Below are positions 1-45,618 of a DNA stretch of 45,618 nt, one piece after another. The stretch is taken from NCBI GenBank assembly GCA_020633515.1, contig JACKDM010000040.1, positions 1 through 45,618 on the forward strand. The letters are read 5' to 3'. The stretch's first letter is position 1, and every line of letters starts with the position of its first letter. Made by a program: the position numbers and the translations under genes. The notes below the pieces were generated by a model. The model made no database searches, was not told the DNA's origin, and saw only the letters and a list, made by a program, of their open reading frames with translations. Origin of the DNA: Myxococcales bacterium (GTDB lineage Bacteria; Myxococcota; Bradymonadia; UBA7976; UBA1532).

Positions 1-1747
1 CCTCGTCGTCGATGTCGCCGGTGAACTCGGCGGTCGCCTCGACGCCCATGTAGGGCAGCGCCTCGCGGGCGACGCGGGAGAAGACCGGCGCGGCGACGAC
101 GCCGCCGTATTCGGCCTCGGTGGGCTCGTCGACGGCGACGTAGATGACGAGGCGGGGGTCTTCGGCGGGCACGAAGCCGGAGAACGACGCCCAGACCTTG
201 CCCTTGCTGTAGCCGCGGAGCACGGGGTCGATCTTGTGCGCGGTGCCGGTCTTGCCGCCGACGGTGTAGCCGGGGACGCGGGCGCGGCGGCCGGTGCCGC
301 CGTCTTCGGTGACCATGACGAGGCCGCGCAGGGTGGCGCGGGCGGCCTCTTCGGAGACGACGCGGCGCAGCGGGCGGGGCGGGAAGGCCTCGATGATCTT
401 GCCGTTGGCGCCGGTGACCTCGCGCACGAGGCGGGGGCGCATGAGCACGCCGCCGTTGGCGAGCGCCGACATGGCGCGCGCGAGCTGGAGCGGGGTGGCG
501 TCGAGGCCGTAGCCGTAGCTCATCGTCGCGAGGTGGATGATGCCCCACTTGTTGGGCGGCGCGAGGGAGCCTTCGCGCTCGCCGCGCAGGCCGATGCCGG
601 TGCGCTGGCCGAGGCCGTAGGCGCGCAGGTAGCTGTGCCACGCCTCCTTGCCGAGCCGCTGGCCGACCTGCACCGCGCCGACGTTGCTCGACTTCTGGAT
701 GATCTCGAGGGTGGTGAGCTGCTTCTCGCCGTGCACGTCGGTGACGGTCTTGCGGCCGACCTTCATGCGGCCGTAGTAGCCGTTCCAGACCTGGTCGGGG
801 GTGGTCTTGCCGGCGTCGAGCGCGGCGGCGATGAGCAGCGGCTTGATCGTCGAGCCGGGCTCGAGCACGTCGGTGATCGCGCGCAGCCGCCAGTCGCCGG
901 GGTGGGCCTGCTTGAAGAGGTTGGGGTCGAACGCGGGCGTCTGCGCCATCGCGAGCAGGTCGCCGGTCTTGGGGTCGAGGACCACGACGACGCCGCCCTT
1001 GGCCTTCATCGCCTCGACCTGCTCGAGCAGCGCCGCCTCGGCGATCTGCTGGATGCGGGCGTCGATGGTGAGCGTGAGCGCGTAGCCCGAGAGCTCTGCG
1101 ACGGGGAGCGCGCCGTCGGGCATCACGCTGCGGCCGGCGGCGTCGCGCATGCCGTCGAGGGTGTAGACGCGGCCCTGCAGGTAGCGGTCGAAGTCGCGCT
1201 CGATGCCTTCGAGGCCCTCGCCGTCGATGCCGGCGAAGCCGATGAGGCCGCCGGCGAGCGCGCGGTTGGGGTAGAAGCGGCGGGGCTCGTCGCGGAGCTG
1301 CACGCCGGGGTGGGCGAGCGCCTCGACGGCGGCGGCGACCTCGGGCTGGACGTGGCGCTTGAGCCAGCGGAACGCGCCCTTGCCGGTGAGGCGGCGGCGC
1401 ACGGTCGCCTCGTCCATCTGGAGGATCGCGGCGAGCTTGGGCGCGAGCGCGGCGGCGTCGGGCACGGCGCTCGGGACGGCGAAGACCGAGGGCACCATCG
1501 CGGAGAGCGCGAGCTCGCGGCCGTTGCGGTCGTAGATGGCGCCGCGGCTGGCGCGCAGCTCGATGGTGGTGCGGTGCTGGCCCTCGGAGCGGGCGACGTA
1601 GTGCGCGTGCTTGCGGACCTGGAGGTCCCAGGCGCGGATCATCAGCACGACGAAGCCGATCGCGAGGATGGTCGAGGTGAGCAGCATCCGGCCCTTGCGG
1701 GGGCCGGGCTCGACGGGCTCGCGGCGGCGGAAGACGTTACCGGCCAT
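1..1747 (-). CDS. ftsI: Peptidoglycan transpeptidase FtsI (PBP3), C-terminus cut by window edge
   Basis: Septal class B penicillin-binding protein that cross-links peptidoglycan in the divisome at the inner membrane. About 582 codons are present and the 3' end runs off the window. A short basic N-terminus is followed by one membrane anchor (about residues 18-38), a PBP dimerisation domain with the early motif RGAIYDRNG, and a transpeptidase domain. All three catalytic motifs are visible: STIK with Ser299 and Lys302, SSN at 353-355 and KTGT beginning at Lys499. The ATG at 1747 lies 11 bases inside the end of ftsL, which implies translational coupling. Gene order mraZ-rsmH-ftsL-ftsI is that of the conserved dcw cluster. 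A C-terminal PASTA region cannot be judged because the end is missing. Confidence 0.96.
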   Translation of the reverse strand, partial: MAGNVFRRREPVEPGPRKGRMLLTSTILAIGFVVLMIRAWDLQVRKHAHYVARSEGQHRTTIELRASRGAIYDRNGRELALSAMVPSVFAVPSAVPDAAALAPKLAAILQMDEATVRRRLTGKGAFRWLKRHVQPEVAAAVEALAHPGVQLRDEPRRFYPNRALAGGLIGFAGIDGEGLEGIERDFDRYLQGRVYTLDGMRDAAGRSVMPDGALPVAELSGYALTLTIDARIQQIAEAALLEQVEAMKAKGGVVVVLDPKTGDLLAMAQTPAFDPNLFKQAHPGDWRLRAITDVLEPGSTIKPLLIAAALDAGKTTPDQVWNGYYGRMKVGRKTVTDVHGEKQLTTLEIIQKSSNVGAVQVGQRLGKEAWHSYLRAYGLGQRTGIGLRGEREGSLAPPNKWGIIHLATMSYGYGLDATPLQLARAMSALANGGVLMRPRLVREVTGANGKIIEAFPPRPLRRVVSEEAARATLRGLVMVTEDGGTGRRARVPGYTVGGKTGTAHKIDPVLRGYSKGKVWASFSGFVPAEDPRLVIYVAVDEPTEAEYGGVVAAPVFSRVAREALPYMGVEATAEFTGDIDDE

Positions 1748-2024
1748 CGCTCGCCTCTCCCGCGAGGTGCACGACGACGATCTCGTCGGGCGAGGGCGTG
1801 CGCAGCCCCTGCTCCCGGGCGAGCGGGGCGAGGCGCTTGGGGTCGAGCAGCGCGGCGCGGTCGATGCGGAGCTGGCGCAGCTCCTCTTCGAGCGCGCGCT
1901 GCACGCGGGTCGCGGCGGCCATCTCGTAGCCGAGCTGCACCGAGCGGTTGCGCTCGTTGACGAGGCGGACCGTGGCCGCGGTGAGGGCGGCGACCGAGAC
2001 GAGCGCGAGCACGAAGAACCTCAT
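1737..2024 (-). CDS. ftsL: Cell division protein FtsL
   Basis: Small bitopic divisome protein of 95 residues. One N-terminal membrane segment (about residues 3-20, FFVLALVSVAALTAATV) precedes a coiled-coil stretch rich in Glu, Arg and Leu (about 24-62), which is the FtsL/DivIC architecture. Sequence conservation in this family is very low, so the call rests on size, topology and position between rsmH and ftsI. The start ATG overlaps the rsmH stop as ATGA, and the 3' end overlaps the ftsI start by 11 bases. It is expected to act with FtsB and FtsQ to activate the septal synthase, which is family knowledge rather than something seen here. Confidence 0.85.
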   Translation of the reverse strand: MRFFVLALVSVAALTAATVRLVNERNRSVQLGYEMAAATRVQRALEEELRQLRIDRAALLDPKRLAPLAREQGLRTPSPDEIVVVHLAGEASDGR

Positions 2025-2965
2025 GCGGCCTCCAGCTTGCGCACGCCGCGCAGCTTCGCGCTGCGGGCGCGGGGGTTGGCCTCGATCTCGGCGGCGTCGG
2101 CGATGGCGGGCTTGCGCAGGAGCTCGGCGAACGCGGGCGGCGGGGCCGGCGGCGGGGGGAGCCCGCGGCGGGGGGCCGGGGGGCGGCTGCGGCCGGTGAG
2201 CTCGGCGAAGCGCTGCTTGACCCGGCGGTCTTCGAGCGAGTGGAAGGTGATGACGAGCGCGCGGCCGCCGGGCGCGAGGAGCGCGGGGATGGCGTCGAGG
2301 AGCGCGTCGAGCGCGCCGAGCTCGTCGTTGACCGCGATGCGGAGCGCCTGGAAGGTCTTGGTCGCCGGGTGGTGGCCGCGGGTCGCGGCGGCCTTCTTCG
2401 GGAGCGCGGCGACGACGGCGGCGGCGAGGGTCGCGGTGTCGTGCGGGCCGTCGCCGGCGGCCCAGGCGGCGAGGCCGCGCGCGATGGGGCCGGCGTAGCT
2501 CTCTTCGCCGTAGCGGCGGATGATGTCGGCGAGCTCGGGCACCGAGAGGCGGCGGATCAGCGCCTCGGCGGGCTCGCCGCGGCCCTTGTCCATGCGCATG
2601 TCGACCGGGCCGGCGGCGCGGAACGAGAAGCCGCGCTCGGGGCGGTCGAGCTGCCACGAGGAGACGCCGAGGTCGGCGAGGACGCCGTCGACCGGGCCGG
2701 CGTCGCCGACGAGCGCGGCGACGTCGCGGAAGTCGCCGTGCACCAGCGTGACCCGGTCGCCCGCGCTCGCGAGCGCCGCGCGCGCGTGAGCGAGCGCCTC
2801 GGTGTCGCGGTCGATGCCGATCACCCGCGCGCCGGCCTCGACGAGCGCGCGGGTGTGGCCCGCGAAGCCGAGGGTGCAGTCGACCCACAGCTCACCGGGG
2901 CGCACGTCGGCGGCGGCCAGGACGGCGCGGGTGAGGACGGGGGCGTGGGGCGCCGGCGGGTTGAT
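2021..2965 (-). CDS. rsmH: 16S rRNA (cytosine1402-N4)-methyltransferase RsmH, apparent ATC start
   Basis: SAM-dependent methyltransferase (formerly MraW) that N4-methylates C1402 of 16S rRNA. About 314 residues, normal for the family. It begins with the conserved HAPVL block, followed by the SAM-binding segment WVDCTLGFAGHT, then DLGVSSWQLD, GFSFR, DMRMD, KTFQALRIAVN and TFHSLEDR, all family hallmarks. No in-frame ATG, GTG or TTG lies close upstream of the HAPVL block. The nearest upstream GTG (3055) would add about 30 unconserved residues. The nearest downstream GTG would delete the HAPVL motif. An ATC codon at 2965-2963 sits 6 bases after AAGGAGA, a near-perfect ribosome binding site, so I place the start there. 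The stop overlaps the ftsL start (ATGA). Confidence 0.9.
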   Translation of the reverse strand: MNPPAPHAPVLTRAVLAAADVRPGELWVDCTLGFAGHTRALVEAGARVIGIDRDTEALAHARAALASAGDRVTLVHGDFRDVAALVGDAGPVDGVLADLGVSSWQLDRPERGFSFRAAGPVDMRMDKGRGEPAEALIRRLSVPELADIIRRYGEESYAGPIARGLAAWAAGDGPHDTATLAAAVVAALPKKAAATRGHHPATKTFQALRIAVNDELGALDALLDAIPALLAPGGRALVITFHSLEDRRVKQRFAELTGRSRPPAPRRGLPPPPAPPPAFAELLRKPAIADAAEIEANPRARSAKLRGVRKLEAA

Positions 2966-3090
2966 GGCGCGTCTCCTTCGACAAGCGATCTGCGGGCAGA
3001 CCGCGACTCCGCTCCACGGGCGGCGGTCGGAGGCGACCGTCGCCGGGTGAAGCACGGGCCCCGCCCCGACCCGTCGGCCGGGGCGGGGCG

Positions 3091-3555
3091 TCACAAGTTG
3101 AACTCGCTCAGGTCGAGGTCGGCGTAGACCTCGGGGCCGTGGGTCAGGTCCCACATCGCCATGGACCAGATCTCGATGTTGGATCCCTGCCCCATCACGA
3201 AGCATTTCCCATCGAGCTCTGCATACTTGCGCAGCACCTGGGGGATCTGGATCCGGCCGAGCCGGTCGACCTTGACCCGGCGCGCGGTGCCGCCCACCAC
3301 GCGTCGGAGAGCCGCCGCCACCCGGGGGGGCGCCTCGTCGAGCCGCTGCTTGAAGGCGGCCCAGGCGTCGGGCCAGTACAGCAGCAGGCAGCGCTCCTTG
3401 AGGTGCCGGGTGACGATCAGCTCGCTGCCCTCTTCGAGGTCGAGCTCGGCGCGAAACTCGGACGGGATGCTGAGGCGACCCTTGTCGTCGACGGTGTGCT
3501 CGTGCTGGCCCTCGATCGGGCTCAGCTCGACGTCGCTGAGGTTGCCGCGGCTCAT
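3091..3555 (-). CDS. mraZ: Transcriptional regulator MraZ
   Basis: First gene of the dcw cluster, 154 residues. It contains two AbrB-like SpoVT half-domains with the typical DDKGRLSIPSEFR segment near residue 25 and VDRLGRIQIP near residue 98, the duplicated beta-barrel architecture of MraZ. MraZ forms a ring-shaped oligomer that binds TGG-containing repeats in its own promoter and represses the cluster. The ATG at 3555 was chosen because GGAGAGG precedes it by a few bases. An upstream in-frame ATG at 3603 would place the promoter and operator inside the coding sequence. A gap of about 125 bases separates the stop from rsmH, long for this operon. Confidence 0.96.
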   Translation of the reverse strand: MSRGNLSDVELSPIEGQHEHTVDDKGRLSIPSEFRAELDLEEGSELIVTRHLKERCLLLYWPDAWAAFKQRLDEAPPRVAAALRRVVGGTARRVKVDRLGRIQIPQVLRKYAELDGKCFVMGQGSNIEIWSMAMWDLTHGPEVYADLDLSEFNL

Positions 3556-3577
3556 CCGTCCTCTCCGTGGGAATTGG

Positions 3578-3602
3578 ATCCACTCGTTCCCACCGGGATC
3601 CA
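3578..3602 (-). promoter_or_regulatory. MraZ operator: three direct repeats at 10-bp spacing
   Basis: Read on the minus strand the site is TGGAT, five bases, TGGGA, five bases, TGGAT. The known MraZ operator is three or more TGGGN-type pentamers separated by 5 bp, so spacing and core both match. It overlaps the predicted transcription start of the promoter just upstream, which is the expected geometry for repression. Confidence 0.75.
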
Positions 3603-3629
3603 TCCTAGTCGGGGGGGGGCGGGAGTCAA
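3602..3629 (-). promoter_or_regulatory. Sigma70-like promoter of the mraZ/dcw cluster
   Basis: On the minus strand TTGACT (3629-3624) and TAGGAT (3607-3602) are separated by 16 bases dominated by a C tract. The -10 is followed immediately by the MraZ repeats. Transcription would start near 3595, giving a leader of about 40 bases to the mraZ ATG at 3555. This is the best consensus promoter in the window. Confidence 0.7.
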
Positions 3630-4092
3630 CGGGTGATTTCGGTGTTTTTTTTGACCGTTTTCGGAATCTGTGGGCGGCCTAGATATGGGGCACCTGACAC
3701 GGATGCGCCACCAGATATGGGGATCGAGGGCAGTTCCGGCCATGGATCGAGGCGGGGGGATCGAGTGGGATCCGGTGTGAAGAACGGTGCCGGATCGGTG
3801 ATTTGAACGTGCGTTCAGTGCGCCTCGATCGGCGGGCACCGTCGACGCTGATTTCGGATCCGGTGGATCGGGGGTGCTCGATCGGCGGCCGGATGGGCTC
3901 GGTCGGCGGGCGGCGGTGGGAAATGGTGGATCGGGGGTCGGATCCGGCGGATCCGGGGGCGCGGATCCGCTGGATCCGCTGGATCCGCTGGATCCGGGGC
4001 GCGGATCGGTCGGATCCAGGCGGAGCGGGCCATCGGATCCGCCGGATCCGCGGCGGTGGCCGCGTCGCCGGTCGCCGTGTTACACCCGAGGC
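3630..4092. other. Intergenic region with GGATCC/GGATCG-rich non-coding sequence
   Basis: There is no credible gene here. The short open frames encode low-complexity WIR or DP repeats that simply reflect the DNA repeats. A direct repeat AGATATGGGG occurs at 3681-3690 and 3713-3722. From about 3768 the hexamer GGATCC and the variant GGATCG become very frequent and culminate in a phased 9-bp array (see the repeat entry). The region separates the leftward dcw cluster from a rightward small gene. Confidence 0.7.
3940..4049. repeat. Phased 9-bp GGATCC repeat array
   Basis: GGATCC starts at 3940, 3949, 3963, 3972, 3981, 3990, 4012, 4035 and 4044. The four copies from 3963 to 3995 form an uninterrupted tandem of the 9-mer GGATCCGCT, and the outer pairs keep the same 9-bp step. 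GGATCC is palindromic, so the array reads similarly on both strands and could fold into hairpins. Further isolated copies lie at 3576, 3596, 3768 and 3856. Confidence 0.85.
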
Positions 4093-4389
4093 ATGAGCGA
4101 CGCCACCCGCCCCGAAGCCGCCCCGCCCGCCGACGAGCCGCCCGCCGACGCGCCTCCGCGTCCTCTGGAACCCCCGGCCGATCCGACGCTCGCCGCCGCG
4201 CTCGCGGCGTTCGAGAAGGGCGACTTCCACGCCGCCCGCGCGCTGCTGCCGGCCACGCCGTCGGAACACGCCGACGACGTGCGCCACCACGCGCGCTTGC
4301 AGGGGGCGCTGGCGTTCGAGCCGTGGCTGGCGGTGATGGCGGCGGCGGGCGCGCTGCTGTGGATCGCGGCGTTCACCTGGGCGCAGTGA
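4093..4389 (+). CDS. Small proline-rich single-pass membrane protein, unknown function
   Basis: 98 residues. The first 35 are rich in Pro, Ala and Glu and probably disordered. Residues about 36-65 resemble one helix-turn-helix of a TPR-like unit (LAAALAAFEKGDFHAARALL). The C-terminus holds one hydrophobic helix (PWLAVMAAAGALLWIAAFTW) and ends almost directly after it, as in a tail-anchored protein. No family was recognised. TTACAC lies about 8 bases upstream of the ATG and could be a -10 element, with GAGG as a ribosome binding site. Codon usage is the same GC-rich type as the neighbours. Confidence 0.6.
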   Translation: MSDATRPEAAPPADEPPADAPPRPLEPPADPTLAAALAAFEKGDFHAARALLPATPSEHADDVRHHARLQGALAFEPWLAVMAAAGALLWIAAFTWAQ

Positions 4390-4453
4390 GCGCGAGCTCC
4401 GGCGGCTGACGATATATACAGGGCGCGTCGGCGGCGCGGTGGCCGGGCGCGGC

Positions 4454-5692
4454 TCAGTGCCCGTGCCCGTGCCCGTGCCCGCCGCCCTCGGGCGGGCCGA
4501 CCATCTTGCGCACGCCGAGCAGCTTCGCGCCCACCCAGGTCATGCCCGCCGCCGCGAACGAGAGCAGCGCGCCGATCTTGGCCGCGTCCTGTACCGGCCC
4601 GGCCCGGAAGGCCACGCTCGAGACGAAGATCGCCACCGTGAAGCCGATCCCCGCCGCGCAGCCGAGCGCGAAGAGGTCGCGTTTGCTCATGCCCTTGGGC
4701 AGCTTGAACCCGAGGCGGTTGGCGAGGGTGCCCATCACGACGATGCCGAGCGGCTTGCCGATGAGCAGGCCGGCGAGCACCAGCCAGGTCGCCGCGCCCA
4801 CCGCGGTGAGCTGCACGCCCGCGTTGCACAGCCCGAAGAGGCCGAGGATCAGCTCGACCGGGTTCTTGAACCAGTGCTCGAACGCGCTGAGCGTGTCCTG
4901 CCGATCGAGGCGTGACCAGTCGAAGAGGCCGGTGTCGACGTGCGCGTGCGGCATCACCGGGATGATCGGCAGCAAGCCGAGCGCGGGGTGCAGGTTGGCC
5001 CAGTGGAAGCCGATCCACGAGATCGGGCCACAGATGAGCAGGTAGGGCCAGAAGCTGTAGATCCGCAGCCGGCGCAAGACGAGCCCGACGACGATCGCGG
5101 CGACCGGGAGCAGCATCCACTTCAGCACGATCGGGCCGGAGGGATAGAAGATCGCGATGATGATGAGGCCGAGCGCGTCATCGGCGATCGCGAGCAGGAG
5201 CAGGAACGGGATGGCGGGGTGGGCGGCGCCGAAGACGAGGCGGGCGACGAGGTAGCTGAAGGCGATGTCGGTCGCGGTCGGGATCGCCCAGCCGTTGCTC
5301 AGGTCGCTCCAGTGGCCGGTGATCACCGCGCCGCCGACGTAGACGAGCGCCGGGCCGGCCATGCCGCCGAGGGTCGCGATGAGCGGTGCGGCGGCCTGTT
5401 TGGGGTTGTTGAGCGGGCCGCCCGGCAGCGTCGCCTCCCAGACCTCCTTGCCGGCGATCGCGAAGAAGAGCGCCATGAGGATGTCGTTGACGAGGAAGTG
5501 GAGGGTCAGGTGCCGCTCGACGAGGTGGCCCTCGGCGTCGAAGACCGCGTGCCCGATCCAGTCGACGTGGGCGAGGGGCAGCTCGACGAAGTGCTGGTAG
5601 CTCGCGTTGTCGACGTTGGCCCAGATGAGCGCGGCGATCGCCCCGAAGATGAGGAACAGAGAGTTCTCGAGGAGGAATCGTATCGCGCGCAT
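4454..5692 (-). CDS. nhaA: Na+/H+ antiporter NhaA
   Basis: Inner-membrane electrogenic sodium/proton antiporter for Na+ and pH homeostasis. 412 residues with about 12 hydrophobic segments, the usual family length. Diagnostic motifs are WAIPTATDIAFSYL and the paired aspartates of AIADDALGL, which are the ion-binding residues of NhaA (Asp163/Asp164 in E. coli). The stretch AAGIGFTVAIFVSSVAF is also typical. The ATG at 5692 was chosen because GGGGAG precedes it; an in-frame ATG four codons upstream has a weaker site. The protein ends in a HGHGHGHGH tail, unusual for NhaA and possibly able to bind Ni2+ or Zn2+. It is monocistronic and divergent from the ABC-F gene. Confidence 0.96.
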   Translation of the reverse strand: MRAIRFLLENSLFLIFGAIAALIWANVDNASYQHFVELPLAHVDWIGHAVFDAEGHLVERHLTLHFLVNDILMALFFAIAGKEVWEATLPGGPLNNPKQAAAPLIATLGGMAGPALVYVGGAVITGHWSDLSNGWAIPTATDIAFSYLVARLVFGAAHPAIPFLLLLAIADDALGLIIIAIFYPSGPIVLKWMLLPVAAIVVGLVLRRLRIYSFWPYLLICGPISWIGFHWANLHPALGLLPIIPVMPHAHVDTGLFDWSRLDRQDTLSAFEHWFKNPVELILGLFGLCNAGVQLTAVGAATWLVLAGLLIGKPLGIVVMGTLANRLGFKLPKGMSKRDLFALGCAAGIGFTVAIFVSSVAFRAGPVQDAAKIGALLSFAAAGMTWVGAKLLGVRKMVGPPEGGGHGHGHGH

Positions 5693-5722
5693 GGAGCTCC
5701 CCATCGGTGACCATCCGCGACG

Positions 5723-5752
5723 AGCATAGACCCCTCCGACGGCGGCTTCCAA
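5723..5752 (-). promoter_or_regulatory. Predicted promoter of nhaA
   Basis: On the minus strand TTGGAA (5752-5747) and TATGCT (5728-5723) are separated by 18 bases. Transcription would start near 5716, about 24 bases before the chosen nhaA start. Confidence 0.5.
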
Positions 5753-5824
5753 GCTTCTGCACAACTTCAGTGAGTCTGTATCTCACGCCGGAGAGCGGCC
5801 TCGGAAGCCAGCAGGCAAGGGCGC

Positions 5825-5854
5825 TTGTCCCCTCGATCACCCCTCTGCTATGGT
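5825..5854 (+). promoter_or_regulatory. Predicted promoter of the ABC-F gene
   Basis: TTGTCC (5825-5830), an 18-base spacer and TATGGT (5849-5854) precede the ABC-F start at 5899. The predicted leader is about 38 bases and carries the GGAGG ribosome binding site. Confidence 0.45.
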
Positions 5855-5898
5855 GCGCCCCCTTCGCGCACCCCCCAGCCGTCTTGGAGGCCGACCCG

Positions 5899-7515
<1,617 letters not shown>

Positions 7516-7527
7516 GGCGGGATGGGC

Positions 7528-7544
7528 GGGGAGGCTGACTCCCC
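7528..7544. terminator. Hairpin between convergent genes, possible terminator
   Basis: GGGGAG, a 5-base loop GCTGA and CTCCCC form a 6-bp GC stem 12 bases after the ABC-F stop and before the convergent lipoprotein gene. There is no T tract, so intrinsic termination is uncertain. Confidence 0.35.
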
Positions 7545-7583
7545 TGCCCTGCCATCGCGCAGCGGCGGGGAGCCAGCCATGAC

Positions 7584-9086
7584 TCAGCCGTCGGTCTCGG
7601 GGCAGCCCTGGCGGCTCTGCGGGTAGAAGCGCTCGGGCTTGTTGATGACACACGTCTGCGCGTTGAGCCCGGCGCCCTGCGCGTTGGAGCAGCGCAAGAC
7701 GCCGCGCACCCGCCCGGCGCCGCAGGCGTCGCCCTCCTGGAAGTAGACGGTCGGCTGGTCGGGCCGGCTCGCGACGCAGCCGCGGGGGTCGCCGCCGGCC
7801 ATCTCGATGTTGCAGCCGACCGGATACGGCGCCTCGGCGGGGCAGCGGGTGGTGATGCAGTCGCCGTTGAGGTCGACGGCGACGTCGATCACGCAGTCGT
7901 CGACGAAGCCATCGCAGTTCTGGTCGATGCCATCGTTGCAGATCTCTTCGGCGGGCAGCACCGCGTCCATGCAGGCGCCCCAGCGGCCGTCGGGGCCGCA
8001 GACCTGGCTGCCGGCGCGGCAGGGGCCGACGCCGATGTGGGCGACGGGGGCGCCGTAGCAGGCGCGGCGCAGGTTGGGGTTGCAGGGCTCGGCCATGCCG
8101 GTCGGCGGGTCGCAGGTGACCTCGTCGATGGTGCCGTCGCAGTCGTTGTCGGCGCCGTCGGCGCAGATCTCGGGCACGCCGGCGCAGTCGCAGCCCTCGT
8201 CGACCCGGCCGTCGCAGTCTTCGTCGGCCATGCCATCGCAGGTCTCGCGGAGCTGGCACATCTGGCAGCCGTCGTCGATGAGCTGGTTGCAGTCGTTGTC
8301 GATGCCATCGCCGCAGGTCTCGGCGGCGTCGCACTCGGCGCAGCTCCCGTCGAGCTCGCAGGGCAGGCAGCCTTCGTCGAAGGCGAGGTCGCAGTCGTCG
8401 TCGAGCATGTTGTCGCAGACCTCCTCGCCGCCGCAGCCGCAGCCTTCGTCGGCGCGGCCGTCGCAGTCTTCGTCGGCGCGGTTGTCGCAGATCTCTTCGC
8501 CGCTGCACGCGGCGCAGCCTTCGTCGACGAAGCCGTCGCAGTCGCCGTCGATGCCATCGTCGCAGGTCTCGTCGGGGCCGCAGGCGCCGCAGCCTTCGTC
8601 GACGACGCCGTCGCAGTCTTCGTCGGCGCCGGTGTCGCAGAGTTCGAAGCCGGGTCCCTGCCAGCCCTCGCACTCGGCCCACAGCTCGCCTTGCGGGTCG
8701 CAGCCGCGGGTGCCATCGGCGCAGAGCCCGACGCCGCGGGTGTCGCGGGGGCCGCCGTAGCAGCTCGTGTCGCCGGCGATGTTGCAGGCGCAGCCGCCCT
8801 CGTCGACGGCGCCGTCGCAGTCGTCGTCGACGGCGTTGCAGGTCTCTTCGACGCAGTCGTCGCCGGGCACGACGCCGCCGCCCATGCCACCCATGCCACC
8901 GGCGCCGCCCATGCCGGCGTCGTCGCGGCCGCCGCCGCCCATGCCGCCGGCGCCGACGAAGGCGTCGTCACGGGGGCCGCCGTCGGTGGTCTCGGGGGCG
9001 GGGTCGCTGCACCCCCAGGCGAGGAGGCAGGCGATGAGCGCCACGCAGGGCGCAGAGGGTGAGAGGCGAGCGGGGCGGGTCTTCAC
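7584..9086 (-). CDS. Lipoprotein with nine MopE-type Asp/Cys repeats
   Basis: About 500 residues. A GTG start at 9086 follows GGAGAG by 5 bases. A signal sequence ends in AWGC with Cys26, so it is probably lipid-anchored and surface or periplasmic. A Gly/Met-rich linker follows. Residues about 80-350 hold nine copies of a C...D.DCDG..DEGC unit, matching the MopE repeat (named for the Methylococcus copper-regulated surface protein, which binds Ca2+ and copper). The C-terminal part carries further paired cysteines (CGPDGRWGAC, CITTRCPAEAPYPVGC) and no catalytic motif I recognise. Two repeats deviate: DCDLAFDEGC lacks the Gly and DCNQLIDDGC replaces DG. The role is probably metal binding or adhesion; the partner is unknown. 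Confidence 0.85.
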   Translation of the reverse strand: MKTRPARLSPSAPCVALIACLLAWGCSDPAPETTDGGPRDDAFVGAGGMGGGGRDDAGMGGAGGMGGMGGGVVPGDDCVEETCNAVDDDCDGAVDEGGCACNIAGDTSCYGGPRDTRGVGLCADGTRGCDPQGELWAECEGWQGPGFELCDTGADEDCDGVVDEGCGACGPDETCDDGIDGDCDGFVDEGCAACSGEEICDNRADEDCDGRADEGCGCGGEEVCDNMLDDDCDLAFDEGCLPCELDGSCAECDAAETCGDGIDNDCNQLIDDGCQMCQLRETCDGMADEDCDGRVDEGCDCAGVPEICADGADNDCDGTIDEVTCDPPTGMAEPCNPNLRRACYGAPVAHIGVGPCRAGSQVCGPDGRWGACMDAVLPAEEICNDGIDQNCDGFVDDCVIDVAVDLNGDCITTRCPAEAPYPVGCNIEMAGGDPRGCVASRPDQPTVYFQEGDACGAGRVRGVLRCSNAQGAGLNAQTCVINKPERFYPQSRQGCPETDG

Positions 9087-9248
9087 GGTGGCTCTCCTCG
9101 CCGGTGGCGGCGGTGACGCGGTCAGGGGCGGCGCGGTCTCTGCGGGGCGGATTGCAAGAAGCATGGCCGCCCGCGTCTCCGATGCGCCGCCGCGGTCACC
9201 TGCCGCGGCGTGAGATCACCTGGGGTCGACTGGCTCCACCGGGGTCGG

Positions 9249-11366
9249 TCAACCCCGGCTGGCGCGGCTCGCGACCTCCCGCGCGGCGGGGGCGAGGGTC
9301 AGCTCGGCGGCGGCGTCCTGGAAGCGGATGCGGGCGAGCATCAGCTCTTCCTGGAGGGCGACGGTGTCGACGGTCGCCTTCTGGATGCGGTCGCTGACGT
9401 CGATGAGCTTCTGCTGGAGGTGGGCGCGCAGCTTGAGGCCGACGGTGGTCCGGTCGAGGCGCTCGATCTGGGCGGTGAGCTCGGCGCTGCGGCCGCGGAG
9501 CTCGCCGAGCTGGGCGCGGAGCACGTCGATGCGGTCGCGGCGGGCGACCATCTCGTCGTGGATGCCGAGCAGGGTGCGGACCGCCTCGACGAAGCGGGCG
9601 TCGCCGGGGCGGCTGTCGAGGTGCTCGCGCATCAGCTCGACGCCGGCGCCGGCGCGCAGGTCGAGGGTGCGGGTGAGCGGGGTCGAGGCCTCGATGGCGA
9701 CGCTCTGGCGGGCGCCGGGCGCGACCTCGACGGCGAAGAGGTGGGCCTCTCCCTGGCGCTCGTAGACGGCGGGCGCCTCGCCGAGCGTCCAGCCTTCGCC
9801 GAGGGTGTGGCGCAGGAAGACGGTGACCGCCTCGTGGCCGCGGTTCTCGACCTCGAAGGTGGTGCGACGGGTGTGTTCGAGCTCGGCGGTGAAGACACCG
9901 CCGCGCACGTCGACGATGCGCTTGATGGCTTCGCGGGTGGTGTTGTCACGGCTGACGGCGACCATGCGATCGAGGGCGTAGGGCACGATCGCGGTCGAGC
10001 GGGGCGGGATGGCATCGGTGATGCCTTCGCCGATGAAGCGGCGGGCGCCGTAGACGGTGACCGGGCCGGTCTCGAGGGTCGACTCGGTGGGGTTCTTGAA
10101 GCGCACCGACTTGAACGCGAAGCGGGCGTCGCCGCGCTCGGCGTCGGGGTTGTAGAGGTAGACGATCTCACCGTCGGTGGCGCCGTCGAGCACGGCGACC
10201 ATGGCGCTGGTGCCGCGAGGGATGCTCATGGGTGCCTGGGACTCGAAGTGGCTCTCGCCGACGGGATCGGCGGGCGCGCCGTCGGGGGCGGCGGCGGCGA
10301 CGAGGTGCATGTCGACGCCGCTCTTGCCGGGCACGAAGCCTTTGCTCTCGACCTGCACGCGGCCGGGGGCGACGCCCATCTCGATGAGGCGGTTGCGGAC
10401 GTGGTGGGCTTGCTCGAGCGCGATGTCATCGCCCTGGTGGGCCTGGCGGTAGCCTTGCACGACGATGGTCTCGCGCGATGCCTTGACGCGGCTGGCGATG
10501 CCTTGGAGGCGGGCGTCGACGGCGGCGGCCTGCGCGGCGGCCTGCGCGGCCTGGGCGGGGGGCGCGGGGGTGAAGAGGTCGGCGTCGGCGCGGGCGGCGG
10601 CGGGGCGGTCGGCGCGGGCGGCGCGGGTGGCGACGGCGCCGGCGTGGGTGGCGACGACCTTGTCGGCGCTCTCTTCGAGGATCTCATCGGTGGTGGGATC
10701 CTGCCGCGCCTGCGCGAGCAGCTCCTGCGGCAGCACGAGCGCGACCTGCTGCTCGTCGGGCGTCTTCGCGCCGTGGGTGGCGCCTCCCATGGGCGGCGCG
10801 ATCGCGAAGGCCTGCTGGCCGCCGAGGGTCTCGCGGTGCACGTTGACGACGGAGCGCAGGTCGTAGCGGAAGGAGAGCGCCGAGCTCGCGCCGACGCCGA
10901 CGCGGACGTGGTTCCAGTCTTCGCCGGTGGTGTTGTCGACGATGGCCCAGCTCTGCACGGCGACCTTGCCTTCGTCGCCGACGACGACGCGGTACGATGG
11001 CTTCCAGGCGGGGGCGTCGGTGATGTAGGTGATGACGAGCTCTTCGCCGGTGCCGGGCGGGAGCTGGAGGGTCATCTGCACCTGGTCGCCTTCGCTGGCG
11101 CCGCGGGTGGGATAGGAGACGGGGATGGTGTGGCCGGTGCGGGCGTCGGTGACGGTGAGTGACTTGAGGAAGTCATCGACCTTGTCTTGGGGCACGGTGA
11201 GGAGGAGCTGTTCGCCGGTGGGGCGGGCGCGGCGCTCGTAGTAGGCGATGCCGTTGCGGTAGACGACGACGCGGCCGAGGGCGCTGTCGGTCTTGACGTA
11301 GGTCTCATGGGAAGTGCAGGCGGTGGCGGCGAGGAGGGAGGCGAGGAGCAGGAAGGCATGGCGCAT
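9249..11366 (-). CDS. DUF4139-type lipoprotein with an inserted OmpA-like segment
   Basis: 705 residues. The signal peptide ends at a lipobox (AATAC, Cys17). Residues about 25-175 and 375-600 look like a split DUF4139 (mucoidy-inhibitor-related) region: VVVYRNGIAYYER, AWKPSYRVVVGDEGKV and QSWAIVDNTTGEDW are typical. Residues about 285-356 resemble an OmpA C-terminal domain: beta strand IVVQGY, helix LEQAHHVRNRLIEMG, then APGRVQVESKGF. The peptidoglycan-contacting Asp and Arg of OmpA are absent. An Ala-rich linker (240-285) precedes the insert. The C-terminus (about 600-690) is a long coiled coil. The start has AAGGA 9 bases upstream. Function unknown; envelope location inferred. It lies in the same direction as the MopE-repeat gene, 162 bases upstream of it. 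Confidence 0.8.
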   Translation of the reverse strand: MRHAFLLLASLLAATACTSHETYVKTDSALGRVVVYRNGIAYYERRARPTGEQLLLTVPQDKVDDFLKSLTVTDARTGHTIPVSYPTRGASEGDQVQMTLQLPPGTGEELVITYITDAPAWKPSYRVVVGDEGKVAVQSWAIVDNTTGEDWNHVRVGVGASSALSFRYDLRSVVNVHRETLGGQQAFAIAPPMGGATHGAKTPDEQQVALVLPQELLAQARQDPTTDEILEESADKVVATHAGAVATRAARADRPAAARADADLFTPAPPAQAAQAAAQAAAVDARLQGIASRVKASRETIVVQGYRQAHQGDDIALEQAHHVRNRLIEMGVAPGRVQVESKGFVPGKSGVDMHLVAAAAPDGAPADPVGESHFESQAPMSIPRGTSAMVAVLDGATDGEIVYLYNPDAERGDARFAFKSVRFKNPTESTLETGPVTVYGARRFIGEGITDAIPPRSTAIVPYALDRMVAVSRDNTTREAIKRIVDVRGGVFTAELEHTRRTTFEVENRGHEAVTVFLRHTLGEGWTLGEAPAVYERQGEAHLFAVEVAPGARQSVAIEASTPLTRTLDLRAGAGVELMREHLDSRPGDARFVEAVRTLLGIHDEMVARRDRIDVLRAQLGELRGRSAELTAQIERLDRTTVGLKLRAHLQQKLIDVSDRIQKATVDTVALQEELMLARIRFQDAAAELTLAPAAREVASRASRG

Positions 11367-11577
11367 CGTGTCGCGTCCTTGGGTTCGAGCGGCGGCTGCC
11401 GGGTGATGTGGCGGCGGGGTACGCGGCCTCGCGGCGGGCGATCCATCGAGGCGTGACGTTTTTTGTCGTGGGGCGCGAAGGGCGCATTACACCGGCATTT
11501 CAGAGGCGCGGGCGGCCATTGCATCGCGCGCGGCGGGCGGCGACGATGCGCACAGACGGACTCTGGAGATGTCGCGA

Positions 11578-12594
11578 TGGCAGCAGAGCTGATGGAGATG
11601 CGGCGGCCGGTCGGTCAGGTGTACCTGGGTCGGGCGCGACGTGGACGATCTGGCGCATGTGATCGCGAGCGAGGTCGAGGCCGAGGTCGCCGACGCGGGC
11701 GCGGGGGTCGACTTCCGCTTCGGCTCGCGCCGCTGTCATCGGCCGAGATGGTCGGCGCGGCGGGTGTCGGACGGCCGGGATGGCATCCTGCAGATCATCA
11801 GCCACGCGGGTGAAGATGGCATCATGCCATCGGAGGTGAGCGATGTGTGGGGATCGCTCTCGATGACGGCGGAGAACCTCGCGCGCCACCTGAGCGGCGC
11901 GTCGGTGCATGGTGGCGGTGGTGGTGACGTGCTACGGCGCGAAGATCGCCGAGGCGCTGGTGCAGGCGAAGGCGGTCGACGTGGCGGTGGGCATGGACAT
12001 GCCGCTGCCGTTCTCGGTGGCGCGCGCCTTCTCGCAGGGGTTCTATCGGGGGCTCGCGCGGGGCGGTCGATCGAGCGGGCGTTCGCCGACGGGCAGCGGC
12101 ACGCGGCGGCGCGTGATGGGGTGAAGGTGGATCGGCTGCGCTTGTTCGGTGAGGCGGCGGCGTCGGGGCAAGGCGGTGTTGCGCGCCGCCGGCGTTCTAT
12201 CTGGTGGGGACGCCGTCGCCGGCGCGGGCGGATGTCATCGATCGGCTGCGGGCGGCGCTCGCGCCGCATCGGGCTGTTTCACGCGGCGATCTGCAGTTCG
12301 GGGGCTGACGGGCGAGACGCTCGCGAGTCGGCTGGAGAGGCGCAGGTGGTGATGGTGGTCTTCGAGGGGGAGCGGATCGGCGACGCGCAGGCGCTCGAAG
12401 CAGGTGAAGACGGCGATCGACGAGGCGCAGCGGCGGGAGGCGCGGGTGTTTCCGCTGTATCTGACGGGGACGCGGCCGAGCCGCTACGTGCCGTTCGGGC
12501 TGCGGCGGCGGCTGACGCCGGCGTTCGTCGAGGATCCGCGCTTCGGGGGCGACGTCGCGAAGGTGGCGGCGGAGCTCGAGGCGCTGGTGCGTGA
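11578..12594 (+). pseudogene. Frameshifted CHAT (caspase-like) gene with TIR-like C-terminus
   Basis: No single frame covers this gene, but protein-like segments in different frames join into one CHAT-like protein. In order: MAAELMEMRRPVGQVYLG and VDDLAHVIASEVEAEVADAG; the catalytic-histidine strand ILQIISHAGEDG (His codon 11803); TAENLARHLSG; then the catalytic-cysteine strand VVTCYGAKIAEALVQ (Cys codon 11930), VGMDMPLPFSVARAF, SQGFYRGLARG and RSIERAFADGQRHAA. After that come FYLVGTPSP, LTGETLASRLER, VVMVVFEGERIGDAQALE and VKTAIDEAQRREARVFPLYL, the last two resembling a TIR-type fold. At least six single-base shifts are needed, several at G runs. Neighbouring genes are intact, so this is either a decayed gene or a locally poor consensus. 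CHAT proteases and TIR domains are typical conflict-system effectors in multicellular bacteria (family knowledge). Confidence 0.6.
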
Positions 12595-12598
12595 GGGA

Positions 12599-14341
12599 TC
12601 AGGGCGGCGCGCCGGCGGTGGTGGCGGGGCCGCCGATCTCACCGACGCCCCGGCGGGGGCGGCCGAGCTTGGAGGGGTCGCTCGCGCCGGCCTGCCCGCT
12701 CGCGTCGCGCACGATGGCCTGCACGGCGGTGAAGCGGCTCCACGGCTTGACGGCGTGGCCGCGGCGGGTGAGGCCGTCGACGACGTCGGCGGGGATGCCG
12801 GGCTCGACGAGCAGCGTCTCGGGGACCCATTGGTGGTGGATGCGGGGCGCTTCGATCGCGGCGCGCGGGTCCATGCCGAAGGCGACGATGTTGAGCAGCA
12901 CCTGGAGGGTGCCGGTGATGATCGTCGGGCCGCCCGAGGCGCCGACGACGAGCGCGACCTGGCCGTCGCGGAGCACGATGGTGGGGCTCATGCTCGACAG
13001 CGGGCGCTTGCCGGGGCGGATGGTGTTGGCTTCGGTGCCGATGAGGCCGAAGGCGTTGGGCACGCCGGGCTTGGCGACGAAGTCGTCCATCTCGTTGTTG
13101 AGCAGGATGCCGGTGTCGCCGGCGATGTAGTGGCTGCCGAACGCGGTGTTGATGGTGCTGGTGAGCGCGACGGCGTTGCCGGCTTTGTCGACGACGCTGA
13201 AGTGGGTGGTGCCGCCGTCTTCGGGGAGCGTGTAGTCGCCGCCGTAGGCCGCGCGGGGCAGGGTGGCGTCGGGGTTGAAGGCGGCCTTGACGCGGGCGGC
13301 GGCGGCGGGGCCGATGAGGGCGTCGACGGGCACGGGCACGAAGTCGGGGTCGGCCATGACGCGGGCGCGGTCGGCGAAGGCGTGCTTGAGCGCCTCGGTG
13401 AGCCGGTGCAGGTAGGCCGAGCTGTTGTGGCCGAGCGCCTTGAGGTCGACGCCGTCGAGGGCGCGCAGCACCTGGGCGACGACGGCGCCGCCGCTGCTCG
13501 GGGGCGGCATGGAGACGACGCGCAGGCCCATGACGTCGACGGTGATCGGGGCGCGCTCGACGACGGCGTAGGCGGCGAGGTCGTCGGCGGTGATGAGGCC
13601 GCCGTCGGCCTTCATCGCGGCGGCGAGGCGCTGGCCGATCGGGCCGCGGTAGAGCGCGTCGGGGCCCTTGGCGGCGACGGCGGCGAGGGTCTTGGCGAGC
13701 GCGGGGCGCTTCATGCGGGCGCCGATGGGGAGCGGGGCGCCGTCGCGGGTGAGGAAGAGCGCGGCGAGCGCGGGGCGGGCGGCGATGTCTTTGTGTTTGT
13801 CGGCGATGCGGCGGTGGAGGAGCTCGCCGACGACGAAGCCGTCGCGGGCGGCGCGGAGCGCGGGGTCGACGACGGCCTTCCAGGGGAGCTTGCCGTAGCG
13901 GCGGTGCAGCGCGTGCAGGCCGGCGAGCTCGCCGGGCACGCCGGCGGCGCGGGGGCCGCGGGTGCTCGCGTCGGGGATCACCTCGCCCTTGGCGTCGAGG
14001 TACATGTCGCGGTGGGCGGCGGCGGGGGCCTTCTCGCGGAAGTCGAGCGCGAGGGTCGTGCCGTCGGCGCGGTAGACGACCGCGAAGCCGCCGCCGCCGA
14101 TGCCCGAGGCGAAGGGGTGCACGACGCCGAGCATGAGCGCGGTCGCGACGGCGGCGTCGACGGCGTCGCCGCCACGGGCGAGCATCTCGGCGCCGACGGC
14201 GGAGGCGACGGCGTTGTCGGCGGCGACGAGCCCGCCGGTCGCGCGGACGGGGGGGAAGCTCTCGGCGGCGGCGGGGGGGGCGAGGAGCAGGGCGAGGAGC
14301 AGGGCGAGGAGCGCGGGGAGCGCGGCGGCGCGAGCGGGCAT
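12599..14341 (-). CDS. ggt: Gamma-glutamyltransferase (glutathione hydrolase)
   Basis: Periplasmic Ntn-hydrolase that cleaves gamma-glutamyl bonds of glutathione and related peptides. 580 residues: a signal peptide (hydrophobic LLALLLALLLAPPAAA), a large subunit, the autocatalytic site and a small subunit. The processing and catalytic threonine is Thr378 in DGGTTHFSVVD. PLSSMSPT and GASGGPTI, which form the oxyanion and substrate pocket, are present. SGIGGGGFAVVY matches the N-terminal family signature. The ATG at 14341 follows GGAGG by 4 bases; an in-frame ATG 11 codons upstream lacks such a site. The 3' end meets the end of the frameshifted CHAT gene convergently with only 4 bases between. 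Confidence 0.95.
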   Translation of the reverse strand: MPARAAALPALLALLLALLLAPPAAAESFPPVRATGGLVAADNAVASAVGAEMLARGGDAVDAAVATALMLGVVHPFASGIGGGGFAVVYRADGTTLALDFREKAPAAAHRDMYLDAKGEVIPDASTRGPRAAGVPGELAGLHALHRRYGKLPWKAVVDPALRAARDGFVVGELLHRRIADKHKDIAARPALAALFLTRDGAPLPIGARMKRPALAKTLAAVAAKGPDALYRGPIGQRLAAAMKADGGLITADDLAAYAVVERAPITVDVMGLRVVSMPPPSSGGAVVAQVLRALDGVDLKALGHNSSAYLHRLTEALKHAFADRARVMADPDFVPVPVDALIGPAAAARVKAAFNPDATLPRAAYGGDYTLPEDGGTTHFSVVDKAGNAVALTSTINTAFGSHYIAGDTGILLNNEMDDFVAKPGVPNAFGLIGTEANTIRPGKRPLSSMSPTIVLRDGQVALVVGASGGPTIITGTLQVLLNIVAFGMDPRAAIEAPRIHHQWVPETLLVEPGIPADVVDGLTRRGHAVKPWSRFTAVQAIVRDASGQAGASDPSKLGRPRRGVGEIGGPATTAGAPP

Positions 14342-14445
14342 GGGGCCTCCGTCCCGAGGTGGTGGCTCGTTCATAACCTTGATGAGAGCGCGACGCCACC
14401 CGGCGGGTAGCGCGCAGGAGCGCGGCGGGGCATCATCGGCGGCCG

Positions 14446-14988
14446 ATGGATCCGCTCCCGCCCCGGCTTCAGGCGCTGCTCGACCCGGCGATCCCGCTCG
14501 CGCGGCCGGAGCGGCTGGTGCCCGGCGGGTTGATCGGGCCGGGCGAGCCGTTCGTGATGCTGATGCTGTCCGGCGCGTTCGGGCTCGGGCTCGCGGCGGC
14601 GGCGCTGTATGCGTGGGCGGTGCGGGGCGAGACGGGCGCGGTCGATCCGGCGGGTTTGTACGTGGCGCCGGCGCTGGTGGTGGTCGCGGCGGGGTTCGGG
14701 TGGCGGGCGTGGCGGCGGCTGGTGCGGGCGCGGACGCAGCGGGACGCGCTCGGGGCGGGGCGGTGGCGGACGGGGCTCTTCGTCGAGGACGATGGCCTGC
14801 TGCTGAGCGGGCCGCCGCCGCGGTGGGTGCCGCGGGCGGCGATCGACGCGGTCGCGATCGAGGGCGGGCGCGCGGTGGTGCGGTGTCAGGAGGGCACGAT
14901 CACGCTCGACGGCCCGGCGGCGGCGCTCGGGGAGCGGCTGCGGGTCTGGCGCGCTACCGGGCGCTTCGCGTGGGAGGAGCGGGTGTGA
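14446..14988 (+). CDS. Two-pass membrane protein, unknown function
   Basis: 180 residues. Two hydrophobic helices (about residues 37-60 and 70-88) follow a short cytosolic N-terminus. The rest (about 95-180) is a soluble domain of alternating short strands (RTGLFVEDDGLLLSG, PRWVPRAAIDAVAIE) that could be a PH-like fold, as in bacterial membrane PH-domain proteins. That fold assignment is inference only. CATCATC at 14431-14437 stands 8 bases before the ATG and there is no obvious ribosome binding site, so a leaderless transcript is possible. No operon partner: the next gene is convergent. Confidence 0.7.
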   Translation: MDPLPPRLQALLDPAIPLARPERLVPGGLIGPGEPFVMLMLSGAFGLGLAAAALYAWAVRGETGAVDPAGLYVAPALVVVAAGFGWRAWRRLVRARTQRDALGAGRWRTGLFVEDDGLLLSGPPPRWVPRAAIDAVAIEGGRAVVRCQEGTITLDGPAAALGERLRVWRATGRFAWEERV

Positions 14989-15004
14989 CGGCGATGAGAG
15001 GCGA

Positions 15005-15532
15005 TCAGACCGTGCCGCCGCAGCTCCAGCAGATCGCGAAGTTGGCCGGCACCGGCTCGGCGCAGTGGGGGCAGGTGATGTTCTCGCCTGCGGCGGCGCT
15101 CATCTCGCGGAGCACCTTGCGGGCGCGGTCGAGGTCGCGGGGGCGGACCCACAGCTCGACCTGGCTCGGCGGGTCGGGGAAGTCGGCGGCGGTGGGCCCG
15201 TCGTGCCGCATCCGGGTCGCGACGCCCTGCTCGGCGAGCGCGTCGTGCACGATGTGGGCTTCGAGGGTGGTGAGGCGGCTGGCGAGCTGCACCGCGCCGT
15301 CGAAGGCGCCGCGCTCGTGGTTCTCGGCGAGGCGCGCTTCGAGCACCGCGGCGAGGGTGCGGGCGTCGTCCTCGCCGACGCGGGGCAGCCAGGCGTCGAA
15401 GCTCTCGCGGACGCGGGCGAGCGTGTCGGGATCGGCGCCGCCGGCTTCGAGCGCGGCGAGCATCACGAAGGCCGCCGCGCCGAGGTCGCTCTCCATCTTG
15501 CGCGCGGCGGCGAGGGTGTCATCGAACTGCAT
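15005..15532 (-). CDS. DUF2007-like protein with C-terminal zinc ribbon
   Basis: 175 residues. An N-terminal helical region (about 1-85) precedes a DUF2007-type domain (about 86-145, with LTTLEAHIVHDALAEQGV and ELWVRPRDLDRARKVL), a ferredoxin-like fold annotated as a putative signal-transducing protein. The C-terminus is a short zinc ribbon, CPHCAEPVPANFAICWSC, with two CxxC pairs. The ATG at 15532 follows GGAGGTGG directly. The gene is divergent from the dynamin-like gene, 161 bases away, and convergent with the preceding membrane protein. No catalytic residues are evident. Confidence 0.75.
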   Translation of the reverse strand: MQFDDTLAAARKMESDLGAAAFVMLAALEAGGADPDTLARVRESFDAWLPRVGEDDARTLAAVLEARLAENHERGAFDGAVQLASRLTTLEAHIVHDALAEQGVATRMRHDGPTAADFPDPPSQVELWVRPRDLDRARKVLREMSAAAGENITCPHCAEPVPANFAICWSCGGTV

Positions 15533-15693
15533 CTCCACCTCCCTGACCGATGCGTCGCCCACCGTGGCAGGAGCGCGCCGCCGACGCAAGACGGTCGCGG
15601 CGGCCGCGATCGGCCCGGCGCGCGGCTCGAATGCGACGCGGCAGCGGCCCGGGTGCTCCCTTCTGTGCCTGCCATCCCCGACGAGGAGCCGGT

Positions 15694-17076
15694 GTGACCC
15701 CTGAACTCAAGCCGATCGCCGAGCGCATCGAGCACCTGTACCGCGACGTCATCGACCCGGTCGGCGAGCGCTTCGCCTTCCCCCGCGCGCCGCACGCCGG
15801 CGAGGTCGGCGGGCCGCCGATGGTGCTCATCATCGGCAACCACTCCTCGGGCAAGTCGAGCTTCATCAACCACCTGCTCGGAAAGCCCGTGCAGACGACC
15901 GGGCTCGCGCCGACCGACGACGCCTTCACCGTGCTCGCGTACGGTGAGCCGGGCGAGCGCGACGGGCGCGCGATCGTCTCCGATCCCGACCTCGCCTTCA
16001 CCGGCCTCGCCCACTTCGGGCCGACCTTCCTGTCGCACTTCCGCCGAAAGACCCGCCCGATCGAGCTCTTGCGCACGGTGCACCTCGTCGACACGCCGGG
16101 CATGATCGACTCGGCGCGCGAGGACTCGGGGCGCGGCTACGACTTCACCGGCGCGGTGCGCTGGTTCGCCGAGCGGGCCGAGCTGGTGCTGATGTTCTTC
16201 GACCCCGACAAGCCGGGCACCACCGGCGAGACGCTCGAGGTCTTCAACAGCGCGCTCGGCGACCTGAGCCACAAGCTGCGGGTGGTGATGAACAAGGTCG
16301 ACATGTTCCGCAGCATCGAGGACTTCGCCCGCGCCTACGCCGCGCTGTGCTGGAACCTCGCCAAGGTCATGCCGCGTAAGGATCTGCCGCTGATCTACAC
16401 GACCTACACCCCGATGAGCGAGCTGCCGATCGGGACGCTGCCGCGCGATGACTTCGACCGGGCGCGGGTGACGCTGATCGAGGAGATCCGCGAGACGCCC
16501 GAGCGGCGGGCCGACACGATGATCACGCGGCTGTCGGAGCACGCCGATCGGCTGGAGCTGCACGCGCGGATCGTCGACGCGGCGGTGAGCGACGCGCGCG
16601 CGAGCCGGCGCGGGGCCTATGGCTGGGTCGCGCTCGCGGCGCTGCTCGCGTTCGGCGGCGCGGCGTCGACGCTGTTCTTCGGTGAGATCGACTACAGCCG
16701 CGTCGCGCTCGCGTTCGCGATGGCGGCGGCGCTGACCGGGCTGGCGCTGATCCTCGCGCAGCGGGCGATCAAGAAGAGCGTCGAGCACATCCTGGCGGAT
16801 CTCGACGCGCTCTTCCGGCGGCTGTACGGTCGCGAGCTGTTGGTGCGCGAGCACGCCGCCGATCTGCGCGCGCTGTGGGACGAGACCCGCGGTCGCACCG
16901 CGCGCACGCTGGAGAACCTCGGCCCGCTGTCGTTCCCCCGCCTCGGCCGGCGCGAGCACAAGAAGCTGCACGCGGTGCGCGACGCCGAGGTGCCCTCGCT
17001 GCGGCGCATGCTGCGGCAGGCGCGCGAGGCGGCCCCGGAAGATGCGGCCGACAAGAAGGCGCGCCGCAAGCGCTGA
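15694..17076 (+). CDS. EHD/dynamin-like GTPase with two membrane helices
   Basis: 460 residues. The GTPase domain has P-loop GNHSSGKSSF (48-57), switch DTPGMIDS (133-140) and base-recognition motif NKVD (200-203). The P-loop and flanking TGLAPTDDAFTV follow the EHD branch of dynamins, which remodel membranes in an ATP- or GTP-dependent way. Unlike eukaryotic EHDs there is no EH domain. Residues about 308-330 and 337-360 form two membrane helices, so the protein is probably inserted in the inner membrane. The C-terminus is basic (ADKKARRKR). The GTG start at 15694 follows GAGGAG by 6 bases. A pentapeptide-repeat membrane protein begins 21 bases after the stop, probably in the same operon. Confidence 0.88.
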   Translation: MTPELKPIAERIEHLYRDVIDPVGERFAFPRAPHAGEVGGPPMVLIIGNHSSGKSSFINHLLGKPVQTTGLAPTDDAFTVLAYGEPGERDGRAIVSDPDLAFTGLAHFGPTFLSHFRRKTRPIELLRTVHLVDTPGMIDSAREDSGRGYDFTGAVRWFAERAELVLMFFDPDKPGTTGETLEVFNSALGDLSHKLRVVMNKVDMFRSIEDFARAYAALCWNLAKVMPRKDLPLIYTTYTPMSELPIGTLPRDDFDRARVTLIEEIRETPERRADTMITRLSEHADRLELHARIVDAAVSDARASRRGAYGWVALAALLAFGGAASTLFFGEIDYSRVALAFAMAAALTGLALILAQRAIKKSVEHILADLDALFRRLYGRELLVREHAADLRALWDETRGRTARTLENLGPLSFPRLGRREHKKLHAVRDAEVPSLRRMLRQAREAAPEDAADKKARRKR

Positions 17077-17097
17077 TCCCGTCGTCGTCGAGCGAGC

Positions 17098-18516
17098 ATG
17101 AGCACCGAACCCGGCACGCCCCCCTCCCCCGCCCCGCCGACCGAGCCCCGCGGCCCCGAGCACGCCGCCGCGCTCGCCCGCCGCGCGCACCGGCAGTCGC
17201 AGTGGCTCGCGCTGTTCTTCGGCTTCACCGTCGCGCTGACGGTGAGCGCGGTCTTCATCGGCGACGTGCTCGGCCGGGTCGCCGACGAGGTGCGGCTGAT
17301 CACGGTCGCGGTCGCGATCGCGGTGCTGGTCTTCGCGGGGCTGATCCTGCTGGTCTATGCGCTGCGGCACCGGCTGTTCCGGCTGCTGCGGATGCCGATC
17401 CCGGGCACGCTCGCCGACGTGCTCGGCAAGCTCGAGCGCGGGCTCGGGGCGTGGGAGCGCGAGGAGCGGCGGGCGGCGATCGAGCGGTGGCAGGAGGGCG
17501 CGGCGAGCCTCGCGTCGTGGCTGGCGTGGACCCGGCTGCGGACCTGGATGCTGGCGACGCTGGTGGGCACGACGAGCATCTTCGCGCTGCTGGTCGGCGA
17601 GGTGATCATCCTGCGGCAGAACGAGCTGATCGCCGAGCAGAACGCCTACCTGCGCGAGCAGAACCGCAACATCCAGGCGCAGTTGGGGCTGGAGCGGGCG
17701 CGGAGCTATCAGGCGCGGCGCACCGAGCTGATCGCGGCGCTCTACGATCGCGCCGACTGCGCGCAGCCGCCGTGCGAGCACGTCGCGAGCCTGCGGGCGC
17801 GGACCGAGGCGGCGCAGGCGTTCACCGAGATCGAGCTCGGGCGCTTCGCCGAGGCGGCGGGGACCTCGACCCGCGAGCTGTGCGCGACCGGCGCGGCGGC
17901 GCAGCGGCGGCTCGATCTGCGCCACCTCGACCTCTCGCCGGCCGGGCGCGGCGAGAGCGAGGACGCGCCGGCGATGGAGGCGGCGATGCGCGGCTTCGTG
18001 GCGTGCGGGGCCGATCTGGCGCACGCCGATCTGACGCGGGCCGATCTGAGCGGCGCCGATCTGCGGCGGGTCTCGCTGGCGCGGGCGCGGCTGGAGGGCG
18101 CGGATCTGAGCCGCGCCGATCTGAGCCGGGCCGATCTGACGGCGGTGGCGATGAAGGACGCCGGCTTGCGCGGCGCGCGGCTGGCGAGCGCCAACCTGGA
18201 GCGGGCGCAGCTCCGGGGCGCCGATCTGTCGCCCGACGGCGAGGGACCCGACGCGCGGCCGGCGGATCTGAGCGGGGCGAACCTGCGGGGCGCGGCGATG
18301 ACGGGCGTTGATCTGAGCCGGGCCGATCTGCGCGGCGCCGATCTGAGCCGGTCGGATCTGAGCGACGTCGACTTCTCGGGGGCCGATCTGACCGGCGCGA
18401 AGCTCGATGGCAGCAGCCGGCGGGGCATCACCTGGGAGGGCGCGACGTGCCCGGATGGCACGGCGGCCGCGGCGGGCCCGAACGGCTGCGAGGGCAAGCT
18501 CGGCCCGCGGCGCTGA
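17098..18516 (+). CDS. Membrane-anchored pentapeptide-repeat protein
   Basis: 472 residues. A Pro-rich N-terminus precedes three hydrophobic helices (about 36-56, 67-88, 150-172), then a coiled coil (about 173-205), a small domain with C...C residues near 220, and a pentapeptide-repeat domain of A(D/N)LXX units (about 305-440) that folds as a right-handed quadrilateral beta helix. The end, ITWEGATCPDGT followed by GCEGKL, is the standard cap seen in such proteins. Some pentapeptide proteins mimic DNA, but membrane-anchored ones are mostly scaffolds of unknown role. It follows the dynamin-like gene by 21 bases and is convergent with the symporter gene. Confidence 0.85.
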   Translation: MSTEPGTPPSPAPPTEPRGPEHAAALARRAHRQSQWLALFFGFTVALTVSAVFIGDVLGRVADEVRLITVAVAIAVLVFAGLILLVYALRHRLFRLLRMPIPGTLADVLGKLERGLGAWEREERRAAIERWQEGAASLASWLAWTRLRTWMLATLVGTTSIFALLVGEVIILRQNELIAEQNAYLREQNRNIQAQLGLERARSYQARRTELIAALYDRADCAQPPCEHVASLRARTEAAQAFTEIELGRFAEAAGTSTRELCATGAAAQRRLDLRHLDLSPAGRGESEDAPAMEAAMRGFVACGADLAHADLTRADLSGADLRRVSLARARLEGADLSRADLSRADLTAVAMKDAGLRGARLASANLERAQLRGADLSPDGEGPDARPADLSGANLRGAAMTGVDLSRADLRGADLSRSDLSDVDFSGADLTGAKLDGSSRRGITWEGATCPDGTAAAAGPNGCEGKLGPRR

Positions 18517-18533
18517 TCACATCGCGGCGCTGA

Positions 18534-20093
18534 TCACACCGCGGCGCCGCGACGGGTGGTGGCGAGCCAGACGGCGGCGATGAAGGCGCAGAGCAGGATG
18601 GAGATGGTCGCCGGGACCGCCGGGTTGGGGTGGGCGATGAGGCCGGCGACGATCGGGTTGCCATCGGCGAAGCCGCTCCATGCCTTCGCGAGCGTGCCTT
18701 CCGGGCTGCTGCGGAGGGTGTAGTTGATGCCATTGAGGGTGGCATAGACGGCGAAGCCGACGATCGAGATGGTCAGCGCGAGCGGGCGCAGATCCTTGCG
18801 GCCGGGGAGCAGCACGCCGATGAGGATGGGACCGACCCCGGCGGCGACGATGCCATAGACGCCGGTCTGACCGAAGATGCCGAGGAGCTTGGGCTTGTCA
18901 CCGGAGAGGATGAGCCAGGTGACGACCCCCATCGCGATGAGGGACGCCTGCCCGAAGCGATAGGCGACGCGCGCCCGCTGCTCGGGGGTCTTGTGCGCGA
19001 GGAAGGTGCGCTCGGCGACGGGGAGGAAGACGTCGTTGCTCATCACGGTGCTCATCGCGACGAGGATGCCATCGAGGGTGCTCATGCCGGCGGCGACGAG
19101 CGCGACGCTGATGAGCACGAAGGGGATGGGGCCGAACTGGTCCTTGAGCCAGAGCACCATCACCGTGTCCTGCGTGGGGCCGCTCGCCGGGTCGAAGGTC
19201 GCGTGCGCGGCGAGGCCGGCGAGGAGGAGCAGGAAGAAGAGCGCGGTGATGCAGACGGTGATGGTGACGTAGCGGTTCACGTCCTCGTCGCGCTCGAGGT
19301 AGAGCGCCTTCATCAAGAGGTGCGGCTGGCAGACGATGGCGAAGCCGATGACGAAGCCGGCGATGTAGACGCTGAAGACATCGCCGTAGAGCGATGACTT
19401 CGGGTTGACCGCGGCGAGCAGCTCGGGGCCGTGGGCCTCGACGGTCGCGAGGAAGCCATCGGCGGTGAGCGCGCCGAAGGCTTTGACGAGGATGACGACG
19501 GTCACGAAGAGCATCATCACCCCTTGTAGGGTGTTGGTGTAGGTGTGCGCGTAGGTGCCGCCGATGAGGATGTAGCTGAAGACGAAGCCGATCGTGAGCA
19601 GCAGCGCGGCCTGCGGGCTGAGCTCGAGCGTGGTCTGGAGCAGGATCTGCACGCTGCCGGCGATGAGCACGAGGAACGCGATCGACATCAGGCTGATGAG
19701 ACCGAAGACGACCCGCAGCGCGGTGCTGCCATAACGGGCGCCGATCCAGTGCGGCAGGGTGAGCGCCTTGCCGTCGACGCCGATCCGGCGGAAGCGCGGT
19801 GAGAGCACGTAGAGCGCGACGGCGAGGCCGAGGCCGACGGCGACGCCGAGGTGCATGAACGCCGAGACGCCGTGGGTGTAGACGAAGCCGGGGTTGATGA
19901 CGAAGGTGGCCGTCGAGCTGAGTGAGGCGCCCATGGTGATGCCGACGAGCCAGGGTCCCATGTCGCGCTTGCCGACCGCGAACGACTCGAGCGAGTCGGT
20001 CTTGAGCCAGCCGATGACGGCGAGCCCGGCGGTGACGACGAGGTAGATGCCGAAGGTGATCCAGGCGACGGTGCTCTGCGCGATCGGCTCCAT
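18534..20093 (-). CDS. Sodium:solute symporter (SSS family)
   Basis: 519 residues with about 13 membrane segments, typical of the LeuT-fold SSS family that drives uptake of organic acids, amino acids or sugars with Na+. Characteristic features are the N-terminal WITFGIYLVVTAGLAVIGW helix, the SLESFAVGKRDMGPWLVG motif before helix 2, ASLSSTATFVINPGFVYTHG (helix 2) and VAAGMSTLDGILVAMSTVMS (Na+-site helix 8 region). The spread of motifs resembles monocarboxylate-type members (ActP, PutP relatives), but the substrate cannot be read from sequence. The ATG at 20093 follows GGGAGGGAG. The gene is divergent from yjbQ across a 116-base region with a palindromic operator-like site. Confidence 0.92.
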   Translation of the reverse strand: MEPIAQSTVAWITFGIYLVVTAGLAVIGWLKTDSLESFAVGKRDMGPWLVGITMGASLSSTATFVINPGFVYTHGVSAFMHLGVAVGLGLAVALYVLSPRFRRIGVDGKALTLPHWIGARYGSTALRVVFGLISLMSIAFLVLIAGSVQILLQTTLELSPQAALLLTIGFVFSYILIGGTYAHTYTNTLQGVMMLFVTVVILVKAFGALTADGFLATVEAHGPELLAAVNPKSSLYGDVFSVYIAGFVIGFAIVCQPHLLMKALYLERDEDVNRYVTITVCITALFFLLLLAGLAAHATFDPASGPTQDTVMVLWLKDQFGPIPFVLISVALVAAGMSTLDGILVAMSTVMSNDVFLPVAERTFLAHKTPEQRARVAYRFGQASLIAMGVVTWLILSGDKPKLLGIFGQTGVYGIVAAGVGPILIGVLLPGRKDLRPLALTISIVGFAVYATLNGINYTLRSSPEGTLAKAWSGFADGNPIVAGLIAHPNPAVPATISILLCAFIAAVWLATTRRGAAV

Positions 20094-20156
20094 CGACTCC
20101 CTCCCCGGGTGGTGCGCTGCGACGGTAGAAGGGCGCGCCGGGGGCGTCAAGGCGTT

Positions 20157-20171
20157 TTGTGCAGCGCACAA
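20157..20171. promoter_or_regulatory. Palindromic operator-like site between divergent genes
   Basis: TTGTGC, AGC, GCACAA is a perfect inverted repeat with 6-bp arms in the 116-base gap between the symporter and yjbQ starts. It lies about 39 bases before the yjbQ ATG and 64 bases before the symporter ATG, where one dimeric regulator could control both. No regulator gene is adjacent. Confidence 0.45.
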
Positions 20172-20209
20172 TTCCGCGACGGCGCGCGGGCGCGGGGCAT
20201 CATCGGCGC

Positions 20210-20623
20210 ATGATGCATCGCGCGCACTTCGAGCTCCGCACCGCGGGGCGGGGCACCGTCGAGATCACCGATCACATCGCGGCGGCGGTCACGGCGTCGG
20301 GGGTCGAGGCCGGGCTGTGCCATGTCTTCGTGCATCACACCAGCGCGTCGCTGATCATCGGCGAGAACGCCGATCCCACCGTGCGGCGCGACCTCGACGC
20401 GTTCTTCGCGCGGCTGGTGCCCGATGGTGATCGCTTGTTCCGCCACACGGCCGAGGGCCCCGATGACATGCCGGCGCATGTGCGGACGGTGCTGACGCAG
20501 ACGAGCCTGACGCTGCCGGTCGACGGCGGGCGCTGCGATCTCGGGACGTGGCAGGGGGTGTTCTTGTGGGAGCATCGCACCGCGCCGCACCGACGGCGGG
20601 TGACGGTGACGGTGATGGGATGA
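20210..20623 (+). CDS. yjbQ: YjbQ family protein (UPF0047)
   Basis: 137 residues, full family length. Conserved features are the VHHTSASLIIGENADP block, DDMPAHVR, LPVDGGRCDLGTWQGVFLWEHR and the C-terminal VTVTV strand. The His, Glu and Asp residues coordinate a metal in structures of this family. Weak thiamine-phosphate synthase activity has been reported for relatives, but the physiological role is uncertain. Two ATGs occur in a row (20210 and 20213). CATCATC at 20198-20204 ends 5 bases before the first, and no ribosome binding site is seen, which suggests a leaderless message. Confidence 0.93.
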   Translation: MMHRAHFELRTAGRGTVEITDHIAAAVTASGVEAGLCHVFVHHTSASLIIGENADPTVRRDLDAFFARLVPDGDRLFRHTAEGPDDMPAHVRTVLTQTSLTLPVDGGRCDLGTWQGVFLWEHRTAPHRRRVTVTVMG

Positions 20624-20630
20624 GGCAGGA

Positions 20631-21932
20631 TCAGCGGCGGGCGTAGATCGCGGCGAGGGCGTCGATCTCGGCGCGCAGCGCAGCGCGCTCGGCGATGAGG
20701 GTGGACCCGATCTCGCCGCTGTGCAGGAGCCTCCATGTCATGCGGGCGCGGTGCATGGCGCCGAGGCGCATCTCGAACCACGAGAGCCCGTAGAGCGCGG
20801 CGGCGGGCAGCGCGAGCGCGAGCGCGGTGCCGGCGAGGAAGCCGAGCCAGACCATGCCGGTGATCCACAGCGCGAGCTGCCAGAGGCTGAAGACGAGCAC
20901 CGAGGCGAGCACCTTGACGGTCGCGACGAGGTCGGCTTCGGGTCCGATGAGGTGCACGAGGAGGCGCACGAGCTGGTAGGGCAGCGCGTAGGCCGCGAGG
21001 CCGACGAGGGCGACGGGCAGGCCGAGCACGGCGCCGAGGATGTTGCGGGCGACGAAGCGCTTGCTGCGCTCGGCGTGGATGGGTCGGTCGAGCGCCTCGG
21101 GGTCGAGACCGAGCGCGTCGAGGTCTTCGGCGAAGGCTTCGAGGCGGGCGCGCAGCTCGGCGATGCGGGCGGGGGTGACGACGTCGGCGAGGTCGCGCAC
21201 GGCGTCGGCCATGGCGCGCAGGCGCACGATCGGATCGTTGTCGTCCTGCCAGATGCGGGCGGCGAAGTCGAAGAGACGCAGGTCGTCCCAGGTGTCGAGG
21301 TTGACGGTGACCGCGCGGATCGCGGCGGTGATCTCTTCGGTGAGCGCGCGCACGGTAGCGCGTGGGTCCTCGGCGTAGCGGGCGCGCCAGCCCTCGTCGA
21401 GCACGATCGGCGGGCCGATCTGCACCGCGAGCGCGCTGCGGAAGATCCCCTTGTCGCGGTAGTGGATGCCGACCGGCGCGATCTGCACCCCGAGCGGGCG
21501 ATCGCTCGTGGCCTCGGCGCCGAGCGCCATGCGGGCGGCGCCGGTCTTGAGCGGCTGGAGCGAGGGCTCGTTGTGGCTGATGCCTTCGGGGTAGAGGCAG
21601 ACGAGGTCGCCGGCGGCGAGCGCGCGGTGCACCGCGTCGAAGACGCCGGTGTTGGCGGTGGTGTCGTGGCCGTCCTGCGCGCGGTAGATGGGGAGCGCCT
21701 GCACCCAGCGGGTGAGGCGGCCGACGACGGGGACGTCGAAGAGCGGCGCCTTGGCGAGGAAGCGCACCGGGCGGTCGGTGAGCTTCATGACGAGGACGGC
21801 GTCGATGAGGCCGTTGGGGTGGTTGGCGACGACGAGCGTCGGCCCGCGCTCGGGGAGCGCGCCGCCGAGGTGGCGGCGGCGGTAGAAGAGGTCGAGGATC
21901 CAGCCGAAGAAGCGGGCGACGAAGGTGTACAC
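20631..21932 (-). CDS. PlsC-type lysophospholipid acyltransferase with C-terminal membrane domain
   Basis: About 433 residues. The N-terminal half is a glycerolipid acyltransferase domain with NHPNGLID (NHx4D catalytic motif), the strand RFLAKAPLF and LYPEGISHNEP (the PEG motif that binds phosphate). It would transfer acyl groups to lysophosphatidic acid or a related lipid at the inner membrane. The C-terminal part has a helical linker and three or four hydrophobic segments (about 305-400), longer than plain PlsC. The start is not certain: a GTG at 21932 lies 5 bases after the stop of the upstream SEC-C gene and keeps the conserved beginning, but lacks a clear ribosome binding site. Coupled translation with the upstream gene is likely. 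Confidence 0.88.
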   Translation of the reverse strand: MYTFVARFFGWILDLFYRRRHLGGALPERGPTLVVANHPNGLIDAVLVMKLTDRPVRFLAKAPLFDVPVVGRLTRWVQALPIYRAQDGHDTTANTGVFDAVHRALAAGDLVCLYPEGISHNEPSLQPLKTGAARMALGAEATSDRPLGVQIAPVGIHYRDKGIFRSALAVQIGPPIVLDEGWRARYAEDPRATVRALTEEITAAIRAVTVNLDTWDDLRLFDFAARIWQDDNDPIVRLRAMADAVRDLADVVTPARIAELRARLEAFAEDLDALGLDPEALDRPIHAERSKRFVARNILGAVLGLPVALVGLAAYALPYQLVRLLVHLIGPEADLVATVKVLASVLVFSLWQLALWITGMVWLGFLAGTALALALPAAALYGLSWFEMRLGAMHRARMTWRLLHSGEIGSTLIAERAALRAEIDALAAIYARR

Positions 21933-21937
21933 CGGCG

Positions 21938-22270
21938 TCAGTCGTCGCGGCTGCGCCCGAAGTCGAGCGCGGCGGGGTCGCCGGCCTCTTCGTGCGGTGG
22001 CGGGGGGTTGCGGAAGCTCAGGTAGGCGACGAGCCCGAGCGCCCAGGCGGCGCCGACGACGAGGCCGGTGTAGACGCCGCGGTAGATCCCGGCGGCGACG
22101 GCGATCGCGATCCCGAGCGCGACGAGCCACAGCGCCTGCCGGCGGTCACGGCGGGCGGCGGCGCTCTCGGCGACGACGACCTCGTCGGTCGGCAGCGGCT
22201 TTCCGAAGTGGCACTTCTTGTATTTGAGACCGCTGCCGCAGGGGCAGAGATCGTTGCGGGCGACCTTCAT
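21938..22270 (-). CDS. SEC-C motif protein with two membrane helices
   Basis: 110 residues. The N-terminus is a zinc-binding SEC-C motif, NDLCPCGSGLKYKKCHFG (CxC...CH), as at the end of SecA and in many small proteins. Two hydrophobic segments (about 42-60 and 62-82) follow, then a short acidic tail. SEC-C motifs mediate contacts, for example with SecB or ribosomes; nothing more specific can be claimed here. The ATG at 22270 has GAGGA upstream. The acyltransferase starts 5 bases after its stop, so the two form an operon. Confidence 0.8.
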   Translation of the reverse strand: MKVARNDLCPCGSGLKYKKCHFGKPLPTDEVVVAESAAARRDRRQALWLVALGIAIAVAAGIYRGVYTGLVVGAAWALGLVAYLSFRNPPPPHEEAGDPAALDFGRSRDD

Positions 22271-22367
22271 CGGGTCCTCGTGCTGTCCGAGGCGCGCCGG
22301 AGGTGCCGCCGGGGCGGGGAGTCGGCCCGGCGGCGCGGGTGCGCCTGCCGGGTGCGATGGTGGCCGA

Positions 22368-25300
22368 TCAGCGCCGTCGCCGCAACCGCAGACCGAGCGC
22401 GCCGACGACCACGAGCAGCAGCGGCAGCGGCGCCTCGGGCGCATGACCCGGACCCTGGCGGCAGCCGTCGAAGGGCACGTTGCCGGTCACGACCGGGCCC
22501 TGGTCGCAGGCGTCGCCGATCCCATCGCCGTCTTCGTCGCGCTGGTCGGGGTTGGCGACGCGCGGGCAGTTGTCGTTGCCGTTGGCGATGCCGTCGCCGT
22601 CCCAGTCGTCGTCGCAGGCGTCGCCGACGCCGTCGCCGTCGAGGTCTTCCTGGTCGCTGTTGGGGGTGAAGACGCAGTTGTCGCTGACATCGGGGACGCC
22701 GTCGTTGTCGTCGTCGTCGTCACAGGCGTCGCCGCGGCCGTCGCCGTCGTTGTCGGCCTGATCGGGGTTCTCGACCTCGGGGCAGTTGTCGACCGGGTTG
22801 AGGATGCCGTCGTCGTCGATGTCGTCGTCGCACGCGTCGCCGACGCCGTCGCCGTCGGTGTCTTCCTGGTCCTCGTTGGCGATGTCGGGGCAGTTGTCGT
22901 CGTCGTTGGGGACCCCGTCGTCGTCACGATCCGGGTCGCAAGCATCGCCGACGCCGTCGCCGTCGCTGTCGGTCTGGTCCTCGTTGGGCACGTCGGGGCA
23001 GTTGTCGTCGTCGTTGGGGACCCCGTCGTTGTCGCGGTCGGGGTCGCAGGCGTCGCCGATGCCATCGCCGTCGCTGTCTTCCTGGCCGGGGTTGGCGACC
23101 TCGGGGCAGTTGTCCTCGCCGTCGGGCACGCCGTCACCGTCGGCGTCGCCGTCGCAGACGTCGCCCTGGCCGTCGCCGTCCTCGTCGGCCTGATCGGGGT
23201 TGGCGTTGTTGGGGCAGTTGTCGCGCGGATCGGTGCAAGGCTCGCCGTCTTCGTCGACGCCCATCTGGTTGACGCCGTCGTTGTCGCGGTCGCAGTCGCA
23301 GGCGTCGCCGATTCCGTCACCGTCGCCGTCGGCCTGATCGGGGTTCTCGACGAGCTGGCAGTTGTCGCGGCCATCGGGCACGCCGTCGCCGTCGTCGTCG
23401 TCGTCGCACGCGTCGCCGACGCCGTCGCCGTCGGTGTCGCGCTGGTCGGAGTTCTCGACGAGCGGGCAGTTGTCGAACGGCCCCTCGCACATGTCGCCGT
23501 TCTGGTCGACGCCCTGGTTGTTGACGCCGTCGTTGTCGCGGTCGCAGTCGCAGGCGTTGCCGATGCCGTCGCCGTCTTCGTCGCCCTGGTCGGGGTTGAA
23601 GACCTCGACGCAGTTGTCGTTCTCGTCGGGCACGCCGTCGCCGTCGCGGTCGGCGTCGCAGGCGTCGCCGACGCCGTTGCCGTCGGTGTCGTCCTGGTCG
23701 GGGTTGGGCGTGAACTGGCAGTTGTCGTCGTCGCCGCCCGGCGGGGGGAAGTCTTCGCCGGGCTCGTCGACCTGGCCGTCGCCGTCGTTGTCGATGCCAT
23801 CGCGGCCGGGATCGCAGGCGTCGTCGGCGCACTCGCCGGCTTCGTCGACCTGACCGTCGTCGTCGTTGTCGATGCCATCGGCGCTCGGCGGGCAGATCCC
23901 GTCGTCGCCGCAGTCGGTCACGCCGTCGTTGTCGTCGTCGTCGTCGCAGACGTCGCCGAGCGCGTCGGGGCCGGTGAAGCCGGGCGGCGGGTTGCCGCGG
24001 TCGGCGATCGCCCGTCGGTGTTGGTCTGGTCGGGGTTGGGCGTGTAGACGCAGTTGTCGTCTTCGTTGAGCACGCCGTCGCCGTCGATGTCATCGTCGCA
24101 GACGTCGCCGATGCCATCGCCGTCGGTGTCGGCCTGGTCGGGGTTCTCGTCGTACTGACAGTTGTCGGCGCCGCCGTCGCCGGGGGGCGGGAAGTCTTCG
24201 CCCGGCTCGTCGATCTGGCCGTCGCCGTCGTTGTCGCGGCCGTCGCCGCCCGGGTTGCAGCCGCCATCGGCGCACTCGCCGGCTCGTCGACGTCGCCGTC
24301 GCCGTCGTTGTCCTCGCCGTCGCCGCTCGGTCGGCGGGCAGACGCCGCCGCCGCAGTCGAGCACGCCGTCGTCGTCGTCGTCGGGGTCGCAGGCGTCGCC
24401 GAGGCCGTCGCCGTCGCTGTCGCGCTGGCCGGGGTTGGCGACGCGGGGGCAGTTGTCGTTGTTGTCGACGACGCCGTCGTTGTCGTCGTCGGGGTCGCAG
24501 ACGTCGCCGCGGCCATCGCCGTCGAGATCGGCCTGATCGGGGTTGCGGGTGAACTGGCAGTTGTCCTGGCTGCCGTTGCCATCGGGCGGCGGGAAGCTCT
24601 CACCGGGCTCGTCGATCTGGCCGTCGCCGTCGTTGTCGCGCCCATCGCCGCCGGGGTTGCAGGCGCCGTCGTCGCACTCGCCCGGCTCGTCGGGGCGGCC
24701 GTCGCCGTCGTTGTCGATGCCATCGGCGCTCGGCGGGCAGCGGCCGTCGGCGCCGCAGTCGAGCACGCCGTCGTTGTCGTCGTCGGGATCACACGGGTCG
24801 CCGATGCCATCGCCGTCGTTGTCGTGCTGGCCCGGGTTGAAGATCAGCGGGCAGTTGTCGGGGCCGTCGAGGATGCCGTCGTTGTCGTCGTCGGGGTCGC
24901 AGGCGTCGCCCGCGCCGTCCTGGTCGGTGTCGATCTGGTTGCCGACGCCGGGCACGTTAGTCGCCTCGGCCTCGCCGTTGCGGGTCAGGCGGCAGTTGTC
25001 TTCTGGCTGCCATCGGCGTCGGGGCCAGTAGAGGGGCGTGTTGGTGGCGGCCGGCCTCGGTGGCGTTGTCGATGTAGCCGTCGCCGTCGTCGTCGTGAGA
25101 GGTCGACCCTGGGGTGTCGCGCGTCTGACCCGCCGTCGCCGGTCGTCTCGTTGCGCCCTCGTCGACGCGGCCGTCGCGGTCGTTGTCATAGCCGTCGTCG
25201 GCCGGGATCGCAGATGCCATCGTTGCCGCAGTCGGTGACGCCGTCGTTGTCGGCGTCGGGATCACACGGATCGCCGATGCCATCGCCGTCGGTGTCGGTC

Positions 25301-26674
25301 TGGTCGGGGTTGAAGGTGAAGCGGCAGTTGTCGACCTCGCCCGAGTCGGGGTCGCCCTCGACGAAGTAGTCGGGCACGCCGTCGTCGTCGCTGTCGATGT
25401 CGCACACAGGTCGCCCTTGGGTCGCCGTCGTAGTTGAACTGCGCCTCTTCGCCGGCCGTCGTCTGTGCGCCCGTCCTGGTCGTTGTCGAAGCCGTCGGGT
25501 GCCGCGCTCGTTGGGGCCGTTGGGCGTCTGCGGGCAGTTGTCGTTGGGATCGAGGATGGTGTCGTTGTCGTCGTCGTCGTCGCAGGCGTCGCCCGCGCCG
25601 TCGCCGTCGTTGTCGAGCTGCAGCGGGTTGTAGGTCGGGTTCTGCGCGCTCTGCTGCTGCAGGTTCGCGGATGTCGGCGCAGTCGATCTGCACCGAGCCG
25701 GGGCAGTTGTCATAGCCGGGCGGGATCCGACCGTTCGCGGGCGGGTTGAGCAGCGTGTAGACGCCGTCGCAGTCCAGTCGACTTCGATGCGGCAGTCCGA
25801 CGAGCAGCCGTCGCCGCTGCGGAAGCGGCAGGCCGGGTCGGCGTCGTCGCACTCCTCGCCCGGCTCGACGACGCCGTTGCCGCAGACGAAGACGTGACCG
25901 CCGCGGGCCGGGAACGACCAGCCGCCGGGGGTGCCGGAGTTCGAGAGCGCTGCACAGCTCGAGCACGCGCGCGGTGCCCGAGAGCGGCCGCAACTCGGCG
26001 AAGTCGACCCCGTTGGCAGCGTCGAAGCCGATGCGCGCGTGCACGACCGGCGGCTGGTCGAGCTGTCGCTCACCGACCGACCACTCGCAGCGGTTGTAGA
26101 GGAACTCGATGTCGAAGTCGCCCGCCGCGAGGTCGTTGCGGCTCGTCAGGATCACCTGGAACGAGTTGAGCAGATCGGTGCGCTGCGAGAAGTATCCGAC
26201 CTGGTTCCAGGTGACGACGAGGCGGCCGGCGCCGGCGTCGACGGCATAGTAGATGCGGTTGTCGACGCCGGGCCGGACGCCGCGGGTGTCGACGTCGGCG
26301 AGGAAGGCGGCGATGAGCGGCCGGTTGGGCGGCACGCCACCCGCAGGGCGGGGAAACGGGGTCGTGTCGAGCTGGAGGCGGGGCCCACCGAAGCTGATCG
26401 TGCCGTTGTTGTTGATGTAGAGCGTCTGATAGACGTTCCCATAGTAGTTGAAGCCATTGGGGAAGGCCGCCGCGAGCGCCGCGTTGAACTGCGGGTGCCC
26501 CGGTTGCACGCTCAGCGGCTGCGAGCCGTCATCGGCGCGGGCGATGAAGTTGACCCCGAAGCCCGCCGGCCCACCGAACCCGTCGACGAGGGTCGCCCCC
26601 TGACCCGAAGCGATGCCCGGCAACACGATGGCCGCCAACAAGGCCGATAGCACACCCAAGCGCGTTGATCGCAC
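22368..26674 (-). pseudogene. Giant NIDO / TSP3-repeat surface protein, interrupted by frameshifts
   Basis: One protein of about 1,430 residues can be assembled by joining frames. The GTG start at 26674 follows GGGAGGAG by 5 bases. In order: a signal peptide ending GIASGQ; a NIDO-like extracellular domain (YQTLYINNNGTISFGG, LIAAFLADVDTRG, RLVVTWNQVGYF); a Cys-rich unit (CGNGVVEPGEECDDAD and GDGCSSDCR), as in the Myxococcus cysteine-rich repeat; and then more than 20 thrombospondin type 3 calcium-binding units of the [11 protein letters not shown] type. The C-terminus has a hydrophobic helix and Arg tail ([20 protein letters not shown]), like PEP/MYXO-CTERM sorting signals. The frame is intact from 22368 to about 24000, but shifts near 24010, twice near 24330, and repeatedly between 25000 and 25950. 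The cause may be decay or assembly error in repetitive DNA. Probably a surface adhesin or matrix protein. Confidence 0.75.
22480..25640 (-). repeat. TSP3-encoding DNA repeat tract
   Basis: About 3 kb of DNA built from degenerate units of roughly 36-40 codons, dominated by GTC and GAC runs (seen on the plus strand as gtcgtcgtc). Each unit encodes one or two Ca2+-binding D.D.DG loops plus an NCP cysteine. Near-identical stretches recur, for example around 22895-22925 and 22995-23030. Such repetition favours recombination and misassembly. Confidence 0.8.
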
Positions 26675-26972
26675 TGCGACTCCTCCCATGCCGAACTCGT
26701 TGGATGCCTTCAAATGGAGGCGCTACTTCCCCTGAATATGTCGAGAACTCTATAGCGCACTCGCGCTCGTCGGCGCCAGGAACGATGCACGAATGTGCGA
26801 CCTCGTGGCGATTCCGCGTAAAAAATGCATTCAGGGGACATAGAGGGCGACGACTGCCGAATCGGCTCATCAACCTTCTGGACATGGCGACCATATACTG
26901 ACAAGGTCCAGATGATCGACCCGCCCCCGGAACGGGGGCTCACGGCGAGGATTTCCAGACGTGAGGCAGCAC
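26675..26972. promoter_or_regulatory. Divergent AT-richer control region with 10-bp inverted repeat
   Basis: This gap between two divergent TSP3-protein genes is clearly richer in A+T than the rest of the window. TCCCCTGAAT at 26728-26737 and its exact inverted copy ATTCAGGGGA at 26829-26838 are 91 bases apart. TATACT at 26894-26899 is a good -10 for the plus-strand OmpA gene. TATAGA on the minus strand at 26754-26749 is a candidate -10 for the surface-protein gene. No open frame here looks real. Confidence 0.5.
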
Positions 26973-28763
26973 ATGCGCAGGAGTTGGATGGGGATTCGCG
27001 GAGCCGCGGCGGGCGTGATGGCCGCCGCGCTGCTCGCGGCGAGCACGGCGACCGCTCAGGACGTGCAGAACTTCGACCCGGCCGTGGGCACCTGGAACTA
27101 CTTCAGCGTCGAAGGTGCACGCACCGCCGCCCACCAGGAGTTCGTGCCGTCGCTCTACATCAACTACGGCGCCAAGCCCCTCGTGCTGCGCGACGCCGAG
27201 ACCGATGAAGAGATCGCGGCCATCGTCGACCAGCTCGGCACCCTCGACCTCCTCGGCACGATCGGCCTCTTCGACCGCGTCGAGATCGGCCTGCGCGTCC
27301 CGCTGAACATGGTCTACGGCACGCTCGACGGCCGCAGCGACGAGGGCTTCGCGCTCGGCGACATCTCGATCATCCCCAAGGTGCGCCTCTTCGGGCTCGA
27401 GAACCTCAACACCCGCGGCGTCGGCGTGGCGCTCGCGGTGCCGATGACCCTGCCGACCGGCGACCAGGACAAGTTCGTCGGCGCGGGGCAGTTCACGATC
27501 AACCCCAAGCTGATCCTCGAAGGCCACTTCGGCAGCGTGCGGCTCGCCGCCAACGCCGGCGCGCGGGTCCGGCCCGACAAGCGGGTCGTGCGCACCCTCG
27601 ACATGGGGCACGAGTTCACCTATGGCGCCGGCGTCGACCTCGACATCGCCGACGACTACGTGCACCTGCTCGCCGAGGTGTTCGGCGCCGCGCCGCTGAC
27701 CGACATCCAGGACGACAGCGCCTCGAGCCCGCTCGAGCTGCTCGCCGGCGCCCGCATCTTCCTGCCGCCCGGCCCGGTCTTCACCCTCGGCGCCGGCTTC
27801 GGCCTCATCCCCGACTATGGCTCGCCCGACTACCGGGTCATCCTCGGCTTCGCCTTCGACCGCCGCGACCTCGACCGCGACGGCGACGGCATCCTCGACT
27901 ACGACGACCAGTGCCCCGACGACCCGGAGGACAAGGACGAGTTCCAGGACGCCGACGGCTGCCCCGATCCCGACAACGATCAGGACGGCATCCTCGACGT
28001 CGACGACAAGTGCCCGCTCGACCCCGAGGACCGCGACGGCTTCGAAGACGCCGACGGCTGCCCCGATCCCGACAACGACAAGGACGGCATCCTCGACGTC
28101 AACGACAAGTGCCCCGACGACCCGGAGACCTTCAACGAGTGGCAGGACGAGGACGGCTGCCCCGACGAGATCCCCGACACCGACGGTGACGGCCTCAAGG
28201 ACAACGTCGACCAGTGCCCCAACGACCCCGAGGACTTCGACGGCTTCAAGGACGAAGACGGCTGCCCCGATCCCGACAACGACCGCGACGGCATCCTCGA
28301 CGTCGACGACAAGTGCCCCAACGAGCCCGAGGTCATCAACGGCGTCGACGACGACGACGGCTGCCCCGACGAGGGCAAGGTCCAGGTCAAGCTGACCGAG
28401 GAGAAGATCGAGATCTACGAGAAGATCTACTTCGAACTCGACAAGGCGATCATCCGCCCGATCAGCTTCAGCATCCTCGACCAGGTGGTGCGCGTGGTGG
28501 TCCGCAACCCGCAGATCAAGCGGCTGCGCATCGAAGGCCACACCGACAGCCAGGGGACGGACGCGTACAACATGGACCTGTCGCAGCGGCGCGCCGACGC
28601 GGTCATGAAGTACCTCGTCACCGCCGGCGTGGACCCGGGTCGCCTCGAAGCGGTCGGCTACGGCGAGAGCCGTCCGATCGAGACGAACGACACCAAGGAA
28701 GGCCGCGCGACCAACCGCCGCGTCGAGTTCACCATCCTCGAGCAGGACAAGCCCGCCGAGTGA
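26973..28763 (+). CDS. OmpA-family outer membrane protein with TSP3 repeats
   Basis: 596 residues. A signal peptide (MAAALLAASTATAQ end) is followed by an N-terminal beta-barrel-like region (about 30-300) with many short amphipathic strands. A linker of five TSP3-type calcium-binding repeats comes next (CPDDPED, DADGCPDPDNDQDGILD and so on, about 305-470). The C-terminal OmpA peptidoglycan-binding domain (about 480-590) has IYFELDKAIIRP, EGHTDSQGTDAYNMDLSQRR and GYGESRP. The diaminopimelate-contacting Asp (GHTD) and Arg (SQRRA) are kept, so it should tether the outer membrane to the wall. The ATG at 26973 follows GAGG; a GTG four codons earlier is an alternative. It is divergent from the giant TSP3 protein and may share its regulation. 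Confidence 0.93.
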   Translation: MRRSWMGIRGAAAGVMAAALLAASTATAQDVQNFDPAVGTWNYFSVEGARTAAHQEFVPSLYINYGAKPLVLRDAETDEEIAAIVDQLGTLDLLGTIGLFDRVEIGLRVPLNMVYGTLDGRSDEGFALGDISIIPKVRLFGLENLNTRGVGVALAVPMTLPTGDQDKFVGAGQFTINPKLILEGHFGSVRLAANAGARVRPDKRVVRTLDMGHEFTYGAGVDLDIADDYVHLLAEVFGAAPLTDIQDDSASSPLELLAGARIFLPPGPVFTLGAGFGLIPDYGSPDYRVILGFAFDRRDLDRDGDGILDYDDQCPDDPEDKDEFQDADGCPDPDNDQDGILDVDDKCPLDPEDRDGFEDADGCPDPDNDKDGILDVNDKCPDDPETFNEWQDEDGCPDEIPDTDGDGLKDNVDQCPNDPEDFDGFKDEDGCPDPDNDRDGILDVDDKCPNEPEVINGVDDDDGCPDEGKVQVKLTEEKIEIYEKIYFELDKAIIRPISFSILDQVVRVVVRNPQIKRLRIEGHTDSQGTDAYNMDLSQRRADAVMKYLVTAGVDPGRLEAVGYGESRPIETNDTKEGRATNRRVEFTILEQDKPAE

Positions 28764-29108
28764 TGCCCGGGCCGGGCTCCCGGCCCCGGTGAGCCCCCAA
28801 GCGCAGGGAGCCGTCGCCCGGCGGCTCCCGCCCCCCGCCTCTCACTCTCACTCCCCCGCCTCCTCCCTCCCCACCTGCTCCCACCGCGCCTTTTCGACCC
28901 AGCGCTGTAACCCACTTCGAGCGAGCAGCGTCTGCTCGCTGATCGGGTGCCCTCCCGGTGCTTCACCGGTGGCGTCGCCCGCCTTCCTGCCGCGAGAGAC
29001 GGCCGGTCCCCCGCGATGTACTCGGATGACTCCGGGTGGTCGGGTCCGGTGTTCCAACTCCTATCGTGAATCTGCGTAGGGCTCGTTCAAAGCACGGCGC
29101 CCGAGTTG
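28764..29108. other. Intergenic region between convergent genes, no gene seen
   Basis: 345 bases between the OmpA-family stop and the stop of the vWA gene. It contains two GC hairpins just after the OmpA gene (28769-28786; 28806-28829 with arms GGGAGCCG and CGGCTCCC) and a small hairpin near 28955 (CCGGTG, CTT, CACCGG). The short open frames have atypical composition and no ribosome binding site. A structured RNA cannot be excluded but nothing supports a known family. Confidence 0.5.
28769..28786 (+). terminator. Hairpin after the OmpA-family gene
   Basis: GGGCCGG, loop GCTC, CCGGCCC: a 7-bp all-GC stem 5 bases after the stop codon. A second stem follows at 28806-28829. Neither has a T tract. 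Confidence 0.35.
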
Positions 29109-30860
29109 TCAGGAGGGCTCACCGGCGGGGAACAGCGCACCGGCGAGCGCGCGCGCGATGGCAGGCAATGCGTCCCAGCCGGCGACGGGCACGACCTGGA
29201 CCCCGCGCGCGCGGAGGGCATCGAGCACCTCCGGCAAGCCCCCGTCGAGCAGCGCGATGAGCTGGCCGTGTCGCACCGCCTCGTCGATGCCTTCGTCGCG
29301 GGCGGCGGCATCGGAGGGTGACTGGTAGTTCCACGAGAAGTCGGTGTCGCTGATGATGACCCGCACCACCCGCGCGACCCGGCGCCAGCGACGTACGCTG
29401 CGACGCAGCTCGTCCCACGGGAAGACGGTGCCACCGCCGACGTACGACAAGAGCGCGCCGTAGGCCGGGCGCGGGCTCTGCACGAAGTCGGGCATCGCCT
29501 TGTAGGTGTGGCTGTACTGCACCACCCGCACCCGCCCGCTCGCGCCGGTCGCGGCGTCGACGAGGATGAAGCCGGCGAGGATCGAGTGGTTGAGCTGCCG
29601 CACCGGGTCGGGCATCGAGCCCGAGCTGTCGACGTAGAGCTCGATCCACGGCACGACCTGGTCACCGGGCACCGGATCGGACGCGAGCCAGGTGCGCCGT
29701 TGCAGGGTGTAGCCGGGGATCGGCGGGCCGCCGCGGGTGAGGGTCGAGAACCAGTCGATGCTCTCGATGCGGTCGCCGATCTGCCACTCGGCGGGGGGTC
29801 CGGGCACCTCGGGCAGGCCGGGGCGAAGCGCACGCGGCGGCTCGACCGGGGTGGCAGCGGCGAGGCGGCGGTAGGTGGCGAGCGCGGTGGCGGTCGCGTC
29901 GCAGAGCCCGGAGAGCACCGCCTGCGCGTCGCGCACCGGATCCCCTCCCCCGTTGCCGGGTTGGCCGCCGCCGCCCCCGGGTTGACCGCGTTTGCCGGCC
30001 TCACCGCTCGTCGGCGCCTCGCCGCGGCGCCACGCGCGCGCCTCGTCTTCGCCCGGCGCCGGTCGCATCACCCGCCCGACGTCTTCCGGCGCGAGCTCGC
30101 CGGCGAAGCCATCGGTGCCTTCCGGCGATGCCTCTGCTGACATCTTGGCCCCCGCCGCGAGGAAGGGACGCAGCGCGATGAGGAAGCGCACGAGCTGCAG
30201 GCAGCGGTTGTCGGGGCGGTTGGCGATGAACTGCACGCACGCCGCCGCGCTGGTGCGCCACTGGGCGGCGATGCCATCGAGCGCGGCAGCCATCGCGGGG
30301 GTGACGAGGGTGCCATCGGGCAGGTACCACCAGGCTTCGTAGAGCGCGAGGTAGAAGCCGAAGATGGGATCGGCGCCGCCCTGGGAGAGCACGGTGTAGA
30401 GGCGGATGAACTGCGCCTCGTAGTGCGGGCGCAGGTCGGTGTTGATGAGGAGGTCGTAGAGCAGGTTGAGGAGCCCGTCGTGGGCGCCCTTCTGCGCGGC
30501 GTCGGCGAGCGTCGGCAGATCCCAGGCGCCGGCGAGCGCCGAGAGCTCCTCGCGCAAGAAGCGGGTGTGTTGCCGGGCGCGCACCAGGGTGTGTGGGTAG
30601 CGGATGTGATGGCCGGCTTCGTGGGCGAAGAGCGCCTCTTCGCAGTCTTGCAGGCCGAGCGCGGCGAGGCGCTCGAAGTCGACGAGCGTCTGGCGGGTGC
30701 TGAGGTCGATGCACGCGATCGGACCGCCGGCGGGTGATGGCTTCGGCGGGCTGAGCTCGATGGCGCCGCTCCAGCGGCCGAGCGCGGTGGCCCACCGATC
30801 GGCGCGGTGGCCGTCGTCGACCGCGCGCGGCTTGCGCCGTCGACCGAGCGCGAAGCTCAC
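29109..30860 (-). CDS. vWA-domain protein with N-terminal zinc-metallopeptidase-like domain
   Basis: 583 residues. The N-terminal domain has HEAGHH (His80, Glu81, His84) and, about 55 residues later, the helix YDLLINTDL. This pairing matches the putative metallopeptidase domain that often precedes a VWA-like domain. A Gly-rich linker (about 285-310) leads to a vWA domain (about 400-580) with the MIDAS motif DSSGSM (Asp411-Met416) and a later Asp in ISDTDFSW. In MoxR/vWA pairs the vWA protein binds metal-dependent ligands and is remodelled by the AAA+ partner. The GTG start at 30860 lies 2 bases after the stop of the upstream gene. It is the last gene of a tight four-gene operon. Confidence 0.85.
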   Translation of the reverse strand: MSFALGRRRKPRAVDDGHRADRWATALGRWSGAIELSPPKPSPAGGPIACIDLSTRQTLVDFERLAALGLQDCEEALFAHEAGHHIRYPHTLVRARQHTRFLREELSALAGAWDLPTLADAAQKGAHDGLLNLLYDLLINTDLRPHYEAQFIRLYTVLSQGGADPIFGFYLALYEAWWYLPDGTLVTPAMAAALDGIAAQWRTSAAACVQFIANRPDNRCLQLVRFLIALRPFLAAGAKMSAEASPEGTDGFAGELAPEDVGRVMRPAPGEDEARAWRRGEAPTSGEAGKRGQPGGGGGQPGNGGGDPVRDAQAVLSGLCDATATALATYRRLAAATPVEPPRALRPGLPEVPGPPAEWQIGDRIESIDWFSTLTRGGPPIPGYTLQRRTWLASDPVPGDQVVPWIELYVDSSGSMPDPVRQLNHSILAGFILVDAATGASGRVRVVQYSHTYKAMPDFVQSPRPAYGALLSYVGGGTVFPWDELRRSVRRWRRVARVVRVIISDTDFSWNYQSPSDAAARDEGIDEAVRHGQLIALLDGGLPEVLDALRARGVQVVPVAGWDALPAIARALAGALFPAGEPS

Positions 30861-30862
30861 GC

Positions 30863-31786
30863 TCAGGCCCGCGCGCGGAAGAAGCCGAGGTGGGTCGACG
30901 CGGCGTCGACGACGACGAGGTCGCCCTGCGCGTTGGCGGCGAGCGCGGCGGGGGCGACGCCGTCGAGCTCGCCGAGCACCCGCTCTTCGTCGCCCCGGCG
31001 CCAGCGCACCGTGCGGCGGTCGAGGCCGAGCACGACGTCGCCGAGCGCGACGCGGCCGCCGACCTCGAACGCCGCCACCCCGCCGCGACCGCGGCAGACG
31101 AGCCCCTGGGCGGTGGCGTCGAGGTGCAGCGCGACCGCGCGGGGGGCGTCGACGACGATGAAGCGGCGCCCGGCGACGGCGGCGATGGCGTCAGGGAGGA
31201 ACCCGGGTTCGATCGCGGCGCAGTCGAAGACGGAGTGGTGCTCGGCGCGGCGCCAGGTGCTCGGGGGGGGCTGCTCATCGGCGATGAGCCCGACCGCGGC
31301 GAGCGCTTCGGCGAGGTGGGTCCGCGGGTCGGCGGCGAGCGCGGGGCCGAGCGCGGCGAGGCGCTCGGCGACGGCGTTGGCGGCGGCGCGGGCGTGGCGG
31401 GTGAGGTTCTCGCCGAGGTTGAAGAGCATCGTGAGCAGCGCGAGGCGATCGTCCGGCGCGGCGCGGGGCAGGCAGCGGGGCACGATGTCGAGCCACACGA
31501 TGGGATAGTAACGATCGGGGTAGTCGGCGGCGGCGCGCCAGCTCGGGCCGGAGACGCCGAAGCGGCGGGTGGCGACGGTCTCGAGCATCAACCGCCAGGC
31601 GGCTTCGACGAGGCGGGGGTCGACCGGGCCCTGCGCGGCGAGCGCGGCGTGCAGCGGCGCGAGGCCCTCGTCGAAGAGGTAGGCGGCGACCGCCGGGCGC
31701 CACGCGCTGCTCGCGGCGCGGGTCTCGTCGATCGCGGCGCGCAGCGCGCGCTGCAAGGCATCGCCGGGCGCGTCGATGGCATCCAT
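30863..31786 (-). CDS. MoxR/vWA-associated protein with beta-rich C-terminal repeats
   Basis: 307 residues and no recognised catalytic motif. Residues 1-190 are mostly helical, with a conserved-looking core YPIVWLDIVPRCLP and LLTMLFNLGENLTRHA. Residues about 200-305 are short beta strands in a repeating pattern of hydrophobic strand plus Asp turn (FIVVDAPRAVALHLDA, RVALGDVVLGLDRRTVRW, GDLVVVDAASTHLGF), like beta-propeller blades. That, and its place between a MoxR ATPase gene and a vWA gene, suggests a bpX-type component of MoxR-vWA-beta-propeller ternary systems. The family match itself is inference. The ATG at 31786 follows the upstream stop by 1 base. Confidence 0.6.
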   Translation of the reverse strand: MDAIDAPGDALQRALRAAIDETRAASSAWRPAVAAYLFDEGLAPLHAALAAQGPVDPRLVEAAWRLMLETVATRRFGVSGPSWRAAADYPDRYYPIVWLDIVPRCLPRAAPDDRLALLTMLFNLGENLTRHARAAANAVAERLAALGPALAADPRTHLAEALAAVGLIADEQPPPSTWRRAEHHSVFDCAAIEPGFLPDAIAAVAGRRFIVVDAPRAVALHLDATAQGLVCRGRGGVAAFEVGGRVALGDVVLGLDRRTVRWRRGDEERVLGELDGVAPAALAANAQGDLVVVDAASTHLGFFRARA

Positions 31787-31787
31787 G

Positions 31788-33332
31788 TCAGATGTCTTCC
31801 CCCCGCACGAGCCATCGCTGGTAGTTCTGGTAGCGCAGGAAGACATACTTGAGCCGCACGAGGTCTTCGAAGACCGGCGCCGAGAGCTCGCCGCCCGCGC
31901 AGAGCGCGGCGATGGCCTTCTCGACCTTGGCGAGGCGGTTGTCGACCTCGGCGCGACCGACGCCTTCGAGGCCGGCTTCGAGCTCGGCGAGCAGCGCGCG
32001 GCCGGGGTCATTCCGGTCGCGGTCGTTGCGGTCGTACTGCGCCATCGCGAGGTCCCACATCTGGCGGATCCAGGCGACCTTGTCGTGCAGGTAGACCCGG
32101 TGGCGCTCATCGGTGAAGAAGTCGCCGCGGCGGTTGGCGGTGAGCTTCTCGTGCAGCACGAAGGGGATGACCTGCCGGATGTCTTCGGCGGTGACGGCCT
32201 CGGCGCCGCGGAAGAAGGCGAGCGCCTTGGCGAAGGTCATCACGGTGAGGTAGCTGCGTACGCTGAGCCCTTCGGTGGTCTGGGCGCAGACGTGCTGGTG
32301 CTTGTCGAGCGGGCAGTCTTCGTTGCAGACGGTGTGCAGCGCGATGCCAGCGAGCTTGAGGGTGTCCTTGCTCTTGGCTTCGAAGTCGGCCGAGGCGCGC
32401 TGGCAGAAGTCGAGGCCGCCGACGAAGAACTCGAGGCGACGCAGGGCCGCCGTCTCGAATGGCACCGCGCGGATGTGGTGCCGCATGCGCTCCATCTCTT
32501 CGGGGGCGAAGACGATGTCGGCGGGCACGAGGTCGGCGGGGTTCTGCCCGGTCTCGAGGCGGGCGAGCAGCTTGGGCAGGAAGCGGCTGTTGAAGGTCAT
32601 GGCGCGGATGGTGACGTCGATGCGGTCCTTGAGCGCCTCGATGACCTGGAAGGTGCCGCCGCCGGCGTCGTCGTTGGCGGTCAGGAACCACGCCCCGGCG
32701 CCGGCTTCGACGGTCTGGCCGAGCATCTCGGCGTAGCCTTCGGCGAGCAGCGACAACAGCGCCGACTGGGTGCGGGTGGGGATGCGGTTGTACTCGTCGA
32801 TGATCTTGACCCGCATGGTGATCCAGCGGCGCCAGGCGATGGCGATGTCATCCATCGACTTCGCGGCCATGAGATCGCCGGGCATGGGGTTGCCGAGCAG
32901 ATCGGCGACGGTGAGCTGAGGGTGGCCGTGCTGCACGGCGCGCTTGACCTCGGCCTCGGTGTAGCCGGCGAGGAGGCCCATGAGGAGCGCGGTCGCGGTC
33001 TTGCCTTTGCCGGGGCCGCCGACGAGGAGCGCGCGGCTGCCGGTGGCGAAGGTGAGGAGGGGGAAGAGCACGTAGCTCGACCACGCGGGGCCGCGGGGGA
33101 GTACGAAGGCGTCGCCGTTGGGGAACTCGAAGCGGCGGCCGGCGGCCGCTTCGAAGGCGACGTCGTAGTACGGCACGATGACGGCGTTGTTGACGATCCA
33201 GTAGTAGGCCTGGCGGAGCTTGTCGGCGAGGCCGGGGCCGTCGCGGGCGGAGAGGTGGAGGTCGAGGGCGTGGGTGACCTCGGCGCGGCCGGTGACGAGG
33301 TCGTCGAAGGTCAACGGGCGGTCGCGGTTCAT
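31788..33332 (-). CDS. MoxR-type AAA+ ATPase
   Basis: 514 residues. An N-terminal extension of about 95 residues precedes the AAA+ core: Walker A GGPGKGKT (105-112), Walker B IIDEYNRIPTRTQSALL (Asp179, Glu180; the MoxR-type E-N-R signature) and sensor-1 FLTAND (Asn220). A Cys/His-rich insertion, CNEDCPLDKHQHVC (Cys336, 340, 349), could bind zinc and is not standard for MoxR. The C-terminal region (about 440-514) is helical. MoxR proteins are chaperone-like unfoldases that act on or through vWA partners; the vWA gene lies two genes downstream. The start overlaps the stop of the upstream gene (ATGA). Confidence 0.88.
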   Translation of the reverse strand: MNRDRPLTFDDLVTGRAEVTHALDLHLSARDGPGLADKLRQAYYWIVNNAVIVPYYDVAFEAAAGRRFEFPNGDAFVLPRGPAWSSYVLFPLLTFATGSRALLVGGPGKGKTATALLMGLLAGYTEAEVKRAVQHGHPQLTVADLLGNPMPGDLMAAKSMDDIAIAWRRWITMRVKIIDEYNRIPTRTQSALLSLLAEGYAEMLGQTVEAGAGAWFLTANDDAGGGTFQVIEALKDRIDVTIRAMTFNSRFLPKLLARLETGQNPADLVPADIVFAPEEMERMRHHIRAVPFETAALRRLEFFVGGLDFCQRASADFEAKSKDTLKLAGIALHTVCNEDCPLDKHQHVCAQTTEGLSVRSYLTVMTFAKALAFFRGAEAVTAEDIRQVIPFVLHEKLTANRRGDFFTDERHRVYLHDKVAWIRQMWDLAMAQYDRNDRDRNDPGRALLAELEAGLEGVGRAEVDNRLAKVEKAIAALCAGGELSAPVFEDLVRLKYVFLRYQNYQRWLVRGEDI

Positions 33333-33886
33333 GGGTGGCTCGCGGCGAGGGTCGAGGCGGCGGCGTCGAGCGCGTCGGCGAGGGCTTCGCGTTCGGCGCG
33401 GGGCAGAAGGTGGAGCGGGGTGTCGACGGCGCGGCGCCAGCGGGCGGGGAGGCGCGCCTCGCCGAGCGCCTCGCGGGCGGCGACGACGCGGCGGCTGATC
33501 AGGTCGTAGCGGGCCATCGCGCGGCGGGCTTCGCCGACGGCGGCGTCGTAGCCGAGAGGCAGCCTGGCGCGGGCGGCGGCGGCGTCGGGGGCGGCGTCGA
33601 CGGCGCGGGCGCAGCCGCGATCGGGCACGTAGAGCACCGCGCCGGGGTCGAGAGGCCCCACCGGGACGGTGTACCAGCCGGCGATCGCTGCCGGGCGTGG
33701 ATCGAGGCGGTCGGCGCCGAAGATCGTCAGCGCGCCGAACTCGGCGACGCCGGGCCAATCCCACAAGGTGTCATCGCCGAGGTAGGCGGCCGTCGCCGCG
33801 TCGTGATGCAGGGTCGGGCGTGCGCCGGCGAGCACGTCGAGGAGCGCGATCGGACCGGGGAAGCGCCAGAGCGTGACAGGTGTCAT
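33329..33886 (-). CDS. First gene of the MoxR/vWA operon, unknown function
   Basis: 185 residues. The first 100 contain many short strands and aromatic residues (VTLWRFPGPIALLDVL, GDDTLWDWPGVAEFGALTIF, GWYTVPVGPLDPGAVLYV). The remainder is helical with many Arg and Ala. No cysteines beyond one and no signal peptide. I do not recognise the family. By position it is the first component of the cassette, and it may be one of the bpX-type accessory proteins of MoxR-vWA systems. The ATG at 33886 is the first ATG but has no clear ribosome binding site; a TTG 12 codons upstream is an alternative. The 3' end overlaps the ATPase gene (ATGA). Confidence 0.65.
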   Translation of the reverse strand: MTPVTLWRFPGPIALLDVLAGARPTLHHDAATAAYLGDDTLWDWPGVAEFGALTIFGADRLDPRPAAIAGWYTVPVGPLDPGAVLYVPDRGCARAVDAAPDAAAARARLPLGYDAAVGEARRAMARYDLISRRVVAAREALGEARLPARWRRAVDTPLHLLPRAEREALADALDAAASTLAASHP

Positions 33887-33981
33887 CGCGGCCAGGATGA
33901 GCCAGCGGAGCGGCTGGCGCAACGGCGCATTTTTTCATGCGGGCGGCCTTTTTTTTGTCGGCGCGGGCGCAAAGCCTTGGT

Positions 33982-33987
33982 TATGCT
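33982..33987 (+). promoter_or_regulatory. -10 element (TATGCT) upstream of the RRM gene
   Basis: TATGCT identical to the predicted nhaA -10. Transcription would start near 33994 and leave a leader of about 87 bases before the RRM gene, as is common for cold-induced mRNAs. No good -35 is visible. Confidence 0.4.
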
Positions 33988-34080
33988 CCTCCTTGCGCCG
34001 CACCGAGCCGCGGCGTGCATTGCGTTAGAGAGCGCGCCGCGCAGACCCAATCCCGCGCGCCACAAGCGAGAGAGAGAGCG

Positions 34081-34494
34081 ATGTCGAACAAGTTGTTCGT
34101 AGGCGGCCTCAGCTGGGGCACGACCGACGAAACCCTCCGTGAAGGCTTCGAGCGCTTCGGCGAGGTCATCGAGGCCAAGGTGATCAACGACCGTGAGACC
34201 GGTCGTTCCCGCGGGTTCGGTTTCGTCAGCTTCGCCGATGACGCGGCGGCCATCGAAGCCAAGGAGCAGATGGACGGCGCCGACCTCGACGGCCGCAAGA
34301 TCCGGGTGGATGAAGCCAACCCCCGGGGCGGTGGCGGTGGCGGCGGTGGTGGTGGCGGCGGCGGCGGCGGTGGCTTCCGCGGCGGCCGTGGCGGTGGCGG
34401 CGGTGGTGGCTACGGCGGCGGCGGCGGCGGCGGTGGTGGCCGCGGCGGTCGCAGCGGCGGTGGTGGTGGCCGGGGCAGCCGCGGCGACTGGTGA
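34081..34494 (+). CDS. Glycine-rich RRM RNA-binding protein
   Basis: 137 residues. One RNA recognition motif (residues 3-80) has RNP2 KLFVGGLS and RNP1 RGFGFVSF, with the aromatic residues that stack on RNA. After residue 83 comes an extreme low-complexity tail of Gly runs broken by Arg, Phe and Tyr (RGG-like). This is the architecture of bacterial and plant cold-inducible glycine-rich RNA-binding proteins. RGG tails promote RNA binding and phase separation (family knowledge). GAGAGAG precedes the ATG. The gene is divergent from the MoxR operon and ends before a strong hairpin, so it is probably monocistronic. Confidence 0.95.
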   Translation: MSNKLFVGGLSWGTTDETLREGFERFGEVIEAKVINDRETGRSRGFGFVSFADDAAAIEAKEQMDGADLDGRKIRVDEANPRGGGGGGGGGGGGGGGGFRGGRGGGGGGGYGGGGGGGGGRGGRSGGGGGRGSRGDW

Positions 34495-34556
34495 GACGCT
34501 GAGCCTCGACATCCTCCATCTGTCCGACTGATCGCCACGGTTCCACCGATGATCGT

Positions 34557-34582
34557 CCCTCGCGGGCATGGGTCCGCGAGGG
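34557..34582 (+). terminator. Strong hairpin after the RRM gene
   Basis: CCCTCGCGG, an 8-base loop and CCGCGAGGG: a perfect 9-bp stem 63 bases after the stop. It is followed by a pyrimidine-rich CTCCCTTCCTCTC rather than a pure T tract. It is the best terminator-like structure in the window. Confidence 0.55.
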
Positions 34583-34660
34583 GCTCCCTTCCTCTCATCG
34601 CGTGTCCGTGCGTCGCGCCGGTATGGCACCGGGGCCGACGGACGGCGACAATGGTCCGCG

Positions 34661-35419
34661 ATGCGTGTTCAGTGCCCACACTGTCAGGTGAGCGTCGATC
34701 TCGATCGGCTCGATGCGGTCGAGGGCGGCTTCGGCTTCGTGTGTCCGCGGTGTGCGGCGACGGCGGTGCTCGCGCCCGCGGTCGGCTCGGCGCCCGCGAA
34801 GGCGCGCGATGACATCGGGCCCGCGCTGTCGTCGGGTCGCGTCGATGCCATGCCCGACGCGATCGGCGCCGCGCTCCCCTCCCCTGCCAGGCCGACGAGC
34901 CCGGCCGCGCGCGCGGGGAGCGCGGGGCTCGTCGAGTGCCCCAAGTGCGCGCACCGCCAGCCGCCGGGCGCGGACGCCTGTCATCGCTGCGGGTTGATGT
35001 TCGCCTACGCGGCGACGGGGCGGGCGCGGCTGCCGGGTGATCCGCTCGACGGCCACCCGGCGGCGGTGAGCATCCGGGCGCGATGGCAGGCGCTCGCGGC
35101 CGATCTCGACGATGCGCGCGGTCACCACGACTTCATCCGCATGTGCGCCGAGAGCGAGCTGCTCGAGTTCGCCGGGCAGAGCTATCGGCGGCTGGCCGAC
35201 GCGATGCCCGAGGACACGCGGGTCGCGGGCTATCGCCAACAGGTGCTCAAGGCGGCGATGGCACGGGTGGGACAGGTCGGTGAGCGGGCGATGAGCGCCG
35301 ATCGCAGCCGGGTGCGGCGCATGTTCGCGCTGCTCGTCGCCGCGCTCGTGCTCCTGGTGTTCGCGTTGGGCTACTACCTGCTGACCCGCTATCAGATCGC
35401 CCGGCAGTTCGACGGGTGA
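34661..35419 (+). CDS. Zinc-ribbon single-pass membrane protein
   Basis: 252 residues. An N-terminal zinc ribbon has CPHC and CPRC, like MJ0042-type finger-loops common in Myxococcota. A Pro/Ala linker leads to a second ribbon (CPKCAHRQPPGADACHRC, about 88-106), a helical region (about 130-205) and one membrane helix near the C-terminus (FALLVAALVLLVFALGYYLL). Zinc ribbons probably serve protein contacts; function unknown. CAATGGT ends about 5 bases before the ATG, consistent with a leaderless -10. The MglA-family gene follows 70 bases later. Confidence 0.75.
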   Translation: MRVQCPHCQVSVDLDRLDAVEGGFGFVCPRCAATAVLAPAVGSAPAKARDDIGPALSSGRVDAMPDAIGAALPSPARPTSPAARAGSAGLVECPKCAHRQPPGADACHRCGLMFAYAATGRARLPGDPLDGHPAAVSIRARWQALAADLDDARGHHDFIRMCAESELLEFAGQSYRRLADAMPEDTRVAGYRQQVLKAAMARVGQVGERAMSADRSRVRRMFALLVAALVLLVFALGYYLLTRYQIARQFDG

Positions 35420-35460
35420 ACGGCTGGCGATCGGCGGCGGGGTGCGTCATCATCACCGCC

Positions 35461-35490
35461 ATGCTCACTCGTCGTCCTCGGGGCGGTTGA
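35461..35490 (+). other. Nine-codon leader ORF overlapping the MglA-family start
   Basis: ATG at 35461 opens MLTRRPRGG and stops with TGA at 35488-35490, whose A is the first base of the downstream ATG (TGATG). CATCATC at 35448-35454 lies 6 bases before it. Three consecutive Arg-rich codons and the stop-start overlap suggest possible translational coupling. Whether it is translated cannot be told from sequence. Confidence 0.3.
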
Positions 35491-36170
35491 TGGTTCAGTT
35501 CAACCTGCCGCGCCGCGAGATCACGCTCAAGGTCGTCTACTACGGGCCCGCGCTCAGCGGGAAGACGACGAACCTCCAGGCGCTGCACCTCATGGCGCCG
35601 AGCGGATCGGCCGGGCGGCTGATGACGCTCGAGACCCGCGACGACCGCACGCTCTTCTTCGACCTGCTGCCGGTGGTCTTCCGCTCGGCGGCGGGGTTCA
35701 CGCTCAAGGTCAAGGTGCTGACCGTGCCCGGGCAGGTCATCCACGACTCGACCCGGCGGGTGGTGCTGCAAGGGGCCGACGCGATCGCGTTCATCGCCGA
35801 CAGCCAGGTCTCGGAGACCGAGGCCAACAAGGAGTCGTTTCGCAACCTGCGGGCGAACCTCGAGGCCAATGGGCTGCCGGCCGATCTGCCGATGGTCATT
35901 CAGTTCAACAAACGCGACCTGCCCGAGATCCGCTCCGAGGCCGAGCTGCAAGCCTTTCAGCGGCACCGATCGACGCCGTTGATCCCGGCGATCGCGATCC
36001 GGGGGATCGGGGTGCGCGAGACGCTCGAGGGGCTGCTCTCGGTCGCCTGGGATCGGCTCGACCGCGAGTTCAAGATGGGCGAGCGGCTCAAGGTCGAGAA
36101 GGACGCCTTCCTCGCCGAGGTCTTCCGCGGATGGAAGCCGCCGCAGCCGGTCTTCGGAGGCGGGCGGTGA
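35490..36170 (+). CDS. MglA-family small Ras-like GTPase
   Basis: 226 residues. It aligns well with Myxococcus MglA: REITLKVVYYGPALSGKTTNLQ (shown here as the P-loop region GPALSGKTT), TRDDRTLFFDLLP, the non-canonical switch TVPGQV in place of DxxG, IADSQVSETEANKES and base motif NKRDLP. MglA is a polarity switch controlling motility machinery and is normally paired with the GAP MglB, which is absent here. There is an extra C-terminal tail of about 30 residues (WKPPQPVFGGGR end). The stop overlaps the following kinase start (GTGA), so the two are translationally coupled, pointing to a signalling module. Confidence 0.92.
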   Translation: MVQFNLPRREITLKVVYYGPALSGKTTNLQALHLMAPSGSAGRLMTLETRDDRTLFFDLLPVVFRSAAGFTLKVKVLTVPGQVIHDSTRRVVLQGADAIAFIADSQVSETEANKESFRNLRANLEANGLPADLPMVIQFNKRDLPEIRSEAELQAFQRHRSTPLIPAIAIRGIGVRETLEGLLSVAWDRLDREFKMGERLKVEKDAFLAEVFRGWKPPQPVFGGGR

Positions 36171-37558
36171 GCACCTCGATCCTCGACCGGCCGCCGCAGT
36201 TCGCCGAGCTCTTCGAGCCGGCGCTGCTCACCGAGCTGTGCGCCGCGTTCGGCGACCTGTACCGGCTCGGGCTGCGGGCCTTCGACGATCGCCACGAGCA
36301 GCTCGTCGAGGTCAACCACGACGCGGGGCTCGGGGAGAAGCTGTTCCACGATCCGGTGGTGCAGCGGGCGATGGTCGACTTCATCTCGGGGCTCAAGCGG
36401 CTCGATCCCGAGCGCGGCGAGTCGCTGACGCGGGTCGATCCGGTCGCGGGGACGCGCTACCTGATCGTGCCGGTGGTGTACGAGTTCGAGGTGATCGGCA
36501 AGCTGATCTGCGGGCCCTATCTGCCGGAGACGCCGCCGCCGCTCGCGGAGAGCCCGTACGCGCGGCGGCTGGATGTCGCGGCGGTGGAGCGGGCGCGCTC
36601 GCGGCTGACGACCTTCGGCGAGGCGGGGCTGCGGGCGCGGGTGGCGATGCTGCTCAAGGCCATCGAGACGACCTGCCACTCGGGCTACAAGGCGCTGTTG
36701 ACGAGCAACATGCACCTCGAGTCGATCACCGAGGCCTACAACGATCTGCAGGCGGCCAACCAGCAGCTCCGTGAGCGCAACGAGGCGCTCGCGGCGAGCA
36801 ACGCCCGGCTGCGCGAGCTCGACGAGCTCAAGAGCAACTTCCTCGCGACGGTCAGCCATGAGCTGCGCACGCCGCTCACCAGCGTGATCGGCTACAGCGA
36901 GATGCTCTACGAGGAGCTCGCCGGGCCGCTCAACGACGAGCAGAAGGAGTACCTCGCGACGATCATGGAGCGCGGCGAGAGCCTGCTGCAACTCATCGGG
37001 GGCATCCTCGACATCAGCAAGATCGAGCGGGGGGTCAAGACGCTCTCGCTCGAGCGGGTGACGGTCGAGGCGATCGTCGAGGCCGCGCTGTCGACGGTGC
37101 GACCGCAGGCGCGCAAGGGGCAGCTCGCGCTGGTCGTCGACATCTCCGAAGGGCTGCCGGTGCTCAACGTCGACCGCTACAAGGTGCGGCAATCGCTGGT
37201 GAATCTGCTCTCGAACGCCGTGAAGTTCACCTCGGCGGGCGGCTCGGTGACGGTGCGGGTGCGCCCGAGCATCGCGCCGCGGGCGGGGCACGGCGGGGCC
37301 GACATCCAGGCGGTGCGGTTCTCGGTGCAGGACACCGGCGTGGGGCTGCCCGCCGACCAGCTCGGCAAGGTCTTCGACGCCTTCTATCAGGTCGACAACA
37401 GCTCGACCCGCAGCTATGGCGGCACCGGCCTCGGGCTGTCGATCGTCAAGAACTTCGTCGAGGCGCACGGCGGCGAGGTCTTCGTCGAGAGCGAGGAGGG
37501 CGCCGGCGCGACCTTCTCGTTCGTCGTGCCCGTCGACCAGCCCGGCCGCGCGTCCTGA
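36167..37558 (+). CDS. Cytosolic hybrid-less sensor histidine kinase with PocR-like domain
   Basis: 463 residues without membrane segments. The N-terminal domain (about 10-160) looks like a PocR-type sensory domain (LTELCAAFGDLYRLGL, GTRYLIVPVVYEFEVIGKL). A coiled coil (about 185-222, ending RLRELDELK) connects to a HisKA domain with SHELRTPL (His231). The HATPase domain is complete: N box SLVNLLSNAVKF, G1 DTGVGL and G2 GGTGLGLSIV. There is no receiver domain and no response regulator nearby. The GTG start at 36167 follows GGAGG and overlaps the MglA-family stop. Confidence 0.9.
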   Translation: MSTSILDRPPQFAELFEPALLTELCAAFGDLYRLGLRAFDDRHEQLVEVNHDAGLGEKLFHDPVVQRAMVDFISGLKRLDPERGESLTRVDPVAGTRYLIVPVVYEFEVIGKLICGPYLPETPPPLAESPYARRLDVAAVERARSRLTTFGEAGLRARVAMLLKAIETTCHSGYKALLTSNMHLESITEAYNDLQAANQQLRERNEALAASNARLRELDELKSNFLATVSHELRTPLTSVIGYSEMLYEELAGPLNDEQKEYLATIMERGESLLQLIGGILDISKIERGVKTLSLERVTVEAIVEAALSTVRPQARKGQLALVVDISEGLPVLNVDRYKVRQSLVNLLSNAVKFTSAGGSVTVRVRPSIAPRAGHGGADIQAVRFSVQDTGVGLPADQLGKVFDAFYQVDNSSTRSYGGTGLGLSIVKNFVEAHGGEVFVESEEGAGATFSFVVPVDQPGRAS

Positions 37559-37574
37559 GCCGACTGAGGAATCC

Positions 37575-38540
37575 CTGGACCCCGACCCTGCCATCGAGCC
37601 CGACGACGACCCGCTGCCCGCCGAGGGCGCGCTCGTCGCGATCATCGACGACGAGCTGCGCCGCGCGGGGATCCCGGCCGATCTGCGCGACGACTGCGCC
37701 GCGATCGACACGCCGACCGCGCTGGTGACGACCGACGTGCTCGTCGAGGGCCGCCACTTCGATGTGAAGCGCGACACACCCGAGCAGATCGGCGCGCAGG
37801 CGGCGGTGAGCAACCTCAGCGATCTCGCGGGGAGCGGCGGCGCGGCGGGGTGGCTGGTGTGGGCGCTGACGCTGCCGGCGGGCTTCGGCGCGGGGCGGTT
37901 CCGGCGGCTGGTGCGGGGGTTCGCGACGTGCGCGGCGGCGCACGGGGCGCGGGTGGTGGGCGGCAACCTGAGCCGCACCGACGGACCGGCGGTGATCGCG
38001 GTCACCGCGGGCGGGCCGCTCGCCGGCGCGCGCGCCTTCACCCGGGTCGGCGCGCGACCGGGCGACGCGGTGTACGTCACCGGCCCGCTCGGCGACGCCG
38101 CGATCCGCTGGCAGGACGGTGACCCCGCCGCCCGCGCCGCGCGCCACCACTGGCGCCCGCACCTGCCCGAAGCCGCCGCGCTCGCCGCCTGGGGCGCGGT
38201 CACCGCGGCGATGGACGTCAGCGACGGGCTGCTGATCGACGCCGGCCGCCTCGCCCGCGCGAGCGGGGTCGCGATCGGCTTCGAACGCGCCGCGATCCCG
38301 ACGAGCGCCCACTATCACGCCCGCCGCGGCGACGACCTCGACGCCGCGCTCACCGGCGGCGAGGACTACGTGCTGCTCTTCACCGCCCCGCCCGACGAGG
38401 CGCCCCCGTCGGCCGCGAACGCGCGCCGGATCGGCGTCTGCGCCGCCGGCGCCGGCCTCACGCTCGACGGCCGCCCCGTCGCCGCGCGTGGCCACGACCA
38501 CTTCGCCCCGTCCACGGCCAAGGAGCCCCACGACCGCTGA
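37575..38540 (+). CDS. thiL: Thiamine-monophosphate kinase ThiL, start uncertain (possible CTG)
   Basis: Last step of thiamine diphosphate synthesis: phosphorylates thiamine monophosphate. About 321 residues. AIRS/PurM-fold motifs: LRDDCAAID (Mg/ATP Asp), VTTDVLVEGRHFD, GAQAAVSNLSDLA, GARVVGGNLSRTDGP, AMDVSDGLLIDAGRLA and LTGGEDYVLLFTA, all typical. No ATG, GTG or TTG is found in frame between the kinase stop (37558) and the conserved start region near 37620. A CTG at 37575 lies 4 bases after GAGGA and is the best candidate; ATC at 37593 is another. The start of the next gene overlaps its stop (TGATG). Confidence 0.88.
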   Translation: MDPDPAIEPDDDPLPAEGALVAIIDDELRRAGIPADLRDDCAAIDTPTALVTTDVLVEGRHFDVKRDTPEQIGAQAAVSNLSDLAGSGGAAGWLVWALTLPAGFGAGRFRRLVRGFATCAAAHGARVVGGNLSRTDGPAVIAVTAGGPLAGARAFTRVGARPGDAVYVTGPLGDAAIRWQDGDPAARAARHHWRPHLPEAAALAAWGAVTAAMDVSDGLLIDAGRLARASGVAIGFERAAIPTSAHYHARRGDDLDAALTGGEDYVLLFTAPPDEAPPSAANARRIGVCAAGAGLTLDGRPVAARGHDHFAPSTAKEPHDR

Positions 38541-39568
38541 TGGAGTACGCCCTCTTCTTCATCCTCCTCTTCGTCTCGAGCTTCTTCAGCGGCTCGGAGA
38601 CGGCGCTGTTCAGCATCGGCAAGGTCGCGCTCACCCGATTGCAGCAGTCGCCCCGCGCGATCGACCGGCTCATCGCGCGCCTGCTCGCCTCGCCGCGCGA
38701 CCTGCTCGTCACCGTGCTGCTCGGCAACGAGCTCACCAACATCGCGCTCTCGATCGTCAGCGCCGGCATCACCCGCGGCTGGCTCGAAGACCGCACGCTC
38801 ATCGAGCAGGCGCTGCTCTCGGCGGCGATGGTGGTGCCGCTGCTGCTCGTCGTCGGCGAGATCACCCCCAAGACGCTCGCCGCCCAGCGCGCCGAGGGCA
38901 CCGCGCGCATCATCGCCCGCCCGCTGTCGCTCTTCGCGTTCGTCACCACCCCGATCCGCTACGGGCTGCGCCGCCTCACCGACGCGACGCTGCGGCGCTT
39001 CGCCGGCAAGCAGGGCGAGGCCGCGGCCGACAACACCATCGACGAGCGCGAGTTCCGCACCCTCGTCGACGTCGGCGCGCAGGAGGGCGTCGTCGAAGAG
39101 GGCGAGCGGGCGCTGATCCACAACGTGCTCGACTTCGGCGACCTGCGGGTGCGCGACGTCATGATGCCGTGGAATCAGGTCTTCTCGCTCGCCGACGACC
39201 TGACGATCGACCGGGTCCTCGCCCAGATCACCGACCGCACCCACAGCCGCATCCCGGTGTGGAGCGGCAACCCGCACAACGTGGTCGGCGTGCTCTTCGT
39301 CAAGGACCTGCTCCCCATCCGCTGGGGCGTGCGCCCCGCGCCCCCGCGGCTGCGCCGGCTGCTGCGTCGCCCGCTGTTCACCCTCGGCGGGCGCAGCGCC
39401 GCCGACCTGCTCGACGAGTTCCGCACCCGCCGCACCCACCTCGCGATCGTCGTCGACGAGTTCGGCCGCGCCAAGGGGCTGGTGACGATGGAGGATCTGC
39501 TCGAAGAGCTCTTCGGCCCGATCCACGACGACGAGGCCGAGGCGACCGCGGAGGCGACCCGTGGTTGA
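38540..39568 (+). CDS. CNNM/HlyC-type membrane protein (DUF21 + CBS pair), lacks CorC domain
   Basis: 342 residues. The N-terminal DUF21 membrane domain (about 1-170) has FFSGSETALFSIGK and VLLGNELTNI plus GEITPKTLAAQ, which line the ion site in CNNM/CorB transporters. Two CBS motifs follow (about 200-325; VRDVMMPWNQVF and HLAIVVDEFGRAKGLVTMEDLLEEL). It ends shortly after the second CBS, so the CorC/HlyC C-terminal domain of many relatives is missing. CorB/CNNM proteins export Mg2+ (family knowledge). The start overlaps the thiL stop, and the next gene, a full-length paralogue, overlaps its end by 8 bases. Confidence 0.9.
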   Translation: MEYALFFILLFVSSFFSGSETALFSIGKVALTRLQQSPRAIDRLIARLLASPRDLLVTVLLGNELTNIALSIVSAGITRGWLEDRTLIEQALLSAAMVVPLLLVVGEITPKTLAAQRAEGTARIIARPLSLFAFVTTPIRYGLRRLTDATLRRFAGKQGEAAADNTIDEREFRTLVDVGAQEGVVEEGERALIHNVLDFGDLRVRDVMMPWNQVFSLADDLTIDRVLAQITDRTHSRIPVWSGNPHNVVGVLFVKDLLPIRWGVRPAPPRLRRLLRRPLFTLGGRSAADLLDEFRTRRTHLAIVVDEFGRAKGLVTMEDLLEELFGPIHDDEAEATAEATRG

Positions 39569-40823
39569 CACGCTGCTTCAGCTCCTGCCCTGGATCATCA
39601 TCGGCGGCTGCGTGCTCAGCGAGGCGTTCTTCGCCGCGAGCGAGCTCTCGATCGTCTCCGCCAACGGCATCCGCCTCGAAGAAGCCGCCCGCAACGGCAG
39701 CGCCGCGGCGAAGCGCGTGCTGTGGTTCCGCCAGCACCCCGACCGCCTCTTCGGCACCACCCTGCTCGGCACCAACTTCAGCACCGTCACCGGCTCGACG
39801 ACCGCCTCGCTCACCCTGCTGCGCCTCGACCCGGTCAACGGCGACTGGTGGGCGATGCTGCTCATGTCACCGCTCATCCTCATCGGCGCCGAGATCATCC
39901 CCAAGAGCCTCGGCCAGAGCCGCGCCGACACCCTCTCGCTGCTGCTCTCGGGCCCGCTCTACATCGTGCACCGCGCGCTCACGCCGCTGATCTGGTTCGT
40001 CCGCGGCTACACCGCGACGCTCTACCGCCTCCTCGGCATCGACGACGCCTCGCGCAAGGCGATGGCCTCGCGCGACGAGCTCGTGCTCCTGATGCAGACC
40101 GAGAGCGGCGAGAGCGAGATGAATGCCGACGAGCGCGAGATGATCTCCCGGATCTTCGCCTTCACCCAGCTCGAAGCCAGCGACAGCATGGTCCCGCTCG
40201 TCGAGATCGTCGCCGTGCCCGCCGACTCGACCGTCGAGGACGCCGTCAAGGCCATCTCGCGCCAGGGCTACAGCCGCCTGCCCGTCTACCGCGACCGCAT
40301 CGACAACATCGTCGGGCTCTTGCACCACCTCGACCTGCTCAAGGCCGAGCGCGCCGACCAGCCGGTCACCGAGCTGATGCGCCCGCCCTACTTCGTGCCC
40401 GAGAACCAGGAGATCGACGAGATCCTCATCCTCCTGCAGCGCGAGGCGGCCTCGGCGGCGGTCGTCGTCGACGAGTTCGGCGGCGCGGTCGGGCTGTTGA
40501 CCCTCGAGGACGTGCTCGAAGAGATCGTCGGCGAGATCCACGACGAGTTCGACCCCGAGGGCGGGCTCTGGCGCCAGGTCCCCGACGGCTGGACCATCGA
40601 CGCCCGCGCGCCCGTCGAGCGGGTCAACGAGCACTTCAAGCTCGAGCTGCCCACCGACGACGACTACGAGACCATCGCCGGCTTCATGCTCGACCAGCTC
40701 CGCCACATCCCCCAGCTCGGCGAGACCGTCGCGCTCCCCGACGGCCGCCGCTTCACCGTGCGCCGCGCCAACGCCCGCGCGATCCTCGAGGTCCACCTCA
40801 GCCGCGGCCGCGCCGCCCCATGA
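39561..40823 (+). CDS. CNNM/HlyC-type membrane protein (DUF21 + CBS + CorC_HlyC)
   Basis: 420 residues: DUF21 membrane domain (about 1-180; FFAASELSIVSANGIR, GAEIIPKSLGQ), CBS pair (about 200-320; SRLPVYRDRIDNIVGLLH, VVDEFGGAVGLLTLEDVLEEI) and the C-terminal CorC_HlyC transporter-associated domain (about 335-410; GEIHDEFDPEGG then LPTDDDYETIAGFML). The GTG start follows GGAGG and overlaps the end of the upstream paralogue by 8 bases. The stop overlaps the next start (ATGA). It is probably a Mg2+ or Co2+ transporter subunit; tandem CNNM genes of unequal length suggest a heterodimer. Confidence 0.92.
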   Translation: MVDTLLQLLPWIIIGGCVLSEAFFAASELSIVSANGIRLEEAARNGSAAAKRVLWFRQHPDRLFGTTLLGTNFSTVTGSTTASLTLLRLDPVNGDWWAMLLMSPLILIGAEIIPKSLGQSRADTLSLLLSGPLYIVHRALTPLIWFVRGYTATLYRLLGIDDASRKAMASRDELVLLMQTESGESEMNADEREMISRIFAFTQLEASDSMVPLVEIVAVPADSTVEDAVKAISRQGYSRLPVYRDRIDNIVGLLHHLDLLKAERADQPVTELMRPPYFVPENQEIDEILILLQREAASAAVVVDEFGGAVGLLTLEDVLEEIVGEIHDEFDPEGGLWRQVPDGWTIDARAPVERVNEHFKLELPTDDDYETIAGFMLDQLRHIPQLGETVALPDGRRFTVRRANARAILEVHLSRGRAAP

Positions 40824-42619
40824 GCCCGCTCGGGCCGCCGACCCGCCGCGCGCTCGGCTGGATCCTCCCCCTCCCGCTGCTCTGGGGCCCCGGCCTCGCC
40901 GCCCTCCTCGCCGTCGACCCCTTCGCCGCCCGCGCGCTCACCCGCAGCGGCCTCACGGCCGGCCTCCTCGCCATCGCCGGCGCCATCCTCCTCGTGCGCC
41001 GCTGCCTCCGCCCCGGCCTCCGCCCCGGCTTCGGCGCCGCCTGCGCCCGCGACCTCGGCCTCCTCGTCACCGCGCTCGCGCTCGCCCGCTGGGCCGCCGA
41101 CCACCTCGACCCACGCGTCCCCTTCATCGAAGCCTTCTCCGTGCTCCTCGCCACCCTCGCCCTCGGCTGGAGCGCCTGCCTCGCCGCCTTCCTCACCATC
41201 CAGCCCCTCGCCCGCCGCGCCCCCGCCGCCCCCGGCGAGCGCCTCCCCGCGCTCACCACCCTCTACACCGCCGGCGCCGCCGCGCTCGGCCTCCTCACCG
41301 CCGCGCTCCTCGGCGTCGCCCTCTCCGCCCGCGCCGCCGGCGGCGTCGACCGCGCCCGCCTCGCCGAGCTCCACCTCATCGCCGACCTGCTCGCCGCCGC
41401 CGCCACCCACGGCGACCCCGCCGCCGCGCTCACCACCCTGCACGGCGAGCTCTACCTCGACGCCGCCATCCTCCCCGGCGACGCCCCGCCCCCCTGGCTC
41501 CGCTTCGCCGACGAAGCCCTCGCCGCCCCCGACCACCACCTCCTCCGCTTCGACAGCGCCCGCTTCCACCTCGTCCGCCGCCCCCTCCCGCGCGACACCC
41601 TCTGGATCTGGCAGACCGCCGGCGTCGGCCCCCCGGTGCGCGCGCCCGACGACGCCGGCGCGATCCTCATCCTCGGCATCCTCATGCTCGGCGCCCCGCT
41701 CGGCGCCTGGCTCATCGGCCGTGACCTCGCCGGCCAGCTCCGCCCGCTCACCGACGCGCTCGACCGCATGGGCCACGCCGCCGACCACCCCACCGCGCCG
41801 CTCGACCCCGGCGACGTGCCGCAAGCGAGCAGCGACGAGATCGGCGACCTCGCCGCCGTCGTCGACGACACCGTGCGCCGCTTCGCCGCCCACAACCGCC
41901 ACCTCGCCGCCGAGCTCTCCGTCGCCGCCGGCAGCGATCGCACCCGCACCGGCTTCCTCCACACCGCGAGCTACGAGCTGCGCACCCCGCTGACCACCAT
42001 CACCGGCTACTGCCACCTGCTCCAGCAGACCCCGCTCAACGACGCCCAGCGCGAAGACATCCGCGTCATCGCCGACGCCAGCGCGCAGCTCCTCGACCAC
42101 GTCGACGAGATCCTCGACCTCTCGCGCATCGAAGCCGGCGAAGAGGTCCCCCTCGCCCGCGCCCCGGTCGACCTCGCCGCGCTCGCCGCCGAAGAGCTCG
42201 CCGCCCACGCCGACATCTCACCCGACGTCACCACCGGCGTCGCCGCCGAGCCCGCGCCCCCGGTCGCCGCCGACCGCGCCCGCATCCGGCAGGTCATCGC
42301 CAACCTGCTCGACAACGCGCTCAAGTTCACGACCGCCGGCTACATCGAGATCCGCGTCCGCCCCGAGCCCTTCCGCGGCGCCCCGGCGGTGCACCTCGAG
42401 GTCGCCGACACCGGCCCCGGCATCCCGCCCGACGAGCTCGAGGCGATCTTCGTCGAGTTCCACCGCGTCGCCGCCCAGCGCGGCGTCGCCGGCACCGGCC
42501 TCGGCCTCGCCATCGCCCGTCGCCTCGTCGAACGCCACGGCGGCCGCCTCTGGGCCGAGTCGGTCCTCGGCGAAGGCAGCACCTTCCACCTCGTGCTGCC
42601 GGTGGAGCCGCCGCCATGA
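40820..42619 (+). CDS. Histidine kinase-like membrane protein, phospho-acceptor His replaced by Tyr
   Basis: 599 residues. Several N-terminal membrane helices (about 10-190), an extracytoplasmic-like segment (about 195-290), one more helix (AILILGILMLGAPLGAWLI), a HAMP-like linker (about 305-355), HisKA and HATPase. The H box reads ASYELRTPLTTITGY: Tyr385 (codon TAC, 41972-41974) stands where His is required. The ATPase domain looks complete: N box QVIANLLDNALKF, G1 DTGPGIP and G2 GTGLGLAIARRLVERHGG. It should bind ATP but cannot autophosphorylate in the usual way. Start and stop both overlap neighbours (ATGA); the downstream partner has the opposite defect. Confidence 0.92.
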   Translation: MSPLGPPTRRALGWILPLPLLWGPGLAALLAVDPFAARALTRSGLTAGLLAIAGAILLVRRCLRPGLRPGFGAACARDLGLLVTALALARWAADHLDPRVPFIEAFSVLLATLALGWSACLAAFLTIQPLARRAPAAPGERLPALTTLYTAGAAALGLLTAALLGVALSARAAGGVDRARLAELHLIADLLAAAATHGDPAAALTTLHGELYLDAAILPGDAPPPWLRFADEALAAPDHHLLRFDSARFHLVRRPLPRDTLWIWQTAGVGPPVRAPDDAGAILILGILMLGAPLGAWLIGRDLAGQLRPLTDALDRMGHAADHPTAPLDPGDVPQASSDEIGDLAAVVDDTVRRFAAHNRHLAAELSVAAGSDRTRTGFLHTASYELRTPLTTITGYCHLLQQTPLNDAQREDIRVIADASAQLLDHVDEILDLSRIEAGEEVPLARAPVDLAALAAEELAAHADISPDVTTGVAAEPAPPVAADRARIRQVIANLLDNALKFTTAGYIEIRVRPEPFRGAPAVHLEVADTGPGIPPDELEAIFVEFHRVAAQRGVAGTGLGLAIARRLVERHGGRLWAESVLGEGSTFHLVLPVEPPP

Positions 42620-44358
42620 GCTGGTCGCCGCTCACCGCCATCCGCCTCTACACCGCCACCGCCGGGCTCGCGGCCATCGCGCTCACCGTCTGGCTCGTGC
42701 CGCTGCTCGCCGGTCGCCACGCCCCCGGCGCCGACTGGCAGCTCGGCTACGCGCTCGTCACCGGCGCCACCACCCTCATCGGCGTCTGGCGCATCGGCGC
42801 GCTGCTCGCGACCCTGCCCGCGCAGCCGACCGCCGACCCCCACCACCGCCGCCTCGCCCACGACTTCCCCGTCCGCCTCGCCCGCAGCGCCTTCGTCGGC
42901 GCCGTGCTCTGCGGCGTCGGCACCGGCGCTTGGCTCGCCCACCGCGGCCAGCCGCTCGGCGCCGCCATCGCCACCGGCGCCATCACCTACGTCGTCGCGC
43001 TGTTGCCCGTGCTCGGCCTCTACCTCGTCACCCGCCGCCTCCTGCGCGCCCACGCCGCCGGCCCCCCCGGTTCGGGCCCCGTCCTGGGTCTGCGCCAGCC
43101 CGTCGCCGGCCGCCTCGCGCTCGCCGTGCAGATGCCCGTCGCCGTCTGCGCCGCCGGCCTGCTCCTCGTGCAGCAGAGCGGCGGTGAAGCCTACGGCCTC
43201 GACACCACCACCTACTTCGTCGAGCGCACCCGCACCCTGCAGCGCCGCCTCGCCGCCCGCCTCCCCGACGACGCCGCCCGCGCCGCGCTCACCGCCGCGC
43301 TGCCCGCCGCCCGCCGCGGCAACGACCCCCCGACCGACATAGACCCCGCGCTCGCGCTCGGCTGGCTGCCCTTCACCCTCTTCGGCGCCCTGCTCGCGCT
43401 CACCGCGATCGGCGCCCGCCGCCTCGCCGAAGCCGCCACCGACGACCTCGACGCGATCGGCGACGCGCTGCGCCGCATCGACGAAGACGAACCCCCGCCC
43501 CCACCGCCCGTCGCGCTGCGCGAGACCGCCGCCGTCGCCGCCGCCTTGCAGCGCACCCTGCACGGCCTCGCCGCCCAACGCGCCGCGCTCCGCCGCGCCG
43601 CCGCCGAGCGCCGCAAGGCCGACGCCGCCAAGGCCCGCTTCCTCGCCCACCTCAGCCACGAGCTCAAGAGCCCGCTCAACTCGATCCTCGGCTTCGCCGA
43701 GCTGCTCCTCGCCGAGATCGACGGCCCGCTCGAAGACCGCCAGCGCACCCGCCTCGGCATCCTCTGGCGCAGCGGCGAGTCGCTGTTGCGCTTCATCCTC
43801 GCGCTGCTCGACCTCAGCCGCCTCGAAGGCCTGCGCGACCCTGCCGCCGCCGCGGTGCGCATCACCGGCTTCACCCCCTCGCCCAACCGCCTCGACGACC
43901 TCGCCCGCGTGCTCGCCACCCAGCTCCGCCCCGACCCGCTCGCGCTCGCCGCGGTCACCATCACCCCCGCCCCGCCCCCCGCCGGCGAGCCCCCCCGCGC
44001 CCGCTTCGACCCGGTGCACACCGCCCGCGCGCTCTACCTCGCCGCCGGCGGCCTGCTCGACGCGCTCGAAGCCGGCGAGGTCGAGATCGCGCTCGCCCAC
44101 CGCGACGGCGTCTTCGAATGCCGGATCCGCGTCATCGCCGCCGACGGCGAAGTGAGCGAACGCCCCGCCCTCGTCGAGCGCTGGCGCCGCGCCGACGCCG
44201 ACGCCCGCGACCCCGAGCGCGCCGCCGCCGCCGACCTCCGCGGCGCCCCGATCCTGCTCCTGCACCGCCTCTGCGCCGTGCAGGGCGGCGCCGTCGCGCT
44301 CACCCGCCTCGAACCCTGGCCCGAGCTCGTGCTCACCCTCCCCGTCGAAGCCACCTGA
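42616..44358 (+). CDS. Histidine kinase-like membrane protein with degenerate ATPase domain
   Basis: 580 residues. About five or six membrane helices (roughly 8-30, 42-65, 92-112, 116-140, 172-190, 250-272) with a loop around 195-245, a HAMP-like segment, a coiled coil and a HisKA domain. The H box is normal: HLSHELKSPLNSILGF, His348 (codon CAC, 43657-43659). The C-terminal region still has the outline of a HATPase, but the N box is ARALYLAAGGLLDAL without Asn, no DxGxG box is present, and the G2 region reads LRGAPILLLHRLCAVQGG instead of GxGLGL. It probably cannot bind ATP and could be phosphorylated by the upstream kinase. The start overlaps the upstream stop (ATGA). Confidence 0.9.
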   Translation: MSWSPLTAIRLYTATAGLAAIALTVWLVPLLAGRHAPGADWQLGYALVTGATTLIGVWRIGALLATLPAQPTADPHHRRLAHDFPVRLARSAFVGAVLCGVGTGAWLAHRGQPLGAAIATGAITYVVALLPVLGLYLVTRRLLRAHAAGPPGSGPVLGLRQPVAGRLALAVQMPVAVCAAGLLLVQQSGGEAYGLDTTTYFVERTRTLQRRLAARLPDDAARAALTAALPAARRGNDPPTDIDPALALGWLPFTLFGALLALTAIGARRLAEAATDDLDAIGDALRRIDEDEPPPPPPVALRETAAVAAALQRTLHGLAAQRAALRRAAAERRKADAAKARFLAHLSHELKSPLNSILGFAELLLAEIDGPLEDRQRTRLGILWRSGESLLRFILALLDLSRLEGLRDPAAAAVRITGFTPSPNRLDDLARVLATQLRPDPLALAAVTITPAPPPAGEPPRARFDPVHTARALYLAAGGLLDALEAGEVEIALAHRDGVFECRIRVIAADGEVSERPALVERWRRADADARDPERAAAADLRGAPILLLHRLCAVQGGAVALTRLEPWPELVLTLPVEAT

Positions 44359-44360
44359 CC

Positions 44361-45230
44361 ATGCGCCGCACCCTCCGCCACTGGCTCGAAGTCTCCCGCC
44401 CCGGCCTCTGGTTCCCCACCATCTGGCTCTACGCGCTCCCCCTCGCCGGCCGCCACCTGCTCGACAGCCCCCGCTTCTGGATCGGCCTCGCCTTCGTCAC
44501 CTTCCCCCTCAACTTCGTCCTCTACGGCTGGAACGACATCGCCGACGCCGACATCGACCGCCACAACCCCCGCAAGGGCAACCTGCTCTTCGGCGCCCGC
44601 GCCACCGACGCCGAGCTCGCCCGCCTCCCCCGCGCGCTCGTCGCCGTCGGCCTGCTCGCCGCGCTCCCCCTCGTCCTGCTCGACGGCCCCCGCATGGCCG
44701 CGCTGCTCGCCGCCATCGCCGCCGTGCTCTGGCTCTACAACCGCCGCCCCCACGGCCTGCGCAGCCACCCCCCGCTCGAGCTCTGCTGCCAGTTCGGCTA
44801 CCTCCTCGTCGTGCCCCTCAGCGCCTGGCTCAACGCGCTGCCCCTGCCCCCCGCGCCCACCGCGGCCTACCTCGCGCTCTTCGCGATCCAGTCGCACCTC
44901 ATGGGCGAGGTGATGGACATCGACCCCGACCGCGCCACCGGCCGCCGCACCACCGCGACCGTCATCGGCGCCCGCAACACCAAGCTCGTCATCATCGGCG
45001 TCGTCGCCGCCGAGGTCGCGATGCTCTTCTTCGTCTTCGGCGACCCCTGGTTCGGCGGCGCGCTCGCGCTCTTCCTCGCCTGGCTCGTGCTCGACGTCGC
45101 CGTGCTCTTCCGCGGCCGCGCCTACACCCTCGCGCAGATGAAGCTCTTCGCCGTGCTCACCAACCTCGTCGCCGTCGCGAGCATGCTCTACGTCTGGTGG
45201 AGCGGCTGCCTCCTCCACCTCCCCCCCTGA
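44361..45230 (+). CDS. UbiA-family prenyltransferase
   Basis: 289 residues with about eight or nine membrane helices. Transfers a polyprenyl group to an acceptor in the membrane. The two Mg-diphosphate motifs are present: NDIADADID (Asn58 to Asp66) and DIDPDRATGRRT (Asp186, Asp188, Asp190). Between them YNRRPHGLRSHPP is a typical conserved loop. The pattern resembles the lycopene elongase / bacteriochlorophyll and carotenoid prenylation branch more than UbiA or MenA, but the acceptor is unknown. The ATG lies 2 bases after the kinase stop, so it belongs to the same transcription unit. An ATG is used without an obvious ribosome binding site. Confidence 0.9.
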   Translation: MRRTLRHWLEVSRPGLWFPTIWLYALPLAGRHLLDSPRFWIGLAFVTFPLNFVLYGWNDIADADIDRHNPRKGNLLFGARATDAELARLPRALVAVGLLAALPLVLLDGPRMAALLAAIAAVLWLYNRRPHGLRSHPPLELCCQFGYLLVVPLSAWLNALPLPPAPTAAYLALFAIQSHLMGEVMDIDPDRATGRRTTATVIGARNTKLVIIGVVAAEVAMLFFVFGDPWFGGALALFLAWLVLDVAVLFRGRAYTLAQMKLFAVLTNLVAVASMLYVWWSGCLLHLPP

Positions 45231-45235
45231 CCCCG

Positions 45236-45264
45236 TTGCGCGCGATCGGCCGCCCTGCCATCGT
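45236..45264 (+). promoter_or_regulatory. Predicted leaderless promoter of mpl
   Basis: TTGCGC (45236-45241), a 17-base spacer and CATCGT (45259-45264) lie 6 bases before the mpl ATG. Transcription would start at or beside the A of the ATG. Confidence 0.45.
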
Positions 45265-45270
45265 CTGCCC

Positions 45271-45618
45271 ATGACCAAACCCCACCAGCCCTGGTACATC
45301 CGCCGCCCGATGCCCGATCGGGTCGAACGCATCCACCTCATCGGCATCGCCGGCGCCGGCATGGGTTCGTTCGCGTGCATGCTGCAAGAGGCCGGCTACA
45401 CCGTGCGGGGCAGTGACCGCGGCGTCTACCCCCCGATGAGCGACGTGCTGCGCGCGCGTGAGATCGAGTGGATGGAAGGCTTCGACGCGAGCCACCTCGA
45501 CTGGGGCCCCGACCTCGTCGTCGTCGGCAACGTCTGCCGCCGCGACAACCCCGAGTCGGTCGCCGCCGAGGCCCGTGGCATCGCCGCCGTCTCGATGCCA
45601 CAGGCGCTCTCCGATCTC
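45271..45618 (+). CDS. mpl: UDP-N-acetylmuramate:L-Ala-gamma-D-Glu-meso-DAP ligase Mpl, 3' end missing
   Basis: Murein peptide ligase that reattaches recycled tripeptide to UDP-MurNAc. Only the first 116 codons are in the window. The N-terminal UDP-binding Rossmann motif HLIGIAGAGMGSFACML (residues about 21-37) is followed by GSDRGVYPPMSDVL, whose VYPPMS distinguishes Mpl from MurC, and by DLVVVGN near residue 85, also typical. There is no ribosome binding site before the ATG, and a promoter-like pair ends 6 bases upstream, so translation is probably leaderless. It is unrelated in function to the preceding UbiA gene. Confidence 0.9.
   Translation, partial: MTKPHQPWYIRRPMPDRVERIHLIGIAGAGMGSFACMLQEAGYTVRGSDRGVYPPMSDVLRAREIEWMEGFDASHLDWGPDLVVVGNVCRRDNPESVAAEARGIAAVSMPQALSDL

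Follow-up and report, generated by a model that had tools for sequence, protein, structure and literature searches.

The stretch of DNA analysed here (the window, 45,618 nucleotides) encodes two overlapping membrane proteins, HK1 and HK2, that resemble sensor histidine kinases and appear to have lost different catalytic elements in a complementary manner. Histidine kinases usually are homodimers. Judging from the conservation of the relevant residues among related proteins, HK1 and HK2 are likely to form a paralogous heteromeric histidine kinase in which HK1 phosphorylates His348 of HK2 in trans. The two proteins would assemble into a heteromer, the catalytic domain of HK1 would bind ATP and, within a heteromeric DHp bundle, reach across to phosphorylate His348 in the dimerisation helix of HK2, and HK2 would presumably hand the phosphate on to a response regulator whose gene lies elsewhere. 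Since HK2 lacks an ATP site and HK1 lacks the acceptor His in the lineage of the window, the pair can be viewed as putative complementary halves of one kinase.

HK1 (40820..42619; 599 aa; forward strand, as for HK2, HK3, the CNNM and AIR synthase-related genes, and all domains given below) is a membrane histidine kinase. Its Pfam matches, both exceeding the Pfam cut-offs, are HisKA (the DHp domain; 60.8 bits; residues 376-440, 41945..42139) and HATPase_c (106.6 bits; residues 485-596, 42272..42607), the latter with N, G1, F, and G2 boxes; beyond these, just weak sub-cut-off HATPase relatives were matched. The ATP-binding domain is intact, but the phospho-acceptor His of the H box is absent from the window copy, in which codon 385, located within FLHTASYELRTPL, reads TAC (41972-41974) and places Tyr385 at the acceptor site. 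HK2 (42616..44358; 580 aa) is a membrane histidine kinase-like protein that starts inside the stop codon of HK1, the two genes sharing an ATGA at 42616..42619. Its His348 is encoded by CAC (43657-43659) within a HisKA (DHp) domain (residues 338-404, 43627..43827), which was the sole Pfam match at E 0.1, with no match to HATPase_c. An AF2 model, matches to kinase catalytic domains, and profile comparison indicate that residues 421-577 (43876..44346) form a degenerate catalytic domain, which is predicted to keep the kinase catalytic fold but has lost the ATP-binding motifs. NCBIfam yielded no family above cut-off for either protein, with all 23 matches considered for HK2 and the 25 listed of 77 matches for HK1. 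A simple hydropathy scan gave six candidate membrane segments for HK1 and five for HK2, and the helix layouts of their predicted models are alike. In these respects (the ATP boxes and Tyr385 of HK1, the start, His348, and missing ATP boxes of HK2, and the similar multi-pass layout of both) the sequence agrees with a first-pass annotation of the window. Its statement that no response regulator lies adjacent holds as well, as a home-made profile of nine receiver domains found no match in the window at E 1e-3.

The hhalign alignment of HK1 with HK2 spans the kinase core and the first four N-terminal helices. For the N-terminal part it gave 59.8, compared with 26.0 after reversal and 18.5-27.9 for eight block shuffles, and this is best explained by the two membrane sensors being paralogues. 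Of the 58 proteins matched in a search with HK2, 44 (including the window's own protein) scored at least 182 bits and were treated as the family, the next match having 53 bits; PF02518 is listed for none of these 44. For HK1 there were 1342 matches, and the first 25 of the 120 listed, again with the window's own included, were taken as relatives. They scored at least 352 bits (next 226), and coverage fell at this point from 87-100% to 37%, except for the partial row P0076 with 68%. When genomes were scanned with the HK2 alignment, 80 of 388 loci were retained, among which L001-L011 match most of HK2; the remaining loci are partial matches centred on the His region, and those from L012 onward were taken as generic kinases. 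A twelfth pair (L092 and L100, genome G244) came from HK1 and HK2 scans of the genomes of the phylum. Searching with the sensor part of HK1 recovered 11 proteins, one of them new (P0179, with Gln at the acceptor site); the 7996 candidates scored in this search probably were filled by common hydrophobic words. Matches occurred in 28 plasmid records, none of which contains an HK2 relative with 80% query coverage. The resulting alignments contain 38 HK1 rows, equal to 36 distinct sequences owing to overlap between loci and database rows, and 56 HK2 rows, one of which is cut by a contig end; 48 of the other 55 remain once seven near-copies of database rows are set aside.

All 38 HK1 rows retain the N-box Asn pair, Lys502, Asp530, the tested G1 and G2 glycines, and both tested Phe, irrespective of the residue at the His site, which itself is variable (His 22, Tyr 13, Gln 2, Asp 1). 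In HK2 it is the H box that is invariant: His348, Glu349, Ser352, and Asn355 are present in each of the 55 rows reaching the site (48 without near-copies). N-box and G1 patterns were found in none of the 56 HK2 rows, one of which is too short to tell, and loose G2-pattern matches occur in two rows (P0027 and L009) that have no other boxes. Mean pairwise identities over 12 pairs (the window and L001-L011) are distributed in the same way. In HK2 they amount to 0.31 for the sensor, 0.90 for DHp helix 1, 0.61 for the rest of the DHp domain, and 0.30 for the catalytic domain, and in HK1 to 0.32, 0.60, 0.54, and 0.58, respectively, with the ATP boxes of HK1 reaching 0.73 (N box), 0.82 (G1), and 0.91 (G2). 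Constraint is thereby divided between the two proteins, a pattern as expected if HK1 gives the ATP and HK2 the acceptor. As controls, His occupies the acceptor site in 10 of 10 proteins examined of the neighbouring kinase HK3 (see below) and in 94 of the 95 other kinases among the listed HK1-search matches, the last one not having been matched by the script. A sequencing error at Tyr385 was considered and rejected, because the Tyr recurs in 13 HK1 rows from several sources, even though two of these repeat other rows.

These counts also bear on the idea that HK1 and HK2 are both decaying, as remnants of a two-component system. Each protein is without one catalytic element and the catalytic domain of HK2 drifts, yet the frames are open, the genes co-occur and are adjacent in all 12 cases, and the ATP-binding residues of HK1 and the His of HK2 do not vary. 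Such decay is barely conceivable, and it was rejected as a general account on the conservation counts for HK1 (38/38) and HK2 (55/55). The first-pass annotation had argued for retained function, which is borne out by the invariance of the complementary residues and by the presence of the pair together in 12 genomes. It had further proposed to check whether the two lesions are fixed in orthologues and always co-occur, and had named a normal His in HK1 or a normal ATPase domain in HK2 as observations against its reading. Co-occurrence of the two genes was recovered, as was the loss of the N and G boxes of HK2 in every row reaching them, and no HK2 with a normal ATPase domain was present among the 44 database relatives or the 56 rows. 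Fixation of Tyr in HK1, however, had to be abandoned in view of the normal His in 22 of the 38 rows. For the same reason the claim that neither protein works alone, which fits the lineage of the window, is not to be assumed for the whole family.

The H-box stretch of the 13 Tyr rows is identical save for one position. This would suit a function of Tyr385 itself as phospho-acceptor, making HK1 a tyrosine kinase of the two-component fold, and DivL was first published, according to the title of the report, as a tyrosine kinase (Wu et al., 1999, as cited in PMC12189002). Relatives with His, Gln, or Asp at this position nevertheless have the same ATP site, and one His row (P0069) falls inside the Tyr group, which renders a tyrosine kinase exceedingly doubtful. 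A phospho-acceptor role is also not known for Gln, which counts against this explanation. In L007 (Gln) and L011 (Asp) the H box of HK1 is eroded past the His site and the box of the adjoining HK2 is intact. L009 likewise has an eroded HK1 box beside an intact HK2, yet its His is kept, and erosion of the box and loss of the His are therefore distinct.

By sequence, HK2 is nearest to GacS and RetS among proteins of solved structure; RetS forms a heterodimer with GacS and thereby inhibits it, according to the available text on this system. By analogy, HK2 might take no phosphate and modulate HK1 homodimers by binding only. A pure binder would have no need for the His and Glu of the H box, which are nevertheless found in all 55 rows, and where HK1 has lost its His the pair would be left without any acceptor; we regard a binding-only HK2 as very unlikely. 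GacS and RetS of Pseudomonas are like HK1 and HK2 in being two kinases with heterodimers, the complex of HK1 and HK2 being a proposed one. They differ in that, in the portions of the literature available, each can homodimerise, RetS is inhibitory, and no complementary loss is described.

The history of the HK1 acceptor was reconstructed from a tree of 34 rows (the 38 minus four near-copies of loci; His 20, Tyr 11, Gln 2, Asp 1), from which the H-box columns were excluded. This tree requires at least four changes of state at the acceptor site. A single clade of all non-His rows was rejected (AU p 0.0005), as was a single clade of the Tyr rows (p 0.008), both groups having been named after inspection of the tree. 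Loss of the HK1 acceptor thus probably happened on at least two occasions, most simply with the His replaced by Tyr in one case and by Gln or Asp in another. The rejection of Tyr monophyly is due to the long-branched His row P0069 nested among the Tyr rows, so that Tyr either arose twice or reverted; P0069 itself is a possible reversion, and the long branches of some rows make single-row placements unsure. The loss of ATP binding by HK2 most simply would have occurred once, before the sampled lineages split. We propose that this early loss left the His of HK2 as the working acceptor, upon which the own His of HK1 would have become dispensable and then been replaced. By sequence, acceptor and ATP binding reside on two different proteins wherever HK1 carries Tyr, Gln, or Asp. 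Where HK1 has kept its His it could act alone, and dependence should consequently be asymmetric, with HK2 always in need of a partner and HK1 only in the lineages without His. The His-bearing HK1 beside an HK2 without ATP site, as in L003 and L010, has the appearance of a surviving intermediate stage. On balance we favour the broader reading that this is an order-wide obligate heteromeric kinase, in which ATP binding disappeared from HK2 early and a single time, the HK1 acceptor was lost later at least two times, and two sensors must agree for a single phosphate output. If true, the family would be a natural record of a homodimeric kinase turning into an obligate heteromer.

Scans of 377 Myxococcota genomes detected HK2 (E 1e-40) and HK1 (E 1e-90) in an identical set of 12, with three candidates scored per listed genome; 11 of these genomes had already been the source of loci used in this study, and G244 therefore is the sole independent find. 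With deeper scoring, HK2 was present in 12 of 16 genomes of the order of genome G001. HK1 lies directly upstream of HK2 in 12 of 12 loci, and in 11 of the 12 related loci the genes overlap in frame (ATGA in nine, GTGA in L006 and L100), the ATGA at the junction in L005 being out of frame with HK2. In the window, translational overlap extends further upstream than the first-pass annotation mentioned: the HK1 start sits in the stop codon (ATGA, 40820-40823) of a gene for a CNNM/CBS/CorC_HlyC membrane protein (39561..40823). This second CNNM gene is found immediately 5' of HK1 in 10 of the 12 related loci, the exceptions being L005, where it is 4.5 kb off, and L100, where none was found. A CNNM/CBS membrane protein (38540..39568) and an AIR synthase-related protein (37416..38540), which we take to be probably ThiL, also belong to the conserved neighbourhood.

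Further upstream the window encodes HK3 (36131..37558), a canonical histidine kinase overlooked in the first-pass annotation, whose HisKA domain has the His and which contains HATPase_c. It is conserved upstream of HK1-HK2 in 10 of the 12 related loci; L005 has a kinase match some 8.5 kb upstream, and the contig of L007 starts within the CNNM gene. Receiver-domain frames were detected by HK3 in two of the 11 loci scanned, directly after it in L004 (3441-3827) and next to it in L006 (3213-3722), and in none of the other nine. As a complete kinase of the same neighbourhood, HK3 could be a phosphate donor for HK2. This possibility is of importance for an alternative role of HK1 modelled on DivL of Caulobacter (fold 4q20). 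DivL has Tyr at the His position. Like DivL, HK1 has Tyr at this site and keeps the catalytic domain, and it might be a pseudo-histidine kinase that acts allosterically on HK2 or another kinase, with His348 phosphorylated by another enzyme, most plausibly HK3 or a distant kinase. According to the available text of one report (PMC12189002), DivL has no catalytic activity and acts on CckA. Among HK1 relatives, however, Gln and Asp occur as replacements besides Tyr, the adjoining HK2 is without ATP site, and the tested ATP-binding residues are invariant even after loss of the His, although a pure scaffold would not need them. HK3 has no clear membrane segment (peak 19-residue hydropathy 1.44), and it is HK1, not HK3, that adjoins HK2 in every locus. 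A DivL-like HK1 is thus rather unlikely.

A split kinase working in trans, as we propose for HK1 and HK2, has precedents. According to the available text of the respective report (PMC3591291), neither CheA3 nor CheA4 of Rhodobacter sphaeroides autophosphorylates alone whereas their mixture does, as was shown biochemically, the acceptor and ATP-binding parts being located on two proteins as they seem to be in HK1 and HK2. These proteins have CheA architecture with whole domains missing (PMC3591291). No such architecture is present here (HK1 matches HisKA and HATPase_c and HK2 HisKA alone in Pfam); HK1 and HK2 are full-length membrane HisKA sensors, whose losses are point-like (the His) or by drift (the ATP motifs). 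Closer in layout are FasB and FasC of group A Streptococcus, likewise two adjacent multi-pass kinase-like proteins, which formed heterodimers and no homodimers in two-hybrid experiments (PMC12675982, as far as its available sections go). On the basis of two-hybrid and mutant data, the kinase domain of FasC is dispensable and the FasB kinase was proposed to phosphorylate His246 of FasC (PMC12675982). In the same sections, however, both Fas proteins are predicted to have an HATPase domain, a candidate His is proposed in FasB, and the response regulator FasA is encoded with them, whereas HK2 is without recognizable ATP motifs, HK1 in the lineage of the window is without acceptor His, and no such regulator was found in the window. 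Trans-acting split kinases are thus known (CheA3/CheA4 shown, FasB/FasC proposed, as described in the sections cited); what appears to be new here, judging by the residues involved, is the complementary lesions in the two partners of a membrane HisKA pair that is full-length, together with the survival of what looks like an intermediate stage. Among the titles and abstract openings listed by full-text searches of literature mostly outside subscription journals (at most 10-20 papers per search), none described this Myxococcota pair, and no biochemistry on it was found. Among HisKA proteins, those without HATPase domain make up 3.66%, and some of them were suggested to be split kinases, according to the available part of the report on CheA3/CheA4 (PMC3591291). 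Finding the partner would seem to be the hard part for such proteins. For HK2, co-occurrence and adjacency allow a partner to be named, and HK1 forms with and without His both survive in related lineages; the order of steps from a homodimer to an obligate heteromer thereby becomes testable, with natural proteins as controls.

Some further observations concern the two proteins and their surroundings. The residue at +4 from the acceptor His of HK2 is Ser352 (43669-43671), with Ser and neither Thr nor Asn in all 55 rows reaching the site. It falls outside the phosphatase motif HE/DxxN/T as given in the available text of PMC3591291, and phosphatase activity of HK2 may therefore be weak. A UbiA-family gene (44361-45230, with a start position of our choice) follows two bases past HK2; it was dropped as a candidate partner because a search of the 12 related loci at E 1e-8 brought no counterpart. 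A gene resembling those of small GTPases (35442-36170; weak sub-cut-off Arf match) overlaps HK3. This gene, which we presume to be MglA-like, has a counterpart near HK1-HK2 in 7 of the 12 related loci. Lastly, HK1 of the window is an exact mosaic, identical to P0060 in residues 1-272 and to P0062 in residues 264-599, and each of the two differs from it elsewhere. The junction lies in residues 264-272 (41609-41635), both P0060 and P0062 have Tyr at the acceptor site, and the mosaic arose either by recombination in nature or because sequences of two strains were assembled into a chimera.
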